Assembly: GCA_024709145.1 (NCBI GenBank)
Contig: JANJXG010000118.1
Location: forward strand, 1-63,985
Direction: 5' to 3'
DNA: 63,985 nucleotides
Source: Bacteroidales bacterium
Lineage (GTDB): Bacteria; Bacteroidota; Bacteroidia; Bacteroidales; F082
Positions within the stretch are counted from its first letter, which is position 1; the number at the start of each line of letters is the position of its first letter. The position numbers and the translations under genes were made by a program. A model generated the notes under the pieces. The model was not told the origin of the DNA and ran no database searches. It saw nothing but the letters and a program-made list of their open reading frames with translations. This document shows, piece after piece, positions 1-63,985 of the stretch.

Positions 1-622
1 ATCTGCGGCATGGTTGCAGGCAGGCACCGCGGTTGGCCGAAGAGTTTAGTAAGTCGAGGCTCAGGTAACACTTGCCCGATACTGCCATGCACAGGGCTCC
101 GTGGACAAATATCTCGATTCTGACTGCCTGACCGGAAGGACCTTTTATCTGCTTTTCACGAATGGCTGTCGTGATGGCTTTTACCTGTTCAAGCGAAAGT
201 TCACGTGCTGTTACCATCACATCGGCATATTGGGCGTAATAGCTTACGGCTTCGGTATTGGTGATGTTGCACTGGGTTGACATATGTACCTCCACACCAC
301 ATTGTCGGGCATATTGAATGACTGCCTGATCGGCTGCAATCACTGCGCTGATTCCGTTTAATTTGACGGCATCCACCAGTGAGCGCATGGCTGCAAGCTC
401 ACTGTCATACACAACAGTGTTGATGGTTACATAGCTTTTAATATTATGGTGACGACAAATGGCGGCAATCTCAGCCAGATCACTGAGGCTGAAATTTTGC
501 GATGATTTGCTGCGCATATTCAGGTTACCCACCCCGAAATAAACCGAACCGGCTCCCGCCTGAATGGCGGCAGTGAGGGCTTCATATGAACCCACAGGTG
601 CCATGATTTCAATCTGATTCAT
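1..622 (-). CDS. Peptidase U32 family protein (partial, C-terminus outside window)
   Basis: The visible 207 residues start MNQIEIMAPVGSYEAL and form the N-terminal half of a U32 (YhbU/RlhA/TrhP-type) protein. The family signature is clear: EIFVHGALCMAVSGKCYLS, with both conserved cysteines, followed by the family NRGACLQPCRR. Despite the name, characterised members mostly take part in RNA hydroxylation (tRNA or 23S rRNA) using prephenate or an Fe-S cluster; which member this is cannot be told from half a protein. The gene runs off the left edge. The start is set by a TACCTTTG -7 box only 4 nt upstream of the ATG, which leaves almost no leader. Family assignment is firm, substrate unknown. Confidence 0.9.
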   Translation of the reverse strand, partial: MNQIEIMAPVGSYEALTAAIQAGAGSVYFGVGNLNMRSKSSQNFSLSDLAEIAAICRHHNIKSYVTINTVVYDSELAAMRSLVDAVKLNGISAVIAADQAVIQYARQCGVEVHMSTQCNITNTEAVSYYAQYADVMVTARELSLEQVKAITTAIREKQIKGPSGQAVRIEIFVHGALCMAVSGKCYLSLDLLNSSANRGACLQPCRR

Positions 623-626
623 GCGG

Positions 627-634
627 CAAAGGTA
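627..634 (-). promoter_or_regulatory. -7 box (TACCTTTG) of the U32 gene
   Basis: TACCTTTG on the minus strand matches the Bacteroidota TAnnTTTG box and ends 4 nt before the ATG. If transcription begins about 4 nt past the box, as is usual, the mRNA would start at or next to the initiation codon. Confidence 0.6.
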
Positions 635-841
635 GGAAGGATTTCGGAATGGAAGGTTATTTAGGATAAAATTGTCTTGTTTATACCAATGATATTGACT
701 GAATTGAAATGTCTGTTCTATTGCGATCCGGCCCGATTGATGATAGCAACGAATCCTCGAAGGACGATTTTACTTTATTTTATAGATTTGGTATTTGTGT
801 GATGAAATCCCGTAGTCTTTTCGAATTCTTTGCCCGTCAAA

Positions 842-1405
842 TTAGGTAGCAGACGTGTAGCTGTTGAACCGGAGGATGTTTTGGATTTCTTTTCTTGTTT
901 TTTTTCTCAAGGGATAATTTTCCGGAGCATAGCCAACTGTAATCATCAGGCCTATGCTGCGGTCATCGGGAATCCGGAGCAGGTTTTTCACTTGCTGTTC
1001 GTCAAACCAGCCTAACATGCATGTGCCAAGACCCAGTTCTGCGGCTTGCAGGCAAAATTGTCCGGCAGCAATGCCAATATCAATCAATGGATATTCTTTC
1101 TTTTTGAGTCTTCCGCCCATTTCGGTTAATACCTTTGTTTTTTCTATCACGATGGTTACAATTACCGGAGCCTGAGCAACAAATTGGTTAAACGAACCCA
1201 AAGGTCCGCGGCAGGCCATTGCGAGATTCCTCAAAAGCTCAGGTTCATCAGCCACCACAAAAGTCCAGGGTTGAGCATTGCTTGCAGATGGTGAAAGGCG
1301 CGCTGCCTCGATACACATCATCAGTTTTGAGACCTCAACAGATGTCGCGGAATATTTTCTGACACTTTGCCGTATGGCGGCCAGTTGTGAAAAGGACTGT
1401 TGCAT
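842..1405 (-). CDS. Nitroreductase family protein (FMN-dependent)
   Basis: 187 residues with the nitroreductase fold. The N-terminal AIRQSVRKYS is the FMN phosphate-contacting RxSxRxF/Y-type motif. SPSASNAQPWTF (about residues 37-48) is the canonical flavin-contact segment. The C-terminal half has AELGLGTCMLGWF, where the conserved Gly stretch lies near the isoalloxazine ring, then a short basic tail. The length is that of the small single-domain members. Family enzymes use NAD(P)H to reduce nitro compounds, quinones or flavins; the physiological substrate is not readable. Transcribed alone, with TAAATTTG (1428-1435) upstream as probable -7 box. Confidence 0.9.
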   Translation of the reverse strand: MQQSFSQLAAIRQSVRKYSATSVEVSKLMMCIEAARLSPSASNAQPWTFVVADEPELLRNLAMACRGPLGSFNQFVAQAPVIVTIVIEKTKVLTEMGGRLKKKEYPLIDIGIAAGQFCLQAAELGLGTCMLGWFDEQQVKNLLRIPDDRSIGLMITVGYAPENYPLRKKTRKEIQNILRFNSYTSAT

Positions 1406-1427
1406 TTAATACAGGAATTTCGGTGAA

Positions 1428-1435
1428 CAAATTTA
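1428..1435 (-). promoter_or_regulatory. -7 box (TAAATTTG) of the nitroreductase gene
   Basis: A minus-strand TAAATTTG lies 22 nt upstream of the nitroreductase start and fits TAnnTTTG exactly. A TTG upstream at 1451-1453 is only 15 nt away, so the -33 element is uncertain. Confidence 0.5.
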
Positions 1436-1488
1436 GAAACAAAAAAGACGCAAGGTATCTGCCAGGGCTTGCTTTTCGAAGAAAGCTC

Positions 1489-1516
1489 TTGCGGTGACAG
1501 AAAAACATTACTTTTA
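1489..1516 (+). promoter_or_regulatory. Promoter TTG-N17-TACTTTTA for the 1540 gene
   Basis: TTG at 1489-1491 and TACTTTTA at 1509-1516 fit the Bacteroidota -33/-7 layout with one mismatch in the last base of the -7 box. The box covers the possible ATG at 1516, so that codon would not be in the transcript; this argues for the ATG at 1540. Confidence 0.45.
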
Positions 1517-1539
1517 TGCACAAATTCAATGTTTCGGTT

Positions 1540-2607
1540 ATGAAAAAAATTTTCAAACGTATGCTTCAAATCGTTATAGGTCTGTTCATTACGGTGGTTT
1601 TTCTTCTGGGATTATTTTTGTTTTACATCAATTACAAGGATTACATTCCGGAGCCCATCGAAGAGCTACAAATCATTCATAAACGCAACCGTATCGTTAC
1701 CGAGGAGTCATTCGAGCTTATCAGCTGGAATATTGGCTATGCCGGACTTGGAAAAGAGATGGATTTTTTCTATGACAAAGGCAAGAAAACCCGCACCACA
1801 CAAGCCATGACCGAGCACTATATGCAGGGTATCACCAAGTTTATCAGCTCTCAGCCCCAGGTTGATTTCTGGCTTTTTCAAGAGGTAGATTTCAAGGCTA
1901 AAAGAACCTATGGGCTGGATGAAAGCATTGTGTTGGCCAACACTTTGCCCAACTATAACTATGTTAGTGCCCTCAATTATGTGGTGCCTTTTGTACCGGT
2001 TCCACTAACCGAACCCATGGGTCATGTTCGTGCAGGCATGATGAGTTTTTCTTCTTATTCTCCACGTTTGAGCCGCAGATACGCCTACCCTTTGATCGCA
2101 GGTTGGCCCGACAGAATGTTTTTACTCGACAGATGTTTTATCGAAATGCGCTTCAACCTGGGGGAAGGTCGTGAACTGGTGGTGCTCAATACGCACAACT
2201 CAGCTTTTATTGACAATCAGCGGCTGATGAAACAAGAACTCGACGTAATCCACGCCAAGATGATGAGCGAGTATGAGTTGGGTAATTATGTAATCGCAGG
2301 TGGCGACTGGAATATGAATCCAGCAGGATTTTATCCCGTTGATGGTTATGGCGGACACCGCTATAAGCCAGTGGCTGTGAAAATCGAAGATGATTTTCTG
2401 CCTGAAGGATGGCAGATTAGTTTCGATAGTAAAGCCCCTACCAACCGCTCACTGCATCAGGCTTACCTCAAGGGTGACAACGAAACCACTACGATCGATT
2501 TTTATATCAGTTCGCCGAATATCAGTGTGCTCGGGGTCGAAACCATCGATCTGGACTTTGTTCACAGCGATCATAATCCGGTCAGAATAAAGATTTTACT
2601 TCAATAA
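1540..2607 (+). CDS. Endonuclease/exonuclease/phosphatase (EEP) family protein, membrane-anchored
   Basis: 355 residues. One N-terminal membrane segment (about residues 8-28) is followed by an EEP-fold domain that would face the periplasm. The metal-dependent active-site motifs appear in order: ISWNIGY, FQEVD with the metal-binding Glu, NTHNS, GGDWNMNP with the catalytic Asp and Asn, and the final HSDHNPV with the catalytic His. Relatives cleave phosphodiesters in nucleic acids, sphingomyelin or inositol phosphates; motifs alone do not decide the substrate. An ATG at 1516 would add eight residues but overlaps the likely -7 box. The YceI gene follows after 2 bp and the sensor kinase after that, so the three probably form an operon. 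Confidence 0.88.
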   Translation: MKKIFKRMLQIVIGLFITVVFLLGLFLFYINYKDYIPEPIEELQIIHKRNRIVTEESFELISWNIGYAGLGKEMDFFYDKGKKTRTTQAMTEHYMQGITKFISSQPQVDFWLFQEVDFKAKRTYGLDESIVLANTLPNYNYVSALNYVVPFVPVPLTEPMGHVRAGMMSFSSYSPRLSRRYAYPLIAGWPDRMFLLDRCFIEMRFNLGEGRELVVLNTHNSAFIDNQRLMKQELDVIHAKMMSEYELGNYVIAGGDWNMNPAGFYPVDGYGGHRYKPVAVKIEDDFLPEGWQISFDSKAPTNRSLHQAYLKGDNETTTIDFYISSPNISVLGVETIDLDFVHSDHNPVRIKILLQ

Positions 2608-2609
2608 TA

Positions 2610-3200
2610 ATGATTGCCGTTCGTTTGAGATACTTTTTTTTGTGGCTACTTCTGCTGACTTCATGGCATTCTTTCGGACAGGATTTTCAAAGCTGTGTTA
2701 CGGAGAATGGCCGCGTGAGTTTCGTTTCCGAAGCTCCTCTTGAAGTCATCAAAGCAGCCTCTGCTTCGTTGAAGGGAGCCATTAATATCAAGCAGCAAAC
2801 GTTTCTTTTTATACTCGAGAATGCTACCTTTAAAGGCTTTAACAGTCCTCTACAGCAGGAGCACTTTCACGAAAACTACATGGAAACCAAGAGGTACCCG
2901 CAGACAACCTTCAAAGGTAAAATCATCGAGACCCTCGAATGGAAAAACGGTCAATCCCAGACGGTCAGAGCCAAAGGCATACTCGACCTTCATGGCGTAA
3001 AACAGGAACGAATCATTCAGGCCACTCTTGTGTATGAAGCCGACCGTTGCAGACTTATTGCCGGTTTCAATGTTCTGCTCGATGACCATGCCATCAGGAT
3101 ACCAAAAGTCGTTTCGAAGAAGATTGCCCAGGAAATCAGGATTGAAGTGGATGCCGTGATGCTTCCCCACCAGGTAAGCCCTGAAAAAGCAGACCGATGA
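2610..3200 (+). CDS. YceI-like family protein, secreted
   Basis: 196 residues with a signal peptide (hydrophobic run about residues 9-20, cleavage near SFG-QD). The body reads as a YceI lipocalin-like barrel: VSFVSEAPLEVIKAAS near the start, a central ETKRYPQTTFKGKI and the family LDLHGVKQ. YceI proteins bind isoprenoid-like lipids in a beta-barrel and sit in the periplasm or on lipid anchors; this one has no lipobox Cys. It starts 2 bp after the EEP gene and its end overlaps the next start by 4 bp (ATGA), pointing to translational coupling. Ligand unknown. Confidence 0.85.
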   Translation: MIAVRLRYFFLWLLLLTSWHSFGQDFQSCVTENGRVSFVSEAPLEVIKAASASLKGAINIKQQTFLFILENATFKGFNSPLQQEHFHENYMETKRYPQTTFKGKIIETLEWKNGQSQTVRAKGILDLHGVKQERIIQATLVYEADRCRLIAGFNVLLDDHAIRIPKVVSKKIAQEIRIEVDAVMLPHQVSPEKADR

Positions 3201-6103
3201 AAGGAAGCAATGCAACAGCCCGAATAGCGGGTTTTTTCCTGGCTGTTATGCTTCCCGTTTTTTCGGCAACACAGGGTCTGTTTTCGCAGCAACTCTTTAA
3301 CCGAAACTTTCAGCCCGGCTACCAAATCGATGGTAACAAAATTACGGCGATGACGGAAGACAGCCGAGGCTTTGTTTTTCTGGGTGTCAGGGGCGGAGTT
3401 TATGGTTTTGACGGCGTGGCTTACCATCCTTTGCCCTTTCCCGACAGCCTGAAACATTATGATGTGAGCATGCTGGCTGACGCTGGTCAGCAATTGTTTG
3501 CAGGTTTGAGCAGCGGAGCACTTTTATGCTGGACAAACACCGGAATGGATCAGTTGCCTGAGTTGCTTATGCAGGCGGGGGCTCCGGTCACTGATATGGT
3601 TTTTAATTCCCGGCATACATGGATATCAACCTATGGAAACGGTATCTGGTTTCGAAGTGAGGTGGATGATAAATCCCTGTTTACAAAAGTAGACAAACTA
3701 CCCGACGAGTCGGTGTACGACCTGCATGCCGATGATGCAGGGAAGCTGTGGGCTGCTACTGATGGCGGCTTACTTCAGATCAGCAGTGTGGATGGGGCCT
3801 TCGAAATGGCTGTGTTTGGACCAACAGAAGGTTTGCCCGATTTGCTGGTAACATGTCTTTACCTGGATGAGGAAAATCAGCTCTGGCTTGGATTTCAGGA
3901 TGGAGGTTTTTGTTCTTTCGATCCGGTGAGTCATCAAGCCCAGCGTATTAAAGCAGCTGAAAACTGGCAAGCCGGCAGGGTAATAAAAATTATCCGGTTG
4001 GAAAACTATCTTTGGATGAGCACAGCCGGGCAAGGAATGCTCGCCTATCATCTCTATCACCGGCAGCTGATGGCTTGGCCTGAAAATGAGACCGCTGAAC
4101 TACCGCAACGAATTTTTCAACTCACCAGAAGCACCCTGAGGGGATTTTGGATGGCAGGACCGGAGAAAATAATCTGGACAACAGGGCGGCAGATTGAACT
4201 ACACAAACAAATCAACGGGCTGAACAGCGAGGCAACAACAGCCTTGTTTGCAGATAGCCGGAACAGGCTTTGGTGGAGCAATGAAGGCGGACTTTTTGTG
4301 TGTGACAATACTGGTATTGAACTGACTAAAGCCCGAAAAATCGCTCTCGGACCAACAGGAAAGGCCACATATGCCTCTTCGATCTGGGAAGATTCAAAAG
4401 GCAATATCTGGGTAGGAACACTCGACGAGGGTGTTTTTATGCTTGATGGGAGGGACTTCAGCATTCAACATTTTACGGAAAAAGACGGGCTTGTGAACAA
4501 CAATGTTCTTTCGGTTTCGGGTAAAGGCAATCAACTTTGGTTTGCTACGCTGGGGGGATTATCAGTTGCTGAAATCAATCCGGCAGGCAAGCTGGTTTTT
4601 CTGCAAGGTCAGGCTGCAGGCGCCGGCACCAATTATATCTATGATGTGCTTGCTGATCACCGCAACAACTTATGGATTGCAACCGACGGGCAGGGAATTC
4701 GAAAGGTAGAAAAAGGCAGGCACGTTGAGGTGTTGCCCGACAGCCTGAGGCGGGAAGTGGTTTACACCCTTGAAGAAGCCGCTGATGGAGCCATATGGGC
4801 CGCCATCCCTGAAAAAGGCCTGGTACGGTTAAAGAACGATAGCCTTTGGTGGCTGCGCGCATCTGATGGTTTGAGCTCAACCACCATTACCTCTATCATT
4901 CAAACGGCCAGTCCATACCTGATTGCTGTGGGTTACGACGGTTTTAATCTCATCAACGCATGGACCGGTAAAGTGGTGCGCGGAAGCAAGCATTATGGAT
5001 TGCCTTCGGCTCAGAGCGGTTTGGGCGTTGTAACAAATGCAGCTGACGGGACAGTTTTCATTGGAACTATTGAGGGCATCCTCCGGCTCGAATCAATTGG
5101 AGATCTCGCCAACAGAGAACCTTTGATTCAACTGAGACGCATTACAGCCAATCTTGAGGCAATAGACTATAGTCGGCCAATCAGTCTCTTACCTGATCAG
5201 CGGCAGGTGAGTGTTTCATTCGCCGGCTTGTGGTATCCGCAACCCGAACAGATTCGTTTTCGTGTAAGCCTCAGCGGCAGAGATACGACCACCTTTGAAA
5301 CCCGTGATCAAACGTTACATTTTGGCAAGCTGGATGCCGGAGTCTACAAGTTGGGCATTCAGGAAGCCGATGCTGAAAACAATGGCGAGGCGCTCGAAAT
5401 TGATTTTACAATCAGGAAACCTTTGTGGCAGCAAACCTGGTTTATCATCTTGTTTCTGATTGCTGGTGCAGGTCTCATCTATTACTGGATAAAGGCACGA
5501 GAGGCAAAAATCAATGCCCGGCAACGGCTGTTGCGTGAGAAATCGGAGTTCGAATACCGCAACCTCCGAAGTCAGGTCAATCCACATTTTCTTTTTAACA
5601 GCTTTAGCACGCTGATCGCCCTGATCGAAAATCAGGGCAATGATGCCGTGGCTTACGTGGAGAAACTATCCGATTTTTTCCGTCAGATACTCGAACACCG
5701 AGACGACACCTTTATCACCATCAGCGAAGAGCTGCAACTACTTCAGACTTACCTCTTCCTGCAACAAAAACGCTATGGAAAAGGTTTTGTGGCCCGGATT
5801 GAACTACCTGATGCCGTCCTTCCTACCCTCATACCGCCCATGACGCTGCAAATGCTGGCCGAAAACGCCCTCAAACACAATATTGCTTCAAAGGATAATC
5901 CCTTGGAATTGAGAATTTATTTCGAGGAAAACATGGTTGTAGTGTCCAACAAATTGCAGCTTCGCAGCAGCAAGGAAGCCTCCACAGGTCTGGGGTTACG
6001 GAACATTCGTGAGCGATACCAGACTTTTGCAGGTCTGCAGCCCACAATTGAACAAACAGACAAAAGCTTCAGGGTTTTATTACCCCCGATAAAAAGCCAC
6101 TGA
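3197..6103 (+). CDS. REG_PROP-repeat sensor histidine kinase, LytS/YehU-type
   Basis: 968 residues. A signal peptide is followed by a large extracytoplasmic beta-propeller region built from two-component-regulator-propeller repeats such as LWAATDGGLL, LWLGFQDGG, IWVGTLDEGVF and LWIATDGQGI. A Y_Y_Y-like domain then leads into one membrane helix (about residues 748-768) and a short coil. The kinase is of the His_kinase/LytS type: RSQVNPHFLFNSFSTL with phospho-acceptor His797, and a C-terminal ATPase with a late GLGLRNIRERY. Such kinases usually pair with LytTR response regulators, but none is next door, so it is orphaned here. It is coupled to the YceI gene, which suggests an envelope signal, and converges on ftsX. 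Confidence 0.9.
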   Translation: MKGSNATARIAGFFLAVMLPVFSATQGLFSQQLFNRNFQPGYQIDGNKITAMTEDSRGFVFLGVRGGVYGFDGVAYHPLPFPDSLKHYDVSMLADAGQQLFAGLSSGALLCWTNTGMDQLPELLMQAGAPVTDMVFNSRHTWISTYGNGIWFRSEVDDKSLFTKVDKLPDESVYDLHADDAGKLWAATDGGLLQISSVDGAFEMAVFGPTEGLPDLLVTCLYLDEENQLWLGFQDGGFCSFDPVSHQAQRIKAAENWQAGRVIKIIRLENYLWMSTAGQGMLAYHLYHRQLMAWPENETAELPQRIFQLTRSTLRGFWMAGPEKIIWTTGRQIELHKQINGLNSEATTALFADSRNRLWWSNEGGLFVCDNTGIELTKARKIALGPTGKATYASSIWEDSKGNIWVGTLDEGVFMLDGRDFSIQHFTEKDGLVNNNVLSVSGKGNQLWFATLGGLSVAEINPAGKLVFLQGQAAGAGTNYIYDVLADHRNNLWIATDGQGIRKVEKGRHVEVLPDSLRREVVYTLEEAADGAIWAAIPEKGLVRLKNDSLWWLRASDGLSSTTITSIIQTASPYLIAVGYDGFNLINAWTGKVVRGSKHYGLPSAQSGLGVVTNAADGTVFIGTIEGILRLESIGDLANREPLIQLRRITANLEAIDYSRPISLLPDQRQVSVSFAGLWYPQPEQIRFRVSLSGRDTTTFETRDQTLHFGKLDAGVYKLGIQEADAENNGEALEIDFTIRKPLWQQTWFIILFLIAGAGLIYYWIKAREAKINARQRLLREKSEFEYRNLRSQVNPHFLFNSFSTLIALIENQGNDAVAYVEKLSDFFRQILEHRDDTFITISEELQLLQTYLFLQQKRYGKGFVARIELPDAVLPTLIPPMTLQMLAENALKHNIASKDNPLELRIYFEENMVVVSNKLQLRSSKEASTGLGLRNIRERYQTFAGLQPTIEQTDKSFRVLLPPIKSH

Positions 6104-6123
6104 ATCAGAAAAGAATCGCAGAA

Positions 6124-7008
6124 TCAGACAAACAGTTTGTCGGTTTTGATGCGCAGATATTTTCTCATGGCAAAATAAGTACTCATGCCGGTGAGCAACA
6201 TGCCGGTAATTAAAATGAAGGCATATAACAAGCCAATCGATTTAATATCTTGTAATTGAGAGAGTTCTGGAATGCCTTTCACAGCCAGATAAAGCATGCC
6301 CGAAAGCAGCACCAGCGAAATCAACCCACCAATGAGTCCTTGAATCAAGCCGGTGACAACAAAAGGTTTGCGAATAAAACCTTCGGTAGCACCAACAAGT
6401 TGCATGCTGCGAATCAAAAAGCGTCGGGCATAGATTGATAGCCTGATCGTATTGTTGATTAAGGCCACCGAAATAAAAAGTAACAGTAAAACAAAGGTAA
6501 GAAGCACCAAACCAATACGACGAATGTTTTGGTTGATGAGGTCAACGAGTGACTTTTGGTAATAGACTTCTTTAACATCCTGATTTTGCATCAGTTTTTG
6601 TTCGATCAGTGCCAGACTGTCGGAGTTGGCCCATTCGGCTCTGAATTTCACTTCGATGGATGGCAACAGCGGGTTTTCATCATCGCCCAGCCACTGCAGA
6701 AAATCTTCACCCAAATCCTGCGCCAGCCTTTTCGTAGCTTCTTCACGGGTGATGTAATAGGTTGATTTGACATGAGGGTTGGCATCGAGCATTTTTTGCA
6801 ACTGTATGATGCTGGCTTCCCGAACACCACCCTTCATGATGATCTCAAATCCAATATTTTCTTTGATCAAATCGCTTAATTTACTGGCATTCAATACAAT
6901 GATACCAAACATACCCAAGGTGAAAAGCACCAGGGAAATGCTTACTACCGAAGTCAGGTAGGAGCCGGTGAGCCTTCTTTGATGGAATTTATCTTCTTCA
7001 ACATCCAT
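6124..7008 (-). CDS. ftsX: Cell division permease FtsX
   Basis: 294 residues with the FtsX topology: a cytoplasmic N-terminus, TM1 at about residues 19-42, a periplasmic domain of about 120 residues, then three TMs in the C-terminal half (about 165-190, 215-240, 260-282). The TM2-TM3 region carries NNTIRLSIYARRFLIRSMQLVGAT, the conserved FtsX/MacB element. FtsX works with the ATPase FtsE to control peptidoglycan hydrolases at the septum. No ftsE is adjacent, as is common in Bacteroidota. No TAnnTTTG box was found in the upstream gap. Confidence 0.9.
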   Translation of the reverse strand: MDVEEDKFHQRRLTGSYLTSVVSISLVLFTLGMFGIIVLNASKLSDLIKENIGFEIIMKGGVREASIIQLQKMLDANPHVKSTYYITREEATKRLAQDLGEDFLQWLGDDENPLLPSIEVKFRAEWANSDSLALIEQKLMQNQDVKEVYYQKSLVDLINQNIRRIGLVLLTFVLLLLFISVALINNTIRLSIYARRFLIRSMQLVGATEGFIRKPFVVTGLIQGLIGGLISLVLLSGMLYLAVKGIPELSQLQDIKSIGLLYAFILITGMLLTGMSTYFAMRKYLRIKTDKLFV

Positions 7009-7235
7009 ATTCTCAGTTTCAGTCAGCTAAAATACATCATTTGAATCAATCAGACATTAATCACCGGATTGGAAAACAAGGTTGTTTTTTGTGACGGTAT
7101 GCAAATCATCGGGTTTTATGCAGCTTCTGAACCGACAGACATTTTTAAGCTTATGGCTTTCAAAAAAACTAATTTTTGGTTATTTGTTAACAGTCACAGC
7201 TTTAGTGTCTTAACAATTTTTAAACTTGCTGTAGA

Positions 7236-7265
7236 TTGTTTATCCTGCAGTTCGCCTTACTTTCG
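7236..7265 (+). promoter_or_regulatory. Possible promoter TTG-N19-TACTTTCG
   Basis: In the 274-bp gap between divergent ftsX and the 7283 gene, TTG (7236-7238) and TACTTTCG (7258-7265, one mismatch to TAnnTTTG) are spaced by 19 bp and would give a leader of about 15 nt. Nothing else was recognised in the gap. Confidence 0.35.
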
Positions 7266-7282
7266 CTGCTCAAACCTGCACC

Positions 7283-7918
7283 TTGCGAAAAATCATTTTC
7301 ATATTCTGTCTGCTGTCAGCAGCCCTCACGGTAAAAGCCCAGGAAAGCCCAATCTGGGTTGAAGGTCAGGTGTTGTCGGCCGACAGCTTGCTGCCACTGA
7401 AAAATGTGCATGTGATCAGTCGGCTCACCCGCAGCGGCACCATCAGCAATCCCGATGGCAAGTTCACCCTCAGGGCTTACCCTTTTGACACAGTTTATTT
7501 CAGTGCGGTGGGTTTTGGCTACACCATCAGGAAATACAGGGAATGGGATCATGAAGCCGGAACGCCTTGGAAAGTTTATCTCCATAAAGATACAGTGATG
7601 ATGGAAGAAGTAGTTGTGCGATCTTTTTATGACTGGCCAACATTTAAGCATATTTTTGTGAATATGACACCCATCAAGGCAGTTGATCTATCGAGTGTTA
7701 CAGATGAGCTCAAGGACATTTTACTTTATGTGCGGCCAGCCCCCATGACTTTTAAGGGTCCGATCCAAACACTTTACGACCTCTTCAACGATATGGCGAG
7801 GCTGCAACGGAGACTCGAACGCAATCGCCGTGCCTACAACGAACAACTCATTCGGGAAGGAAGAATGCAGGAGCTGATACCTGAAGAGCCTGACCACCTG
7901 GAAGAGAAAAAACCCTGA
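7283..7918 (+). CDS. Carboxypeptidase-regulatory-like (CarboxypepD_reg) domain protein, secreted
   Basis: 211 residues. The TTG start is chosen because it opens directly into a signal peptide (RKIIFIFCLLSAALTVKAQ). After it comes a 90-residue beta-sandwich like those at the front of TonB receptors and SusC: WVEGQVLSADSLLPLKNVHV, NPDGKFTLRAYPFDTVYFSAVGF and MEEVVV. Here it is free-standing, with a charged C-terminal tail (about residues 150-211) rich in Arg and Glu that may form a helix. Its function is not established; free forms may act in envelope assembly. Transcribed alone and convergent with mscS. Confidence 0.75.
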   Translation: MRKIIFIFCLLSAALTVKAQESPIWVEGQVLSADSLLPLKNVHVISRLTRSGTISNPDGKFTLRAYPFDTVYFSAVGFGYTIRKYREWDHEAGTPWKVYLHKDTVMMEEVVVRSFYDWPTFKHIFVNMTPIKAVDLSSVTDELKDILLYVRPAPMTFKGPIQTLYDLFNDMARLQRRLERNRRAYNEQLIREGRMQELIPEEPDHLEEKKP

Positions 7919-7925
7919 GAAAGCC

Positions 7926-8438
7926 TCAGGCCTCATTTTCAATATCCTGCGCTTCGAGCGCGATCGTTTTTTGCAAGACCACCGTGTTGGGGATGGTTAC
8001 CAACCCATTGGTTTCGGTGCGGATATACATAAAAAACAATGAAATGTTTTCAACTACTCCTTCAATGGGATAATCTTTATCCAAAATTTTGATTCTTCCG
8101 CCAATGTGCACCGGATGGTTGAAGAACAGGATCATACTCGAAGTGAGGTTAGACAGGATTGACCATTGGGCAAAAAACCCCACGCCCAGTATGGTTAGAG
8201 CCGATGTGATATAGAGTGTTACCTGTTTCGAATCAACACCCCAGATTGCTGTGAAAAGGATAAAGGCAACAAGGATGATGAGAAGGTTGATGATTTTGCT
8301 CATGATGCGCTTTCTTTCGAGGGCAAAATGGAATTTTACCATGATGTTGTTAACGAGCAATCGGAGGATAAATTTGATGATAACCATCGTCAGCAGCACA
8401 GCTACTGATTGAAGAAGTTGAATTTGATAGTGTTCCAT
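7926..8438 (-). CDS. Short MscS-family mechanosensitive channel
   Basis: 170 residues. Three hydrophobic segments are followed by the MscS pore helix and beta domain: VGFFAQWSILSNLTSSMIL, FFNHPVHIGGRI and GVVENISLFFMYIRTETNGLVTIPN. The protein stops about 15 residues after the IPN motif, so the C-terminal alpha/beta vestibule of E. coli MscS (286 aa) is missing. The stop lies 8 bp from the convergent neighbour and no continuing frame was seen, so this looks like a natural minimal form, not a frameshift. Channels of the family release solutes on hypo-osmotic shock. Confidence 0.82.
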   Translation of the reverse strand: MEHYQIQLLQSVAVLLTMVIIKFILRLLVNNIMVKFHFALERKRIMSKIINLLIILVAFILFTAIWGVDSKQVTLYITSALTILGVGFFAQWSILSNLTSSMILFFNHPVHIGGRIKILDKDYPIEGVVENISLFFMYIRTETNGLVTIPNTVVLQKTIALEAQDIENEA

Positions 8439-8548
8439 TCAGCGGACAGATTTCGTTCTGAACTGCAAAGATCAGCAATTTTAGCTTGCAGGGTTGAGAG
8501 AAAGCCCTCAAACATCATTTCACTGCCGGGAGGAGGAATAAATTGAAA

Positions 8549-8689
8549 ATGGAAAGTAAGAATCAGCAATATCTGTATTACCGGAAAGGATGTTATACAG
8601 CAGTAGCTGATTACAGCAGGATCTTCCTGGAAAAGTCGTCTTTCAAATTGAAAATGAGAACTGATTTATTGGAAACTTCGCAACAGTAG
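8549..8689 (+). CDS. Possible 46-residue small protein
   Basis: An ORF in the 353-bp gap between mscS and blaR1 encodes a Tyr-, Lys- and Gln-rich peptide (MESKNQQYLYYRKGCYTAVA at its start). It is preceded by AGGAGG (8531-8536), rare in this window, 12 nt from the ATG and 6 nt from an in-frame TTG at 8543. A hairpin terminator (8711-8745) follows. There is no membrane segment or recognised family. The unusual ribosome binding site and terminator are the only support. It could also be chance. Confidence 0.3.
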   Translation: MESKNQQYLYYRKGCYTAVADYSRIFLEKSSFKLKMRTDLLETSQQ

Positions 8690-8710
8690 TCGGGAGTTTT
8701 ACCCAGAAAA

Positions 8711-8745
8711 AAAGCCGGCAAAGCGTTTGCTTGTACCGGCTTTTG
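8711..8745. terminator. Bidirectional hairpin terminator
   Basis: AAAAGCCGG (8711-8719) and CCGGCTTTT (8737-8745) form a 9-bp stem with a 17-nt loop. On the minus strand it ends in a T run and would terminate blaI-blaR1. On the plus strand it would end the small ORF. Confidence 0.75.
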
Positions 8746-8754
8746 TGTTCAGAT

Positions 8755-8778
8755 TTATAACTAAAACCTTAGTTATAA
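8755..8778. promoter_or_regulatory. Second BlaI-type operator, 3' of blaR1
   Basis: TTATAACTAA (8755-8764) and TTAGTTATAA (8769-8778) are a perfect 10-bp inverted repeat. Its core TAACTA-N6-TAGTTA is identical in arms and spacing to the element at 10496-10513 in front of blaI, and a 12-mer TTATAACTAAAA is shared. It lies 13 bp past the blaR1 stop, where no promoter was recognised. Confidence 0.55.
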
Positions 8779-8791
8779 TAGGTAAAAAAAA

Positions 8792-10084
8792 TTAGCTGAG
8801 AGCAAAGCGGATTGGCAAGTTGAAACTTACACGCACCTTTTCACCCCTTTGTTCACCAGGTTTCCAGTTGGGCATCATGCGCACCACGCGTAAAGCCTCC
8901 TCATCACAACCACTTCCGATGCCTCTGGCGATTTTAACCTGACCAACTTTACCATCTTTTTCGATGATGAAATTCACAAAAACCTGTCCCTGCACGTTCT
9001 TGTTTTTTGCTTCTTCGGGATAACGGATGTTTTCGGAAAGGAACTTGATCATGGCTTCGGTGCCGCCCGGATATTCAGGCATGGTTTCCACAACCATAAA
9101 TACCTCGTCCTCTTCGACAGTCTCTGTCTTTTGAGCCACAGCTGATTCGGGAACATCTTTTTCAGAAACTGCAGCAACTGCAGTTTCCTTTTCCTTTGGG
9201 CTCGTTTCGCACGACAGTACGAAAACAAGAATCAGCATTACAGGTATCAATCCAATCATTTTAAACCAGTTACGGGCCGGTTTCTGCCACTTTTGACGAT
9301 TCATCATGAGCATTCTTTTTTTGATGAGTGAAACATTAAATGGATTTGTCAATGGGATCAGTGTGCCGCCTAGCTGGAGCTCGAGCAAACTTGTTTGATA
9401 TTCGGTTCTGGCAAATTGCGTCAGAGCCAGGCTGTCAGCCTCAAATTCATGCATGGCTTTCAGTTCGTGACGAAGATAATAATAGGCGGGATGAAACCAA
9501 AAAATCACCCGCAAAAGTTCAAAAAACAAGACATCAGCCGAATGATACCGCCTGAAATGAGCCATTTCGTGAGCAAGCACCTTGTCGAAATTGCTGTTAA
9601 ACATCAAAGGTGCCGGAAAGAAAAACCAATGAAAGAATGAAAACGGCCTGTTCTTCTCTGGAAGCGGAACAAAAGTCAGGCCTCCCCTGGAGGGATTTTG
9701 GTAGCGAAAGGCGATCACAAACAACCTGATGCTTTGCAAAATCAGCAGCAACAACATGGCTGCGCTGACTGCCGGCGCTATCCATAACAAACTGCCGGCT
9801 GCGGCAAGCGACGACGAAAAAAGGTTCGAGGTATGGGTGTAGTTTGTCTGTGCTCTGATGATGATTTCGGGAAGGGTCATGACAGCTGATTCCTGAACCT
9901 CATGTTCCACTTCAATAGCGATGCCACTGATCAACGACAAAAACAGGGTAATAACCATACTCATCAAAAGATAAAAACGATTGAAGGTTGGATGCACCTT
10001 ACGGCTGAACATAACCTTGTAAGCAAGGGCAAAAACCATCAGATAGACAGATGACCTTAGAATAAAACCTGCCATTGTTTCCAT
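8792..10084 (-). CDS. BlaR1-family M56 metallopeptidase/antirepressor with TonB C-terminal domain
   Basis: 430 residues from the chosen ATG. METMAGFILRSS opens into the first membrane helix as in other BlaR1 proteins; the ATG at 10132 would add 16 basic residues and overlap blaI by 35 bp. Several N-terminal TMs surround the M56 zinc protease motif HEMAH (His172, Glu173, His176). A further TM (about 275-292) leads into a periplasmic low-complexity linker. The C-terminus is a TonB-like domain (PEYPGGTEAMIKFLSENIRY, then GKVGQVKIARGIG) in place of the penicillin-binding sensor of staphylococcal BlaR1. Known relatives sense an envelope signal and trigger cleavage of the BlaI repressor. The signal is unknown, as no beta-lactamase is adjacent. 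Confidence 0.88.
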   Translation of the reverse strand: METMAGFILRSSVYLMVFALAYKVMFSRKVHPTFNRFYLLMSMVITLFLSLISGIAIEVEHEVQESAVMTLPEIIIRAQTNYTHTSNLFSSSLAAAGSLLWIAPAVSAAMLLLLILQSIRLFVIAFRYQNPSRGGLTFVPLPEKNRPFSFFHWFFFPAPLMFNSNFDKVLAHEMAHFRRYHSADVLFFELLRVIFWFHPAYYYLRHELKAMHEFEADSLALTQFARTEYQTSLLELQLGGTLIPLTNPFNVSLIKKRMLMMNRQKWQKPARNWFKMIGLIPVMLILVFVLSCETSPKEKETAVAAVSEKDVPESAVAQKTETVEEDEVFMVVETMPEYPGGTEAMIKFLSENIRYPEEAKNKNVQGQVFVNFIIEKDGKVGQVKIARGIGSGCDEEALRVVRMMPNWKPGEQRGEKVRVSFNLPIRFALS

Positions 10085-10097
10085 CGGAAAGGGTTTT

Positions 10098-10475
10098 TCA
10101 GCTTTGACTTTTTTTCTGAATTTCTGAATCAATCAATTGTCGTATCTCTTCCAATTCATTCAGACTTAACGCTTTATCGTGCGAGAAGAATGAAACAAGC
10201 TGTGGGAATGAATTGCTGAAATAATTTGTCATTACTCCCTTCATCAAATGACGCGAATAGGTTTTTTTGTCGATCAGGGGATAATAGCGGTGTGTTTTTC
10301 CAAAAGCATCATGGCCTGCAAAGCCTTTCTTTTCCAGAATCCGAACAATAGTCGAAACAGTATTGTAGGCCGGCCTGGGCTCGGGCAAGCGCTCGATCAG
10401 GTCGTGTACAAACGCTTGCTTCAACTCCCACAACAACTGCATTATTTGCTCTTCGGCCTTTGTTAATTCTTTCAT
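10098..10475 (-). CDS. BlaI/MecI/CopY-family transcriptional repressor
   Basis: 125 residues. The winged helix begins LTKAEEQIMQLLWELKQAFV and continues through the recognition region AYNTVSTIVRILEKKGF and the wing GKTHRYYPLI. A C-terminal helical dimerisation region, cleaved by BlaR1 in characterised systems, follows. A longer reading to 10541 was rejected because it would begin upstream of the operator and predicted transcription start. The gene is the first of a two-gene operon with blaR1 and is probably autoregulated through the palindrome just upstream. Confidence 0.9.
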   Translation of the reverse strand: MKELTKAEEQIMQLLWELKQAFVHDLIERLPEPRPAYNTVSTIVRILEKKGFAGHDAFGKTHRYYPLIDKKTYSRHLMKGVMTNYFSNSFPQLVSFFSHDKALSLNELEEIRQLIDSEIQKKSQS

Positions 10476-10494
10476 AAACTGAAGTCGTAGTTTT

Positions 10495-10514
10495 ATAACT
10501 AAAAATATAGTTAA
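10495..10514. promoter_or_regulatory. BlaI-type operator in front of blaI
   Basis: TAACTA (10496-10501), N6, TAGTTA (10508-10513) form an inverted repeat with one further imperfect pair outside. It lies just downstream of the -7 box, where bound BlaI would block initiation, as for BlaI/MecI operators generally. Confidence 0.65.
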
Positions 10515-10521
10515 TAAGTTG

Positions 10522-10552
10522 CAATGATACAACGATCGCAAAGATTTGTCAA
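10522..10552 (-). promoter_or_regulatory. Promoter of blaI-blaR1
   Basis: On the minus strand, TTG (10552-10550), a 20-bp spacer and TATCATTG (10529-10522, one mismatch to TAnnTTTG) predict transcription starting near 10518, just before the operator. Confidence 0.5.
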
Positions 10553-10605
10553 GTTTTTTTTCAAAACACTGTTAAATTGCATTCGCTGCTTGAAAGCCAA
10601 AAGAT

Positions 10606-10613
10606 TATCTTTG
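10606..10613 (+). promoter_or_regulatory. -7 box (TATCTTTG) of the SMR gene
   Basis: An exact TAnnTTTG match that ends 4 nt before the SMR start codon, again implying a leaderless or nearly leaderless mRNA. No well-spaced -33 TTG is present. Confidence 0.5.
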
Positions 10614-10617
10614 TCCG

Positions 10618-10944
10618 ATGAACTGGATTATACTCATTACTGCCGGCTTGTTTGAAGTGGCTTTTGCTTCTTGTCTGGCAAAAGCCAGAAGCACCACAGC
10701 GCCTCAATCCTATTGGTGGCTGGCTGGTTTTTTGGTCAGCCTGACGCTCAGCATGCTGCTGCTTTACAAAGCGACGCAAAGCTTGCCGATGGGAACAGCC
10801 TATGCAGTGTGGACTGGCATAGGTGCTGTCGGAACGGTGTTGATGGGGATTGTTTTCTTTCAGGAGCCCACAGGTTTTTGGCGCCTTTTTTTTATTTTCA
10901 CACTCATAGCATCCATCATTGGCTTAAAAGTGGCATCGGCCTGA
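10618..10944 (+). CDS. SMR-family transporter, Gdx/SugE (guanidinium exporter) subtype
   Basis: 108 residues and four membrane helices, the length of an SMR subunit. GLFEVAFAS carries the essential Glu13. LPMGTAYAVWTGIGAVGTV is the Gdx/SugE signature helix, distinct from EmrE drug exporters. The Trp usual in Gdx helix 1 three residues after Glu13 is Phe here, as I recall for other Bacteroidota members. Gdx proteins export guanidinium in exchange for protons as antiparallel dimers. No guanidine riboswitch could precede it, since the -7 box lies 4 nt from the ATG. Transcribed divergently from blaI. Confidence 0.9.
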   Translation: MNWIILITAGLFEVAFASCLAKARSTTAPQSYWWLAGFLVSLTLSMLLLYKATQSLPMGTAYAVWTGIGAVGTVLMGIVFFQEPTGFWRLFFIFTLIASIIGLKVASA

Positions 10945-10995
10945 AACGAGCCGGGTTGGCATAAATTTTGTTTTGTTTCTATAAAACCCTGAAAG

Positions 10996-11388
10996 ATGAA
11001 AAAAATGATCATAGCTGTGTTTGCTGTGAGTTTGGCTCTGGCATGCACACCTTCGCGTAAGCTTCAAAAAACCGGAGCTGATGTTTCAGGAATTGATGTA
11101 AGTGATAGCGTTGAGCATCAAATCATCATCATCGATCCCGAATTTGAGCGCTGGTATTTGTCGCGCTACAACCAGGCACTCGACCGAAGCAATGAACTGT
11201 ATGCCTCGATGAACCGCATTGGCGCAATGAACTGGAATCAATACTTCAACACCGGCCGCTATACCAGGGTAATCACCAATTACTTGCAATACCAGTCTGG
11301 TACTGACTACGGTCTCGAAGTCAATCGCCGGCTTTACTGGTATTTCAAATACATCGAAGAACGTTTCAGGATTCCTTTGCTTCGTTAG
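10996..11388 (+). CDS. Small lipoprotein, DUF6146-like
   Basis: 130 residues. The signal peptide ends in a lipobox (SLALAC, Cys17). The mature protein has a conserved-looking middle: IIIDPEFERWYLSRYNQAL, then RIGAMNWNQYFNTGRYTRVI and a C-terminal YGLEVNRRLYWYFKYIEERF. This pattern matches my memory of the Bacteroidota DUF6146 family, of unknown function. The many aromatic and charged residues suggest a compact helical domain at the outer membrane. Its end overlaps the convergent CPBP gene by 23 bp. Confidence 0.75.
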   Translation: MKKMIIAVFAVSLALACTPSRKLQKTGADVSGIDVSDSVEHQIIIIDPEFERWYLSRYNQALDRSNELYASMNRIGAMNWNQYFNTGRYTRVITNYLQYQSGTDYGLEVNRRLYWYFKYIEERFRIPLLR

Positions 11389-12154
11389 TTTTCGTCCAAA
11401 TATTGTGTCGATTCACTGCCATTCCTTCACTTCTTTTGCGCTTAAGCCAAATGGTTGCCACGATGGTAAATGCAATGGTTGCAGCCCTGAAAACATTCGA
11501 CGGTAAGGGTCCAAGTGCATTTTCTCCTGCCTCAAAAAGCATCCAGTAAAGATTCATAAGCAGGTGCAGCCAGATTGGAACCCAGAGGTTGTATTTCCAT
11601 TCGGAATAAACCCAGGCAAAAAAACCTGCTCCCAAAAAAGTAGTCATGAAAATTCCGATCAGCTGCGTTGTGTCGTTGCTTTGATAGAGGTGCAGACTCC
11701 CAAAAACCACCGCTCCTGACAGGATAGAAGGGATGAAACCCAATCTGGTATATCGGAACAACAGCCCAAAAAAGAATGCACGGAAATACAACTCTTCAAA
11801 AAAGCCAGCAAAAACAGCACCTTTGGCAATATCCCAAAGACTTGTGTCCGACTGAAATGACAAGGTCGATGCATAACCCACAAGCATCGGCATGCTGAAA
11901 ACGAAGGCTGCCACAAAAGCCCTGAAAAAATTTGATGACAGTCCCAACGCTTCGATAAAATTACGGCGATGCAACCAATAGGCTGCCACAAAGATCGGAC
12001 TGCCGCAAAGCAGGTAAGCCAGCAGGAAAGAAGATATTTTTTCGTTCCAGGTTGCGTACAAGGTTTTAAAAAGCCAGGCAAACCCAAGTTGATTCAAGAT
12101 GTAATAAGCAACAAAGGCACTTATTACAATTACAACCGTTTTGAGATCTTTCAT
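11366..12154 (-). CDS. CPBP-family intramembrane glutamic endopeptidase
   Basis: 262 residues with about seven or eight membrane helices. The Abi/CPBP active-site motifs are present: FFEELYFRAFFFG (EExxxR, motif 1) near residue 145, GSLHLYQ (motif 2 His) about 40 residues later, and WVPIWLHLLMN (motif 3 His). Relatives include Rce1 and bacteriocin self-immunity proteins; the substrate is unknown. The C-terminal tail is basic. TATTTTTG at 12191-12198 on the minus strand is the likely -7 box. Confidence 0.88.
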   Translation of the reverse strand: MKDLKTVVIVISAFVAYYILNQLGFAWLFKTLYATWNEKISSFLLAYLLCGSPIFVAAYWLHRRNFIEALGLSSNFFRAFVAAFVFSMPMLVGYASTLSFQSDTSLWDIAKGAVFAGFFEELYFRAFFFGLLFRYTRLGFIPSILSGAVVFGSLHLYQSNDTTQLIGIFMTTFLGAGFFAWVYSEWKYNLWVPIWLHLLMNLYWMLFEAGENALGPLPSNVFRAATIAFTIVATIWLKRKRSEGMAVNRHNIWTKTNEAKES

Positions 12155-12190
12155 AGAGGCAAGTGTTTGTTATTTTTTTTCGACGGCACA

Positions 12191-12198
12191 CAAAAATA
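12191..12198 (-). promoter_or_regulatory. -7 box (TATTTTTG) of the CPBP gene
   Basis: Exact TAnnTTTG match on the minus strand, with about 33 nt of leader to the ATG at 12154. Confidence 0.5.
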
Positions 12199-12290
12199 AG
12201 GGTCTTAGCTTAAACAGCAGTTTTTTTGCGATATTTCGGCTTATTTCCAATTCATTTCTCAGTAAATTTACCGGCATTTAATTGATTTTT

Positions 12291-12980
12291 ATGAAAACCC
12301 TGATGTTTATTCTTATTTCGTTGAGCCTCCTTTCAAAGATTTCTTCCGGTCAATCCGAATTGGTAAAAGAAGAAAAGCAGCAGCAAATTTTTCATTTTAG
12401 CGCTGCCATTTCAATGGAGGCAAATTTTTACGATAAAAACGAAAAGCTGATTCAGACAACACCTTTTGAAACGTTTATCAGCCATGATTTTCAGCAAAGT
12501 TGTATTCGGCAGCTTAGGGGCAAAACAATTTATGAAACCATTTTTGATCAAGCTGCCAACAAGTGTTATATCCTCATCAGGGAAGGCGAAAATTCGATGG
12601 GTAGTGTTGCCGAAATGAAAGACAGATCAGCAAAAAAGCCCAAAACCCTTCCCCTGGAGGCAACCGGGGGAAGAAAGCAAGTGGCAGGTTTCGAGTGCAG
12701 TCAGTTTCGTTTCGAAACGGATGAGTTCAGCGGAGAATTGTGGATAACCCAAGAACTTGACTGGCCCAATGAGGCAGGTGTTTTTAAAGTTTCGAAAATG
12801 GGTAAGTACTATCAACAAATTAATCCCCAGGGGTTTATTCTCGAAATAACGACCATCACTCCAAAGGGAAAGAAAACACGCATCACAACCAACGAGGTGA
12901 AGCCTGCTGCCGGCAATACCATCAAACTACCTGAAGAACTTGGTAAAGCGATCAACAAAGTAGATTACGACGAATATTGA
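12291..12980 (+). CDS. Secreted protein with DUF4412-like C-terminal region
   Basis: 229 residues. The ATG at 12291 opens into a signal peptide (TLMFILISLSLLSKISSGQ); an in-frame TTG nine bases earlier is less likely. The mature part is mainly beta, with KQVAGFECSQFRFETDEFSG followed by LWITQEL. This pattern of an accessible-Cys segment then a Trp strand resembles DUF4412/GLPGLI-type periplasmic proteins of Bacteroidota. The end is rich in Thr and Lys (TTITPKGKKTRITTNEVKPA). No enzyme motif is visible. Transcribed alone and convergent with rodA. Confidence 0.6.
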   Translation: MKTLMFILISLSLLSKISSGQSELVKEEKQQQIFHFSAAISMEANFYDKNEKLIQTTPFETFISHDFQQSCIRQLRGKTIYETIFDQAANKCYILIREGENSMGSVAEMKDRSAKKPKTLPLEATGGRKQVAGFECSQFRFETDEFSGELWITQELDWPNEAGVFKVSKMGKYYQQINPQGFILEITTITPKGKKTRITTNEVKPAAGNTIKLPEELGKAINKVDYDEY

Positions 12981-12983
12981 AAA

Positions 12984-14243
12984 CTAAAGCACGTTCAGAC
13001 GGTTGGCATCGAGCTTGATAAAGGTAAAAAGCATGATTGTGAATGCCCAAAGACTTGATCCTCCATAACTTATAAATGGCAGCGGGATGCCGATCACAGG
13101 AGCCAGGCCAATGGTCATGCCGATGTTGATTGCGAAATGAAAGAACAAAACGGCTACTACCGAATAGCCATATACCCGCGAGAATGTTGACCGCTGTCGT
13201 TCGGCCATGCGGATGAGCCGCAGAAAAAGCATCACATACAGACCGATCAGTACAGTAGTTCCAATGAAGCCCCATTCTTCGCCCACCGTACAAAAGATGA
13301 AATCGGTACTTTGTTCCGGCACAAAATTGTATTTGGTTTGGGTTCCCTGAAGGAATCCTTTTCCGGCAAATCCTCCTGAACCAATGGCAATTTTTGATTG
13401 GTGTACGTTGTAGCCTGCACCCCGAAGGTCTTCATCCAGACCAAGCAAAACATTGATTCTGGTTCGTTGATGCACCTCAAGAATGTTGTTAAACACATAG
13501 CCCACGCTCACAATAAAAACAGAAGCTACAGCCAGCACTGCAACGAGCCTTGCCATGTTTTGAAGGGATTTTTTTGTAAAAAATAGTGATACTGACAGCA
13601 GAATTGCCAGGCCTGCGATGACCCAAAAAGCTCCAAAATAGAGTGTGAGAATAAACAATACCACGGCAATAAGTCCAAGTATTAATGGAATGGCTGACAA
13701 TCCTTCACGGTATAATACGATGATGAAAGCGCTGAAAACGAGTGCCGATCCTGTGTCGTGCTGGAGCAAAATGAGTAAAGCCGGGAGCAGGATAATTGTC
13801 AGGCTGATCACTTTTGTTCTCATTTGGCTGATGTGTGTATCCAGTCGGTTGAGAAAAGCTGCCAAAGCTAAACCCGTGCTGAATTTTGCAAATTCAGCCG
13901 GTTGAAGAGCAAAGCCTCCAATCTGAAACCACGATTTACTCCCTGCAATGGTGGAGCCAAAAAGAAGCACCCCAATAAGTAAAACAATGGTAGCCAGGTA
14001 TATAGCAAAAGCAAAACCATTGAAAAAGCGTGTATCGGTGAGTAAGACAAACAAACCAAGCACAAGTGCCAGGCCAATCCAAAGCAGCTGTTTTCCATAG
14101 CGTTGTGAGATGTCAAAGATGCTTCGGTGATCTTCGTCGTACACGGCAGCGTAGATACTAAGCCAGCCAATGAGGGTGAGTGCCAGATAAAGCAGCACGA
14201 CCGGCAGTTCGATCTGTGAAAAAATACTTTTATTCTCTCTCAT
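12984..14243 (-). CDS. rodA: Rod-shape peptidoglycan glycosyltransferase RodA (SEDS family)
   Basis: 419 residues from MRENKSIFSQIE, ten membrane helices, SEDS fold. Motifs include SKSWFQIGGFALQPAEFAK (the SEDS extracellular loop), LLQHDTGSALVF with the conserved catalytic-type Asp, and the late GIPLPFISYGGSSLWAF. RodA polymerises lipid II glycan strands and works with the transpeptidase PBP2 encoded just upstream; the two genes overlap by 14 bp, so translation is probably coupled. The ATG at 14270 would lie deeper inside mrdA and is less likely. Confidence 0.93.
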   Translation of the reverse strand: MRENKSIFSQIELPVVLLYLALTLIGWLSIYAAVYDEDHRSIFDISQRYGKQLLWIGLALVLGLFVLLTDTRFFNGFAFAIYLATIVLLIGVLLFGSTIAGSKSWFQIGGFALQPAEFAKFSTGLALAAFLNRLDTHISQMRTKVISLTIILLPALLILLQHDTGSALVFSAFIIVLYREGLSAIPLILGLIAVVLFILTLYFGAFWVIAGLAILLSVSLFFTKKSLQNMARLVAVLAVASVFIVSVGYVFNNILEVHQRTRINVLLGLDEDLRGAGYNVHQSKIAIGSGGFAGKGFLQGTQTKYNFVPEQSTDFIFCTVGEEWGFIGTTVLIGLYVMLFLRLIRMAERQRSTFSRVYGYSVVAVLFFHFAINIGMTIGLAPVIGIPLPFISYGGSSLWAFTIMLFTFIKLDANRLNVL

Positions 14244-16062
14244 GTTCCACAGGGTCGGGATAGTTTTCAAGCAGGAATTTTTCCAGCTCAGGTCGTTTTA
14301 TTTCTCCGGTCAGGTAGAGTTCCATCATCAAACTGGCGATGGGTGCAGCCCAGGTTGAACCGAAACCGGCGTTTTCAACCACCACGGCAATCGCAATGGT
14401 AGGTTTGTCTACCGGGGCAAAAGCCATAAAAAGCGAGTGATCTTTACCGTGTGGGTTTTCAGCTGTGCCGGTTTTGCCCGCAGCCTGAAATTCTTTCACC
14501 TTGAAACGTCTTGCCGTTCCGCCGCCACCTTCAAACACGTCGAGCATGGCATCTTTTACCAGCCTGTAATAGCGACGGTCGATGCCCGTTTCCATGCGTT
14601 GCGTGAAATGAGCCGGCAGGCTGTCGTTTTCTTCGCCGATCTTTCTGGCCAGATGGGGAGGATAATAAAAACCCTCATTGCCAATCACTGCAGCCAGGTT
14701 GGCCAGCTGAAGCGGTGTCACGAGTATTTCACCTTGTCCGATGCTCAACGATCTGACGGTCATTGCATTCCAACTTCCCCTGTATACTTTGTCGTAATAT
14801 TCACGGGAGGGAATGTTTCCAGCTACCTCAAAGGGGATATCAGTCTTAAAGCGGTGACCAAGGCCGAAATCAAGCATTTTCTGATGCCAGAATTCCAGTG
14901 CGTTTTTTTGTCCGCGCAGGGAGGAGTTGTTCAAGATATTCCGAAAGGTGTTCCAAAAGAATGGATTACAGGAATTTTCGATGGCAGCCTGAACCGAAAG
15001 GGGCGTCACATGGCTGTGGGTACATTTGATGGGAGAGCTTCCTTTTCCCTGGCAACTGAAGCGTGTCCCTTCGTCAATGGAACCGGTTTGCAAGGCAACG
15101 AGTGCGTTGATCATCTTAAAAGTTGATCCGGGAGGATAGGTCCCGCCGATTGCCCTGTTGATCAAAGGTTTTTGCGGGTCGTTGAGCAGATCGTTGAAGT
15201 TTTTGCCTCGTGCCCTTCCAACCAAAAGATTGGGATCGTAGGTAGGACTGCTGATCAGCGCCAGTATCTCGCCGGTAGCAGGGTCGATGGCCACCACACT
15301 GCCCGTTTTGTTGATCATGAGTTTCTCGCCATATTCCTGCAAACGGGCATCCATCCCGAGATAAACGTTTTTTCCGGTCACAGGCAGGGTATCATAAATA
15401 CCATCGTGATAACTCCCTTTTTCACGGTTGTGCACATCAACCATCATGATTTTCATGCCTTTGTGACCGCGAAGGGTTTTTTCATAAAATTTCTCCAGCC
15501 CCGATTTGCCAATGTAATCGCCCATTTTGTAGACTGCGTCACGTTCCATTTCACTGTTGTTAACCTCCCCTACATCGCCCAAAACATGTGCGGCTATCGG
15601 GCGTGGATACTTACGCAGGGTTCGGGCCTGGAAGAAGAAGCCGGGATAATTGTATAGCTTTTCGATGATGAAGCCGTAATCCTCTTTCGAAATCTGTTCG
15701 AGAAACACCGAAGGTCGATAGCGGGAATAAGTGCGGGCTGCTTCAAAGCGGCTTCTGAACGATTCCAGATCAATCTTCAGCAGCCGGCAAAATGCCAGTG
15801 TGTCGCCTATGACAGCCTGCCTCGGAATGACCAGCAAGTCATAGGCTGCTTCGTTGTAAACCATCAGCTCCCCATTTCTGTCAAAAATGGTACCACGCGC
15901 CGGATATTGGGTGACAAAACGAAGTACGTTATTTTGAGAAGAAAGCTTATAAGACTGATTGACAACCTGAAGGAAAAACAATCGTACAACAAAAACACCC
16001 CCCAGAATCAGGATGATGAGGGTGATAATCTGACGACGTTCGTTGAATTTTTTTCCCTCCAT
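14230..16062 (-). CDS. mrdA: Penicillin-binding protein 2, peptidoglycan transpeptidase
   Basis: 610 residues from MEGKKFNERRQI. A short cytoplasmic stretch and one TM (about residues 12-34) precede the pedestal domain (YPARGTIFDRNGELMVYNE) and the transpeptidase domain. Active-site motifs are complete: STFK with Ser313, ENSCN (SxN) and GKTGTAEN (KTG). PBP2 cross-links the glycan made by RodA in lateral wall growth. The ATG at 16089 lies inside the TACCTTTG -7 box (16087-16094), so the second ATG is chosen. The usual upstream neighbours mreB, mreC and mreD are absent; a divergent peptidase gene sits there instead. Confidence 0.93.
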   Translation of the reverse strand: MEGKKFNERRQIITLIILILGGVFVVRLFFLQVVNQSYKLSSQNNVLRFVTQYPARGTIFDRNGELMVYNEAAYDLLVIPRQAVIGDTLAFCRLLKIDLESFRSRFEAARTYSRYRPSVFLEQISKEDYGFIIEKLYNYPGFFFQARTLRKYPRPIAAHVLGDVGEVNNSEMERDAVYKMGDYIGKSGLEKFYEKTLRGHKGMKIMMVDVHNREKGSYHDGIYDTLPVTGKNVYLGMDARLQEYGEKLMINKTGSVVAIDPATGEILALISSPTYDPNLLVGRARGKNFNDLLNDPQKPLINRAIGGTYPPGSTFKMINALVALQTGSIDEGTRFSCQGKGSSPIKCTHSHVTPLSVQAAIENSCNPFFWNTFRNILNNSSLRGQKNALEFWHQKMLDFGLGHRFKTDIPFEVAGNIPSREYYDKVYRGSWNAMTVRSLSIGQGEILVTPLQLANLAAVIGNEGFYYPPHLARKIGEENDSLPAHFTQRMETGIDRRYYRLVKDAMLDVFEGGGGTARRFKVKEFQAAGKTGTAENPHGKDHSLFMAFAPVDKPTIAIAVVVENAGFGSTWAAPIASLMMELYLTGEIKRPELEKFLLENYPDPVEHERE

Positions 16063-16086
16063 GGGCCTATTTCGGGTTTTCGGCTG

Positions 16087-16094
16087 CAAAGGTA
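16087..16094 (-). promoter_or_regulatory. -7 box (TACCTTTG) of mrdA-rodA
   Basis: Exact TAnnTTTG match on the minus strand, 24 nt upstream of the chosen PBP2 start. It places the transcription start downstream of the ATG at 16089 and so decides the start codon. Confidence 0.55.
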
Positions 16095-16253
16095 AAGCTA
16101 TCTTGCTTTGCTGCGGAGTTCAAAAAACATATTTCACAAGAAACTGTTTTCACCTTTCAAACAAAGCAGTATTTTTACCTTTCGGGAAAGAGTTTGCCCT
16201 TGATGCATCCCTTGACCCGGGAAATTTATAATTTACCCTAAAAACCGAATCTT

Positions 16254-18683
16254 ATGCGAATGGTTAAAATTATAACCGGTATAATCTTAAGCCTGATTTG
16301 GGTTGCCGTTGCTGCGCAGGAGTTTACATACCAACTGCCCCCACAATCCATCATTGAATTGGTTGATGCACCGGCCACACCGAACATTTCCATTGGAATT
16401 AAGGCTGGAAAGATCTTGCTGATACACGGCAGCGAACTTCCTGATATTGAAGATTTAGCTGCCCCAGAGCTCCGGCTTGCCGGCATCAGAATCGACCCCG
16501 TTACCTATAGTCCTTCAAGAGCTGCCTATTCACGCAGCCTCAGCCTCAGCAGTCTCGACGGAAGCCATGAAGTTACTGTGACCGGCCTCCCTGCCAAAGC
16601 CAGAATCCGAAATATCAGCTGGTCGCCCGACGAACAGTTTATTGCCTTTACGCACACCACGGCCGATGCAGTTGAGCTTTGGGTGGCTGATGTGCAGAAT
16701 GCTCAGGCAAGACAACTTTCCTCATTAAAAATGAACGAAGTACTTGGTCAGGCTTTTGTTTGGATGCCCGACAGCCACACCTTGCTTGTTAAAGCCAGGC
16801 TGGCAACATCCGAAACACCACCACCTGTTACTACCTTACCAACAGGACCGGTAGTGCAGGAAAATACCGGCCGCAAGGCTGCAGTGAGAACTTTTCAGGA
16901 TTTGCTCAAAAACCCTGCTGATGAAGCCCTTTTCGATCACTATGCAACCAGCGAAATCTACTTCGTAAAACTGAATGGGTCAACCGGATTAATTGGCAAA
17001 AAAGCAGTATATGGCGGATTGAATCCATCGCCCGATGGTAAGTTCATCCTGTCAACACGATATGTGAAACCCTATTCCTACATCGTTCCATACTATCGTT
17101 TTGCCCTACAGTATGACATAATAAATACAGAAGGTGACCTGATTCATCACCTGGCAAGCATTCCTGTTGCCGACAACCTTCCTCAGGGTTTCGATGCAGT
17201 GCGCAAAGGCATTCGTAGCCCGCAATGGCGAGCTGACGAAGCAGCAACACTTTTTTGGGTTGAAGCGCTCGACGAAGGAGATCCGGCAGCCAAAGCCAGT
17301 TTTCGTGAACAAATGTATTTTTTAAAGGCTCCTTTTGATGGAATGCCTGTCGCCTCGGCTAAGCTGCAATTTCGTTTTGGCGGCCTGCAATGGGGCAACT
17401 CCGGCTTTGCACTGGTAACTGAATACTGGCGAAAAGACCGTAAAACCCGTACCTCCAGCTTCAACCCGACAATCGAAAACAGCCAGTTAAAGACGGTCTT
17501 TGAGCGCTCCTCAGAAGATCAGTACAATGATCCGGGCAGATTTCAAACCCAGAATAATGAAGCCGGATTCAACGTTTTACTTTTTGATCATAAAGGAAAA
17601 TCGCTTTTGCTTTTCGGGCAGGGAGCCTCTCCCGAAGGCAACAGACCCTTTGTTGATTCGTACGATATAAATACAGGTTTAACCAAACGTCTTTGGCGCA
17701 GTGAAGCACCTTTTTACGAGAGTCCTGTGAAAATAATCAACCTCCGCGAAGGGATGATCATTACACGCAGAGAATCGAATGTGATGCAACCCAATTATTT
17801 TATCCGTGATCTAAGGAAAACTAAACTCAGACAGATTACCTTTTTTCCTGATCCAATGCCTGCCCTAAGGGCTTTGTCGAAGGAAATCATTCACTATAAA
17901 CGCAATGACAGCCTTCCTCTTTCAGGAACACTCTACCTGCCAGCCGGTTTTCGGCCGGGTATTGATGAACCGTTGCCAACTTTGCTTTGGGCCTATCCGA
18001 ATGAGTTTAAAAGTGCTGATGCCGCCGGCCAACTTTCAGCTTCTCCCTATACCTTTACCCGCATAGGGGCAACATCGCCCGTTATGCTGGCCACTCTGGG
18101 TTACGCTGTACTTAACGATGCCAGTTTCCCAATCGTTGGCGAAGGTGACGAAGAGCCCAACGACACCTTTATCCCTCAGCTGGTTGCCAATGCCAGCGCC
18201 GCCATAAATAAACTGGTTGAGATGGGAGTTACTGATCCGGCCCGTGTGGCTGTCGCCGGTCATTCCTATGGTGCATTTATGACGGCCAACCTGCTTACTC
18301 ACACTAAGCTGTTTGCCGCAGGAATTGCACGCAGCGGTGCTTACAACCGCAGTTTGACACCCTTTGGGTTTCAGGGTGAGGAACGCAACTATTGGGAGGC
18401 CACTGCTTTGTATCAGGAGATGTCACCTTTTGTCCATGCACATAAAATGAAAAGTCCGCTACTGCTCATTCATGGTGCTGCTGATGACAATTCAGGTACT
18501 TTTACGCTTCAAACCGAACGATATTTCGATGCCCTGCGCGGATTAGGCGCAACAGCCCGTATGGTGTTGCTGCCACACGAAAGTCACGGATACCGGGCCA
18601 GAGAATCGGTATTGCACATGCACTGGGAATGGATCAGTTGGCTCGAAAAGTACTTAGGTAACAAACAAAACACAAAGGAATAG
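16254..18683 (+). CDS. S9-family serine peptidase (glutamyl endopeptidase-like), secreted
   Basis: 809 residues. A signal peptide (cut near VAAQ-EF) is followed by a beta-propeller of about 550 residues (WSPDEQFIAFTHTTADAVEL, later LNPSPDGKFILSTRY) and an alpha/beta-hydrolase domain. The catalytic triad is visible: GHSYGAF with Ser671, GAADDNSG with Asp744 or Asp745, and HESHGY with His778. The layout and the GDEEPNDTF segment before the nucleophile resemble the plant chloroplast glutamyl endopeptidase and its bacterial homologues, more than prolyl oligopeptidase. It probably digests peptides in the periplasm. An alternative ATG at 16260 removes two residues. Confidence 0.9.
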   Translation: MRMVKIITGIILSLIWVAVAAQEFTYQLPPQSIIELVDAPATPNISIGIKAGKILLIHGSELPDIEDLAAPELRLAGIRIDPVTYSPSRAAYSRSLSLSSLDGSHEVTVTGLPAKARIRNISWSPDEQFIAFTHTTADAVELWVADVQNAQARQLSSLKMNEVLGQAFVWMPDSHTLLVKARLATSETPPPVTTLPTGPVVQENTGRKAAVRTFQDLLKNPADEALFDHYATSEIYFVKLNGSTGLIGKKAVYGGLNPSPDGKFILSTRYVKPYSYIVPYYRFALQYDIINTEGDLIHHLASIPVADNLPQGFDAVRKGIRSPQWRADEAATLFWVEALDEGDPAAKASFREQMYFLKAPFDGMPVASAKLQFRFGGLQWGNSGFALVTEYWRKDRKTRTSSFNPTIENSQLKTVFERSSEDQYNDPGRFQTQNNEAGFNVLLFDHKGKSLLLFGQGASPEGNRPFVDSYDINTGLTKRLWRSEAPFYESPVKIINLREGMIITRRESNVMQPNYFIRDLRKTKLRQITFFPDPMPALRALSKEIIHYKRNDSLPLSGTLYLPAGFRPGIDEPLPTLLWAYPNEFKSADAAGQLSASPYTFTRIGATSPVMLATLGYAVLNDASFPIVGEGDEEPNDTFIPQLVANASAAINKLVEMGVTDPARVAVAGHSYGAFMTANLLTHTKLFAAGIARSGAYNRSLTPFGFQGEERNYWEATALYQEMSPFVHAHKMKSPLLLIHGAADDNSGTFTLQTERYFDALRGLGATARMVLLPHESHGYRARESVLHMHWEWISWLEKYLGNKQNTKE

Positions 18684-18715
18684 TGCTGTAACCTGAGTAT
18701 TTTAAATCCAAACGA

Positions 18716-18747
18716 TTGACACTTGATACGTTTTTGAAGTAATTTTG
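18716..18747 (+). promoter_or_regulatory. Promoter TTG-N21-TAATTTTG
   Basis: TTG at 18716-18718 and an exact -7 box TAATTTTG at 18740-18747 stand in front of the M48 peptidase gene and predict a leader of about 35 nt. Confidence 0.6.
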
Positions 18748-18785
18748 TCATCCACTTTACATCAATGATATAATCCTGAAAACCT

Positions 18786-19601
18786 ATGAAAACGAGAACT
18801 ATTTTCGGTTGGACAGCCTTAGTTTCACTGCTATTTGTTGCTTTGTTGTTTTCCTGCAGCCGTGTGCCCATCACCGGACGCAAGCAGATCAATCTGTTGC
18901 CCAGCTCACAAATGCTCAGCATGAGTTTTCAGCAGTACGATGAATTTGTAAAAACAAATAAACTTTCGACCAATACAACACAAACTGCCTTGGTCAAGAA
19001 GGTCGGTTCACGCATTCAGCGCGCTGTTGAAGATTATTTTGCCAGTAAAGGCCTTGCCCATGAACTTAAAGGTTACAATTGGGAGTTTAACCTTGTTGAA
19101 AGTGAGGAAGCCAATGCCTGGTGTATGCCAGGAGGAAAGGTGGTTTTTTATACCGGAATTTTACCCATCACCAAAGACGAAACCGGCATGGCGGTGGTCA
19201 TGGGACACGAGGTGGCTCATGCCATTGCTGAACATGGCAACGAACGCATGAGTCAGGGAATGCTTACACAACTCGGCGGGATGGCACTCAGCGTGGCATT
19301 GCAGGAAAAACCCGAGCAAACACAGGCATTGTGGATGACAGCTTTTGGTGTTGGGAGTCAGGTGGGAGTGATGCTGCCCTTCAGCCGTTTGCACGAGAGC
19401 GAAGCAGACAGACTGGGTCTCATCTTTATGGCAATGGCCGGCTACAACCCACAGGAAGCTGTGGCTTTCTGGCAACGGATGGCCTCGATGAAGGGAGGTC
19501 AGGCACCTCCTGAATTTTTAAGTACCCATCCTTCTGATGCTACCCGCATCGACCAAATTAAGAAATGGCTTCCCGAAGCCATGACATATTTTAACAGATA
19601 A
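18786..19601 (+). CDS. M48-family zinc metallopeptidase, lipoprotein
   Basis: 271 residues. The signal peptide ends in a lipobox (LLFSC), followed by RVPITGRKQINLLP, the conserved start of BepA/LoiP/Oma1-type proteins. The zinc motif is HEVAHAIAEHGNER, with the third ligand in SRLHESEADRLGL. The C-terminus has the family element FLSTHPSDATRI. Relatives (LoiP, YcaL, BepA) degrade or help assemble outer-membrane proteins; this is the short form without TPR repeats. Transcribed alone. Confidence 0.92.
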   Translation: MKTRTIFGWTALVSLLFVALLFSCSRVPITGRKQINLLPSSQMLSMSFQQYDEFVKTNKLSTNTTQTALVKKVGSRIQRAVEDYFASKGLAHELKGYNWEFNLVESEEANAWCMPGGKVVFYTGILPITKDETGMAVVMGHEVAHAIAEHGNERMSQGMLTQLGGMALSVALQEKPEQTQALWMTAFGVGSQVGVMLPFSRLHESEADRLGLIFMAMAGYNPQEAVAFWQRMASMKGGQAPPEFLSTHPSDATRIDQIKKWLPEAMTYFNR

Positions 19602-19659
19602 GGTATTGGATTTGAAAGCTCAACGGTAAATTAACTGAGACTGTTGCCTGTCTGATTTG

Positions 19660-21798
19660 TTATTCAGCTTTCTTGAAGAAACTTCCTACCCCTTTTCCTA
19701 AACGGTTGAGGGTTTCTACCCCGCGAAGCAAGGGTTCGGCATCGATGTCTTTATAGCGATCGTTAACATATTCAACGTGATGCTGTTGCGGGAAGATAAT
19801 GATCCGGCTGAGGTTGTTAAATTGTTTTTCCATTTTATCAGGCAAATGATCAAGGGCACTCAGGTACGAAACAGAGCCCTTACGTGCTGAAACAAGCACA
19901 AGCATATCGCCGTTTCTTACGTCGCCCGAAAGCAGAAGGATACTGTCCCACGAAGTGAATTCGATGAAAGATATTTTCCTGCCTGACAATTTCAACAACT
20001 TGTTTTCTTCCATTTTTCTCCGTGTTTCCAAATTGGTATAGAAAAGCAGGCTGCTTCCTATCTCAGAGGCAAGTTGCAAAACCTTTTGCATCCAGATCGT
20101 AAACCCCTGCTCAAGCTCTGCCAGTGGTGGCACGGCAATCACCAGTCGCTGGTGGTTGACAAGGGGTTTTGAAAAATGACAGATAAATACCGTTTTATCA
20201 ATCTGATTGACGATGCTGTCGATTTTATTACCGGCAATTTTCTCAATCAAACCCTCGGTTTGTGGCCAACCCAGCAGGATGATGCTTGCCATTAATTCTT
20301 TCACCGTTCTCACAATACCAGCAGAAGCATTGTGGTCGATGGTGACTGAAATTTCAACTTTCGATTCTGCCGCCGAAAGATGTCTGGCAAAACCCTGAAG
20401 CCTTTCTCTGGCTTTTCGCAAATTGCTTTCTGCTTCTGTATCGTTGGGAACCACCGAAAAAATGGTCACGGGTTGCGACTGCTTTTTGTCTTTGATATAA
20501 ATACCAAAATCGAGCAAGTTTTCCATATTGCTGAAATTGGCAATAGGCAGCAATATTTTTTCGCTGAAAGGGCTTGCTACTGTATTTTTATCGGGTTCAT
20601 GGTCACTTTCAAGCAGGATCTTTTTTGAAGCTCTTTCGGTTACTACCGATGCCACAATGCAGCTGATAAGAATGAGGATAATTGTACCGTTCAGGATGTT
20701 TTCATCGATCAGTCCACTCTGGAAACCAACCAGAATCACTGCGATGGTGGCTGCAGCATGAGAACTGCTCAGGCCAAAAATGAGTTGCTGCTGCGATTTG
20801 CTGTAACCAAAGCTCAGACCGGTAGCACGCGCTGCAAGCCATTTCCCGAGTAGGGCCACACTTGTTAATATTCCTGCAATAATCAAGGCCTGAGGACCTT
20901 GCAAAATAACCCGGACATCCACCAGCATGCCCACACTGATCAGGAAGAAGGGAATGAAAAGCGATGATCCAATAAATTCTACCCGATTCATCAACACCGA
21001 TGAATGCGGAATGAAGCGGTTAAGTACAAGTCCCGATACAAATGCCCCGATAATAGGCTCAACACCTGCAATCTCAGCCAAAAATGCCGCCAGAAACACC
21101 ACTGCAAGCACATATATATAATGGCTGTATTTCTCGGTTTCCATTTTCCTGAAAAACCAGGTGGTGATGCGTGGCACAAACCAAAAAAGAATAACGGAAA
21201 AAATGACCATGGATATCAGCATCTGAATCCAGAAACCTGGTTCGATGCTTCCTTTTTCGGCACTCATGATAAAGGCCAGCAGCAACAATACGGCTGTATC
21301 CGTAATAATGGTTCCGCCAACTGTGATGGCAACTGCCTGGTTTTTTGCCACACCCATCCTGCTTACGATTGGATAAGCTACCAGGGTGTGAGTACTGAAC
21401 ATACTGGAGATTAATAAGCTGGCATAAAAACTATAATCCAACAGATAAAAACAAACAGGGAAACCAATAGCCAAAGGCAGGATGAAAGTGAAAAAGCCGA
21501 ATACATAACTTTTGTTTCGGTTGGCTCTGAATTCACCCAGGTCGAGCTCAAGTCCGGCAATAAACATAATATAAAGCAAGCCGATCGTTGAGAAAAGATC
21601 AACGGCAGAGTTGTGTTCGAGGAGGTTTAACCCGTAGGGACCAACCAAAACACCTGAAAGAATCAAACCGATGATTCCGGGCACTTTCAGCATGCGCAAA
21701 ATGATGGGAGAAAGCAGGATGATGAGCAGAATCACTCCGAAAACCAATACAGGATTTTGCAAAGGCAGACTAAACTCATGCAACAGGGTCTCGATCAT
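19660..21798 (-). CDS. CPA2 monovalent cation/proton antiporter with cytoplasmic C-terminal domain
   Basis: 712 residues from MIETLLHEFSLPLQ; the ATG at 21831 would add eleven. The N-terminal 390 residues form a 12-13 helix CPA2 (KefB/NapA-like) core with VPGIIGLILSGVLVGPYGL, FIAGLELDLGEF and GGTIITDTAVLLLLAF, where Asp in the ITD segment corresponds to the ion-binding region. The last 300 residues are soluble. They begin EKILLPIANFSNMENLLDFG, like a universal-stress-protein fold, and look duplicated, with no clear TrkA-N glycine motif. It likely exchanges Na+ or K+ for H+. Which ion is not readable. Confidence 0.87.
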   Translation of the reverse strand: MIETLLHEFSLPLQNPVLVFGVILLIILLSPIILRMLKVPGIIGLILSGVLVGPYGLNLLEHNSAVDLFSTIGLLYIMFIAGLELDLGEFRANRNKSYVFGFFTFILPLAIGFPVCFYLLDYSFYASLLISSMFSTHTLVAYPIVSRMGVAKNQAVAITVGGTIITDTAVLLLLAFIMSAEKGSIEPGFWIQMLISMVIFSVILFWFVPRITTWFFRKMETEKYSHYIYVLAVVFLAAFLAEIAGVEPIIGAFVSGLVLNRFIPHSSVLMNRVEFIGSSLFIPFFLISVGMLVDVRVILQGPQALIIAGILTSVALLGKWLAARATGLSFGYSKSQQQLIFGLSSSHAAATIAVILVGFQSGLIDENILNGTIILILISCIVASVVTERASKKILLESDHEPDKNTVASPFSEKILLPIANFSNMENLLDFGIYIKDKKQSQPVTIFSVVPNDTEAESNLRKARERLQGFARHLSAAESKVEISVTIDHNASAGIVRTVKELMASIILLGWPQTEGLIEKIAGNKIDSIVNQIDKTVFICHFSKPLVNHQRLVIAVPPLAELEQGFTIWMQKVLQLASEIGSSLLFYTNLETRRKMEENKLLKLSGRKISFIEFTSWDSILLLSGDVRNGDMLVLVSARKGSVSYLSALDHLPDKMEKQFNNLSRIIIFPQQHHVEYVNDRYKDIDAEPLLRGVETLNRLGKGVGSFFKKAE

Positions 21799-21970
21799 AG
21801 AAAGATAGCTTTCAATGGCAAAAATAGGCAACCGGGGCTTAACAAAAGGTATAGCCGGAAGATAATTCTTTGGTATGCATAAAAATCAAAGAAAAAAATT
21901 ACCTAAAACATTGATTAATGTTAAAATACCTATGCTTCATGGACTGTTGCAGGCTGACAGGCATAAAAAA

Positions 21971-21994
21971 AAAGACAGTTTTTCAACTGTCTTT
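21971..21994. terminator. Terminator downstream of tRNA-Leu
   Basis: AAAGACAGTT (21971-21980), loop TTTC, AACTGTCTTT (21985-21994) is a perfect 10-bp stem with A and T runs outside, so it can work on both strands. It begins nine bases past the tRNA 3' end. Confidence 0.8.
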
Positions 21995-22002
21995 TTTCGG
22001 CG

Positions 22003-22086
22003 TACCCGGAGCCGGGATCGAACCGGCACGAGTGTTACCTCACTGGTTTTTGAGACCAGCGCGTCTACCAATTCCGCCATCCGGGC
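22003..22086 (-). tRNA. tRNA-Leu(CAA)
   Basis: The 84-nt minus-strand sequence folds as a class II tRNA. Acceptor GCCCGGA pairs with TCCGGGT (G-U at the first pair), with discriminator A. The anticodon stem CTGGT/ACCAG encloses loop CTCAAAA, giving anticodon CAA (codon UUG). The T arm has GTTCGATCC. A variable arm of leucine type lies between. The CCA end is not encoded. Confidence 0.95.
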
Positions 22087-22260
22087 CTCTGTGCCTGTTT
22101 TCACAGGGATGCAAAAGTAATACTTTTTAACAACATTCACTTCATAATAGCAAAAAAAACTCTTCTGTCTTCTGACAGGTGTGTTTTTTACTCAAAGGAA
22201 AAAAGCGCTATCTTGTGCCTGTTTTCTTCAACACCTCCTTCATTAAATAATTCACCATCG

Positions 22261-22479
22261 ATGGAAACAAAAACATCTGATTCAGAACAGCAACTTCCAA
22301 AACTCAGGATACAAATCGTAGCTAACGGTCCTGCACTCATTCAGGGTCCTGTTATAATCACCGATCAGCATGGCCGGAAAGAGCAAAAAAACAGCCTTTT
22401 TGCCCTGTGCCGCTGCGGAAGTTCGCACAGCCGGCCATATTGCGATGGCACACATAACTACAATGGTTTTACCGATTAA
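22261..22479 (+). CDS. CDGSH iron-sulfur domain protein
   Basis: 72 residues. The ATG at 22261 is chosen over an upstream in-frame codon at 22213. The 2Fe-2S motif is CRCGSSHSRPYCDGTH, with three Cys and one His ligand (CDGTH in place of CDGSH), near the C-terminus as in the short bacterial single-motif class. The N-terminal half (IQIVANGPALIQGPVIITD) is the small strand domain preceding it in MitoNEET-like bacterial proteins. Such proteins carry redox-active or transferable 2Fe-2S clusters. It ends 12 bp before scoA and is likely co-transcribed with it. Confidence 0.92.
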   Translation: METKTSDSEQQLPKLRIQIVANGPALIQGPVIITDQHGRKEQKNSLFALCRCGSSHSRPYCDGTHNYNGFTD

Positions 22480-22491
22480 ATTCAATTGAAA

Positions 22492-23190
22492 ATGAACAAA
22501 GTTTTTCCCAACGCAGCAGCAGCCTTGTCAGGTATTTCGGATAATATGACCCTGATGGTGGGCGGGTTTGGCCTCTGCGGCATACCCGAGAACAGCATTC
22601 TTGCCCTAGTTGCCAGTGGCGTAAAAGGCCTGACATGTATTTCAAATAATGCCGGTGTGGATCAGTTTGGATTGGGTTTGTTGCTTCAAAAAAGGCAAAT
22701 AAAAAAAATGATTTCTTCCTATGTGGGCGAAAACGTTGAGTTTGAGCGGCAGATGCTCAGTGGCGAACTGGAGGTGGAACTTATTCCGCAAGGTACCCTG
22801 GCCGAGCGATGCAGGGCAGGAGGAGCCGGAATACCAGCTTTTTATGTGCCTGCAGGTTATGGCACCGAGGTAGCCGAAGGAAAGGAAACCAGGGATTTCA
22901 ATGGCAAAATGCACTTGCTTGAACATGCGCTTACTGCTGATTTTGCAATCGTAAAGGCCTGGAAAGGCGATACATATGGAAACCTCATTTACCGCCATAC
23001 TGCCAACAACTTTAATCAGTCAATGGCTATGGCTGGCAAAATAACCATCGCTGAAGTGGAAGAACTTGTGCCGGCCGGCTCCCTCGATCCCAATCAGATT
23101 CACACACCGGGCATTTTTGTCCAGCGCATCTTCCAGGCTACCGAGCTCGAAAAGCGGATAGAATTCATCACAACCCAACCCAAAATTTAA
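22492..23190 (+). CDS. scoA: 3-oxoacid CoA-transferase subunit A
   Basis: 232 residues. [20 protein letters not shown] leads into [16 protein letters not shown], the glycine-rich CoA-transferase signature 1. The middle has the expected [17 protein letters not shown] and [12 protein letters not shown]. With subunit B it makes an SCOT-type enzyme that moves CoA from succinyl-CoA to acetoacetate or a related acid, for ketone-body or butyrate metabolism. An in-frame TTG at 22486 is less likely as start. It precedes scoB by 12 bp. Confidence 0.93.
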
Positions 23191-23202
23191 GACCAATACA
23201 GC

Positions 23203-23859
23203 ATGGCACTCGATAAAAACGGCATCGCCAAACGCATCGCCCGCGAACTACGCGACGGATTTTATGTCAACCTTGGCATTGGCATTCCAACCCTGGTTGC
23301 CAATTTTATTCCCGACGGCATGCAGGTAATCCTGCAGTCAGAGAACGGATTGCTCGGCATTGGCCCTTTCCCCTTCGAAGGGGAGCAAGATCCCGACCTG
23401 ATCAATGCCGGAAAACAAACCATCACTTATACCACAGGGGCAGCCTTTTTCGATTCCAGCCTCAGTTTTGCCATGATTCGGGGCGGTCATATCGACCTCA
23501 CCGTGCTGGGTGCTTTTGAGGTTTCGCAAAAAGGCGACCTTTCGAGTTGGAAAATTCCAGGCAAAATGGTGAAAGGAATGGGAGGCGCCATGGATCTCGT
23601 GGCTTCTGCCAAAAATATCATCGTGGCCATGACACATACCGACCCAAAAGGAAATTCGAAGCTCCTTGAAGCCTGCACACTTCCGCTGACAGGAATAGCC
23701 TGCGTGAAAAAAATCGTTACCGATCTGGCTGTTGTCGAAATAACCGACAAAGGGTTCAAGCTCATCGAAAGGGCTCCCGGTGTAAGTGTCGATGAAATCG
23801 TTTCGAAAACCGCCGCCCCCCTGATCGTTGAGGGTGTGATTCCTGAAATGAGCATCTGA
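23203..23859 (+). CDS. scoB: 3-oxoacid CoA-transferase subunit B
   Basis: 218 residues of typical length. [17 protein letters not shown] starts the family fold and [12 protein letters not shown] holds the catalytic Glu that forms the enzyme-CoA thioester. Later segments [15 protein letters not shown] and [14 protein letters not shown] are hallmark ScoB stretches. It forms a heteromer with the ScoA encoded immediately upstream. Whether the in vivo acceptor is acetoacetate or another short-chain acid cannot be read. Confidence 0.94.
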
Positions 23860-23881
23860 ATTCAGGGACGAAATATTTCGG

Positions 23882-23889
23882 TAATTTTG
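23882..23889 (+). promoter_or_regulatory. -7 box (TAATTTTG) upstream of the SufT-like gene
   Basis: Exact TAnnTTTG match just past the scoB stop. It would give the SufT-like gene its own transcript with a leader of about 73 nt. Confidence 0.45.
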
Positions 23890-23965
23890 TCCCCACTACA
23901 AAAGTTCTTGCCTGACAACTGAACAGCTGTTGGTCAATTTTGTTAATTATTCAAATGCCTGAGTT

Positions 23966-24286
23966 ATGACTACCGAACAAAGACGTGCCATTGAAATAGA
24001 TCTGATCACGGTTTTACGGACCATTTATGATCCCGAGATTCCGGTTAACATTTACGAACTGGGACTGGTGTATGAGATTGCCATCAGCGATGATGCTGAT
24101 GTAAAAATTTTAATGACGCTCACTTCACCCAATTGTCCTGTTGCAGAGAGCCTGCCACAGGAGGTTCAGGAAAAAACCTCTCTTGTAAAAAATATCCGCA
24201 GCGTTCAGGTTGAGCTCACTTTTGAACCACCCTGGGATCAGGAGATGCTCAGCGAGGAGGCAAAACTTGAGCTTGGATTTCTTTGA
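23966..24286 (+). CDS. MIP18/SufT-family (DUF59) iron-sulfur assembly protein
   Basis: 106 residues, the size of a single DUF59 domain. YDPEIPVNIYELGLVYEIAI is the family signature and TLTSPNCPVAESLP carries the conserved Cys that binds metal or cluster in homologues. The end has FEPPWDQEMLSEEAKLELGF. SufT-like proteins support Fe-S cluster maturation, and their usual setting is the suf operon, which is not here. The nearby CDGSH gene is the only other Fe-S link. It ends 8 bp from the convergent 24295 gene. Confidence 0.92.
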   Translation: MTTEQRRAIEIDLITVLRTIYDPEIPVNIYELGLVYEIAISDDADVKILMTLTSPNCPVAESLPQEVQEKTSLVKNIRSVQVELTFEPPWDQEMLSEEAKLELGFL

Positions 24287-24294
24287 AGCAGCAA

Positions 24295-25362
24295 TTAGTC
24301 TGCTTGAAAAAAGTAGATTTCACTGAGCGATTTCACCGACCTGTCGGCAAAAAAATCGGCAGGGTGAAAAATCCTGTATCTACCACCTTCGACGCCTTCC
24401 CCGGTCGTTGCCATTATGGCTTCCACTGCATCGTTACGGTTGAATAATTCACTGAAGCTGAAAATGCTGCGGTAACCGTCATGACCTGCAAAGCAGACCA
24501 AGCCTTTCTGTTGCAAAGCATGATCCGCCGGGTCCGAAATGCTGTTCAGCAATCCGGCAAGCGATCCGCCTTCAAAACTTCCAACCGGATGATAACCCTG
24601 TCCCATGCCATAAAAGATGGTTTCATGCTTATTGCGGCAGGTGCCAGCATCTTCAGTCAGAAAAGTTTCAGATTTACCTTCGATAACAAGCTTAACATCA
24701 GGACTATACATTGAAGGCATATTGCGTTGAACGGGATAGTCCTTCCGATCGAATGTTTTAACTGTCACCCTGACAGGGTTGTCCAGATAACGGGCATTGC
24801 TCAGGTCGCCGGCAGCTACCAGCTTCCATGTTTCAGTGCGTGGATATTCCACCTTTCGTTTGTGAGGATCAATTTGGCTGCCTCCGGTCGCGATTAACAC
24901 CTGATGGAGTTTGTTTACATGGAATATTTCGCTCCATGAAAATACAACTTTTTCTTGTTTGTCGTTTTCGATTTCTATGTAAATATCTGTAGCAGGCCTG
25001 AAAACAGATTCATTCTTTTTTTGAAGGATGAATGGGTTTAACAGGTCGAGCAGAGAAAAACCTGTATAGCGGTAGGCTCCAATAAAAGCCGCTGTATCAG
25101 TTGCATTGCTTGTTTCTTTCACAACCACTTCGTGCAGGTAAAGCGTTTTAAGATCTACAGGGCCCGGGTTGGCCACCTCTCCGCCAACTTCCAGCCGGCC
25201 GCAATTCATGCTGAAGGTTGTGGATTGATGATAGACGCTGTTGCCATTTCTCGAAGGCGTGGCTCCTGTTGAAGCATCAACACCCTGCATCGGATTGAAA
25301 TAGATTGTGACCAAAACCGCCAGTGCTGCCACCGGTAACAGAATTTTCAGGAATAATTTCAT
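24295..25362 (-). CDS. Membrane-anchored protein with two sulfite-oxidase-like (molybdopterin-binding-fold) repeats
   Basis: 355 residues. An N-terminal hydrophobic helix (about residues 3-21) anchors or exports it. Repeat 1 (about 50-215) reads like the Oxidored_molyb fold: LEVGGEVANPGPVDLKTLYL, YRYTGFSLLDLLNPFI, then HQVLIATGGSQ and ARYLDNPVRVTV. Repeat 2 (about 225-350) repeats the layout: VKLVIEGKSE, GSFEGGSLAGLLNSI, IFSFSELFNRNDAVEAIMA and the final SEIYF. The Cys that ligates molybdenum in sulfite oxidases is not found at the equivalent place, so it probably binds a ligand rather than catalysing. It is divergent from the ModE-like gene, and a ModE-type element (25373-25396) sits 10 bp upstream of its start. 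Fold assignment is inference. Confidence 0.6.
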   Translation of the reverse strand: MKLFLKILLPVAALAVLVTIYFNPMQGVDASTGATPSRNGNSVYHQSTTFSMNCGRLEVGGEVANPGPVDLKTLYLHEVVVKETSNATDTAAFIGAYRYTGFSLLDLLNPFILQKKNESVFRPATDIYIEIENDKQEKVVFSWSEIFHVNKLHQVLIATGGSQIDPHKRKVEYPRTETWKLVAAGDLSNARYLDNPVRVTVKTFDRKDYPVQRNMPSMYSPDVKLVIEGKSETFLTEDAGTCRNKHETIFYGMGQGYHPVGSFEGGSLAGLLNSISDPADHALQQKGLVCFAGHDGYRSIFSFSELFNRNDAVEAIMATTGEGVEGGRYRIFHPADFFADRSVKSLSEIYFFQAD

Positions 25363-25372
25363 CGGAATAAAT

Positions 25373-25396
25373 CGTTATGTAAATTTTGCATATCGC
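25373..25396. promoter_or_regulatory. ModE-like operator 1
   Basis: CGTTATG (25373-25379), N8, GCATATCGC (25388-25396). The halves form an imperfect inverted repeat (CGTTATG against CGATATG on the other strand). The same sequence and spacing occur at 30095-30118. The arms resemble E. coli ModE operators of the CGTTATAT type as I remember them. Confidence 0.6.
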
Positions 25397-25490
25397 AAAA
25401 TTGAGAATTTAAAGGGTATCTTTGTCATTTTGAACTAATTTAAAGTCATTCTGAATTGGGGTCGGAGCAAATACATTGTCCTTGTCCGGA

Positions 25491-25646
25491 TTATATAGTG
25501 TCTGTCCATAATGTCAGGTGCTTGAGCTTTAAAGTTCGAGGGCAAGGCATGTGCGGAATGAATGTCAGGCGTTTACTAATGTATATGACTGACATGAATG
25601 ACGAACATAACGAAGCCATCGGACTTTAAAGACAAGCACTATATAA
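25491..25646. repeat. 156-bp imperfect palindrome with short terminal inverted repeats (MITE-like)
   Basis: The ends are TTATATAGTG (25491-25500) and CACTATATAA (25637-25646), exact inverted copies. Inside, TGCTTGAGCTTTAAAGTTCGA (25519 on) pairs imperfectly with the reverse of the right-hand stretch ending at 25637, which reads TGCTTGTCTTTAAAGTCCGA. GAATGTCAGG and CTGACATG pair near the centre. There is no ORF of note. It occupies most of the 450-bp gap between the divergent SUOX-like and ModE-like genes. Confidence 0.6.
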
Positions 25647-25812
25647 ATCGCTGAAATAGTTTGCTCTAAGGGTTATTGCAGCTAAGATTGCAGGCTTTCT
25701 GTCAGGTCTGAATAAAAATGAAGCCTGAAGCCATTCCCGGGGGAATGCAAGCTTTGCAGCAAAGATGAAAAACAAGGCCTGAAATATTGTTATCATTGCC
25801 AAAAAAATTGAA

Positions 25813-26205
25813 ATGAGTGAAATCAATCGTTTTCAGTTGAAATTCAAATTCTGGCTCGAAACTGCCGAAGGAGAAAGCCTGATGGGCGAAGGTAAATGGC
25901 TGCTCCTGAAAGCGATCAGAGACACCGGCTCGTTGCAGTCGGCTGTGAAAAAACGCGGATATGCCTATCGTCAGACCTGGGATAACCTGAAGAAACTGGA
26001 AGAAAGACTTGGTTTTCAGCTGATCGAAAAAAGTCGGGGTGGTGAACACGGAGGTTCGACTCGTCTCACCCGTAAAGGCGAGAAGATGGTGGCGTTTTTC
26101 GATCTGCTCTATGCCCAGGCCAATCCTGAACTGGAAAAGCTTTTTCAGGATTTGCTTCAGGAATTGCAGCAGATTTCTGAACCAGAATTGGATTTAGAAA
26201 ATTAA
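25813..26205 (+). CDS. ModE N-terminal-type winged-helix regulator lacking the TOBE/Mop domain
   Basis: 130 residues. The winged helix matches the ModE/LysR type: FWLETAEGESLMGEGKWLLL, then LQSAVKKRGYAYRQTWDNLK (helix-turn-helix) and KSRGGEHGGSTRLTRKGEKM (wing). E. coli ModE is about 262 residues with molybdate-binding TOBE domains at the C-terminus. Here only about 25 acidic residues follow the DNA-binding domain, so metal sensing must be absent or lie elsewhere. It sits between the SUOX-like gene and the TonB receptor operon, both of which carry a ModE-like operator at their starts. No such element was found at its own promoter. Confidence 0.85.
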   Translation: MSEINRFQLKFKFWLETAEGESLMGEGKWLLLKAIRDTGSLQSAVKKRGYAYRQTWDNLKKLEERLGFQLIEKSRGGEHGGSTRLTRKGEKMVAFFDLLYAQANPELEKLFQDLLQELQQISEPELDLEN

Positions 26206-26216
26206 ATATCAATGAC

Positions 26217-28532
26217 TTAAAGCTTATAGGCCAACTCCATTAAAAGAAATCTTCCGGGCCCCACGGCGCCTTTGCTTTCGTAGATTTTTTCGTCCAGGAG
26301 GTTTTGTATGGTCAGGCCAAGATCGAAATGTCTGAAAAACGTACGGCTAAGCTTCAGGTCGAGGGTAAAGGTTGCGGGATATTGGTTGCTTAGCACAATA
26401 TCATCCGTAATATTTTGATCATTGACATACATTTTGCCTGTAAATCTCCCGGTGATGCCTGCATGAACGATGTCAGTGTGAACAAAAGCTGTTGCAGAAA
26501 AGCTGTGTTTGGGCACGTCGGCCAGAAATTTTCCGGTAAGATCCACATATCCGGAAGCCTTTTCTGGTTCAAAACGTTTGATTTTTGAAACCGTGAAGGC
26601 ATAAGCAGCCGAAAGATTTACAAAGCGCCACAGGCTGGCATTGGCCGAAGCTTCAAAACCGTAGATATTGACCTCCGAAATATTGGAACGGATCATGATG
26701 GGCCGGTTACCAAATCCCATGTCGATGCTGTCGCCAGTTGAAACATAATACAGAAAATCATGTCCAACGGAATAGAAAGCGCCAGCCGACAAGCGCAGCG
26801 CATCCCAGGGTTTAAGGTCAGTGCCGATTTCGATGTTATCGAGGTGTTCGGGTTTAAGGTCAGGCCGCGCCACTTTAAACCCGCCGCGTACCCTTCCCGA
26901 CCGACATAAGTCGTCAAGAACGGAGGGTCTGAATCCCCTGCCGTAGCTCAGAAAAACCCTGAAATTGTCCTGAGGCTTGTATTGTGCCGAAAGTCTTGGA
27001 CTCCAGGCTCCCCAATGTTCTCCGGGTAAGTCACTGAACTGATAATGTTCCATAAATTTCGTTTCGGCAGAGGGCTGATGGATCACAAAAGCGCCGTCAT
27101 AGAAACTGGCATCGTCGTAACGCAGGCCGGCGATGAGCTGAAATTTGTCTTCAAAAAAATGCAGCTGATCCTGAACGTAAAATCCGAGAAAACGTATCTT
27201 ACCTTTGTTATCTACCTGATCTGTTGAAGTGTAGTAAATATCTGATGCATCCACAGCACCATGTCGCAAATCAATGCCAGCCGAAAATCTGTGTCTTCCG
27301 GCATTGCGGCTTAGCGAGGTCAGCAAGCCATAATCTTCGCGTACCGAAAGCACATCGTACCAGGTATAGTCATCTTTTTGCCACTCACTCACCCTTTTAT
27401 ACCTTTCGTTCAGGTAAAAGGCAGAGGCATTCCATTCCCAGCCATTTTGCCTGCCAGACAACAGCGCTCTCAGCTGCCAGCTGTCGTGATCGGTGCTGTT
27501 GCCGTATGGCTGATTCACCTTTTCACCGGTTTCGCGCCGGTCGTCAAAAACTGTCACATCCACACTGGCTTCGAATTGTTCAGTTTTATTGTATCCGGCC
27601 CTGAAAGCGAGCATCTTTTCGGCAAAGGAAGAAGGGACGATGTAAGGGTTTGCCTGCTGATCGGCCCATGACTGGGTAATATAACCATCTGAAGCCCTGG
27701 CAAAGGCACCTCCCGACCAGTAAAAACCCGACTGATGCCTTTTGCTTGCAAGCGCCCTGATTCCGCGGGTTTGGTAGGTTCCGTAGCTCAGACCAACAGC
27801 AGCCTGTGTTTTCAGACTTGGTTTTTTTCGGATAATCTGCACGATTCCACCCATGGCATTGCCTCCGTAGAGGGCTGAACCCGGTCCTTTTAGCAACTCC
27901 ACCCGATCAATATCAAGCAAGGAAATCAGGTTCCAGTTCACCGAACCTCCATCAGCTTTGTTCACCGGAACACCATCAACAAGCACCAGTGTCCGGGCTT
28001 GTTCATTGCCTCCCATACCCCGCATGGATACAGTTGATTTGTGGGAAAACAAGCCAAAAGACCGGCTTACCGTAACCCCCGGCAGTAGCGCCAAAACTTC
28101 ATCAACTGAATGGCTTGCTGTTAATTGCAGTTTCTCTGAACTGATAAGTTCGATCCGTCCAGGAAAATCACTGATCTTGTTTTCAGTTCGTGTTGCTGTT
28201 ACAACAACTTCGTTCAACCTAAGTGTTTTTTCGATCAATGCAACATGATTAAGCATTTTCGGGCCGGCTTCTGAAACTTTCAATTCGGTTTGATGGTTCT
28301 CAAACCCAATCGCGGTCACAACAAATTCATAAATACCAGGTTTAACATCATTCAAATTATAATAACCCTCAGCATTGGTGACAGCCACCCATTTTCCAAG
28401 CCTGATGTGAGCGCCTGGTATTGCCTGTCCGGTAGCTTTTTCGCTTACTTTACCTTCAATGTTAACCTGTGCCATCACACTGCCACTTAACAGTAAAAAA
28501 GCGATCAGGACGAAATAACAATGAGTTTTCAT
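26217..28532 (-). CDS. TonB-dependent outer-membrane receptor
   Basis: 771 residues from MKTHCYFVLIAFLLLSG, with a signal peptide (cut near VMAQ-V). A carboxypeptidase-regulatory-like extension (about residues 22-105: VNIEGKVSEKATGQAIPGAH) comes first. A TonB-box-like LNEVVVTATRTENK, plug domain (VDEVLALLPGVTVSRSFG, VLVDGVPVNKADGG, VELLKGPGSALYGGNAMGGI) and a 22-strand barrel ending in Leu follow. NLLDEKIYE is the usual final-strand lead-in. It resembles siderophore, heme and cobalamin receptors rather than SusC. The start overlaps the upstream lipoprotein gene by 4 bp. The substrate is unknown; a ModE-like operator at the head of the operon suggests a molybdenum or tungsten link. Confidence 0.92.
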   Translation of the reverse strand: MKTHCYFVLIAFLLLSGSVMAQVNIEGKVSEKATGQAIPGAHIRLGKWVAVTNAEGYYNLNDVKPGIYEFVVTAIGFENHQTELKVSEAGPKMLNHVALIEKTLRLNEVVVTATRTENKISDFPGRIELISSEKLQLTASHSVDEVLALLPGVTVSRSFGLFSHKSTVSMRGMGGNEQARTLVLVDGVPVNKADGGSVNWNLISLLDIDRVELLKGPGSALYGGNAMGGIVQIIRKKPSLKTQAAVGLSYGTYQTRGIRALASKRHQSGFYWSGGAFARASDGYITQSWADQQANPYIVPSSFAEKMLAFRAGYNKTEQFEASVDVTVFDDRRETGEKVNQPYGNSTDHDSWQLRALLSGRQNGWEWNASAFYLNERYKRVSEWQKDDYTWYDVLSVREDYGLLTSLSRNAGRHRFSAGIDLRHGAVDASDIYYTSTDQVDNKGKIRFLGFYVQDQLHFFEDKFQLIAGLRYDDASFYDGAFVIHQPSAETKFMEHYQFSDLPGEHWGAWSPRLSAQYKPQDNFRVFLSYGRGFRPSVLDDLCRSGRVRGGFKVARPDLKPEHLDNIEIGTDLKPWDALRLSAGAFYSVGHDFLYYVSTGDSIDMGFGNRPIMIRSNISEVNIYGFEASANASLWRFVNLSAAYAFTVSKIKRFEPEKASGYVDLTGKFLADVPKHSFSATAFVHTDIVHAGITGRFTGKMYVNDQNITDDIVLSNQYPATFTLDLKLSRTFFRHFDLGLTIQNLLDEKIYESKGAVGPGRFLLMELAYKL

Positions 28533-29431
28533 TGCTGAATTTTTATTTGGAGTGAAATGGTTCCATCGCTCACTTCGTCGGCATGTTTGATGTTGATAAG
28601 GCCGTATTTTCCATCTTCGGTTCGAAAAGGTACCACGCGGCCACTGTAGGCAAACTTGCACAATCCACTCACATTGCCTGGTTTATAGGTATTTACAAGC
28701 AGGCTGTCGTTAATGGCAGCTTCAAAGGTTTCGGGACTGATCAACTGATTGTCGGAGGTGTAATAGTCGAATGTGGTGGCATTTCGCACAGTCCAGTCAC
28801 CGATGGCCGGATAATGGCCTGTCACCGAGCTGCTGCCTGAATAAGCCGGACAGCAAAGTGTGGGCGACATTACTCCCGAAGTGTAATAAACAAAAGCAAC
28901 AAGGTCGATTTCTGCTTCATGTCCGGCAACCTCTGCTGCGGTGTAGGACGTGCCGGTGTGCAGATCCAGGTATTGTGGAAGTTGCTGATGGTGTTGCATT
29001 CCAAGGTTGATTTCCGGAAAATGAAGAATTTCACCATAAGCTGATCCTTCGCCAAGGAGTACTTCCAGCGTACGGCTCACGGTGTCGCGGTTGGCATTCA
29101 TCACCGTAAAGGACCAAACCTCCCTTTCACGGGCACTTTTGACAGCATTAAAGATGATGTCAAGACCACCTTCTGTGATGTAAAAACCCTTGTCAAGCTC
29201 GGTGATGGTATCATCTTGCAACTGCCGTCTGATGACGAGGTTGGTGAGGGGAGCACTGCCTCCGGTTGCCGTGATCCCAAAGGAAAGTTTCCCGCCTACA
29301 GGCACTTCGCTGCCGTTGACAGTGAAAGTGCCTGTTTTTAAAACAAGCAGTGGTTTCACGGTTGTTTCGGAGGTCTTGCTGCATCCGGCAGCAAAGAACA
29401 GAAGCAAGACCAAAATCAGGAAACGTGGCAT
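28529..29431 (-). CDS. Lipoprotein of the TonB receptor operon (lipoprotein B)
   Basis: 300 residues. Signal peptide with lipobox FAAGC (Cys17). The first half (about 28-130) is an Ig-like beta domain (LLVLKTGTFTVNGSEVPVGG). The second half (about 150-300) is related to the neighbouring lipoprotein A: YLDLHTGTSYTAAEV with IDLVAFVYY, WTVRNATTFDYY and the end EDGKYGLINIKH. An extra Cys-Cys (PTLCCPAY) and a later Cys are not matched in A and may bond or bind a ligand. No catalytic motif is seen. Overlap by 4 bp with the receptor gene suggests coupled synthesis and a surface partner role. Confidence 0.7.
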   Translation of the reverse strand: MPRFLILVLLLFFAAGCSKTSETTVKPLLVLKTGTFTVNGSEVPVGGKLSFGITATGGSAPLTNLVIRRQLQDDTITELDKGFYITEGGLDIIFNAVKSAREREVWSFTVMNANRDTVSRTLEVLLGEGSAYGEILHFPEINLGMQHHQQLPQYLDLHTGTSYTAAEVAGHEAEIDLVAFVYYTSGVMSPTLCCPAYSGSSSVTGHYPAIGDWTVRNATTFDYYTSDNQLISPETFEAAINDSLLVNTYKPGNVSGLCKFAYSGRVVPFRTEDGKYGLINIKHADEVSDGTISLQIKIQQ

Positions 29432-29498
29432 AGCTGCAAGCTTGGGTTGAATGGTTAAAGGGAAGGAATACTTGTTAAAGTGTGAGTACCAGAAGTGA

Positions 29499-30074
29499 TT
29501 ACTTCAGTTTGTATTCAAATTCAACAAAACCTGCAGCACCCTGTTCAACAGCAATCACTTTGAATAAACCGTAAGTTCCGGCAGCCGTTTTAAAAGCGTA
29601 GATATCACCGGTTTTCATATCTTTCTTCTTTCTGTTGCCACTGGTCACGGTCTCATCATAATACCCCTGAATTACCGCATCACCATCTTTGAGCTGATCA
29701 AATTCAGCCACAGTGATTTCCGTAGCCGGATCAGTGAAATAGGTTTGGTTTTTGGTAGTCCAGTTTTCAGGTGCCTGGTCTCCGGTAAAAATGCCGGTGA
29801 TTCCCGTTCCGGGTGCAGCAATGGCAATGTTGTTGCCACCAGCTTCTTCAAAGAAGCAAAGGATGTCGACCTGCGCCTGTTTTCCAAAAGCTTCTGCCAT
29901 AGTAAAGACTGCTTTTTGACTCACCGAAAGGAACCCGCCTGCAGTGGTATTGGCTTGGGCACCAAGTTTGGCAATGTTCTTTTCAGGCGTGTTGTCGTCA
30001 TCTTTTTTGCAGGATGTGAAAATTAATCCGGCTGTAAGCAGCCATAAAAACAAGTGAATCGTTTTGGTTTTCAT
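29499..30074 (-). CDS. Lipoprotein of the TonB receptor operon (lipoprotein A)
   Basis: 191 residues. Signal peptide with lipobox IFTSC (Cys21) followed by KKDDDN, an acidic tail of the kind that directs Bacteroidota lipoproteins to the cell surface. The body (about 45-191) aligns by eye with the C-terminal half of lipoprotein B: FLSVSQKAVFTMAEAF and VDILCFFEE, WTTKNQTYFTD, and AAGTYGLFKVIAVEQG. It is the first gene of the operon, with the ModE-like operator about 20 bp upstream of its start. Unknown family; a ligand-capture role with the receptor is inference. Confidence 0.7.
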   Translation of the reverse strand: MKTKTIHLFLWLLTAGLIFTSCKKDDDNTPEKNIAKLGAQANTTAGGFLSVSQKAVFTMAEAFGKQAQVDILCFFEEAGGNNIAIAAPGTGITGIFTGDQAPENWTTKNQTYFTDPATEITVAEFDQLKDGDAVIQGYYDETVTSGNRKKKDMKTGDIYAFKTAAGTYGLFKVIAVEQGAAGFVEFEYKLK

Positions 30075-30094
30075 GTTTCAATTTAATTTTTAAC

Positions 30095-30118
30095 CGTTAT
30101 GATTTTTTTGCATATCGC
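30095..30118. promoter_or_regulatory. ModE-like operator 2
   Basis: CGTTATG (30095-30101), N8, GCATATCGC (30110-30118): the same halves and spacing as the element at 25373-25396, which is 4.7 kb away, in the same orientation relative to the gene. It precedes the lipoprotein-lipoprotein-TonB receptor operon. Confidence 0.6.
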
Positions 30119-30157
30119 TTGCAAAGAAAAGCATTTTCGATGCATCCGGCAAGTATG

Positions 30158-30173
30158 TGTGAAATATTTCACA
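30158..30173. promoter_or_regulatory. CRP-type palindrome TGTGAAATATTTCACA
   Basis: Perfect 16-bp palindrome fitting the TGTGA-N6-TCACA consensus of CRP/FNR-family regulators. It lies between the divergent lipoprotein A and DUF819 genes. Its centre is about 78 bp upstream of the predicted DUF819 transcription start. Confidence 0.5.
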
Positions 30174-30205
30174 AAAACATCATCCCTTATAAAAGGAAAG
30201 TGTGT

Positions 30206-30239
30206 TTTGTTATTTGAAAAGAAAGCTGTTATATATTTG
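30206..30239 (+). promoter_or_regulatory. Promoter TTTG-N22-TATATTTG of the DUF819 gene
   Basis: Exact -7 box TATATTTG (30232-30239) and TTTG at 30206-30209, giving a leader of about 12 nt to the ATG at 30256. The spacer is slightly long. Confidence 0.5.
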
Positions 30240-30255
30240 CCTATTTACTTCAAGT

Positions 30256-31518
30256 ATGGACATCACACTCATAGCGCTGGCACTGTTTTATGTGCTTACC
30301 CCGATTTTAATCCTGCATTTATGTCATCGTTTTCCATTTGTCAACAAACTTGGCTCGGTGATCATTGCTTATCTGATTGGTTTGTTGTTGGGAAACATCG
30401 GACTGTTACCCGGAATGGGCACTGTGCTCAATGAGTATATGTTGTTGCATCCCAAGGCATCGGAGCAGGAGATAGCGTCATTGTTGGCAGCAGGCGACAT
30501 TTCGGCTGGACAGTTTCTGGCTTTCAAAATCTATAAACTGCGCGACCTGTTGATGAGTATAACCATTTTGCTGGCCATACCACTTATTTTATTTTCGGCT
30601 GATATGCGTCAGTGGGGTAAAATGGCAGGCAAAAACCTGGTTGCGTTACTCACCGGCATCGCATCGGTGGTAGTAGTGGTGGTAGCCGGTTTTTTTATTT
30701 TCAGGGGTTTTGGAATGCATGATCTTTGGAAGGTATCGGGCATGCTGGTTGGTGTTTATACGGGAGGCACACCCAACTTGGCTTCACTAAAAATGATGCT
30801 CGATGTCGACGCCAACACCTATATTCTCACGCATACCTACGACCTGATTATTGGCGTGGTTTATCTTTCGTTTTTAATGAGTATCGGTCAGCGGTTGTTC
30901 AATAAATTTCTTCCTGTTTATCCTTACCGACAGGACGATGTACGCATCCGTGATCTGGACGGGAAAGACCCTTTCTGGGGCATTTTCCGCAGACCTGTTT
31001 TTGTGCCTCTTCTCAAAGCTTACGGGCTTGCGCTGCTTATTTTTGGCGTTGCGGCAGGACTCAGCATGCTTGCACCAGACCATCTGACCATGGTTGTCGT
31101 GATTTTGAGCATCACCACGCTTGGCCTGCTGGCTTCACTTTTACGTTCGATCAACAGGATTGAAAAAACTTTTGAATCGGGTATGTATCTTATCCTTATC
31201 TTCAGTCTGGTAGTATCGTCAATGGCAGATATTCGCAATTTTGCAGGAATTACACCCGGTTTGTTTGCCTATGTGACGATGGCAGTTTTTGGTTCACTGG
31301 CCTTGCAGGTGCTGTTAGCACGCGTTTTTAAAATTGATTCCGACACTGTAATCATCACAAGCACTGCAATGATTTGCAGTCCGCCTTTTGTTCCGGTAGT
31401 GGCAGGTGCGCTGAAAAACAAGGACATTATCGTACCCGGCATCACAATGGGTATTATTGGCTATGTGGTTGGAAATTATCTGGGATACCTGATTGCCCAT
31501 TTCCTGAAGATGATGTAA
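30256..31518 (+). CDS. DUF819-family membrane protein
   Basis: 420 residues from MDITLIALALFYVL, with 11 or 12 membrane helices. An upstream in-frame start at 30202 would lie before the -7 box. Family features: NKLGSVIIAYLIGLLLGNIG near the start, VGVYTGGTPNLASLKMML in the middle, and VITSTAMICSPPFVPVVAGA near the end, with the two halves pseudo-symmetric as in bile-acid/Na+ symporter-like folds. The function of DUF819 is not established; a transporter is likely. It is divergent from the ModE-like regulated operon. Confidence 0.82.
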   Translation: MDITLIALALFYVLTPILILHLCHRFPFVNKLGSVIIAYLIGLLLGNIGLLPGMGTVLNEYMLLHPKASEQEIASLLAAGDISAGQFLAFKIYKLRDLLMSITILLAIPLILFSADMRQWGKMAGKNLVALLTGIASVVVVVVAGFFIFRGFGMHDLWKVSGMLVGVYTGGTPNLASLKMMLDVDANTYILTHTYDLIIGVVYLSFLMSIGQRLFNKFLPVYPYRQDDVRIRDLDGKDPFWGIFRRPVFVPLLKAYGLALLIFGVAAGLSMLAPDHLTMVVVILSITTLGLLASLLRSINRIEKTFESGMYLILIFSLVVSSMADIRNFAGITPGLFAYVTMAVFGSLALQVLLARVFKIDSDTVIITSTAMICSPPFVPVVAGALKNKDIIVPGITMGIIGYVVGNYLGYLIAHFLKMM

Positions 31519-31529
31519 ATCGAAACCAA

Positions 31530-32189
31530 TCAGGATTTAAAAGGCTGATCAAATCGTTGATTGAAAGCTTTGTGTTTGCGAAGATTCATGTTCCAGTAGA
31601 AGTTTATCATGAATGATGGTGCAAGTTTCATCATCCATTGCGAAACTTTTGAGAGTCTGTAGGGCTTTGCCATTTTTGCCGTCAGCTGAGGGTCAAATGC
31701 TGTGTGGGTACCAAAATACAAGCCCAGCCGGTAAAAGTCACCGAAGAGTTTTTCCGTCATTCGGGGAGGCATTATCTGAATTCCTTCCACTCCACCCTTG
31801 ATCACCGTACCTAGGTAATCATAACCCAATCTTCGGGTAAATTTTTCGAGATAGGCAGCAAGTGCCACCGAATGAATGGATTCTTTGAAGCCCGACTGGA
31901 CAATGTAACCCACTTTTTTGGTGCCAGGGTAGCCCGACTCATAGAGTTTTTCGAAGAAAGCCTTGACGATAGCCGGCATCGAGTCGGTGTAAAGGGGAAA
32001 AATAAACAATATCACTGTAGCTTTGCCGAAAGCTTCCAGCTGTTCATTTTTGTGCCGTGCCGAAGCCAGGTGGTGCAGTTCAAAAGTCTCGGTCGATGCC
32101 GCTGCGAATCCTTTGAGAAATTCCCCGGCAAGGATGGCTGAGTTGCTTTTTTTGTTGCGGGGCGAGCCGTTATAGATGGTGAATGACAT
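31530..32189 (-). CDS. NAD(P)H-dependent oxidoreductase, flavodoxin-like fold
   Basis: 219 residues. YNGSPRNKKSNSAILAGEF is the FMN-phosphate loop at the N-terminus. FIFPLYTDSMPAIVKAFFEK is the second flavin-contact element of NADPH-dependent FMN reductases. The last 80 residues are a variable, basic helical region (WMMKLAPSFMINFYWNMNLR) that could touch the membrane. No Fe-S Cys motif, unlike its partner. Its start overlaps the upstream flavoprotein gene by 20 bp, so the pair is probably coupled. Substrate unknown. Confidence 0.78.
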   Translation of the reverse strand: MSFTIYNGSPRNKKSNSAILAGEFLKGFAAASTETFELHHLASARHKNEQLEAFGKATVILFIFPLYTDSMPAIVKAFFEKLYESGYPGTKKVGYIVQSGFKESIHSVALAAYLEKFTRRLGYDYLGTVIKGGVEGIQIMPPRMTEKLFGDFYRLGLYFGTHTAFDPQLTAKMAKPYRLSKVSQWMMKLAPSFMINFYWNMNLRKHKAFNQRFDQPFKS

Positions 32190-32724
32190 GGGCTAAATCC
32201 TCCGTTTTTTCTTCATCGATGAGTTTCATAAATCGGATATTGGCGTGAAAGTTGAGTGCAAACCGCTTGTACATTTCGTATACAATTCTCAGGTCATCAT
32301 CGTCGGTTTCGGCTTCTTTTGCCAGCAACAAGCCGAAATCAGGATAACGGTCGTAACGTTTTCGGTGGTGGAGCTCTCCTTCGCGGATGATGATGTAAGG
32401 GTGAAGTAACACAATCAGCCTGTCAGTGATAGTTTTCAGCAGGGCTGAGGTGAAGCCTGCGATCAGTGGGGATGCAAAGATAAAGAAGTCGGAAAGGATC
32501 ACGGCCCTGAAAACCATTTCACCGTCATCATGGTGCACACAGCGGCCCGGTGTTTTCCACCAACAAGTCCAGCAACCAATGCAGTAATGCAGTTTCAGGC
32601 TGTTGAGCTGAATTATTTCGACCTGATGTCCGCTTGTGCTGAGTGTTTCTGCGAGCAATGTAAGCTTTGTCGTCAGCGGGCTTAAACCCGTTTGTGGATC
32701 GCCGTTCAGAATGGTGATACGCAT
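32170..32724 (-). CDS. Flavodoxin-like oxidoreductase with C-x2-C-x2-C-x7-C motif (iron-sulfur flavoprotein type)
   Basis: 184 residues from MRITILNGDPQTGLSPLT (FMN loop). LKLHYCIGCWTCWWKTPGRC holds four Cys spaced as in iron-sulfur flavoproteins that carry a 4Fe-4S cluster, followed by VHHDDGEMVF and FFIFASPLIAGFTSALLK. The reading to 32784 adds 20 residues with no merit. Related proteins shuttle electrons from ferredoxin or NAD(P)H. The next gene encodes a cluster-less paralogue, so the two may act in series or as a complex (inference). Confidence 0.8.
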   Translation of the reverse strand: MRITILNGDPQTGLSPLTTKLTLLAETLSTSGHQVEIIQLNSLKLHYCIGCWTCWWKTPGRCVHHDDGEMVFRAVILSDFFIFASPLIAGFTSALLKTITDRLIVLLHPYIIIREGELHHRKRYDRYPDFGLLLAKEAETDDDDLRIVYEMYKRFALNFHANIRFMKLIDEEKTEDLAHVIHHL

Positions 32725-32927
32725 GTCTGAGAAATTAGGATGTAAAATTGCACATATCAGCTGAAGCAGCCAGCATGGATGCAAAAATTAATATAAAGTG
32801 AATGTCACAACAGTGCCTGTGTAAGTTCTGTTCTGCCTGCTAAGCTATAGCGATGAGGTCTATGTGCCGGAGAAAATCTTATAAAACAAAGTCTGAAAAG
32901 CATAACGCTTGAGAATCAACCTGCGAT

Positions 32928-32935
32928 TAGTTTTG
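32928..32935 (+). promoter_or_regulatory. -7 box (TAGTTTTG) of the DUF2202 gene
   Basis: Exact TAnnTTTG match about 37 nt upstream of the ATG; a TTG at 32909-32911 is 16 nt further up, slightly short for a -33 element. Confidence 0.4.
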
Positions 32936-32972
32936 CCGTGTTAACTTTTTGTTATACTAATACCTATTGAAA

Positions 32973-33785
32973 ATGAAAAAAAGTCTTGTCTTCATGGTTA
33001 TCACAGCGATGATCACCATGATGGTTGCAGTGACCGGCTGCAGCAAAACCGAAACCGAAACTGCCACCGATGCAACAGTGGTTGTTTTGGACAAAAGCGC
33101 TTCCATCACTGCTTTTGATACAGCGCTGGAATCGGAAGTCGGCGTTGAGGGCCTCGAAACCTTGATGCAATGTGCCTACGATTGTTTGAATGCCCTTCCT
33201 GCTGAGGAACTTTCTGCTGCTGAAATAGAGACACTGACCTATGTCAGGGAAGAAGAATACTTGGCGCACGATGTGTATCAGGCGCTTTATGCCCTTTACC
33301 CGGTGCCGGTTTTCAACTTCATTTCCAACAGCGAAAGTCTGCATGCTTATGCCATGAAAGTGCTGCTTGACAAATATAACCTTCCCGATCCTGCTGCTGA
33401 CCATCAGCCAGGTGTGTTTACCAACACACAGATACAACAGCTGTACACTGATCTTGTGGCATTTGGCTCGCAAAGCATCGGAAACGCACTGACGGTTGGA
33501 GCAACCATCGAAGATGTTGACATTGCTGATCTGATTGATCACCTCGAAAACGACATCGACAATCAGGACCTTGGCTATGCCATTGAACTGCTTTACAAGG
33601 GTTCGCGCAACCACATGCGGGCTTTCAATGCTCACCTGGTTTTTCGCAATATCACCTACACACCACAGTATATTTCGCAGGAGCTGTTTGATCAGATTAC
33701 CGGTTCGGCCTGGGAAATTGGTCAGGGATTTTGTGCCTGCCAGTGCTCAGCTACTACCAGTGCAGCTGCAACATTCACCGAATAG
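32973..33785 (+). CDS. DUF2202 ferritin-like domain lipoprotein
   Basis: 270 residues from MKKSLVFMV, a signal peptide with lipobox VTGC. The mature protein has YVREEEYLAHDVYQALYALY, the DUF2202 signature (a ferritin-like four-helix domain with EE and HD metal-ligand-like residues), then SESLHAYAMKVLLDKYNLPD and LLYKGSRNHMRAFNAHL with further His and Glu. The order EE...E..H fits a di-iron ferritin-like site, but iron binding in DUF2202 is not proven. The C-terminus has CACQC, a Cys cluster of unknown role. A terminator follows. Confidence 0.85.
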   Translation: MKKSLVFMVITAMITMMVAVTGCSKTETETATDATVVVLDKSASITAFDTALESEVGVEGLETLMQCAYDCLNALPAEELSAAEIETLTYVREEEYLAHDVYQALYALYPVPVFNFISNSESLHAYAMKVLLDKYNLPDPAADHQPGVFTNTQIQQLYTDLVAFGSQSIGNALTVGATIEDVDIADLIDHLENDIDNQDLGYAIELLYKGSRNHMRAFNAHLVFRNITYTPQYISQELFDQITGSAWEIGQGFCACQCSATTSAAATFTE

Positions 33786-33813
33786 GCATCGTTGTTTTGG
33801 TTCTAATATGTGG

Positions 33814-33841
33814 GGTCGCCTGAAAGGGCGGCCTTTTTTTG
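33814..33841 (+). terminator. Rho-independent terminator of the DUF2202 gene
   Basis: GGTCGCC (33814-33820) pairs with GGCGGCC (33827-33833) with one G-U, then a run of seven or more T. Confidence 0.8.
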
Positions 33842-33877
33842 TGTTGAAACAACCCAAAAAAATGAGGGATAGCAATT

Positions 33878-34303
33878 TCAGGACAGATATTTGTCGATGG
33901 CTTTTTGAAAGGTACCTTTGGGTTTGACACCGGTGAATCGCTCGACTGCTTTGCCGTCTTTGAAAAGAATGAGCGTTGGAATCGACCGGATCCCATGCTT
34001 TGCAGCAGCTTGTTGGTTTTCGTCAACGTTGATTTTACCCACCTTCAGCTTGCCGTGATTTTCGTCGGCCAGCTGACTGACGATTGGCGCAACCATCTTG
34101 CAGGGGCCACACCAGGGAGCCCAGAAATCGACCAGGACGAGTCCTTTGGCAATGTTTTTCGAAAAATTCTGGTCGGTTAAAATGATCAGGTGTTCACTGT
34201 CCTTTTCAGGGCTGTGATTTTTCATGAGCATAAAGCGGCGGTAGGCATTGAATGCGAAAAGAAGAAGCAGCAAGCCTGCGATAATGATAATTGCTGTTGA
34301 CAT
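33878..34303 (-). CDS. Membrane-anchored thioredoxin
   Basis: 141 residues. One N-terminal helix (about residues 4-20: IIIIAGLLLLLFAFNAYRR) anchors a full thioredoxin domain. The active site is WAPWCGPCKM and the cis-Pro loop is IRSIPTLILF. The C-terminal helix is standard. The Arg-rich stretch after the helix implies a cytoplasmic thioredoxin domain, but the topology is not certain. It reduces protein disulfides. Probably transcribed apart from the deaminase gene 76 bp upstream. Confidence 0.92.
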   Translation of the reverse strand: MSTAIIIIAGLLLLLFAFNAYRRFMLMKNHSPEKDSEHLIILTDQNFSKNIAKGLVLVDFWAPWCGPCKMVAPIVSQLADENHGKLKVGKINVDENQQAAAKHGIRSIPTLILFKDGKAVERFTGVKPKGTFQKAIDKYLS

Positions 34304-34379
34304 GATTTGGAGTTAATGTGGTGATTTGAGGTTCAGGATACTAATTTTAACGACGGTTAATCGCTTTTTTTTGAAAGAG

Positions 34380-34883
34380 TTACTGCTGCCCGTCATACTG
34401 TTGCACTTCATCATGAAAGAAGGTAAGGCTGAGGCCTGCTTCAGCAAACATTGCTTCTGATTCGACGCCGGCATGGTATTTTCTTTCGCAAACCACCCTG
34501 GTGATACCACAATTGATGATAAGCATGGCGCAGGTCCGGCAAGGAGTCATCCTGCAGTAGAGGGTACTGCCTTCGAGGGCGATGCCTCTTCGGGCAGCTT
34601 GTGTAATGGCATTTTGCTCGGCATGAACGGTACGGACACAGTGTTGAGTGACCTTGCCGTCCTCGTGAATTACCTTTTTAAAAAGGTGTCCGACATCGTC
34701 ACAATGTGCCAATCCGCGGGGCGAACCCACATAACCGGTCACAAGAATTTGTTTGTCCTTCACAATGACGCATCCACTTCTTCCTCTGTCGCAGGTGGCG
34801 CGGCTGGCCACGGTATCAGCCAGTCGAAGAAAGTATTCGTCCCAGCTGGGGCGCAGGTGTTGAATCGGGTTTTCAGTTGTCAT
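34380..34883 (-). CDS. Deoxycytidylate (dCMP) deaminase-like protein, ComEB type
   Basis: 167 residues. Zinc deaminase motif HAEQNAI (His ligand and catalytic Glu) and PCRTCAM (two Cys ligands), preceded by the dCMP-deaminase-type SRATCDRGRSGCVIVKD and YVGSPRGLAHCDDVGH. It deaminates dCMP to dUMP to feed thymidylate synthesis; some members are multifunctional. The C-terminus stops soon after the domain. One base separates it from the upstream kinase gene, so the two form an operon of nucleotide metabolism. Confidence 0.92.
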   Translation of the reverse strand: MTTENPIQHLRPSWDEYFLRLADTVASRATCDRGRSGCVIVKDKQILVTGYVGSPRGLAHCDDVGHLFKKVIHEDGKVTQHCVRTVHAEQNAITQAARRGIALEGSTLYCRMTPCRTCAMLIINCGITRVVCERKYHAGVESEAMFAEAGLSLTFFHDEVQQYDGQQ

Positions 34884-34884
34884 T

Positions 34885-35463
34885 TCAGTTCAGGGTTTGA
34901 AGGATGAGGTCGATTTGTTGATGCAGGTTTTCCAGACTGCCATCGTTGTACAACACAAAGTCAGCCTGCCTGATGCAGGCAGAAAGGTTTTGATGGTTGG
35001 GATCAGTTGCATGCATCTCGCGTTGTTCATTGGCCATAAAAGTTTCAAAATCAACAGCATCTGTTTCCGACTTTCGTTGCCTGATGCGCTGATAGCGAAG
35101 TTCGGCTTTGGCATCAACGGCCAGGAGAATGAAGTTTCCTTTTTGACGGAGTGAGCTTATTTCTCCGGGAGTCCGTATGCTTTCAATGATGCAGTCTTTT
35201 CCCGCCAGAATGGCTTGTTCGTAAAGTTGATCGGTGATAAAACCGGGTGAGTGCCTGGAGCGTAAATCATTGGCGACAGAGGTCATGCTGTCGCGATTAA
35301 CAGGGAGACCCCGGCGCTTGATTTCATCAACCAGGTAGCTGCGTACACTAAAATGGAGGTATGCTTTTTCGTTCACAAGGTAGTCGACGATGGTTCCTTT
35401 GCCGGCACCAAGTGTCCCGGTGATTCCGATGATCCTTAAGTTATGTCTGGCTGTTGTGTCCAT
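34885..35463 (-). CDS. P-loop NMP/dephospho-CoA kinase-like protein
   Basis: 192 residues. RIIGITGTLGAGKGTIVDYL is a Walker A loop of the adenylate/dephospho-CoA kinase class, with FSVRSYLVDEIKRRG following and a lid-like Arg-rich segment LRYQRIRQRKSETDA. A C-terminal FVLYNDGSLENL matches the closing strand of dephospho-CoA kinases. The substrate base cannot be read; because it is coupled to a dCMP deaminase, a nucleotide kinase is a fair guess. Gene order with its neighbour is conserved-looking but unverified. Confidence 0.75.
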   Translation of the reverse strand: MDTTARHNLRIIGITGTLGAGKGTIVDYLVNEKAYLHFSVRSYLVDEIKRRGLPVNRDSMTSVANDLRSRHSPGFITDQLYEQAILAGKDCIIESIRTPGEISSLRQKGNFILLAVDAKAELRYQRIRQRKSETDAVDFETFMANEQREMHATDPNHQNLSACIRQADFVLYNDGSLENLHQQIDLILQTLN

Positions 35464-35477
35464 TCAGATTTCCATTA

Positions 35478-36071
35478 TCAGGATTGACTTTCCCTAAGAA
35501 TTTCTTCGATCCATTTTCCGGTTGGGACGGGCTGCCATTGTGCTAACAAATCCAGCAGATTTTCGGTGTCTTCAGCCACAATCAGGTTGTCGCGATGCTC
35601 CCTGCGGATGAAACCTTCGTTGACGCCGTGATCGAAAAACCTAAGCAAGGCATCGAAATAACCTCCTGTATTTAGAAGTCCGAGTGGCTTGTCGGTGATA
35701 CGCAACTGATTAAAAGTGAGCACCTCCGAAAGTTCGTCCAGGGTTCCGTAACCGCCCGGCAGGGCAATAAAGGCGTCAGAAATACTGATCATCATTTCTT
35801 TGCGTTGAGCCATCGTATCAACCTCAAACATTTCGGTTATGCCTGTATGGGCGATTTCGCGGCTGATGAGATGATGAGGCATTACACCTGTGACGCGGCC
35901 ATTGTTTTGGAGCACCGTATCAGCAATTATTTTCATCAATCCCACGTTGGAACCTCCATAAACCAATCCAATACCCTTCATAGCCAATAACTTACCAAGA
36001 TCACCGGCTGCCTTCCTGTAATGGAGTCCGGTGCCCATACTCGAACCACAGAAAACACAAATTTGTTGCAT
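35478..36071 (-). CDS. LOG-family protein (cytokinin riboside 5'-monophosphate phosphoribohydrolase type)
   Basis: 197 residues. ICVFCGSSMGTGLHYRKAA and the catalytic PGGYGTLDELSEVL (PGGxGTxxE) define the TIGR00730/LOG family. Bacterial members cleave nucleoside 5'-monophosphates to base and ribose 5-phosphate, a nucleotide salvage or housekeeping role. The neighbours, also on the minus strand, are nucleotide enzymes. A TAATTTTG -7 box (36085-36092) lies upstream. Confidence 0.9.
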   Translation of the reverse strand: MQQICVFCGSSMGTGLHYRKAAGDLGKLLAMKGIGLVYGGSNVGLMKIIADTVLQNNGRVTGVMPHHLISREIAHTGITEMFEVDTMAQRKEMMISISDAFIALPGGYGTLDELSEVLTFNQLRITDKPLGLLNTGGYFDALLRFFDHGVNEGFIRREHRDNLIVAEDTENLLDLLAQWQPVPTGKWIEEILRESQS

Positions 36072-36384
36072 GAAGCTTTTTTGGCAAAATTAGGGATTTT
36101 GGCGATTCGCCGGCTAACTCTTAATACGATTGAAATACCCAGCCCAGAAAGCAGCCGGTAAGCTATGATCATTGTTCAGGTGGTTTTTGCCTGAGGTTCA
36201 ACGGTTTTTGTAATGTTTTTTTTGTAGCTTACGACTAATTAGATTATGCTGAAAACCTTATGTTGAGCTTGGCAGCTCCCGGTTTTGAAGTCAATTCCTG
36301 AAAATGACCTGAGGCTTTTTTGTTCCCTGTGGAATAATTGTACTTTTACGCAATCAAAATCGTTATACAGGAAAAAGCACGCAG
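36072..36384. other. Intergenic region between LOG and kinase genes
   Basis: This 313-bp gap holds the -7 box TAATTTTG of the minus-strand LOG gene (36085-36092, 13 nt from the ATG) and, before the plus-strand kinase, a weak TACTTTTA (about 36340). No gene, hairpin with a T run or repeat was seen. Confidence 0.5.
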
Positions 36385-37893
36385 GTGAATATCTATAGCC
36401 GCAAAAAACGCTGGAAAATTGTGTTGGCCACCATCGCACTGATCATCATCAGTGCCTCGATTTATTACACCAACAAACTGGTGAGTGAGTTTGCCAACGA
36501 GGAGCGAAATCAGGTACGTACCTGGGCCGATGCTGTTGAGAGGCGTGCCAGCCTGATGCGTTATCAGGAGAAGTTTTTTCTGGCTCTTCGCAAGCAGGAA
36601 CGCGAAAGGGTTGAATTGCTTGCCAAAACTTACCAAAAGGTATTGTATGGATCGCTGGAAGATGAGTTTACTTTTTACCTCGAAATCATCAGCAACAACA
36701 CAAGCATTCCTGTTATCATCGTTGATGCTCAGGGCAACATACTTGAAAGGCAAAATCTTGATCCGCGCTTCAGCAATCAGCAGCGATTCGAAGGTGAGCT
36801 GAAGGAATCGTTTGCTGCCTACAGCCCTATCCCTATCAGCGATACCAGGCAATTACTTTACTATCGTGAATCGATCATTTTCAGTGAGTTGAAAAGGGTT
36901 CTCGACGACCTTGTGAGCTCATTTCTTACCGATGTCGCCTCCAATGCCTCCAGTGTGCCCGTTATCATCACCGACAGTACCGGCACGAATGTGTTGCAAT
37001 ATGGCAATCTTGATGTACCTGTTCAGGATGAACCCGGATTCTGGCAGACCCAGATCGACCTGATGCGCTCGGAGAACCAACCCATCGAAATCACCTTTCT
37101 CGACCACGGAAAAACCTATATTTTTTATAAAAGCTCCCCATTGCTGCTCAAGATGCAGTTTTTTCCCCTGCTGCAAATTCTGATTATCGCGCTGTTTCTG
37201 ATGATTGCTTACCTGCTTTTCAGCTATGCACGGAAAGCTGAACAGAATCAGGTGTGGGCTGGCATGGCCAAAGAAACAGCCCATCAGATAGGCACACCAC
37301 TCTCGAGTCTCATTGCCTGGATTGAACTGCTTAAAATGGAAGACAGCAATTTTGCCGGTATCGCTGAAATGGAAAAGGATGTAGCCCGGCTGGAGACCAT
37401 CACAGAACGGTTTTCAAAAATCGGATCAACACCGGTGCTTGAACAAACCGATCTGATACGTTTGCTCGAAGAAACACTGGCCTACCTTCGGCCCAGAACT
37501 TCCAAAAAAATCCTTTACAGTCTTCATGTGCAAACAGGCCAGCACATCATCCTTCCATTGAACGAAGCCCTCTTTCAGTGGGTAATCGAAAACTTGTGTA
37601 AAAATGCCATCGATGCCATGAATGGACAAGGACGCATCGACATCACTGTAAAAACAGAAGAGAAGTATGTGTTAATCGATGTCGCCGATACAGGCAAAGG
37701 CATCCCCAAATCAGCCATCAAAGCAGTGTTTCAGCCAGGATATACAAGTAAAAAACGCGGCTGGGGCCTTGGTCTGACACTGGCAAAACGAATCATAGCC
37801 GATTATCATAAAGGCAAAATTTTTGTGAAAAGCTCTATTCAGGGCGAAGGTACCACTTTTCGCATCGTGATGGGTTATCAGCGTCAGGCTTGA
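36385..37893 (+). CDS. Sensor histidine kinase with extracytoplasmic domain
   Basis: 502 residues, GTG start. TM1 (about residues 11-29), an extracytoplasmic region to about 255, and TM2 (about 257-280) flank the sensor, which is not a recognised domain but repeats a pair of phrases: VPVIIVDAQGNILERQNLD and VPVIITDSTGTNVLQYGNLD. Two PAS/Cache-like halves are suggested. The kinase has KETAHQIGTPLSSLIAW with acceptor His300 and the ATPase has NLCKNAIDAM, DTGKGIPK and GWGLGLTLAKRI. There is no receiver nearby. Followed 89 bp later by icmF with its own promoter box. Confidence 0.88.
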   Translation: MNIYSRKKRWKIVLATIALIIISASIYYTNKLVSEFANEERNQVRTWADAVERRASLMRYQEKFFLALRKQERERVELLAKTYQKVLYGSLEDEFTFYLEIISNNTSIPVIIVDAQGNILERQNLDPRFSNQQRFEGELKESFAAYSPIPISDTRQLLYYRESIIFSELKRVLDDLVSSFLTDVASNASSVPVIITDSTGTNVLQYGNLDVPVQDEPGFWQTQIDLMRSENQPIEITFLDHGKTYIFYKSSPLLLKMQFFPLLQILIIALFLMIAYLLFSYARKAEQNQVWAGMAKETAHQIGTPLSSLIAWIELLKMEDSNFAGIAEMEKDVARLETITERFSKIGSTPVLEQTDLIRLLEETLAYLRPRTSKKILYSLHVQTGQHIILPLNEALFQWVIENLCKNAIDAMNGQGRIDITVKTEEKYVLIDVADTGKGIPKSAIKAVFQPGYTSKKRGWGLGLTLAKRIIADYHKGKIFVKSSIQGEGTTFRIVMGYQRQA

Positions 37894-37954
37894 TTTCCGG
37901 CATTTTCCTCTTCCTGCATAGGGCAGGACATTAAAACATATCCAACTACTTTTA

Positions 37955-37962
37955 TATATTTG
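37955..37962 (+). promoter_or_regulatory. -7 box (TATATTTG) of icmF
   Basis: Exact TAnnTTTG match. It covers the possible GTG start at 37962, so translation should begin at the ATG at 37983. Confidence 0.55.
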
Positions 37963-37982
37963 TGGCTGATAAAAAATCTGTT

Positions 37983-40900
37983 ATGTTACCACCATCAGCT
38001 GAAGCCTACAAGCCTGTTTATCACATCCGCATTGTCACGGCAGCCAGCCTCTTCGACGGGCACGATGCTGCCATCAACGTAATGCGCCGGATCATTCAGG
38101 CCAGCGGGGCCGAAGTTATCCATCTCGGACACAACCGCTCTGTACACGAAATTGTCAATACTGCCATGCAGGAAGATGTGCAGGCCATTGCCATCACCTC
38201 TTATCAGGGCGGACACCTGGAATATTTCAAATATATGTACGATTTGCTTCAGGAGGCAGGCTGTGGTCACATCCGTATTTTTGGCGGAGGTGGCGGTGTT
38301 ATTCTTCCGGAAGAGATTGAAGAGCTGCATCGTTATGGAATCTGCAGGATCTATTCACCCGACGACGGGCGCGCTATGGGTTTGCAGGGGATGATCAACG
38401 ATTTGCTCAGCCAGTCGGATTTCCCAACCGGGAAGGATGTCCCAACCGATCTTGAAGCATTGCGAAAACGAGATGCAAGGGTCATAGGCCGCCTCATCTC
38501 AGCTGCCGAAAACTACCCGGAGGGCGTAAAGGATTTTATCGCCAGCGAAATGGCGAGGCTCAGCCACCGCTCACCTGTTTTGGGCATCACAGGAACAGGC
38601 GGGGCTGGAAAATCGAGCCTGGTAGATGAGATCGTCAGGCGTTTTACCCACGATCAACCAGGCCTCCATCTTGGCATAATCTCCGTTGATCCTTCCAAAC
38701 GCCGGACCGGTGGTGCTTTGCTGGGCGATAGAATCCGGATGAACGCCATCGACAACCCACGCGTTTATATGCGCTCACTCGCTACCAGACAATCCAACCT
38801 GGCGATGTCGAAATATGTTCGCGATGCCGAGTCAATCCTGCAACTGGCAGGTTTTGACCTCATCATCCTTGAAACTTCAGGCATCGGGCAAAGCGATACC
38901 GAGATTATCGATCACAGCGACGTCTCGCTTTATGTGATGACACCCGAGTATGGCGCTGCCACACAACTGGAGAAAATCGACATGCTCGATTTTGCCGACC
39001 TCATTGCCTTGAATAAGTTTGATAAAAGGGGTGCTGCTGACGCCCTGCGTGACGTAAAAAAACAATACCAGCGCAATCATAAACGCTTTGATGAAGACCC
39101 TGATTCGATGCCTGTTTTTGGTACGATTGCCTCTCAGTTCAATGATCCCGGTGTGAATGCCCTTTATCTTGCCCTTCTGACAAAAATTAACCAACGTACA
39201 GGTGCCCGTTTCGTGACTTCGATGGAACATCCCGAAGAAATGTCGGAGAAGATTTTTATCATCCCACCGAAAAGAACCCGGTATTTGAGCGAAATTGCCG
39301 AGACAGTCAGGGGATATAACAGCTGGGCCGAAAAGCAAGCTGAAAAAGCACATCGGCTGCAGTCGCTGAAAGAAACTGCCGCCCTTCTGCAGATAGAAAA
39401 GAACAAGGGTGATTCTGTATTGTCTGATTTGATCCAGCGCGAAGAACGGCAACTTGACCCTTATGTGGCTGATTTGCTTCAGGGATGGGATGAAAAAAAG
39501 CGGCAATATGCCGGACCATGGTATATTTTTAAGGTCCGTGACAAAGAAATAAAGGTTGCAACACACACCGAAACACTTTCTCATCTGATGATTCCAAGGG
39601 TTGCCCTGCCGGGCTACCGTTCCTGGGGCGAAATAATCCGGTGGTCGTTGCTGGAAAATGTTCCGGGTGCTTTTCCTTTTGCTGCCGGTGTATTTCCTTT
39701 TAAGCGCGAAGAAGAAGACCCAACCCGTATGTTTGCCGGCGAAGGCGGGCCCGAACGTACCAACAGAAGGTTTCATTACGTTTCGCGCGGACTTCCGGCC
39801 AAAAGACTTTCAACTGCCTTTGATTCAGTCACCTTATACGGTGAAGACCCCGATCGGCGTCCTGATATTTATGGAAAAATCGGCAATGCAGGCGTCTCCA
39901 TCGCCTGCCTCGACGATGCCAAAAAACTCTATTCAGGGTTTAACCTGGCCGATCCAAAAACATCGGTCAGCATGACCATTAACGGCCCGGCACCTACACT
40001 TGTGGGCTATTTCATGAACGCCGCGATCGATCAGCAATGCGAAATCTACATAAGGGAGCATGGTCTGGTGAAAGAAACTGAAGCCATCATTGATGAAATA
40101 TATCGGCAGAAAGGCTTGCCAAAACCAACCTATCAGGGTTCTTTACCCGAAGGAAATGATGGTCTCGGGCTACTGCTGCTGGGTGTGACAGGCGACATGG
40201 TTTTGCCTGCCGAAGTGTATCAAAACATCAAGGCCGCAACCCTCTGCAGGGTGCGCGGAACCGTGCAGGCCGATATCCTGAAAGAAGATCAGGCACAGAA
40301 TACCTGTATTTTTTCAACCGACTTTTCACTCAAACTCATGGGTGATGTGCAGGAATTTTTTATTGATAACAATGTGCAGAATTTCTATTCTGTTTCCATT
40401 TCAGGCTATCACATTGCTGAGGCCGGAGCCAACCCGATCAGCCAGCTCGCCTTTACCCTCGCCAATGGATTTACTTATGTTGAGTATTACCTTTCGCGTG
40501 GTATGCTGATCGATGATTTTGCTCCAAACCTCTCGTTTTTCTTTTCTAATGGCATCGATCCTGAGTTCTCGGTCATTGGCCGTGTGGCAAGAATTATCTG
40601 GGCAAAAGCGATGCGCAACAAATATGGAGCAAACGAACGTTCACAGAAACTTAAATACCACATCCAGACCTCCGGGAGGTCATTGCACGCGCAGGAAATC
40701 GATTTTAACGATATCCGGACTACGTTACAGGCACTCTACGCTATTTACGATAACTGTAACTCATTGCATACCAATGCCTACGATGAAGCAATCACCACTC
40801 CGACTGAAGAAAGTGTACGACGCGCCATGGCCATTCAAATGATCATCAACCATGAGCTGGGTTTGGCAAAAAACCAAAATCCCCTGCAGGGTTCATTTAT

Positions 40901-41354
40901 CATCGAAGAGCTTACAGCATTGGTAGAGGAAGCTGTGATGGCTGAGTTCGACCGCATCACGGAGCGTGGAGGAGTGCTTGGGGCTATGGAAACCATGTAT
41001 CAGCGAAGCAAAATTCAGGAAGAGTCGTTGCATTACGAAACCTTGAAGCACACCGGTGCCTTACCTATCATGGGTGTAAACACTTTTCTTTCGAGCAAAG
41101 GTTCTCCGACTGTGACACCCGGAGAGGTGATCAGAGCCACAGCAGAAGAAAAAGTATATCAGATTGAAATGCTCAACCGACTGCACCAAAGCTGGGAAAA
41201 AGAAACAAACCTGCAACTGGCTCAGCTCAGAAAAGCTGCTTTAAACAACCAAAATGTGTTTGAACAACTGATGGAAACGACCAAGGTGGCTTCACTGGGG
41301 CAAATAACCCGATTGCTTTTCGAGGTGGGAGGACAATACCGCAGAAATATGTAA
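37983..41354 (+). CDS. icmF: Fused isobutyryl-CoA mutase IcmF (B12-dependent acyl-CoA mutase with GTPase chaperone)
   Basis: 1123 residues in the IcmF order. B12-binding domain first (about 15-135: [13 protein letters not shown] with the cobalamin His, then GGGGGVI); MeaB-like GTPase second (about 185-400: [15 protein letters not shown] and NKFDKRG); linker; and acyl-CoA mutase barrel (about 560-1110). Active-site residues favour isobutyryl over methylmalonyl-CoA: Phe597 (TNRRFHYVS) in place of the mutase Tyr and Gln772 (AQNTCIFS) in place of Arg. It interconverts isobutyryl- and butyryl-CoA, with its own chaperone for cofactor repair; some IcmF prefer pivalyl- or isovaleryl-CoA. Alone on its transcript. 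Confidence 0.93.
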
Positions 41355-41569
41355 AAAGTTGCAGAAATAAGATTCGTTTTTTGCAATTATCGACTGAAAG
41401 TGCATAAATATCAAACTATTTAGATTCATTCCAGATTAATTTGGCTATTATTGCGGTTTGTTTTTTCGGGGCAGGCCGCATAAGTTTTTTGTTGTATAAT
41501 ATTCAGCAGCCTGCAGGATAAAAAAAATTGAAAGAACAGGACACAGAATACAAATTTCAAACTACACAC

Positions 41570-44500
41570 ATGAAGCAATTTACATTCATCCTGGCATTTA
41601 TAATGACAGGTTTGATGGCATTTTCGCAGGAAGAAGGACCTGTGAAAGCCAGTTCGAGCGGCAATTTGCCGGCTCCGGTTAAGGTGGCAAGCATTGCCCG
41701 CCAAATTTCTGAAGGTACTTTTATCGGCGTTGACGCAGATGAACCTGCCCGCCTTGGTCAGCCGAAGCGCAGTGGTGCCAACATGACCGTGCCTGGCAAA
41801 GGATTACCTCTTGGAAACGATGCCCTGGTGGCAAATCAGCAAAATGCCCAGCGCAGGCAGGGCAGGGAACCTTTATTGGTTTTTGATGCCAACACTTCTT
41901 CTTACACTCCTTCTGATCCAACAGGTGCTGTGGGCCCGAATCATTTTATCGGAGCATGGAACAGCGGCTTCAGAATCTTTGACAAGCAGGGAAACCCCCT
42001 CACACCCACCGCTTCACTTTCGACCCTTTTTCCGGGTAACAATCTTGGTGACCCGATCGTACTTTACGATGTTCAGGCCGACAGGTTCATCATTACTGAG
42101 TTTGACCAAAGTCCCAACGGATTCAATGTGGCAATTTGTCAGGGATCAGACCCTGTGAACGATGGTTGGTATGTGTACACAACCGGATTTACTACAGGAC
42201 AGTTTCCTGATTATCCCAAATTCAGCATTTGGTCGGATGGTTATTATGTAACATCCAATATCTCGACCAACAACCGTCTTTTTGTGATTGAGCGCGACTC
42301 AGCGCTGGTTGGAACCACGGCCCGTTTTGTAGCTTTCCCACTCACAGGTATCCGCACATCAGGCTTTTATAGCCCACAGGCTTTCAATGTGACCAATGGC
42401 GACTTACCCCCGGCCGGCAATGCCAGCATCGTATACATGCAGGATGACGCCTGGAGCGGCGTTTCGACCGACCACCTGAAAATATGGACAGCCAATGTGA
42501 ACTGGCAGACACCGGCGCAATCAACCCTTTCGGAACCGCAGGTGATAGAAACAACGCCTTTTATCTCCGTCTTTGATGGTGGTTCTTTCTCTAATCGTCC
42601 CCAGCCCTCTGGCCCCGACCAGGATGTGTTGCAGGCCACTATCATGAATCAGGCACAATACCGTCGTTTCCCGGGTTATAACAGCGCCATCTTTAATTTC
42701 GTGGTTGATACCGACGGCTCCAACGGTGAATTGGCCGGAATCAGGTGGTATGAACTCCGTCAAACCGCAGACGGAGAACCCTGGCAGATTTATCAGGAAG
42801 GAACTTATGTGTCTCCTTATGGAAACAAAGACGCTTTTTCGGGTAGTATGGCCATGGACGGTCAGGGTAATATCGGCATGGGATACACAACCGTAAGCAG
42901 CACTGAAAAAATTGCAATTTATTACACCGGCCGCTTCGCTTCGGATCCTCCCGGACAGATGACCATCGACGAAACACTGATTGCACAGGGTCTAAACAAC
43001 AATCCCTCAAACCGTCTGGCCGACTATGTTCACCTCACTCTCGACCCCGCTAACGACAAAACCTTCTGGCACATAGCCGAATATTTCAAAAGTGGCAGGA
43101 AAGATGTTGTTGGCGTCTTTCAGATAGCTTCTGATAACAATCACGACGTTGGGATGACCGCCATCAATGCACCCAACGACGGGATGCTTTCTAATGAAGA
43201 AACGGTGTCAGTTACCCTGTTCAATTACGGAGCCGAGGGTCAGCGTGATATACCGGTCTATTTCAGGGTTGACGGCGGTGAGGCAGTGCAGGAAATTTTT
43301 GCTGATACCCTTCCGCCTGCTGCAACGGCTGAATATACTTTTACTGCCAAAGCTGCCATGGGCACCATTGGCCAAACCTATAGTCTCACCGTTGGTACAG
43401 CCCTCGAAAATGATGAGGGAACTTTCAACGACAGCATTGTGAAATTGGTTACTTACCTCAACACCAGTGACCTTGGTGTAGTTGGAATCAGTTCTCCGGT
43501 CTCAGGTATTGGTGTATCGCAGGATGAAGCAGTGACAGTGAATATCAGTAACTTCGGAACGGCAGAAATGACAAATTTCACAGCTGGTTATTTGTTTGAG
43601 GACAACCTGATTACCGAAACTGTGCCCGGACCTGTCTCAACCGGACAAACGATTGCCTTTACTTTCCAGCAAACGGTTAGTTTTCCTCAGTTGGGCAATT
43701 ATCAGTTAAAGGCGTTTACCCAGGTGGGCGATGATGCCAACACAGCCAATGATACTACTATGGTTGAAATTGTGAAATCAAACTGTCAGCCGGGTGCCGA
43801 CTGCTCCTATGGCGATGGATTAACACTGTTCAGGTTTAACAACATCAATAATCCAAGTAGCTGTAGCGAAGGTGGTTACGGAGATTATACCGATCAGGTT
43901 GCCGTCATCGAACAAAGTGAAACCTATGAGCTCGAAGTTGCCACAGGTTATGGCGATCAATATGTTAGGGTTTGGATTGACTACAATGACAATTTTGTTT
44001 TCGAAACCAACGAGCTCATCGTTGACAACATCGTGTTGGGCGATAACCAGGGAGCAGGCAATTATTCCCAGGTGCTCAGCATCAGCATTCCCGATACTGT
44101 TGCCTTGGGCGAGCACCTTCTGAGGGCCAAGACTTCATGGAATGAGGCAGTGCCCGATGATGCCTGCGAGGTGTCAGAATATGGCGAGACTGAAGATTAC
44201 AAAGTGAATATAGGTATCTACACCAGTCAGGCCAGTCGCTTGCTGAGCGAAGCGAACCTTGAGGTTCGGAGCCTTGGCCAGAACCGTTTTGAAGTGAGTT
44301 TGCAAAGCGATGCCCTGAATGAAACACTGGTGCTGAGTCTGCACAACATCCTGGGACAGAAATTGATCGAAAACAGGATCAGCAAGGAAAACGGACGCTA
44401 CACCTATCCGCTCGACTTAAGCTATGCCGAACCCGGTGTTTATGTGCTTCGCCTTGGAACCTATACCTATGGCAAAGTTCAAAAAATCAGGGTAAACTAA
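41570..44500 (+). CDS. Large secreted T9SS cargo protein with GEVED and CARDB-like domains
   Basis: 976 residues. Signal peptide (cut near AFSQ-EE). About residues 85-520 read as a beta-propeller-like domain of unknown family (TPSDPTGAVGPNHFIGAWNS, LDPANDKTFWHIAEYF). Two CARDB-like repeats follow (about 535-730). A GEVED domain, VWIDYNDNFVFETNELI then EYGETEDYKV, covers about 745-880. The last 80 residues are a type A T9SS sorting domain: LHNILGQKLIENRI and PGVYVLRLG, ending with the basic VQKIRVN. It would cross the outer membrane through the type IX system and be attached or released. Function unknown; adhesion or binding of glycans is possible. Confidence 0.82.
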   Translation: MKQFTFILAFIMTGLMAFSQEEGPVKASSSGNLPAPVKVASIARQISEGTFIGVDADEPARLGQPKRSGANMTVPGKGLPLGNDALVANQQNAQRRQGREPLLVFDANTSSYTPSDPTGAVGPNHFIGAWNSGFRIFDKQGNPLTPTASLSTLFPGNNLGDPIVLYDVQADRFIITEFDQSPNGFNVAICQGSDPVNDGWYVYTTGFTTGQFPDYPKFSIWSDGYYVTSNISTNNRLFVIERDSALVGTTARFVAFPLTGIRTSGFYSPQAFNVTNGDLPPAGNASIVYMQDDAWSGVSTDHLKIWTANVNWQTPAQSTLSEPQVIETTPFISVFDGGSFSNRPQPSGPDQDVLQATIMNQAQYRRFPGYNSAIFNFVVDTDGSNGELAGIRWYELRQTADGEPWQIYQEGTYVSPYGNKDAFSGSMAMDGQGNIGMGYTTVSSTEKIAIYYTGRFASDPPGQMTIDETLIAQGLNNNPSNRLADYVHLTLDPANDKTFWHIAEYFKSGRKDVVGVFQIASDNNHDVGMTAINAPNDGMLSNEETVSVTLFNYGAEGQRDIPVYFRVDGGEAVQEIFADTLPPAATAEYTFTAKAAMGTIGQTYSLTVGTALENDEGTFNDSIVKLVTYLNTSDLGVVGISSPVSGIGVSQDEAVTVNISNFGTAEMTNFTAGYLFEDNLITETVPGPVSTGQTIAFTFQQTVSFPQLGNYQLKAFTQVGDDANTANDTTMVEIVKSNCQPGADCSYGDGLTLFRFNNINNPSSCSEGGYGDYTDQVAVIEQSETYELEVATGYGDQYVRVWIDYNDNFVFETNELIVDNIVLGDNQGAGNYSQVLSISIPDTVALGEHLLRAKTSWNEAVPDDACEVSEYGETEDYKVNIGIYTSQASRLLSEANLEVRSLGQNRFEVSLQSDALNETLVLSLHNILGQKLIENRISKENGRYTYPLDLSYAEPGVYVLRLGTYTYGKVQKIRVN

Positions 44501-44517
44501 GACATTAAATTCAACAC

Positions 44518-44557
44518 AAAGAATACCTGCAGGGCATTGGTTTTGCAGGTATTCTTT
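44518..44557 (+). terminator. Strong hairpin terminator after the T9SS cargo gene
   Basis: AAAGAATACCTGCA (44518-44531) and TGCAGGTATTCTTT (44544-44557) are a perfect 14-bp stem with a 12-nt loop. Confidence 0.8.
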
Positions 44558-44606
44558 GTTTCGGGCCGCAGGCTTATCCGGTGCAACCGTCTTCCTGATG
44601 CCTGCC

Positions 44607-44636
44607 TTTGCAGCTGAACAATAAACACTATTTTTG
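44607..44636 (+). promoter_or_regulatory. Promoter TTTG-N18-TATTTTTG of the S41 protease operon
   Basis: TTTG (44607-44610) and an exact -7 box TATTTTTG (44629-44636), spaced by 18 bp. It predicts a leader of about 45 nt to the ATG at 44686. This is the best-formed promoter in the window. Confidence 0.7.
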
Positions 44637-44685
44637 CGTTTTGGCGTGAAGTTAAACCTAGCGCTTCCGTAAACAGTCATTCATC

Positions 44686-46299
44686 ATGAAACAATACAAA
44701 ATTTACCTGCCTCTTTTGTTGTCGGTCGTTCTGGCCGGTGGACTTTATCTGGGGTACCGAATCGGAGCCAATGCAGCATCGGGCGACGAGACTGCCTTTT
44801 ATTTGCCCGTACAAAAAGGTGGAAAACTCGATCACATTCTACAGTTTATTGAGCAGGATTACGTAGATACCGTCAACAGCAGTCAGTTGGAAAACAATGC
44901 CATCAAAGGAATGCTCGAAAAGCTTGACCCTCACAGCCAATACATTACAGCCGACGAATTTCATGAGATGAATGACCCTTTACTTGGAAGTTTTGAAGGT
45001 ATCGGCGTTTCATTCAGGATTGAAAAGGATACCATTACGGTGATCAATCCGGTGAAAGGCGGACCTTCGGAAAAGGTTGGAATTATGGCCGGTGACCGTA
45101 TTGTGTTTATCGATGACAGTCTGGTGGCGGGTGTGAAGGTCACAAACCGCGATGCCATGCGTAAGTTGAAAGGAAAGAAAGGCACCACGGTAAAGGTAGG
45201 TATTCATCGCCGGGGCGTGGAAGGTCTGACAGATTATACCATTACGCGCGATGTAATTCCAACCTACAGCCTCGACGCAGCCTATATGGTTGATGGAAAA
45301 ACAGGTTACATCAGATTAAACAAATTTGCTGCCACCACTTATGAAGAATTTCTCGATGCCGCCACAAGGCTACGGGAGGAAGGCATGGAACAAATCATTC
45401 TTGACCTTCGAGGCAATACCGGTGGTTATTTGAAAGCCGCCACCGACCTCACCGACGAATTTCTTGCTCAGGGCAAACTCATCGTTTATACACAGGGAAA
45501 AAACAGACCCAAGTCATTTAGTTTTGCTAACCGTTCGGGCCTGCTTGAATCGGAAGAAGTGGTTGTGCTCATCGACGAAGGCTCTGCCAGTGCCAGTGAA
45601 ATTGTGGCTGGAGCCATACAGGACAACGACAGGGGCACCATCATTGGCAGACGCTCTTTTGGCAAAGGACTTGTGCAGGAACAGCTCTCCATGCGCGATG
45701 GGTCGGCTCTCCGACTGACAGTGGCCCGGTATTACACCCCGACAGGTCGTTCCATCCAAAAACCTTATGATGGCGATTTCGAAAAATATCACCACGAATC
45801 TTACGACCGCTATGTCAACGGCGAAATGATGAGCGCCGACAGTATTCACCTCACCGACACTGTGAAATTCCTGACACCAAAAGGCAAAGTTGTTTATGGC
45901 GGTGGTGGCATCATGCCCGATATTTATGTCCCACTTGATAGCGACAGCAGCCTTTTTTATTATAACCGACTGGCCAACAGCGGACTGATTTTTCAGTACG
46001 CCTTTGATTTCGCCGACAGCAAAAGGGTCGAGCTTGCACGTTTCAAGGATGTTGATAGTTTTAAAAAGCAGTTTATCATGACTGATCAGCAGCTGCAGGA
46101 GCTTTACAAAATGGCTGCCGACAAAGGCATCAGCCAGCCTGCTGTTGTGAGCCCTGAAGCACGCAGGCACATCCGTACACTCTTTAAAGCCTATGTTGGA
46201 CGAAACATCCTCGACGATGCAGGGTTTTATCCCGTTTTTCAGGACATTGACCCGATCTTACTCAAAGCCATTGATTATCTGAATAAGCCCGAAAGTTGA
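44686..46299 (+). CDS. S41-family C-terminal processing protease (CtpA-like)
   Basis: 537 residues. An N-terminal helix (about residues 5-26) acts as anchor or signal. A PDZ domain (about 90-175: FEGIGVSFRIEKDTITVINP, then GPSEKVGIMAGDRI) leads into the S41 domain: LDLRGNTGGYL, EGSASASEIVAGA with the nucleophile Ser, and RSFGKGLVQEQ with the general-base Lys. It cleaves proteins from their C-termini in the periplasm. About 110 residues follow the core, as in Bacteroidota Ctp proteins. Its stop overlaps the next start by 4 bp. Confidence 0.93.
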   Translation: MKQYKIYLPLLLSVVLAGGLYLGYRIGANAASGDETAFYLPVQKGGKLDHILQFIEQDYVDTVNSSQLENNAIKGMLEKLDPHSQYITADEFHEMNDPLLGSFEGIGVSFRIEKDTITVINPVKGGPSEKVGIMAGDRIVFIDDSLVAGVKVTNRDAMRKLKGKKGTTVKVGIHRRGVEGLTDYTITRDVIPTYSLDAAYMVDGKTGYIRLNKFAATTYEEFLDAATRLREEGMEQIILDLRGNTGGYLKAATDLTDEFLAQGKLIVYTQGKNRPKSFSFANRSGLLESEEVVVLIDEGSASASEIVAGAIQDNDRGTIIGRRSFGKGLVQEQLSMRDGSALRLTVARYYTPTGRSIQKPYDGDFEKYHHESYDRYVNGEMMSADSIHLTDTVKFLTPKGKVVYGGGGIMPDIYVPLDSDSSLFYYNRLANSGLIFQYAFDFADSKRVELARFKDVDSFKKQFIMTDQQLQELYKMAADKGISQPAVVSPEARRHIRTLFKAYVGRNILDDAGFYPVFQDIDPILLKAIDYLNKPES

Positions 46300-47618
46300 G
46301 CGCTGTGACAGTGATTGTCATCATCGTCAGCTCTATGCTGTTGCGGTTGGCGACTTTTGCCGTGGTAATCAATTATTATAAGGTTTCCCGACATCGCAAA
46401 GCCTGGTTGCTCATTGCAGCAGCCATGGTGTTGCTGGCCCTTGAGAGTCTTTTTGAGTTGCTGGCTCTCACCGGGGTGTCTTCACTTGCCAATACCTCCT
46501 TTATTCCGCATGCTGCCGGGCTGGCCGTGTCATTACTGATGCTTACAGGTACTGCCCTTATCAGTACCATTTTAAAACGTCTGGCCGCAGCTGAAAAAAC
46601 AAAGGAAAACATCGAAAGGCGCTTTCAGATGCTTTTCAACACGAGCTCCGACCAGGTGTTTGTGCTCACACTGGAAGGCAACATCGTTGAAGTGAATCTC
46701 TCGGCTTGCGACAGACTTGGGATGAAAAGGGAAGAACTGCTTAATAAACATTTCAGACAAATCAAGGCAGGTACGTCGGCCGAAGGCGTGATGGATCACA
46801 TCCATTCAATTAAAAATAAGGGTAAACACATATTTGAAACAGAACTCCTGAGCAGCACCGGACAGCGTTTTCCGGTTGAGATCAACTGCCGCCTGGTCGA
46901 AATAGATGATCAACCTTTTATTACCTGCATCGCACGCAATATCAGCGAACGCAAAGAACTGGATAAAAAGGTCAGAATCGCCATCATCGAAACGGAGGAA
47001 ACGGAACGCAAACGTTTTGCAAAGGAAATTCATGACGGCCTGGGGCCGCTGCTTTCTGCCATCAAGCTATATGTAAATGAGCTGGATGGACTTGAAAATG
47101 GTAGTGAAGAAAAGAAAGAGTTTACCCAGCACATCAACCGGATGATTAACGAAGCCGTTGACACTTCACGCAACATTGCCAACAACATCACCCCGAAAAT
47201 TCTGGCAGATTTTGGCTTGAAGCAGGCGCTTACCACCTTCACCGAAACCATCAATGCCACCGGATTGCTCACCATTACAACCCGTTTCGATTCCCTCGAC
47301 CGAAGCCTTAGTCCGACTATGGAACTTATTTTTTACAGAATAACAACAGAGCTGATCAACAATACGATCAAGCACGCGCATGCCACAACTATTGAGATAG
47401 GTCTAAGTCTACAGGAACACAAGTTGTTGCTGAATTATCGCGACAACGGACGGGGCTTTGATCTGCAGCAGGCAATCGAAAAAAGTGATAACCACATGGG
47501 CGTCAAGAATATTATCAGCAGGGTGCGATCGATGAACGGCATTTTCAACTTCAGAAATACAAGCCCGGGAATCCAGATCAGCATTGCTGTTGACATCCAT
47601 GCCGAGGCAATGAATTAA
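46296..47618 (+). CDS. PAS sensor histidine kinase, NarX-like (HisKA_3)
   Basis: 440 residues, TTG start in a 4-bp overlap with the protease gene (TTGA), so translation is probably coupled. Two or three N-terminal membrane helices (to about residue 95) give a membrane-bound sensor. The PAS domain (about 110-220) includes LFNTSSDQVFVLTLEGNIVE and IARNISERKELDKK. The kinase is the NarX/LiaS type: RKRFAKEIHDGLGPLLSAIK with His246, and ATPase NNTIKHAHATTIEIG. Such kinases normally phosphorylate NarL/LuxR-type regulators; none is nearby. Confidence 0.88.
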   Translation: MSAVTVIVIIVSSMLLRLATFAVVINYYKVSRHRKAWLLIAAAMVLLALESLFELLALTGVSSLANTSFIPHAAGLAVSLLMLTGTALISTILKRLAAAEKTKENIERRFQMLFNTSSDQVFVLTLEGNIVEVNLSACDRLGMKREELLNKHFRQIKAGTSAEGVMDHIHSIKNKGKHIFETELLSSTGQRFPVEINCRLVEIDDQPFITCIARNISERKELDKKVRIAIIETEETERKRFAKEIHDGLGPLLSAIKLYVNELDGLENGSEEKKEFTQHINRMINEAVDTSRNIANNITPKILADFGLKQALTTFTETINATGLLTITTRFDSLDRSLSPTMELIFYRITTELINNTIKHAHATTIEIGLSLQEHKLLLNYRDNGRGFDLQQAIEKSDNHMGVKNIISRVRSMNGIFNFRNTSPGIQISIAVDIHAEAMN

Positions 47619-47684
47619 AGTAAATTAACCCAACAAGGAACCAAACACCATGTCTGATTGTCAAATCAAAGTTAATATCCATAC

Positions 47685-48764
47685 ATGAAGAAACATATTA
47701 AACGCATCGTTGGCATTGCACTGGCAATAGGACTGCTGGCGCTGATTTTTTTCAATAAAGACGGCTTGCTTAGCAGCCGGAACGACCGCTCGGCTTTTGT
47801 TTCCGGCAGAGCCGCGCAAATGCTACCTGTTCAAACCATGGTAGCCACCGAAGCTCCGCTGAACGATGTGCTTGTAGCTGCAGGCACCGTAATGGCTGAT
47901 GAACAGGTTGAAGTGGCAGCCGAGGCTTCGGGTCGGATCACCAGCATTAGCTTCACCGAAGGTAGCTTTGTGAGGGCAGGTGAGTTGCTGGCTACCATAA
48001 ACAATGCCGACCTGCTGGCACAAGCGGACCGGAATAATTTTCAGCTTCGCCTGGCTGAATCAAGAGAAGAACGACAGCGACAACTGCTCGAACGACAAGG
48101 TATCTCACAACAGACCTACGATCAGGTGCTCACCGAACTCAACGCACTTCGCGCAGAGGCGAGCCTGCTGGAAGCCCAGCTTGAAAAAACCCGCATCCGT
48201 GCTCCTTTTGACGGGGTGCTGGGCCTGCGCTACCTCAGCGAAGGCAGTTATGTGAGCCCGGGCACCAAATTGGTCAGGCTGGCGCGCATCCAGCCGGTTA
48301 AAATTGAATTCAGCGTGCCTGAGAGGTATGTGGCTTACGTGAAAAAGGGCGTCAGTGTTAACTTCAGTGTTGACAATACCGCCGAACTTTATCAGGCCAG
48401 CATCTATGCCATTGAACCGGTTGTTGACAAGCAGTCGCGCGCCATCACGGCAAGGGCTGTCTATAGCAACGCCTCAGCTGCTGTAGTTCCGGGCTCTTTT
48501 GCCAGGGTAGAGTTGCCTCTCATGAACCTGAGCAAAGTGCTTCAGGTGAAAGCCGAAGCATTGATACCCGAGATGGGTCAGAACAAAGTGTTTGTTTACC
48601 GTGGTGGTAAAGCCCAGCCTGTGATTGTGAACACCGGCATCCGAACCGATCGTATGGTACAAATCACTTCAGGAATTCAGGCCGGTGATACTGTTATCAC
48701 CAGTGGTCTGCTGCAACTCCGGCCGGGTATGGCTGTCGAAATTCGTCAAAACAGTCAGCCATGA
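47685..48764 (+). CDS. RND efflux periplasmic adaptor (membrane fusion protein)
   Basis: 359 residues. An N-terminal helix (about residues 8-24) anchors the adaptor; there is no lipobox. The barrel-sandwich halves carry VAAEASGRITSISFTEGSFV and TRIRAPFDGVLGLRYLSEGS, with the helical hairpin (RLAESREERQRQLLERQGIS) between. The beta-barrel and membrane-proximal domains make up the C-terminal half. It links the inner-membrane pump to the TolC-like channel; the 4-bp overlap with the pump gene fits tight coupling. First gene of a complete tripartite efflux operon. Confidence 0.92.
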   Translation: MKKHIKRIVGIALAIGLLALIFFNKDGLLSSRNDRSAFVSGRAAQMLPVQTMVATEAPLNDVLVAAGTVMADEQVEVAAEASGRITSISFTEGSFVRAGELLATINNADLLAQADRNNFQLRLAESREERQRQLLERQGISQQTYDQVLTELNALRAEASLLEAQLEKTRIRAPFDGVLGLRYLSEGSYVSPGTKLVRLARIQPVKIEFSVPERYVAYVKKGVSVNFSVDNTAELYQASIYAIEPVVDKQSRAITARAVYSNASAAVVPGSFARVELPLMNLSKVLQVKAEALIPEMGQNKVFVYRGGKAQPVIVNTGIRTDRMVQITSGIQAGDTVITSGLLQLRPGMAVEIRQNSQP

Positions 48765-51700
48765 GTTTAGCATCAACCAGTATTCACCGTCCTGTGCTGG
48801 CCACAGTGATGTCGATCCTGATTATTTTGTTTGGTGTCATCGGGCTTTCAACCCTGGGTGTGCGCGAGTATCCGAGCGTTGATACTCCGGTGGTAACTGT
48901 ATCCACAGGTTACACCGGTGCCAATGCCGATGTGATCGAATCACAGATCACCGAACCACTCGAAGAATCAATCAATGGCATTGCCGGCATCCGAACTCTA
49001 ACCTCGGTGAGCCGTGATGGCAGAAGCACCATCACCGTTGAATTTGATCTTTCGGTTGACCTGGAAACAGCTGCCAACGATGTGCGCGACAGGGTGTCGC
49101 GTACCTTATCCAATTTGCCTCCCGATGCCGATCCACCCATTGTTGCCAAAGCCGATGCTGATGCAAACCCCATCCTTTTTCTGAACATCCGAAGCGAACA
49201 ACGGTCATTACTCGAACTTACCGAGATAGCCCAGCGTACCTTCAAGGAAAGCCTTCAAACCATTCCCGGTGTGAGCTCCATTGCTATCTGGGGCGCAAAG
49301 GAATACTCGATGCGCCTTTGGATCGACCCTTCCCGGCTTTCGGCCTTCAATCTAAGTCCGCTTGATGTGCGCAATGCATTGCTGCGTGAAAACCTTGAGC
49401 TCCCTTCAGGGCGTATCGAAGGAAATACGGTTGAACTCACAGTACGTACCCTCAGCCGGCTGGAAACACCCCAGGATTTCAATAACCTAATCATCAAGGA
49501 AACGGAGGCTGGCATTATCAGGTTCAGCGATATAGGCTTTGCCGAGCTGGCTCCACTCAACGAACGAACCATCCTGCGCCGCGACGGCATTCCAATGGTA
49601 GGAAATGCCATTATCCCGCAGCCTGGATCGAACCACGTGGAAATTGCCGATGAGTTTTACCGCCGCATCGAGAAAATCAGAAAAGATTTGCCCGAAGATA
49701 TCGAGCTGGGTATCGGGTTCGACAATACAGACTACATCCGGCATGCCATCACCGAAGTGGAACAAACCATTTACCTCGCTTTCCTTCTGGTGGTACTCGT
49801 CATCTTTTTCTTCCTCCGCGACTGGCGTACTTCGCTCATACCCGTGATCGTGATTCCAATCTCGCTCATTGGATCGTTTTTCATCATGTATGTGGCTGGT
49901 TTTTCAATCAATGTGCTTACGCTGCTGGGACTGGTTCTTGCTATCGGACTGGTTGTTGACGATGCCATTGTTGTGATCGAAAATATTTATTCAAAAATTG
50001 AAAAAGGAGTTCCGCCAATGCAAGCCGGACTCGAGGGTTCGGCTGAGATCTTTTTTGCTGTAATTGCCACCACGGTTGCCCTGGCAACAGTTTTTCTGCC
50101 CGTTATTTTTCTCGAAGGACTCACAGGACGTCTGTTCAGGGAATTTGGAATCGTACTTTCGGGCTCGGTTATCATTTCGTCGTTTGTGGCGCTCACGCTC
50201 ACCCCGATGTTGTCGACACGCTTGCTCAAACGACGTGAAAAACACAATGCCTTTTATGAGTGGACTGAGCCGTTTTTTAACAAGCTTGCCTCAATATATG
50301 AAGAAAGTCTCAAGTCTTTTCTCAGGCATAAGTGGCTTTCAATGGCTATTATCCTGCTATCCGGACTTATCATTTTCAGCCTTGGAAGAAGGCTTCCCTC
50401 AGAACTGGCTCCAATGGAAGACCGATCGGGTATGATGGTTTTTTCGACTGCACCTGAAGGTATTACATTTGAATACATGGAAATGTACGTACAGGAACTC
50501 ATCAACCTGGTAGAGAAGGAAGTGCCCGAAACGTATTCGCTCATTACGATCACTTCACCAGGCTTTGGGGCAGCGAGTAGCGTAAACTCGGCTTTTGCCC
50601 GCATCCGGCTTGTTGAACCCGATCAACGTGAACGTTCCCAGCAGGAAGTGGCCGATCACCTCACCCGTGGGTTGTCGCAGCTCACGCAGGTTCGCAGCTT
50701 TATCACACAGGAACAATCAATCAGCACCCAGCGAGGTGGACTGCCGGTGCAGTACGTCATCCAGGCCCGTAACCTCGAAAAACTCCGTGAAGTGTTGCCA
50801 AAGTTCATGGAAGAAGTTGGAAAAAGTCCTGTTTTCCAGTTTGCTGATCTCAATCTGAAATTCAATAAACCCGAACTTCAAATCTCGATCAACAGGGAAA
50901 AAGCTCGCTCTATGGGTGTTTCGGCACAGGATATCGCTCAAACGCTGCAACTGTCACTGAGCGGGCAACGCTTTGGTTTTTTTATCATGAATGGAAAACA
51001 ATATCAGGTGATCGGACAGCTTGAAAGGGCCTACAGATCCGCTCCGCTTGACCTTTCAACCCTCTTCGTGAAAAATAATACCGGACAAATGATCCAACTG
51101 TCGAACCTGGTAGAGGTGAAAGAACAAACAAATCCTCCGGCACTCTACCGCTACAACCGCTATGTTTCGGCCACTGTTTCGGCCAATCCTGTCAATGGCA
51201 AAACCATCGGCGATGGCATTCGCGAGATGGACCGCATTGCAGCCCTGGTGCTCGACGATACTTTCAGCACCTCGCTTGCAGGTACTTCCAAAGATTTCGA
51301 AGAAAGTTCTTCCAGTCTTGCCTTTGCTTTTGTGCTGGCTCTCATACTGATTTATCTGGTGTTGGCGGCTCAGTTCGAAAGTTTCCGCGACCCGCTCATC
51401 ATCATGTTTACCGTGCCGCTGGCCCTTGCAGGTGCTGTGCTAACGCTTTGGTATTTTGATAAAACACTCAATATTTTCAGTCAGATTGGCATCATCATGC
51501 TCATCGGATTGGTTTCAAAGAATGGAATCCTCATCGTCGAATTTGCCAATCAGCGAAAAGCAGCAGGTCTTTCAAAAGCGGAGGCAATCCTCGATGCTTC
51601 GGTATCACGTTTCAGACCCATTCTGATGACAAGTCTTTCAACCATTTTGGGTGCAGTTCCCATTGCACTGGCTCTCGGCGCAGGTTCGGAAAGCCGTGTG

Positions 51701-51874
51701 AGTATGGGAACGGCTATCATCGGGGGCTTAACGTTTGCCACAGTGCTCACACTTTATGTGATTCCGGGTATTTACAGCTACATCTCCGAGAAAGAAAAAA
51801 CAGTGAGCAATATCAGTCAACTCACCAACGATGAAACGTCAACAATAGCGACCGGAAAGGAGGAAGCCCAATGA
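48761..51874 (+). CDS. RND efflux pump, HAE1/AcrB-type
   Basis: 1037 residues, the length of AcrB. Twelve membrane helices in two halves with large periplasmic loops. STSIHRPVLATVMSILIILF starts TM1. GLVVDDAIVVIENIYSKIEK in TM4 carries the two Asp of the proton relay. TLTPMLSTRLL and GSESRVSMGTAIIGGL, the latter in the TM11-12 region, are family motifs. The substrate could be a drug, detergent, bile salt or metabolite; specificity is not predictable. It overlaps both neighbours by 4 bp. Confidence 0.95.
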   Translation: MSLASTSIHRPVLATVMSILIILFGVIGLSTLGVREYPSVDTPVVTVSTGYTGANADVIESQITEPLEESINGIAGIRTLTSVSRDGRSTITVEFDLSVDLETAANDVRDRVSRTLSNLPPDADPPIVAKADADANPILFLNIRSEQRSLLELTEIAQRTFKESLQTIPGVSSIAIWGAKEYSMRLWIDPSRLSAFNLSPLDVRNALLRENLELPSGRIEGNTVELTVRTLSRLETPQDFNNLIIKETEAGIIRFSDIGFAELAPLNERTILRRDGIPMVGNAIIPQPGSNHVEIADEFYRRIEKIRKDLPEDIELGIGFDNTDYIRHAITEVEQTIYLAFLLVVLVIFFFLRDWRTSLIPVIVIPISLIGSFFIMYVAGFSINVLTLLGLVLAIGLVVDDAIVVIENIYSKIEKGVPPMQAGLEGSAEIFFAVIATTVALATVFLPVIFLEGLTGRLFREFGIVLSGSVIISSFVALTLTPMLSTRLLKRREKHNAFYEWTEPFFNKLASIYEESLKSFLRHKWLSMAIILLSGLIIFSLGRRLPSELAPMEDRSGMMVFSTAPEGITFEYMEMYVQELINLVEKEVPETYSLITITSPGFGAASSVNSAFARIRLVEPDQRERSQQEVADHLTRGLSQLTQVRSFITQEQSISTQRGGLPVQYVIQARNLEKLREVLPKFMEEVGKSPVFQFADLNLKFNKPELQISINREKARSMGVSAQDIAQTLQLSLSGQRFGFFIMNGKQYQVIGQLERAYRSAPLDLSTLFVKNNTGQMIQLSNLVEVKEQTNPPALYRYNRYVSATVSANPVNGKTIGDGIREMDRIAALVLDDTFSTSLAGTSKDFEESSSSLAFAFVLALILIYLVLAAQFESFRDPLIIMFTVPLALAGAVLTLWYFDKTLNIFSQIGIIMLIGLVSKNGILIVEFANQRKAAGLSKAEAILDASVSRFRPILMTSLSTILGAVPIALALGAGSESRVSMGTAIIGGLTFATVLTLYVIPGIYSYISEKEKTVSNISQLTNDETSTIATGKEEAQ

Positions 51875-53178
51875 AGAAGATTCTAGTTTCGCTGATATTA
51901 TTCAGTCTTGCTGCCAACAGTCTCAAAGGTCAGGAGCACTTAAGTATCAAGGCTGCCATCGCTGTTGGTCTTGAACATAATTACGGCATCAGGCTCGAAC
52001 GCAAAGAATTGGGAATTGCCGAGAACAACAACAGTCCCGGTAACGCCGGTTTTCTTCCCCGACTCAATGTCACTGCAGGGCAATCCTATAGTGTCAACGA
52101 CTCGAGACAGGCATTTCTTACCGGACAGGTGAATGACCGCAGCGGCGCAAAAAGTGACGCCTTCAATGCCGGTGCCCAGCTCAACTGGACCATTTTTGAT
52201 GGCATGAAGATGTTTGCGCGGCGCGATCAGCTCCGGCAACTCGAGGAAATGGGGGAGATGCAGTTATTGCTTACCGTGGAGAACACCATCAGCAACATCC
52301 ATCAGAGTTATTTTACACTTGTTCAGCTTAACCGGCAGAAAAGTGTTTTTGAAAAAACAATTGCTCTTGGAAATGAGCGCCTTAACCTGGCTGAAGACAA
52401 GCTTGCTTTTGGTTCAGGATCCAAACTGGAGGTGTTGCAGGCTATGGTCGACCTCAACAGCGACAGTGCTGTTTATCTGAAGCTGATCGACCAGATTGGT
52501 AGTTTGCAGGTAAGAATCAACACCCTGCTTGGGCGAAAGGCCGATATCAGCTTTGGTGTTGATGAGCAAATTGAGCTGAGACAAGGCCTTGAGCTGAAAC
52601 AGCTGGAAGAGCAGTTGCTGAGCCGCAACACCAGTTTGCTGCTCAGCCGCAAAGACGAGCAAATGGCTGCCCTTGCACTGAAAGAGGTCAATGCAAGGTA
52701 TTTTCCGGAGATTGGACTCAACCTGGGTTACAATTTTCTCAATCAGCAGAGCGAATCAGGTTTTTTGGCCGAGAACAGGTCATTGGGCCTCACCTATGGC
52801 CTGACGGCGAGTTTAAACCTTTTCAATGGGTTCAATACCAGGCGCGAACAGAAGAACCTGCGGTTGCAGATCGAAAGCAGTCAGTTACGGGTAGAAGCGC
52901 TTGAACAAGAATTGCTTGCTGAGCTGAAAGCTTCGTTCGACAGCTATGTCAGCAGGCAGCGCCTTATCTTGATGGAAACACATAACCTGGCTTCAGCAAA
53001 GGAAAATCTTTCGATTGCCGATGAACGTTACAGCCTTGGCGACCTATCGGGACTGGAATTCAGAGAAGCACAAAAAAATTACCTCGAAGCCGAAACAAGG
53101 TTATTGCAGGTAGTGCTCGAGACAAAAATCCTCGAGACACAGCTTTTGCAACTCGCCGGTATGCTGGCAGCTGAATAA
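51871..53178 (+). CDS. TolC-family outer-membrane efflux channel
   Basis: 435 residues. Signal peptide (cut near LKGQ-EH). The two TolC repeats are seen as AAIAVGLEHNYGIRLERKEL, a long helical part (NRQKSVFEKTIALGNERLNL), and a second set at LKEVNARYFPEIGLNLGYNF and NLASAKENLSIADERYSLGD. It forms the trimeric exit duct for the RND pump. Last gene of the efflux operon; the next gene starts 162 bp later after a TATTTTTA box that may be a promoter. Confidence 0.92.
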   Translation: MKKILVSLILFSLAANSLKGQEHLSIKAAIAVGLEHNYGIRLERKELGIAENNNSPGNAGFLPRLNVTAGQSYSVNDSRQAFLTGQVNDRSGAKSDAFNAGAQLNWTIFDGMKMFARRDQLRQLEEMGEMQLLLTVENTISNIHQSYFTLVQLNRQKSVFEKTIALGNERLNLAEDKLAFGSGSKLEVLQAMVDLNSDSAVYLKLIDQIGSLQVRINTLLGRKADISFGVDEQIELRQGLELKQLEEQLLSRNTSLLLSRKDEQMAALALKEVNARYFPEIGLNLGYNFLNQQSESGFLAENRSLGLTYGLTASLNLFNGFNTRREQKNLRLQIESSQLRVEALEQELLAELKASFDSYVSRQRLILMETHNLASAKENLSIADERYSLGDLSGLEFREAQKNYLEAETRLLQVVLETKILETQLLQLAGMLAAE

Positions 53179-53340
53179 GGATGTAAGGGGTTATACTGAC
53201 TATTACCGTTATTTTTCCCTCTTAACATTTACTTAGGGATTTTTTTTCACTATTTTTACCCTCAGATTGCAGGAAAAAAGGTTGACCAATCCAACCGCAG
53301 GTATGTCAGGCGTTTTTTTTAAACAAGCACCCCCGCACCC

Positions 53341-56300
53341 ATGAAGGCAAACAATCTTCCTGATGAGCAGGAAATGAATTTTCAAATAATGCTGGATGCA
53401 CTCAGCAGCAGGATTTTTGTCTTGGACCCAAACAACCGGATCGTCTATGCCAACCCTGCATTTGCCGCATTTCTGAAATGCGAGCCTGCCAGCCTCAGGC
53501 AACTCACGCTTGGCGACATAATGGTGCCGGAACAGGCCTCTGCAACAGCTGTATTTGAGGATAACTCAGATGTTTTGTTACATTTCAAATCATTGGATAA
53601 AAATGTTGAGCAGTCTTATCGAATGATTTTTTCCACAAAGCTGCTCGTTATTAATCAAAAAAAATACAAACTTTTTCAGGAGTCAAATAAACATACACAA
53701 CTCCACGTCGAAGGAAACGACTACCATGAAGCCGTGTTGGGAGCCATCCCCGACCTGCTTTTTGTGCTCGATCATCAGCGACACATCGTTGGTTACCACG
53801 CACCCTCAGAACAAATGCTGGCCGCCCCACCGGAAGTCTTTCTGGGCAAACCATGTGAGGAGTTTTTACCCGAAAATGTATATAGTGTTATCAATGAAGC
53901 ACTTGATGAAGCTGACATTCATGGCGCCTCGATTGGGAAAACCTATCGTTTCGACAGCGATGGCATTCCATCCTGGTTTGAACTTTCGATCAAACGCAAT
54001 CAGGATACGGATCGTTTTCAATATATCGCCCTCTCACGCAATATAACCAACAGCAAACTCAATGAACTGGCTCTGGCGAAGAGCGAAATCAGGTTTAGAA
54101 GCATTATAGAGCAAAGCGACGAAGGTATCGTACTCATCGACACGGAAGGACGGGTTATCCTTTGGAACCGAAGTATGACCGATATCACAGGCCTTGCAGC
54201 CGGTGAAGTGTACGACCGGTTTATCTGGGAAGTAATGTTCGACATTGGAACACCCATGCGGAAAAGCATTCCCGGGGTGCTTGAGCAGGGGAAAAACCGC
54301 ATCCTTGATATACTCCAACGCAAAGAATCAGAGTATCTCGGTCAAACCATGGAGTCTGAAATAATGAAAAACGATGGCAGCCGCAGGCTCCTTTCCACCA
54401 CCCTGTTTCCGGTTGAATATGGCGATCAATATATGCTTGGTGCTATCCATCGCGACATCACCGAAATAAAGAAGGCAGAACTTACACTGCTTGAAAATGA
54501 GGAGTACATCCGAACTCTTTATTATGACAGCCCGGTGCCTGTTTTGGTTATAGAAGAAACCACCCAGCTGGTTTTCGATCTCAACAATGCCGCCCTTGCT
54601 GCTTTTGGATGTAAAAGCAGGGATGAACTTGTCGGGAAAAGTGTTGAAGATTTGCTGCCGCCTGAGAATGAAGATGATTTATACTTTAACAGGCAGCAAA
54701 TTGCCGAGAAACTGGAACTCATTTCCAATGCCAGTGAAAAAACTTTCGACTGTCATTTCAGGTCGAATACCGGGAATATCTGGGATGCAAGGGTGCATAC
54801 ATTCAGGCTATCAATCTATGAAAAAGACCTGGTCCAGCTCACACTCATCGACACCACGGCCCATAACCGTGCCATGCAGGCTCTTTTTGAAAGTGAATCA
54901 CGCTACAGGGCTGTAGCCGAAAATGCCAATGCCGGTATTGCCATCGTCGACCTTGAAGAACGCATCGTATTTTCTAACGAAACCATGGCCAATATGCTCG
55001 GCTATCCCAAAGAAGAGGTTGTTGGCAAACTGTTCAGTGAGTTTGTTCCCGAATCTACCTACAAGCTGATGGCAGAGAAAACCTTCCAACGGTTCAATGG
55101 CATCATCGATCAGTATGAGGCCGATTTTTACCACAGCAATGGAAGCATTAACACCTTTTCGGTTTCAGCCTCACCTCTTATGTCATCTTCAATGGAAATG
55201 ATCGGAACAGTGGGCGTTATGATCGACATCACCGAGCAGAGAAAAGCAGCCATCAAACTTCTCGAAACAAGTGAGCAACTCCAGGCAATCTTGGCCTCGA
55301 TGCCGGATATGATTTTTATCCTCGACAAAGATGGTATCTATGTCGATTTTTATATTAACCAAAAACTTTTCTCGCACGAAGCATATCAGCCAAGAAAAGG
55401 ACAGTCAGTAAACGACATCTTTCAGGAAGACCAGGCCCTGCGGATCAGGCAAGCCATCACTCAAAGCCTGGAACTGCGCGAAACTGTAGTGGTTTCGTTC
55501 GACTATTTCGTTGGTGACCGCGTCAGTCATTTTGAAGCAAGACTCAGTCCGATGACTGCCGACAAAGTGGTATCGGTGGTGCGCGACACAACAACACTGA
55601 TCACCCTCGAATCGGAACTGGTGTTCAACAACGAGCTGCTTCGAATGCTTACCATGTTGGCTACACGTTTTATTAACCTGCCGGTAAATCAGATTGAAGT
55701 TGAAATCAACAATGCCCTGGCCGAAATCGGATCTTTTGCGGGTGTTGACAGGGTATATATCTTCGATTACAACTGGGAAGATGACAATATGTCGAACACC
55801 TTTGAGTGGTGCTCGGATGATACTCCCCCTGCTATCAATGAATTACAGAAAATCCCGAACGACATCCTGCCTGAATGGGTGATGGCTCACCGCCGTGGCC
55901 AAATGACGCATGTGCCTTGTGTTGCAGAGCTTAACCCCACTGAAAATCTCAGGCAAATACTTGAACCACAAGGTATTCAATCGCTAATCACCATCCCTTT
56001 GATGGAAGGAAAAAGTTGTCTGGGTTATGTGGGTTTCGATGCTGTAAAATCGGAGCGTGCCTTTACCGATTCCGAACTGTCGCTCCTGCGCATTTTTGCC
56101 GAACTTCTCACTAACCTAAAGATAAGGCAACGAACCGATGGTCTGTTGATTCAAAACAAAGAGGTGCTGCAACAACAAAACGAACAACTGTTGAGCCTAA
56201 ACAACCTGCTCCGACAGCAAAACGAAGAAATCATTGCAAAAAATACGGAGCTTGACATCCAGAAAAAACGAGCCATGGCCAGCGACATGCTTAAAACGGC

Positions 56301-57375
56301 TTTTCTTAATAATGTGTCGCACGAAGTGAGAACCCCGCTTAACGGCATCATCGGCTTTGCCCAGTTCCTTACCGACGACAGCCTATCGGTTGAAGATAAA
56401 AAAGAGTTTGTAGCCGCTATGAATACCAGTGTTTCGCGGCTTACCGATACCATCAACGACATCATGGATGTGTCGCTCCTTATGTCGGGAAATATGATTG
56501 TACATCCCGAAAGAATTGATATCAAATCACTTGTGAATGAAACCTATCGCAAACACAGTTTTGAGGCTGGTTCAAAAAACCTCAAACTTGAAGTGATTGA
56601 ACAGCAGCTGCCTGCCGGTGCTCAGATTTTAACAGACCTGGGGATGCTGCAAAAAATTCTCAACGAACTGGTGGGAAATGCCATCAAATATACCCAGAAA
56701 GGATTCGTTCGTTTTGGCTGTCAGCTTCTCGAGCGTGAGCTGGTGCTATATGTCGAGGACAGTGGAATCGGGATTTCAGCTGAAGCCCGAAGCAAAATTT
56801 TTGAACCTTTCATGCAGGAAGACAACTCAAGTACGCGTAAGTATGAGGGCAGCGGTCTGGGTCTTACCATTGTCAAGGGTTTGACCGAGCTCCTCGGTGG
56901 TCAGATTGAACTCGAAAGCGGCTCCGGACATGGAACAAAGATTACAATTAAGCTCCCGTCTGTTGACCGAACCAACCCGCAAACCATGCCACAGTCGGTG
57001 AACCCGGTCAGCCAGGCCCCTACCATTCTAATCGCTGAAGACGAGGTGCTTAATGTACTGTATGTGAAACGAATACTCAAAAACTCAGGTTTCAACCTGT
57101 TGTATGCACAAAATGGGGAAGAAGCGGTAAAGCTGGTTATGGAGAATCCTGAAATCAATTTGGTGCTCATGGACATTAAAATGCCTGTCATGGACGGGCT
57201 CGAAGCTACCCGGATTATCAGGCGAACACATGAACATTTGCCCATTATCGCTGTTACAGCTTATGCGGCCAACGATGACAGGCATGCGTGCATAGCTGCC
57301 GGCTGTAACGATTACATCTCGAAACCGTTCACAGCAGACGACTTAAAAGAACTGATCAAAAAACAATATCAATAA
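53341..57375 (+). CDS. Six-PAS, GAF hybrid histidine kinase with receiver domain
   Basis: 1344 residues, no membrane helix, so cytoplasmic. Six PAS domains are read by eye, at about residues 10-110, 130-235, 245-370, 385-510, 520-645 and 645-765. A GAF domain (about 765-930) includes FAGVDRVYIFDYNWED and LEPQGIQSLITIPLMEG. A short coiled coil precedes the kinase (NNVSHEVRTPLNGIIGFAQF, His994), the ATPase (EPFMQEDNSSTRKYEG) and the receiver (VLMDIKMPVMDGLEATR, Asp1278). First of three adjacent relay kinases, and its GAF is closely related to that in the next gene. No DNA-binding output domain. Confidence 0.9.
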   Translation: MKANNLPDEQEMNFQIMLDALSSRIFVLDPNNRIVYANPAFAAFLKCEPASLRQLTLGDIMVPEQASATAVFEDNSDVLLHFKSLDKNVEQSYRMIFSTKLLVINQKKYKLFQESNKHTQLHVEGNDYHEAVLGAIPDLLFVLDHQRHIVGYHAPSEQMLAAPPEVFLGKPCEEFLPENVYSVINEALDEADIHGASIGKTYRFDSDGIPSWFELSIKRNQDTDRFQYIALSRNITNSKLNELALAKSEIRFRSIIEQSDEGIVLIDTEGRVILWNRSMTDITGLAAGEVYDRFIWEVMFDIGTPMRKSIPGVLEQGKNRILDILQRKESEYLGQTMESEIMKNDGSRRLLSTTLFPVEYGDQYMLGAIHRDITEIKKAELTLLENEEYIRTLYYDSPVPVLVIEETTQLVFDLNNAALAAFGCKSRDELVGKSVEDLLPPENEDDLYFNRQQIAEKLELISNASEKTFDCHFRSNTGNIWDARVHTFRLSIYEKDLVQLTLIDTTAHNRAMQALFESESRYRAVAENANAGIAIVDLEERIVFSNETMANMLGYPKEEVVGKLFSEFVPESTYKLMAEKTFQRFNGIIDQYEADFYHSNGSINTFSVSASPLMSSSMEMIGTVGVMIDITEQRKAAIKLLETSEQLQAILASMPDMIFILDKDGIYVDFYINQKLFSHEAYQPRKGQSVNDIFQEDQALRIRQAITQSLELRETVVVSFDYFVGDRVSHFEARLSPMTADKVVSVVRDTTTLITLESELVFNNELLRMLTMLATRFINLPVNQIEVEINNALAEIGSFAGVDRVYIFDYNWEDDNMSNTFEWCSDDTPPAINELQKIPNDILPEWVMAHRRGQMTHVPCVAELNPTENLRQILEPQGIQSLITIPLMEGKSCLGYVGFDAVKSERAFTDSELSLLRIFAELLTNLKIRQRTDGLLIQNKEVLQQQNEQLLSLNNLLRQQNEEIIAKNTELDIQKKRAMASDMLKTAFLNNVSHEVRTPLNGIIGFAQFLTDDSLSVEDKKEFVAAMNTSVSRLTDTINDIMDVSLLMSGNMIVHPERIDIKSLVNETYRKHSFEAGSKNLKLEVIEQQLPAGAQILTDLGMLQKILNELVGNAIKYTQKGFVRFGCQLLERELVLYVEDSGIGISAEARSKIFEPFMQEDNSSTRKYEGSGLGLTIVKGLTELLGGQIELESGSGHGTKITIKLPSVDRTNPQTMPQSVNPVSQAPTILIAEDEVLNVLYVKRILKNSGFNLLYAQNGEEAVKLVMENPEINLVLMDIKMPVMDGLEATRIIRRTHEHLPIIAVTAYAANDDRHACIAAGCNDYISKPFTADDLKELIKKQYQ

Positions 57376-57384
57376 TCCTCCCCC

Positions 57385-59769
57385 ATGCTTACAGTGAAAA
57401 GTTTTCCGGCCCTTTTCTTTCATTACAAAGCTGATGTTGCCGATGGCAATGTTTTAATCAGTTTTCTCAACGAGGCCAAAGCTGTGCCTGGACTGCACTG
57501 CCATTCACTCGGGCAGGATCCGCAATCGCTTTTTGACCATCTTCATACCTCCGATGGTGCCAAACTGAAAGCTTTTCTTCTGAACAAAGACCAGAGCCAT
57601 CCTGTCTGGGATCTGAGTCTGCTTTACGACAACACACACTGGATCGAAATCAGAGGCAATGCAACCATATCGCAGGGAACGATTACCGAAGGTGCCGGCA
57701 TGATCCTGCCTGCCGGAGAAAAAATAGCCGCTCTTGAAAAAAGTGAAATCCAACTGGCTTCTCTCAACGAATTACACAACCTGATTATCAACTTTTCGAC
57801 AATGCTTGTGCAGGCTTCCTCAACCGAAGTGCCTCAGGCCATTCAGCTTACGCTGCAACGATTGGGTGAGTATGCCGGTGTTGACAGGGTTTACATCTTT
57901 GAACATGATCAATCACTCGATGTTGTCAACAACACGTATGAGTGGTGCAACGAAGGCACTTCTCCTGAAATTGAAAACCTGCAGGGTATCCCATTCGATC
58001 TCGTACCCAGGTGGAAAGAGAAGTTTGCACTCAATGAATATGTGTATATTCCGTTAATTTCCGAAATTGCTTCCGAATACATTGCTGAGAAGGAAATTCT
58101 GGAACCTCAGGGTATAATTTCCTTACTTGCATTGCCCATGTTCTATGGTAGCCGTTTTTACGGGTTCATTGGTTTTGATGCCGTCAGACAGCAGCGCGTG
58201 TGGAACGACGAACACATTGCCTTGCTGCGCCTGGCAGGTGAAATTATTTCGGGAACCATTAACCGGGCCAGGTTTGAAACCGAACTCATCGATGCCCGTC
58301 AGCAAGCCGAGGAGGCCAATCATGCCAAATCGGAATTTCTTGCTACCATGAGCCACGAAATTCGCACTCCCATGAATGCTATTCTGGGATTTTCGGAAAT
58401 TCTGCTCAATACTGCCGAAAACGATCAAAACAAAACTTACCTCAATGCAGTGCTCAGCAGTGGCAAAACTTTACTTGCCCTCATCAACGACATCCTCGAT
58501 CTTTCAAAAATAGAAGCCGGGCAGCTTGAAATCAACGAGGAACCGGTTGATTTAAAGATTGTATTTCAGGAAATCAGTCAGGTCTTTCTGCCAAAAGTAG
58601 ATGAAAAACAGCTTTATCTGCAGATCAATCTGCCCGACGGTTTGCCCGATCGCATGGTTCTGGATGATGTGCGGTTGAGGCAGATACTTTTCAATATCAT
58701 TGGTAATGCAGTGAAATTTACGCATGAAGGTGGTGTTACTGTGAATGTTACTTTCAGTGAAGCTGAAGGAGCCGGTGGCTTTATCGACCTCAGCATCAGT
58801 GTTGCCGACACAGGTATTGGCATACCTGAGGGAGCCATCAGGAAAATTTTCCAGTCTTTCTTCCAGGTCGAAGGCAGCAATACGCGTAAGTACGATGGCA
58901 CAGGACTTGGGCTGGCGATTTCACAAAAATTGGTTCAAATCATGGGAGGCCGGCTTCAGGTTGAAAGCAAAGTTGGCGAAGGCAGCACTTTCACCATTGT
59001 CCTGCCCGGGCTCGAACGTACTGAAGCAATGCCTGAAGTCAAGGATAGTTTTGATTGGTCGGGCGTTGAGGTAAAGTTTGAGGGATCTACCATTCTGGTG
59101 GTAGATGATGTTGATTTTAACCGCGAACTGGTTAAGAGTTTTCTTAAGAGTCATAAACTCACGGTTTTGGAAGCACGCAGTGGCATCGAAGGAGTTGAAC
59201 TCTGCAACGCCTGTAAGCCGCAACTTGTGTTGATGGACTTGCGTATGCCACAGATGAATGGCTATGATGCCACCGAAATCCTGCGTAGTCAGACCAACAC
59301 AGCCCATATCCCCGTGGTGGCTTTTACGGCTTCCTCGATGAAACATGATGAACCGCGGATCAGAAAACTATTTACCGATTATGTGAGAAAACCAATCAGT
59401 CGCAACGAGCTGGTAAGGGTGCTCACCAGACATTTGCCTCACGAATTGCTTTCGGTTCACTCACCGGTACAAAACAACAGTGGCGACGATCTTCACATCA
59501 GCGCACAGCAACGCAATGCCATCCTCCAGCTGTGGAATGAAGCAGGCTTGCAGCAAAAGCTTAACCAACTGCTTCATTTTATGGATATTGAACTACTTGA
59601 GGATTTTATCCGTGAATTGGAGTTTACGGCAAGGCAGTTTGCACTACATCAACTAGTTGATTTACTGGAATTGCTGCGTCAGGATAAAAACAAATTTGAT
59701 TTCGAAAACTACCACATCCATATTTCGAAGCTGGCTGCTTTGATCGATCAGTTTCATTCATTGAAATAA
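57385..59769 (+). CDS. GAF hybrid histidine kinase with receiver and HPt-like tail
   Basis: 794 residues, soluble. A GAF domain (about 145-300: YAGVDRVYIFEHDQSLDVV, LEPQGIISLLALPMFYG) is a clear paralogue of the GAF in the preceding kinase. The kinase follows (ATMSHEIRTPMNAILGFSEI, His324), with ATPase (NIIGNAVKFTHEGG, DTGIGIPE, TGLGLAISQK) and receiver (VLMDLRMPQMNGYDATE, Asp618). The last 100 residues are helical and resemble a histidine phosphotransfer domain without its HxxKG motif. It starts 10 bp after the first kinase gene and ends 12 bp before the third. Confidence 0.9.
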   Translation: MLTVKSFPALFFHYKADVADGNVLISFLNEAKAVPGLHCHSLGQDPQSLFDHLHTSDGAKLKAFLLNKDQSHPVWDLSLLYDNTHWIEIRGNATISQGTITEGAGMILPAGEKIAALEKSEIQLASLNELHNLIINFSTMLVQASSTEVPQAIQLTLQRLGEYAGVDRVYIFEHDQSLDVVNNTYEWCNEGTSPEIENLQGIPFDLVPRWKEKFALNEYVYIPLISEIASEYIAEKEILEPQGIISLLALPMFYGSRFYGFIGFDAVRQQRVWNDEHIALLRLAGEIISGTINRARFETELIDARQQAEEANHAKSEFLATMSHEIRTPMNAILGFSEILLNTAENDQNKTYLNAVLSSGKTLLALINDILDLSKIEAGQLEINEEPVDLKIVFQEISQVFLPKVDEKQLYLQINLPDGLPDRMVLDDVRLRQILFNIIGNAVKFTHEGGVTVNVTFSEAEGAGGFIDLSISVADTGIGIPEGAIRKIFQSFFQVEGSNTRKYDGTGLGLAISQKLVQIMGGRLQVESKVGEGSTFTIVLPGLERTEAMPEVKDSFDWSGVEVKFEGSTILVVDDVDFNRELVKSFLKSHKLTVLEARSGIEGVELCNACKPQLVLMDLRMPQMNGYDATEILRSQTNTAHIPVVAFTASSMKHDEPRIRKLFTDYVRKPISRNELVRVLTRHLPHELLSVHSPVQNNSGDDLHISAQQRNAILQLWNEAGLQQKLNQLLHFMDIELLEDFIRELEFTARQFALHQLVDLLELLRQDKNKFDFENYHIHISKLAALIDQFHSLK

Positions 59770-59780
59770 ACAATCCGACT

Positions 59781-60983
59781 ATGAACGACCCGAATTTTCT
59801 TCCCTCCGAACTCTCGCCTACAATTCTTGCTGTGGACGATAACCCGCGCAACCTGCAGCTGATCTCCAGTTTGCTCACTGCAAAAGGGTATAAAGTAGTG
59901 GTGGCCAATACAGGCGAGAACGCTTTGAAATACCTTGCCATCCGGCAGCCCGACCTGCTTTTGCTCGACATTATGATGCCAGGGTTGAGTGGTTATGATG
60001 TGCTTGATCAGATCAAACAAAATCAGGATATTCACGATCTTCCCGTGATTTTTCTAACGGCAAAATCTGAGCTTTCCGACATTGTTAAAGGTTTTGCAAT
60101 GGGAGCAGTGGATTATATCACCAAACCGTTCAAAAGTGAAGAACTCATTGCAAGGGTTGATACACATCTCGAACTGCGCAAAATGCGTGATCAGCTGGCA
60201 CGTAAAAACAAAGACCTTGAACAGCTCAACCAGGCATTGAACGAATCGCATGAGATTATCAGGCAGGATGCCGAACAGCTAAGCCGTATCAATGCCGAAA
60301 AAGACCGTTTTTTTTCCATCATCAGCCACGATTTACGAAACCCTTTCAATGGTTGTCTGATGGCAACCGAAATACTGGCTACCCGGTTCAACGAGCTAAG
60401 CCAGGATGAGGTAAGTGCCTTTATCAACGCCCTGTATGAGTCGGCAACAAATATGAGCAAATTGCTCGAAAACCTCCTGAACTGGGCGCAGCTTCAGATG
60501 GGGACCCTCAAAACCAATATCGGACTAATCCTCCTGTCTCCGCTGATCGCTGAAGCAGTGGCCACTCAGGCTGCCGGCATCAACGCCAAAAACATCAGCC
60601 TGCACCAGCACGTTTTGCCTGAACTGTCGGCAATGGCAGACTTCAGAATGGTGGATATGATCCTACGAAACCTGCTCACCAACGCCATCAAGTTTACACC
60701 TGCAGGAGGTGAAATCGTTGTGGAAGCCGGTCAAACAGAACAGGAAACCTGGATCAGCGTGCGCGACACCGGTATCGGAATGAACCCTGCTTTGCAGCAA
60801 AAGCTGTTCAGGATCAACGAAAAAGTCTCGCGACCAGGTACCGAAGGCGAGCAAAGTACAGGCATCGGCCTGGTGCTCAGTCACGACATGGCTGTCAGAA
60901 TGGGTGGCCGGCTGACTGTTCAAAGCACAGAAAACAAGGGTAGTATTTTCTTTTTATACTTACCCAAAGCCGCCTTATTGTAA
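59781..60983 (+). CDS. Receiver-histidine kinase fusion (response-regulator kinase)
   Basis: 400 residues, with the domains in inverted order. An N-terminal receiver (TILAVDDNPRNLQLISSLLT and LLLLDIMMPGLSGYDVLDQI, Asp63) precedes a coiled coil (about 130-170) and a kinase: SIISHDLRNPFNGCLMATEI with His183, then LLTNAIKFTPAGGEI and GIGLVLSHDM. There is no sensor domain; its input is presumably phosphate from the two upstream kinases. It is the last of the three genes, spaced 12 bp. The HDLRNPF box suggests a kinase or phosphatase that acts on an unseen partner. Confidence 0.9.
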   Translation: MNDPNFLPSELSPTILAVDDNPRNLQLISSLLTAKGYKVVVANTGENALKYLAIRQPDLLLLDIMMPGLSGYDVLDQIKQNQDIHDLPVIFLTAKSELSDIVKGFAMGAVDYITKPFKSEELIARVDTHLELRKMRDQLARKNKDLEQLNQALNESHEIIRQDAEQLSRINAEKDRFFSIISHDLRNPFNGCLMATEILATRFNELSQDEVSAFINALYESATNMSKLLENLLNWAQLQMGTLKTNIGLILLSPLIAEAVATQAAGINAKNISLHQHVLPELSAMADFRMVDMILRNLLTNAIKFTPAGGEIVVEAGQTEQETWISVRDTGIGMNPALQQKLFRINEKVSRPGTEGEQSTGIGLVLSHDMAVRMGGRLTVQSTENKGSIFFLYLPKAALL

Positions 60984-61118
60984 GGAGTTGATAGATAATT
61001 TGTTAACGATTTGTTTTGTTGAAAAGGGGAAGAATGAACCGGTACGGACTTCTGTTTTTTCACATCATGACTGCTTTTTGTGTATCTATGCAGTGCATTA
61101 GCACCAAAACACACAGCA

Positions 61119-62246
61119 ATGAAACCCGGACTGCTCTATCGTTTCCTGAAAGTCTACGTCCCGCTTGGATTCAGGATTTATTATCGCCGCTTTCAAATTC
61201 ATAACCAGGATAAAGTGCCTTTGAAAGGGCCGGTGATTTTTGCCATCAATCACCAGAATGCCTTTATGGACGCGCTTATTGTTGCCGTTTCCTCAGCCCG
61301 AAACCCTTGGTTTATCACCAGAGCCAGTGTTTTTGGAAGTGCAACCGCCCGCTGGTGGCTTCAAAAACTTCAAATGCTTCCAATTTACCGCTTCAGGGAC
61401 GGGCATGCCAATATGAAGAAAAATGATGAGGCCATGGAACGAACCCGTCAGCTCTTGCTTCAAAACCAAACCATACTCATTTTTCCTGAAGGTAATCATG
61501 ACAGGCATTGGTCGTTGCGGCCATTGCAAAAAGGGATTGCCCGCATGTCGTTTGATCTCGAACAAACAAGCAGTTTCACTACCGGATTGCAGATCGTACC
61601 GGTCGGGATTCAGTATGAAAACCACCTCCTCAGCAGGAGTGAAGTGCTCATCACTTTTGGCAACCCGATCACCCTGACAGCATACCGTGAGCTCTACGAA
61701 AACCAGCCGGCGCATGCCGTCAACGCGCTCATGGCGGATTTGAAAACTGCCATGCAGAAATTGATCGTTGATATCCCGGTGGACGAAAACTATACGGCCT
61801 ACCATAACGCTGTTCAGCAACGGCAAGGACGTGCGAAGGAACTTTTTCAACGGTTGACCTCCGATAAGGAATTCATTTCGGGTCTTTTAGAATCAAAACA
61901 ACTGCCCGCCATCAAAAGCCGCCGGCAGCCGGGATGGTGCAGCTGGCTCAAACCACTTTTTCTGCTTGTTTTTTTGCCTCATTTTCCGGCCTTATTCCTG
62001 ATTCAGTTGCTGATAAAAAAAGTCGTCAAAGACGACCACTGGACTTCATCCATTAAGTTTGCAGGTTTGATCATTCTTTTTCCCTTGTTATACCTGATTG
62101 AAATTGTTTTGTTTTGGGTATTGACTCAAAATTTGACAGCGACTTCCCTATTTGTTCTGGCGCTGATACCCACCGGTATTGCAGGGCTTAACTACAGGGA
62201 TTGCTGCCGTAAATCCGCGGTTTTCAACGAAACACAACCGCACTGA
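61119..62246 (+). CDS. 1-acyl-sn-glycerol-3-phosphate acyltransferase (PlsC-like)
   Basis: 375 residues from MKPGLLYRFLKVYVPLGFRI. The acyltransferase motifs are NHQNAFMDAL (HxxxxD) and IFPEGNHDR (the acceptor-binding block), with GNPITLTAYRELYE following. The upstream in-frame codon at 61080 is not supported. The C-terminal 80 residues hold three membrane helices, more than plain PlsC (about 245 aa), a form found in Bacteroidota. It acylates lysophosphatidate or a related lipid. Transcribed alone. Confidence 0.88.
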   Translation: MKPGLLYRFLKVYVPLGFRIYYRRFQIHNQDKVPLKGPVIFAINHQNAFMDALIVAVSSARNPWFITRASVFGSATARWWLQKLQMLPIYRFRDGHANMKKNDEAMERTRQLLLQNQTILIFPEGNHDRHWSLRPLQKGIARMSFDLEQTSSFTTGLQIVPVGIQYENHLLSRSEVLITFGNPITLTAYRELYENQPAHAVNALMADLKTAMQKLIVDIPVDENYTAYHNAVQQRQGRAKELFQRLTSDKEFISGLLESKQLPAIKSRRQPGWCSWLKPLFLLVFLPHFPALFLIQLLIKKVVKDDHWTSSIKFAGLIILFPLLYLIEIVLFWVLTQNLTATSLFVLALIPTGIAGLNYRDCCRKSAVFNETQPH

Positions 62247-62252
62247 AATCTG

Positions 62253-63368
62253 TCATTCGCTAAAAACAAGCAGTGGCAAATGCGTTTGATACAAAAGTTT
62301 ACGCGTTAAACTGGGTTCGAAAAGCTGTTCGAGCAAGTTTCTCCTCCTGAAAAGTATCGCGATTACATCCACTTGCTTTTCTTGCACAAAAGCCTCGACA
62401 CCTCCCACTGGTTCGGCAGTTTCGATGAGGCCGCATTCGATGGTGGTTGCGGCACAATTGGTGTTAAAGTAATCGCGCAACTGCTTCATCCGCAGTCTGT
62501 CCACTTCGGCATCTGGTTTCGAGAGCAGGTGCAGGCAAAAAATCTGTGCTTTGAAAGGTTTCACAAATGTGATGAGCCGGTGCATGGCTAAAAAGTCATT
62601 TTCATCAAAATGAGTGATATAAGCCACTTTGTGAGGGGCAAAAAATTTGCTGATATCGTAACCTTCCGGCACAGCCAGTATCGGGAAACTGCTTTTGGCA
62701 ATGAGTCGTGAGGTGGTGCTTCCCATCAGGCTCAGGGCATCCCTGTTTTTACCCCTTGTGCCCATGACAATCAGCCCGGGCTGATAATCTGAGGCGATCT
62801 CAAGGATTGAATCCACGGCATTTCCCCTCACAAGGTCAAGGCCAAGTTTGACACCGCGCATGCGTTCGGCCCGGATGCGGCCGTTGAGGATGTCGGCCAG
62901 CTCTGTGAGCTTATCCATCGCCTGTTGCTCCATCTCGCGCATAACGGGTTCCAGATCGGTTTGAAAAGCAAACATCTCATTGAAGATGAAACTCTCACCG
63001 GCTCCGCTGAACCACACATGCAACAGCTTGATTTCGGCCTTGAGCCTACGGGCAAGTTCCAGCGCGTAATGTGCTGCCTTGACGGATCGTTCCGAAAAAT
63101 CAACCGGAACGAGGATGCGCCTCACACCCCTGAGTCTTGTAACAGCGGCTTCTTTACCCCGGAACCCCTGCGTTTTTGAGCTTTCGAGCAATTGAGTGGC
63201 CTGCAATGCCATGGAAGCTTCCAGATGAAGATCGGCAGTGGCAAGGCCCGTTTGATGGTTGCTCAGATAGCAAATCACTCCCATAGCCTCCAGTTGGGAT
63301 TTGAGCAGCAAAGCCCGGCTGTAGGACAGATCGCGGATTGTGATCATGGAATCATGTGACAGGTTCAT
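62253..63368 (-). CDS. DUF2007-like domain fused to tandem universal stress protein domains
   Basis: 371 residues. The first 70 (TIRDLSYSRALLLKSQLEAM, then CYLSNHQTG) resemble the DUF2007 putative signal-transducing domain. The first USP domain (about 80-225) is complete: RRILVPVDFSERSVKAAHYA and VMGTRGKNRDALSLMGSTTS, the G-x2-G-x9-GS/T nucleotide motif. The second (about 235-371) keeps the fold but lacks that motif (ILFRRRNLLEQLFEPSL), so it is probably a partner domain. An ATG at 63347 would shorten it by seven residues. Not seen with a partner gene; its end lies 6 bp from the convergent acyltransferase gene. Confidence 0.85.
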   Translation of the reverse strand: MNLSHDSMITIRDLSYSRALLLKSQLEAMGVICYLSNHQTGLATADLHLEASMALQATQLLESSKTQGFRGKEAAVTRLRGVRRILVPVDFSERSVKAAHYALELARRLKAEIKLLHVWFSGAGESFIFNEMFAFQTDLEPVMREMEQQAMDKLTELADILNGRIRAERMRGVKLGLDLVRGNAVDSILEIASDYQPGLIVMGTRGKNRDALSLMGSTTSRLIAKSSFPILAVPEGYDISKFFAPHKVAYITHFDENDFLAMHRLITFVKPFKAQIFCLHLLSKPDAEVDRLRMKQLRDYFNTNCAATTIECGLIETAEPVGGVEAFVQEKQVDVIAILFRRRNLLEQLFEPSLTRKLLYQTHLPLLVFSE

Positions 63369-63503
63369 AACGCGGCAATTAATCCCATAAAATTAAACGT
63401 TTCATCCTGCCTTGTCAATGTCATTTTCACAGGATCGAAAAATTTCCCGCTAAAACTTCTTAAAAATCTGTCGCATCCGATTCGAAACCTGCTCCAAATG
63501 CCT

Positions 63504-63511
63504 TATTTTTG
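63504..63511 (+). promoter_or_regulatory. -7 box (TATTTTTG) of elbB
   Basis: Exact TAnnTTTG match, leaving a leader of about 18 nt to the ATG at 63533. Confidence 0.5.
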
Positions 63512-63532
63512 TAACAAATCAATGTAAGAGAA

Positions 63533-63985
63533 ATGAAAAAGTTTGCTGTTGTGCTGGCCGGTTGCGGAGTTTATGACGGGGCCGAAATCCATGAAGCTAC
63601 CCTTGCTTTGTTGGCAATCAAAGAGGCAGGAGGTGAATATCAATGTTTTGCACCTGATATGGAACAATATCATGTGATCAACCACCTCACAGGTGAAACA
63701 ATGCCCGAATCAAGAAATGTTTTGATTGAGGCTGCACGCATTGCCCGTGGAAACATCCATCCTTTGTCGGCATTTCGTGCTGATGATTATGATGTCTTGT
63801 TTTTCCCCGGTGGATTTGGGGCAGCAAAAAACCTGTCAACCGTGGCTTTCGACGGTCCGGATGCAACAGTGTTAGCCGAAGTGGAAACAGCGGTGAAGGC
63901 GATGGCGGCCTTGAAAAAACCCATTGGAGCCATGTGCATCTCACCTGTGTTTATTGCAAAAATACTTGGAGATGTGAATGTTACC
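63533..63985 (+). CDS. elbB: Isoprenoid biosynthesis glyoxalase ElbB (partial, C-terminus outside window)
   Basis: 151 residues visible, starting MKKFAVVLAGCGVYDGAEIH. This is the ElbB/DJ-1-like fold, with EATLALLAIKEAGGEYQCFA, LFFPGGFGAAKNLS and the nucleophile-elbow GAMCISP carrying the catalytic-type Cys. E. coli ElbB has glyoxalase III activity in vitro and is linked to isoprenoid production. The gene reaches the right edge; at about 217 residues in relatives, some 65 residues are missing. Confidence 0.92.
   Translation, partial: MKKFAVVLAGCGVYDGAEIHEATLALLAIKEAGGEYQCFAPDMEQYHVINHLTGETMPESRNVLIEAARIARGNIHPLSAFRADDYDVLFFPGGFGAAKNLSTVAFDGPDATVLAEVETAVKAMAALKKPIGAMCISPVFIAKILGDVNVT

Follow-up and report, generated by a model that had tools for sequence, protein, structure and literature searches.

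A predicted ModE-type operator pair at a Bacteroidales locus for a TonB-dependent receptor, two lipoproteins and a SUOX-like protein with a probable role in tungsten (or molybdenum) acquisition

The window, i.e., the whole stretch of 63,985 nucleotides of a Bacteroidales bacterium that was analyzed, contains a locus in which two copies of a predicted operator stand before a SUOX-like gene and a lipoprotein and receptor operon, with a gene for a ModE-type protein between them. Its parts are the following:

24295-25362, minus strand: P0001, SUOX-like exported protein of 355 amino acids with an internal repeat (open reading frame)
25373-25395, no strand: predicted operator 1, CGTTATG-N9-CATATCG, ending 10 nt 5' of the P0001 ATG
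25813-26205, plus strand: P0002, single-domain ModE-type DNA-binding protein of 130 amino acids, the proposed regulator (TIGR00637, ModE structures)
26217-28532, minus strand: P0003, TonB-dependent receptor with a plug and a CarboxypepD_reg-like N-terminal domain (family profiles)
28529-29431, minus strand: P0004 (LP2), lipoprotein of 300 amino acids (open reading frame, signal region with Cys, alignment to LP1)
29499-30074, minus strand: P0005 (LP1), lipoprotein of 191 amino acids, first gene of the operon (open reading frame)
30095-30117, no strand: predicted operator 2, CGTTATG-N9-CATATCG, ending 20 nt 5' of the LP1 ATG

An Rfam scan of the window and of loci L139, L150, L133 and L121 returned nothing besides one tRNA.

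A sequence-only reading of this DNA had described the element as CGTTATG-N8-GCATATCGC, and this longer form is indeed present without mismatch before the SUOX-like gene (25373-25396) and the lipoprotein operon (30095-30118). Both copies fit the dyad CGWTATG-N9-CATAWCG. Since the element is an inverted repeat, the orientation that the copies were said to share describes just their asymmetric bases. The distance to the gene, claimed to be identical, is not (10 nt to the ATG of the SUOX-like gene versus 20 nt to that of LP1). The two copies are the only matches in the window at up to three mismatches; 100 shuffles gave a mean of 0.35 and four of them reached two. In the own 3.8-Mb genome the dyad occurs at up to one mismatch only at the two window places. 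An origin as a core promoter motif, or by chance, would fit the proximity to the start codons, but is hardly tenable for an element with just two genome copies at up to one mismatch, a fixed spacing and enrichment over shuffles.

The half-site of the dyad is that of the ModE operator of Escherichia coli MG1655 modA (CGTTAT/ATAACG, also close to the start codon), whereas the spacer is one base shorter. According to the portion of PMC545781 drawn on here, the E. coli ModE consensus is ATCGNTATATA-N6-TATATANCGAT, which gives a 12-base geometry between CGNTAT and ATANCG. Compared with CGNTAT-N12-ATANCG, the window sites match in both half-sites and have a spacer of 11 instead of 12; the nine bases inside CGWTATG/CATAWCG thus equal N11 between CGNTAT/ATANCG, and the ten bases of the E. 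coli type equal N12. E. coli-type N12 sites do occur in the own genome, before a second ModE gene beside wtpA and before a gene for a tungsten-type aldehyde oxidoreductase.

P0002 is, as previously read, a ModE-type DNA-binding protein encoded between the two sites. It carries the N-terminal winged-helix DNA-binding domain of ModE: residues 24-113 match TIGR00637 at E 6.2e-20, although the score of 71.1 bits stays below the cut-off of 98.5. Its three matches among solved structures are two ModE entries and one molybdenum-binding repressor. The protein ends at residue 130, and Pfam and NCBIfam detect no C-terminal di-Mop molybdate-binding domains. P0002 belongs to the regulator family of the E. 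coli modABC regulon but differs in its lack of metal-binding domains, and the predicted targets in the window are an outer-membrane receptor operon and the SUOX-like gene. A DNA-binding domain alone also makes up the single-domain ModE of Desulfovibrio, whose metal sensing is unexplained in the part of PMC545781 that we cite. The operator predicted there, CGGTCACG-N14-CGTGACCG, differs from the Bacteroidales sites, which retain the E. coli-type half-site.

Two congeners carry the element at the corresponding genes and keep both sites: G004 has operator 1 with no and operator 2 with one mismatch, and G008 the reverse. Genome-wide dyad scans of relatives are noisy, as a reversed control pattern matches about equally often or more, so only exact or same-gene matches were counted. 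Across the order, sites are again present before the same genes, but the spacer is not conserved and follows the regulator clade. Among 54 loci scanned with six spacers at up to two mismatches, N11 occurs in five and N12 in 29, while N9, N10, N13 and N14 occur in none; in 40 rounds of shuffling, the corresponding means were 0.25 and 0.275 loci (maximum 2). The short spacer is present in five of the six loci with an adjacent ModE of the P0002 clade (six members, support 0.934); the sixth, L121, has no site at this threshold. In the 48 loci without such a ModE, 29 have the E. coli spacing and 19 no site at up to two mismatches. N11 is thus seen only with the P0002 clade and N12 only without it (Fisher 3.6e-6, for loci that are not independent).

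At up to one mismatch, N12 sites precede 12 of 15 ModE2-type genes and all eight AORa-type genes, compared with 15 of 699 other genes. Sites at this threshold precede just two of 24 WtpA genes and none of 18 WtpB genes; the own wtpB, located elsewhere in the genome, has no such site before it, nor does the single gene of the own second oxidoreductase (AORb). We propose that the receptor operon and the SUOX-like gene, whose operators have a 9-base inner spacer, would be targets of P0002. The other ModE, encoded next to wtpA, would act on the operators with a 10-base inner spacer at its own operon and the aldehyde oxidoreductase gene. The half-sites are identical, so that the second ModE instead of P0002 may also bind the window sites and the spacer difference be meaningless. 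We regard this as distinctly unlikely, as wherever a locus has a site the spacing agrees with the presence or absence of the P0002 clade, and three congeners combine N11 at the receptor and SUOX-like genes with N12 at the ModE2 gene.

The TonB receptor named in the sequence-only reading is confirmed by matches of P0003 to PF07715 (plug) and PF00593 (beta-barrel) above the cut-offs. The two lipoproteins are related as well: P0005 and the C-terminal region of P0004 are 25% identical in an alignment with E 1.4e-6. P0004 has no family match in Pfam or NCBIfam. Homologues of P0005 occur in 16 of 41 genomes, and its structure prediction from three sequences was too poor for use (pLDDT 52.7). Receptor and surface lipoprotein pairs such as HmuR/HmuY and SusC/SusD are known from Bacteroidota. 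BtuB/BtuG is another such pair, as described in the section of PMC10404256 used here. The window shares with these systems a receptor and lipoprotein in one operon; it differs in lipoproteins without a family match above cut-off and in predicted ModE control instead of Fur or a riboswitch. Uptake of heme or a siderophore by a HmuR/HmuY-type system would agree with TonB-hemin as best NCBIfam match of P0003 (E 4e-59, 200.7 bits versus a cut-off of 316.85) and with the similarity of P0005 to HmuY (E 0.084, 13.4 bits versus 27). Both matches remain below their cut-offs, and genomic context and co-occurrence point to tungstate; heme or siderophore uptake, which we consider very unlikely, was set aside.

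P0001 had been read as a duplicated sulfite-oxidase fold, of which a faint similarity stands and a family assignment does not. The protein matches no Pfam or NCBIfam family, and of 40 homologues only six match PF00174, with a best E of 0.015. A search of 60 genomes of the order for PF00174 proteins, meant for a SUOX alignment, gave no match, so the single E. coli MsrP was used for comparison. Using hhalign, the P0001 family aligns to MsrP with P 4.9e-4 but a probability of only 32%, around GEVxNPG and GYSLxDIL, and the two halves align to each other with P 8.6e-4 and a probability of only 24%. In SUOX proteins, a conserved cysteine is the cofactor ligand. P0001 differs from MsrP and other PF00174 proteins in its two repeats and in having no conserved Cys column among 40 homologues (the best, 19 of 40, lies before the conserved core). 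Among PDB sequences, a profile of these homologues has no match at E 5 or below, and the structure prediction, from three sequences, was again too poor (pLDDT 37.2). Flavinylation by ApbE was rejected as a family trait: D-x-x-[ST]-x-A-T, which we take to be the ApbE motif, occurs in just seven of 42 members. The carriers include the window and both congeners, and the own genome has one ApbE.

The proposal of a capture system for molybdate or tungstate gains from the genomic context, which links these genes with tungsten enzymes and the transport of tungstate. WtpABC is an inner-membrane tungstate ABC transporter, and WtpA, its tungstate-binding protein, is found above the NCBIfam cut-off in the own genome and in relatives. 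Here the transporter has additional partners, namely the SUOX-like protein, the lipoproteins and the receptor in the outer membrane, whose genes recur as a unit beside or within tungstate-transporter operons of relatives. In G306 (L139) the order on one strand is WtpA-LP1-LP2-receptor-SUOX-like-WtpB-ATPase, and in several relatives the SUOX-like gene directly adjoins WtpA or WtpB. Of 40 SUOX-like neighborhoods, 21 have WtpA, WtpB or ModE within 8 kb, 20 a lipoprotein and receptor nearby, 10 both and nine neither. The locus is not self-contained, as had been supposed, with wtpA and wtpB on other contigs of the own genome.

P0001 homologues occur in 74 of 393 genomes of the order. WtpA is present in 72 of these 74 genomes versus 52 of the 319 others (odds ratio 185), AFOR_C, the oxidoreductase, in 70 versus 81 (odds ratio 51; missing in four), and PF00384, a molybdopterin domain, in 68 versus 158 (odds ratio 11.5). 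As PF00384 is also enriched, molybdenum has to be considered, and a system for molybdate instead of tungstate would suit ModE as the classical molybdate regulator and the moeA/moaA/moaC-like genes (labels by eye) in the same run at L129 and L133. We hold this to be unlikely, though a real contender: the association is stronger for WtpA and AFOR_C, all six SUOX-like genomes without PF00384 carry AFOR_C, and the predicted operator stands before the oxidoreductase gene in the eight cases out of eight given above. A similarly low but appreciable probability is given to import of an organic partner of molybdenum or tungsten (a pterin cofactor or a metal-chelator complex), for which ModE would merely report demand. 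TonB receptors usually take large ligands, and a TiaS/methanogenesis-marker-11-like protein and a small membrane protein are encoded in some of the related modules, but the unit is interleaved with WtpABC, an oxyanion transporter, and a metal-chelator complex would still count as tungsten uptake.

Our main reading, with a probability of roughly 70%, is that Bacteroidales acquire tungsten (or molybdenum) through a ModE-regulated system whose outer-membrane and periplasmic half is encoded at this locus. Counting against it are the nine neighborhoods with neither gene set, the loci and the WtpA, WtpB and AORb genes that lack a site, the four genomes missing AFOR_C, the enrichment of PF00384 and the below-cut-off match of the receptor to a heme family. 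LP1 and LP2 would capture the metal species at the surface and hand it to the TonB-dependent receptor. The SUOX-like protein may act as a periplasmic helper that passes the metal to WtpA, after which WtpBC would bring it into the cytoplasm for tungstopterin enzymes such as aldehyde oxidoreductase. With plentiful metal, the single-domain ModE would occupy the dyad at each promoter and switch it off. More tentatively, and at slightly less than even odds, we suggest a dedicated energy-driven outer-membrane tungsten importer, with P0001 as a new periplasmic metal handler between WtpA and WtpB and two ModE paralogues kept apart by one base of operator spacing.

Passage of tungstate and molybdate through the outer membrane is usually ascribed to porins, and to our knowledge no outer-membrane importer for either is established; the open-access literature searched contained no TonB-dependent system for them in Bacteroidota. 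If the proposal is correct, a TonB route explains how anaerobes supply tungsten enzymes at trace metal levels, and a receptor and lipoprotein family without a ligand gains a likely one. The small gene set suits testing of metal sensing by a single-domain ModE. The spacing split between paralogous ModE proteins offers a natural experiment on how operator geometry may separate duplicated regulators. One extra exact N9 dyad was observed in G004 (C12:57869), within an open reading frame of 236 amino acids, and is probably due to chance.

The locus lies in a genome of 3.8 Mb (completeness 99.35%) and encodes the following proteins:

24295-30118 (within), minus strand: the SUOX-like exported protein P0001, the TonB-dependent receptor P0003 and the lipoproteins P0004 (LP2) and P0005 (LP1)
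24295-30118 (within), plus strand: the ModE-type DNA-binding protein P0002 (130 amino acids)

A DUF819 membrane protein (30202-31518) is encoded divergently from LP1, so the operator region is common to both; among the loci read, this gene is kept beside the operon in the congeners G004 and G008 only. A further LP1 relative of the same genome (G000:C110:8605-8985; L022, L086) has no Wtp or ModE gene nearby in the stretch read, and copies resembling it are present in several relatives.

The sequence-only reading had placed one element in front of both the SUOX-like gene and the lipoprotein-receptor operon, and all 16 stated bases are indeed exact in both copies. The identical spacing to the genes that it also described is wrong, because the distance from the end of the site to the start codon is 10 nt in one case and 20 nt in the other. 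As a dyad, both copies read CGWTATG-N9-CATAWCG, for which no further place was found in the genome at ≤1 mismatch. By eye, TTTG occurs just upstream of both sites; it could be a −7 promoter element, and the sites just downstream of it could then occupy a repressor-like position. In E. coli MG1655, the modA promoter contains CGTTATATTGTCGCCTACATAACG and has the half-site CGTTAT/ATAACG in common with the sites of the window, but 12 bases lie between the half-sites in E. coli compared to 11 here. The E. coli consensus as given in PMC545781, ATCGNTATATA-N6-TATATANCGAT, agrees with this promoter in its 12-base geometry.

The predicted conservation of the element before the same genes is borne out in two of the eight congeners searched (G004 and G008), which keep the whole locus, with no more than 1 mismatch in either site. 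The congeners G003 and G006 carry the lipoprotein-receptor operon without an adjoining ModE gene; no ModE relative was found in G003, and the sole one in G006 is distant (30% identity). In both, the operon promoter has a site of 12-base geometry with 2 mismatches. An exact 12-base site also lies 15 nt upstream of the SUOX-like gene of G003, located on another contig, and another upstream of the distant ModE gene of G006.

Across the order, the geometry goes with the ModE clade in the loci that have a site. A P0001 homologue is present in 74 of the 393 genomes of the order; 40 of these SUOX-like neighbourhoods were read as a non-random sample (best-scoring, the rest hand-picked). Six spacers (9-14 bases) were scanned at ≤2/14 mismatches in 54 loci, over 181 windows upstream of the genes for lipoproteins, receptors and SUOX-like proteins or upstream of their immediate predecessors. 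The 11-base geometry occurs in five loci and the 12-base geometry in 29, while no locus has 9, 10, 13 or 14 bases; 40 dinucleotide shuffles yielded means of 0.25 and 0.275 loci, respectively (maximum 2). All five 11-base loci belong to the six with the ModE clade of the window (support 0.934). The loci are non-independent: three of these five are from congeners, L073 and L074 have one common promoter, and some genomes contribute more than one locus. The sixth, L121, shows nothing better than a degenerate site (3 mismatches). The other 48 loci lack this clade in the stretch read; a 12-base site is present in 29 of them, and no site was found in the remaining 19. The clade was searched for elsewhere in the genome in 41 genomes.

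Genes with a site upstream in the regulon scan (75 loci; 12-base sites at ≤1/12 mismatches)
ModE2-type (after the second ModE of the window's genome): 12-base 12/15, 10 exact
AORa-type oxidoreductase: 12-base 8/8, 0 exact
LP1-type: 12-base 6/20; 11-base 3/20
LP2-type: 12-base 5/28
ModE-type: 12-base 3/14; 11-base 1/14
WtpA: 12-base 2/24
Receptor: 12-base 2/39
SUOX-like: 12-base 1/45; 11-base 4/45
WtpB: 12-base 0/18
AORb: 12-base 0/1
Other genes: 12-base 15/699, several via a divergent promoter common with a listed type; 11-base 3/699

The genome of the window itself has an exact 12-base site before its second ModE gene, beside wtpA (L085), and one with 1 mismatch before a 722-aa oxidoreductase (L174); both spacings thus occur in one genome, at two target sets. 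An aldehyde dehydrogenase also recurs near ModE genes (L082:11308-12936, L129:10902-12563; similar in L076, L078, L079 and L083). The L129 copy is an L-glutamate gamma-semialdehyde dehydrogenase by NCBIfam, and two copies have exact 12-base ModE-type dyads 31 and 24 nt upstream; the enzyme may partner the oxidoreductase without needing tungsten itself. A second module (L077:4667-10235, L079:8441-11075, L081:5701-10841, L120:3046-8021, L134:3041-8239) comprises a TiaS/methanogenesis-marker-11-like protein, a small membrane protein, a related lipoprotein and mostly a TonB receptor. It directly follows a ModE gene in L079 and L120, and dyads of the 12-base type occur without mismatch in L077 and L079.

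Tungstate-transport genes adjoin the SUOX-like gene in several relatives. WtpA, WtpB or ModE lies ≤8 kb from the SUOX-like gene in 21 of the 40 neighbourhoods and a lipoprotein plus receptor in 20; ten have both and nine neither. The gene immediately upstream is the receptor in 20 and WtpA in six, and the downstream neighbour is WtpB in eight. L139 encodes WtpA-LP1-LP2-receptor-SUOX-like-WtpB-ATPase on a single strand, and L133 ModE-WtpA-SUOX-like-WtpB-ATPase followed by genes labelled moeA, moaA and moaC by eye. With NCBIfam, the binding proteins tested exceed the WtpA cut-off; one permease is matched as WtpB and one ATPase as WtpC, both below cut-off. Across the order, genomes with the SUOX-like gene compared to those without carry WtpA in 72/74 versus 52/319, AFOR_C in 70/74 versus 81/319 and PF00384 in 68/74 versus 158/319. 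All six SUOX-like genomes without PF00384 have AFOR_C, and all four without AFOR_C have PF00384. In the genome of the window, WtpA is matched at a single place, WtpB once, AFOR_C twice and PF00384 three times. Of the four SUOX-like genomes that lack AFOR_C, two contain a molybdopterin protein frame of ~908 aa with one in-frame TGA (G070:C153:13328-14605, G399:C51:9067-10344), perhaps a selenocysteine formate dehydrogenase.

In the mechanism that we propose, LP1 and LP2 would capture the ligand at the surface, TonB-driven import would carry it across the outer membrane, the SUOX-like protein may hand it over to WtpA, and WtpBC would import it for use in tungstopterin enzymes; sufficient metal would lead to repression by the single-domain ModE proteins. 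What it says about regulation and position is based on the sites, neighbourhoods and co-occurrence computed here; how the ligand is transported, what it is and in which direction ModE acts are inferred from what ModE, TonB receptors and WtpABC are known to do. Every kind of component is known already; the novelty lies in how they are combined, in the apparent ligand and in the split of operator spacing. In the portions of the open-access literature consulted, no TonB-dependent tungstate/molybdate system in Bacteroidota was found.

P0001 itself has no match in Pfam or NCBIfam, and PF00174 matches six of 40 homologues (best E 0.015). The duplicated sulfite-oxidase fold proposed from the sequence is plausible but weakly supported: the halves align to each other at P 8.6e-4, albeit with a probability of 24%, and the family aligns to MsrP (hhalign) at P 4.9e-4 with a probability of 32%. 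A Moco enzyme is unlikely, since no conserved cysteine was found among the 40 homologues. The invariant polar residues in their alignment (E62, K82, D106, N133, W143, E145, D186, R191, H258, D295, E305, N308, R309, D311 and D340) suggest a site for binding or catalysis. The N-terminal part also contains D-x-x-[ST]-x-A-T (25250-25280), a sequence like an ApbE flavinylation motif that is present in 7/42 family members; the genome has one ApbE gene.
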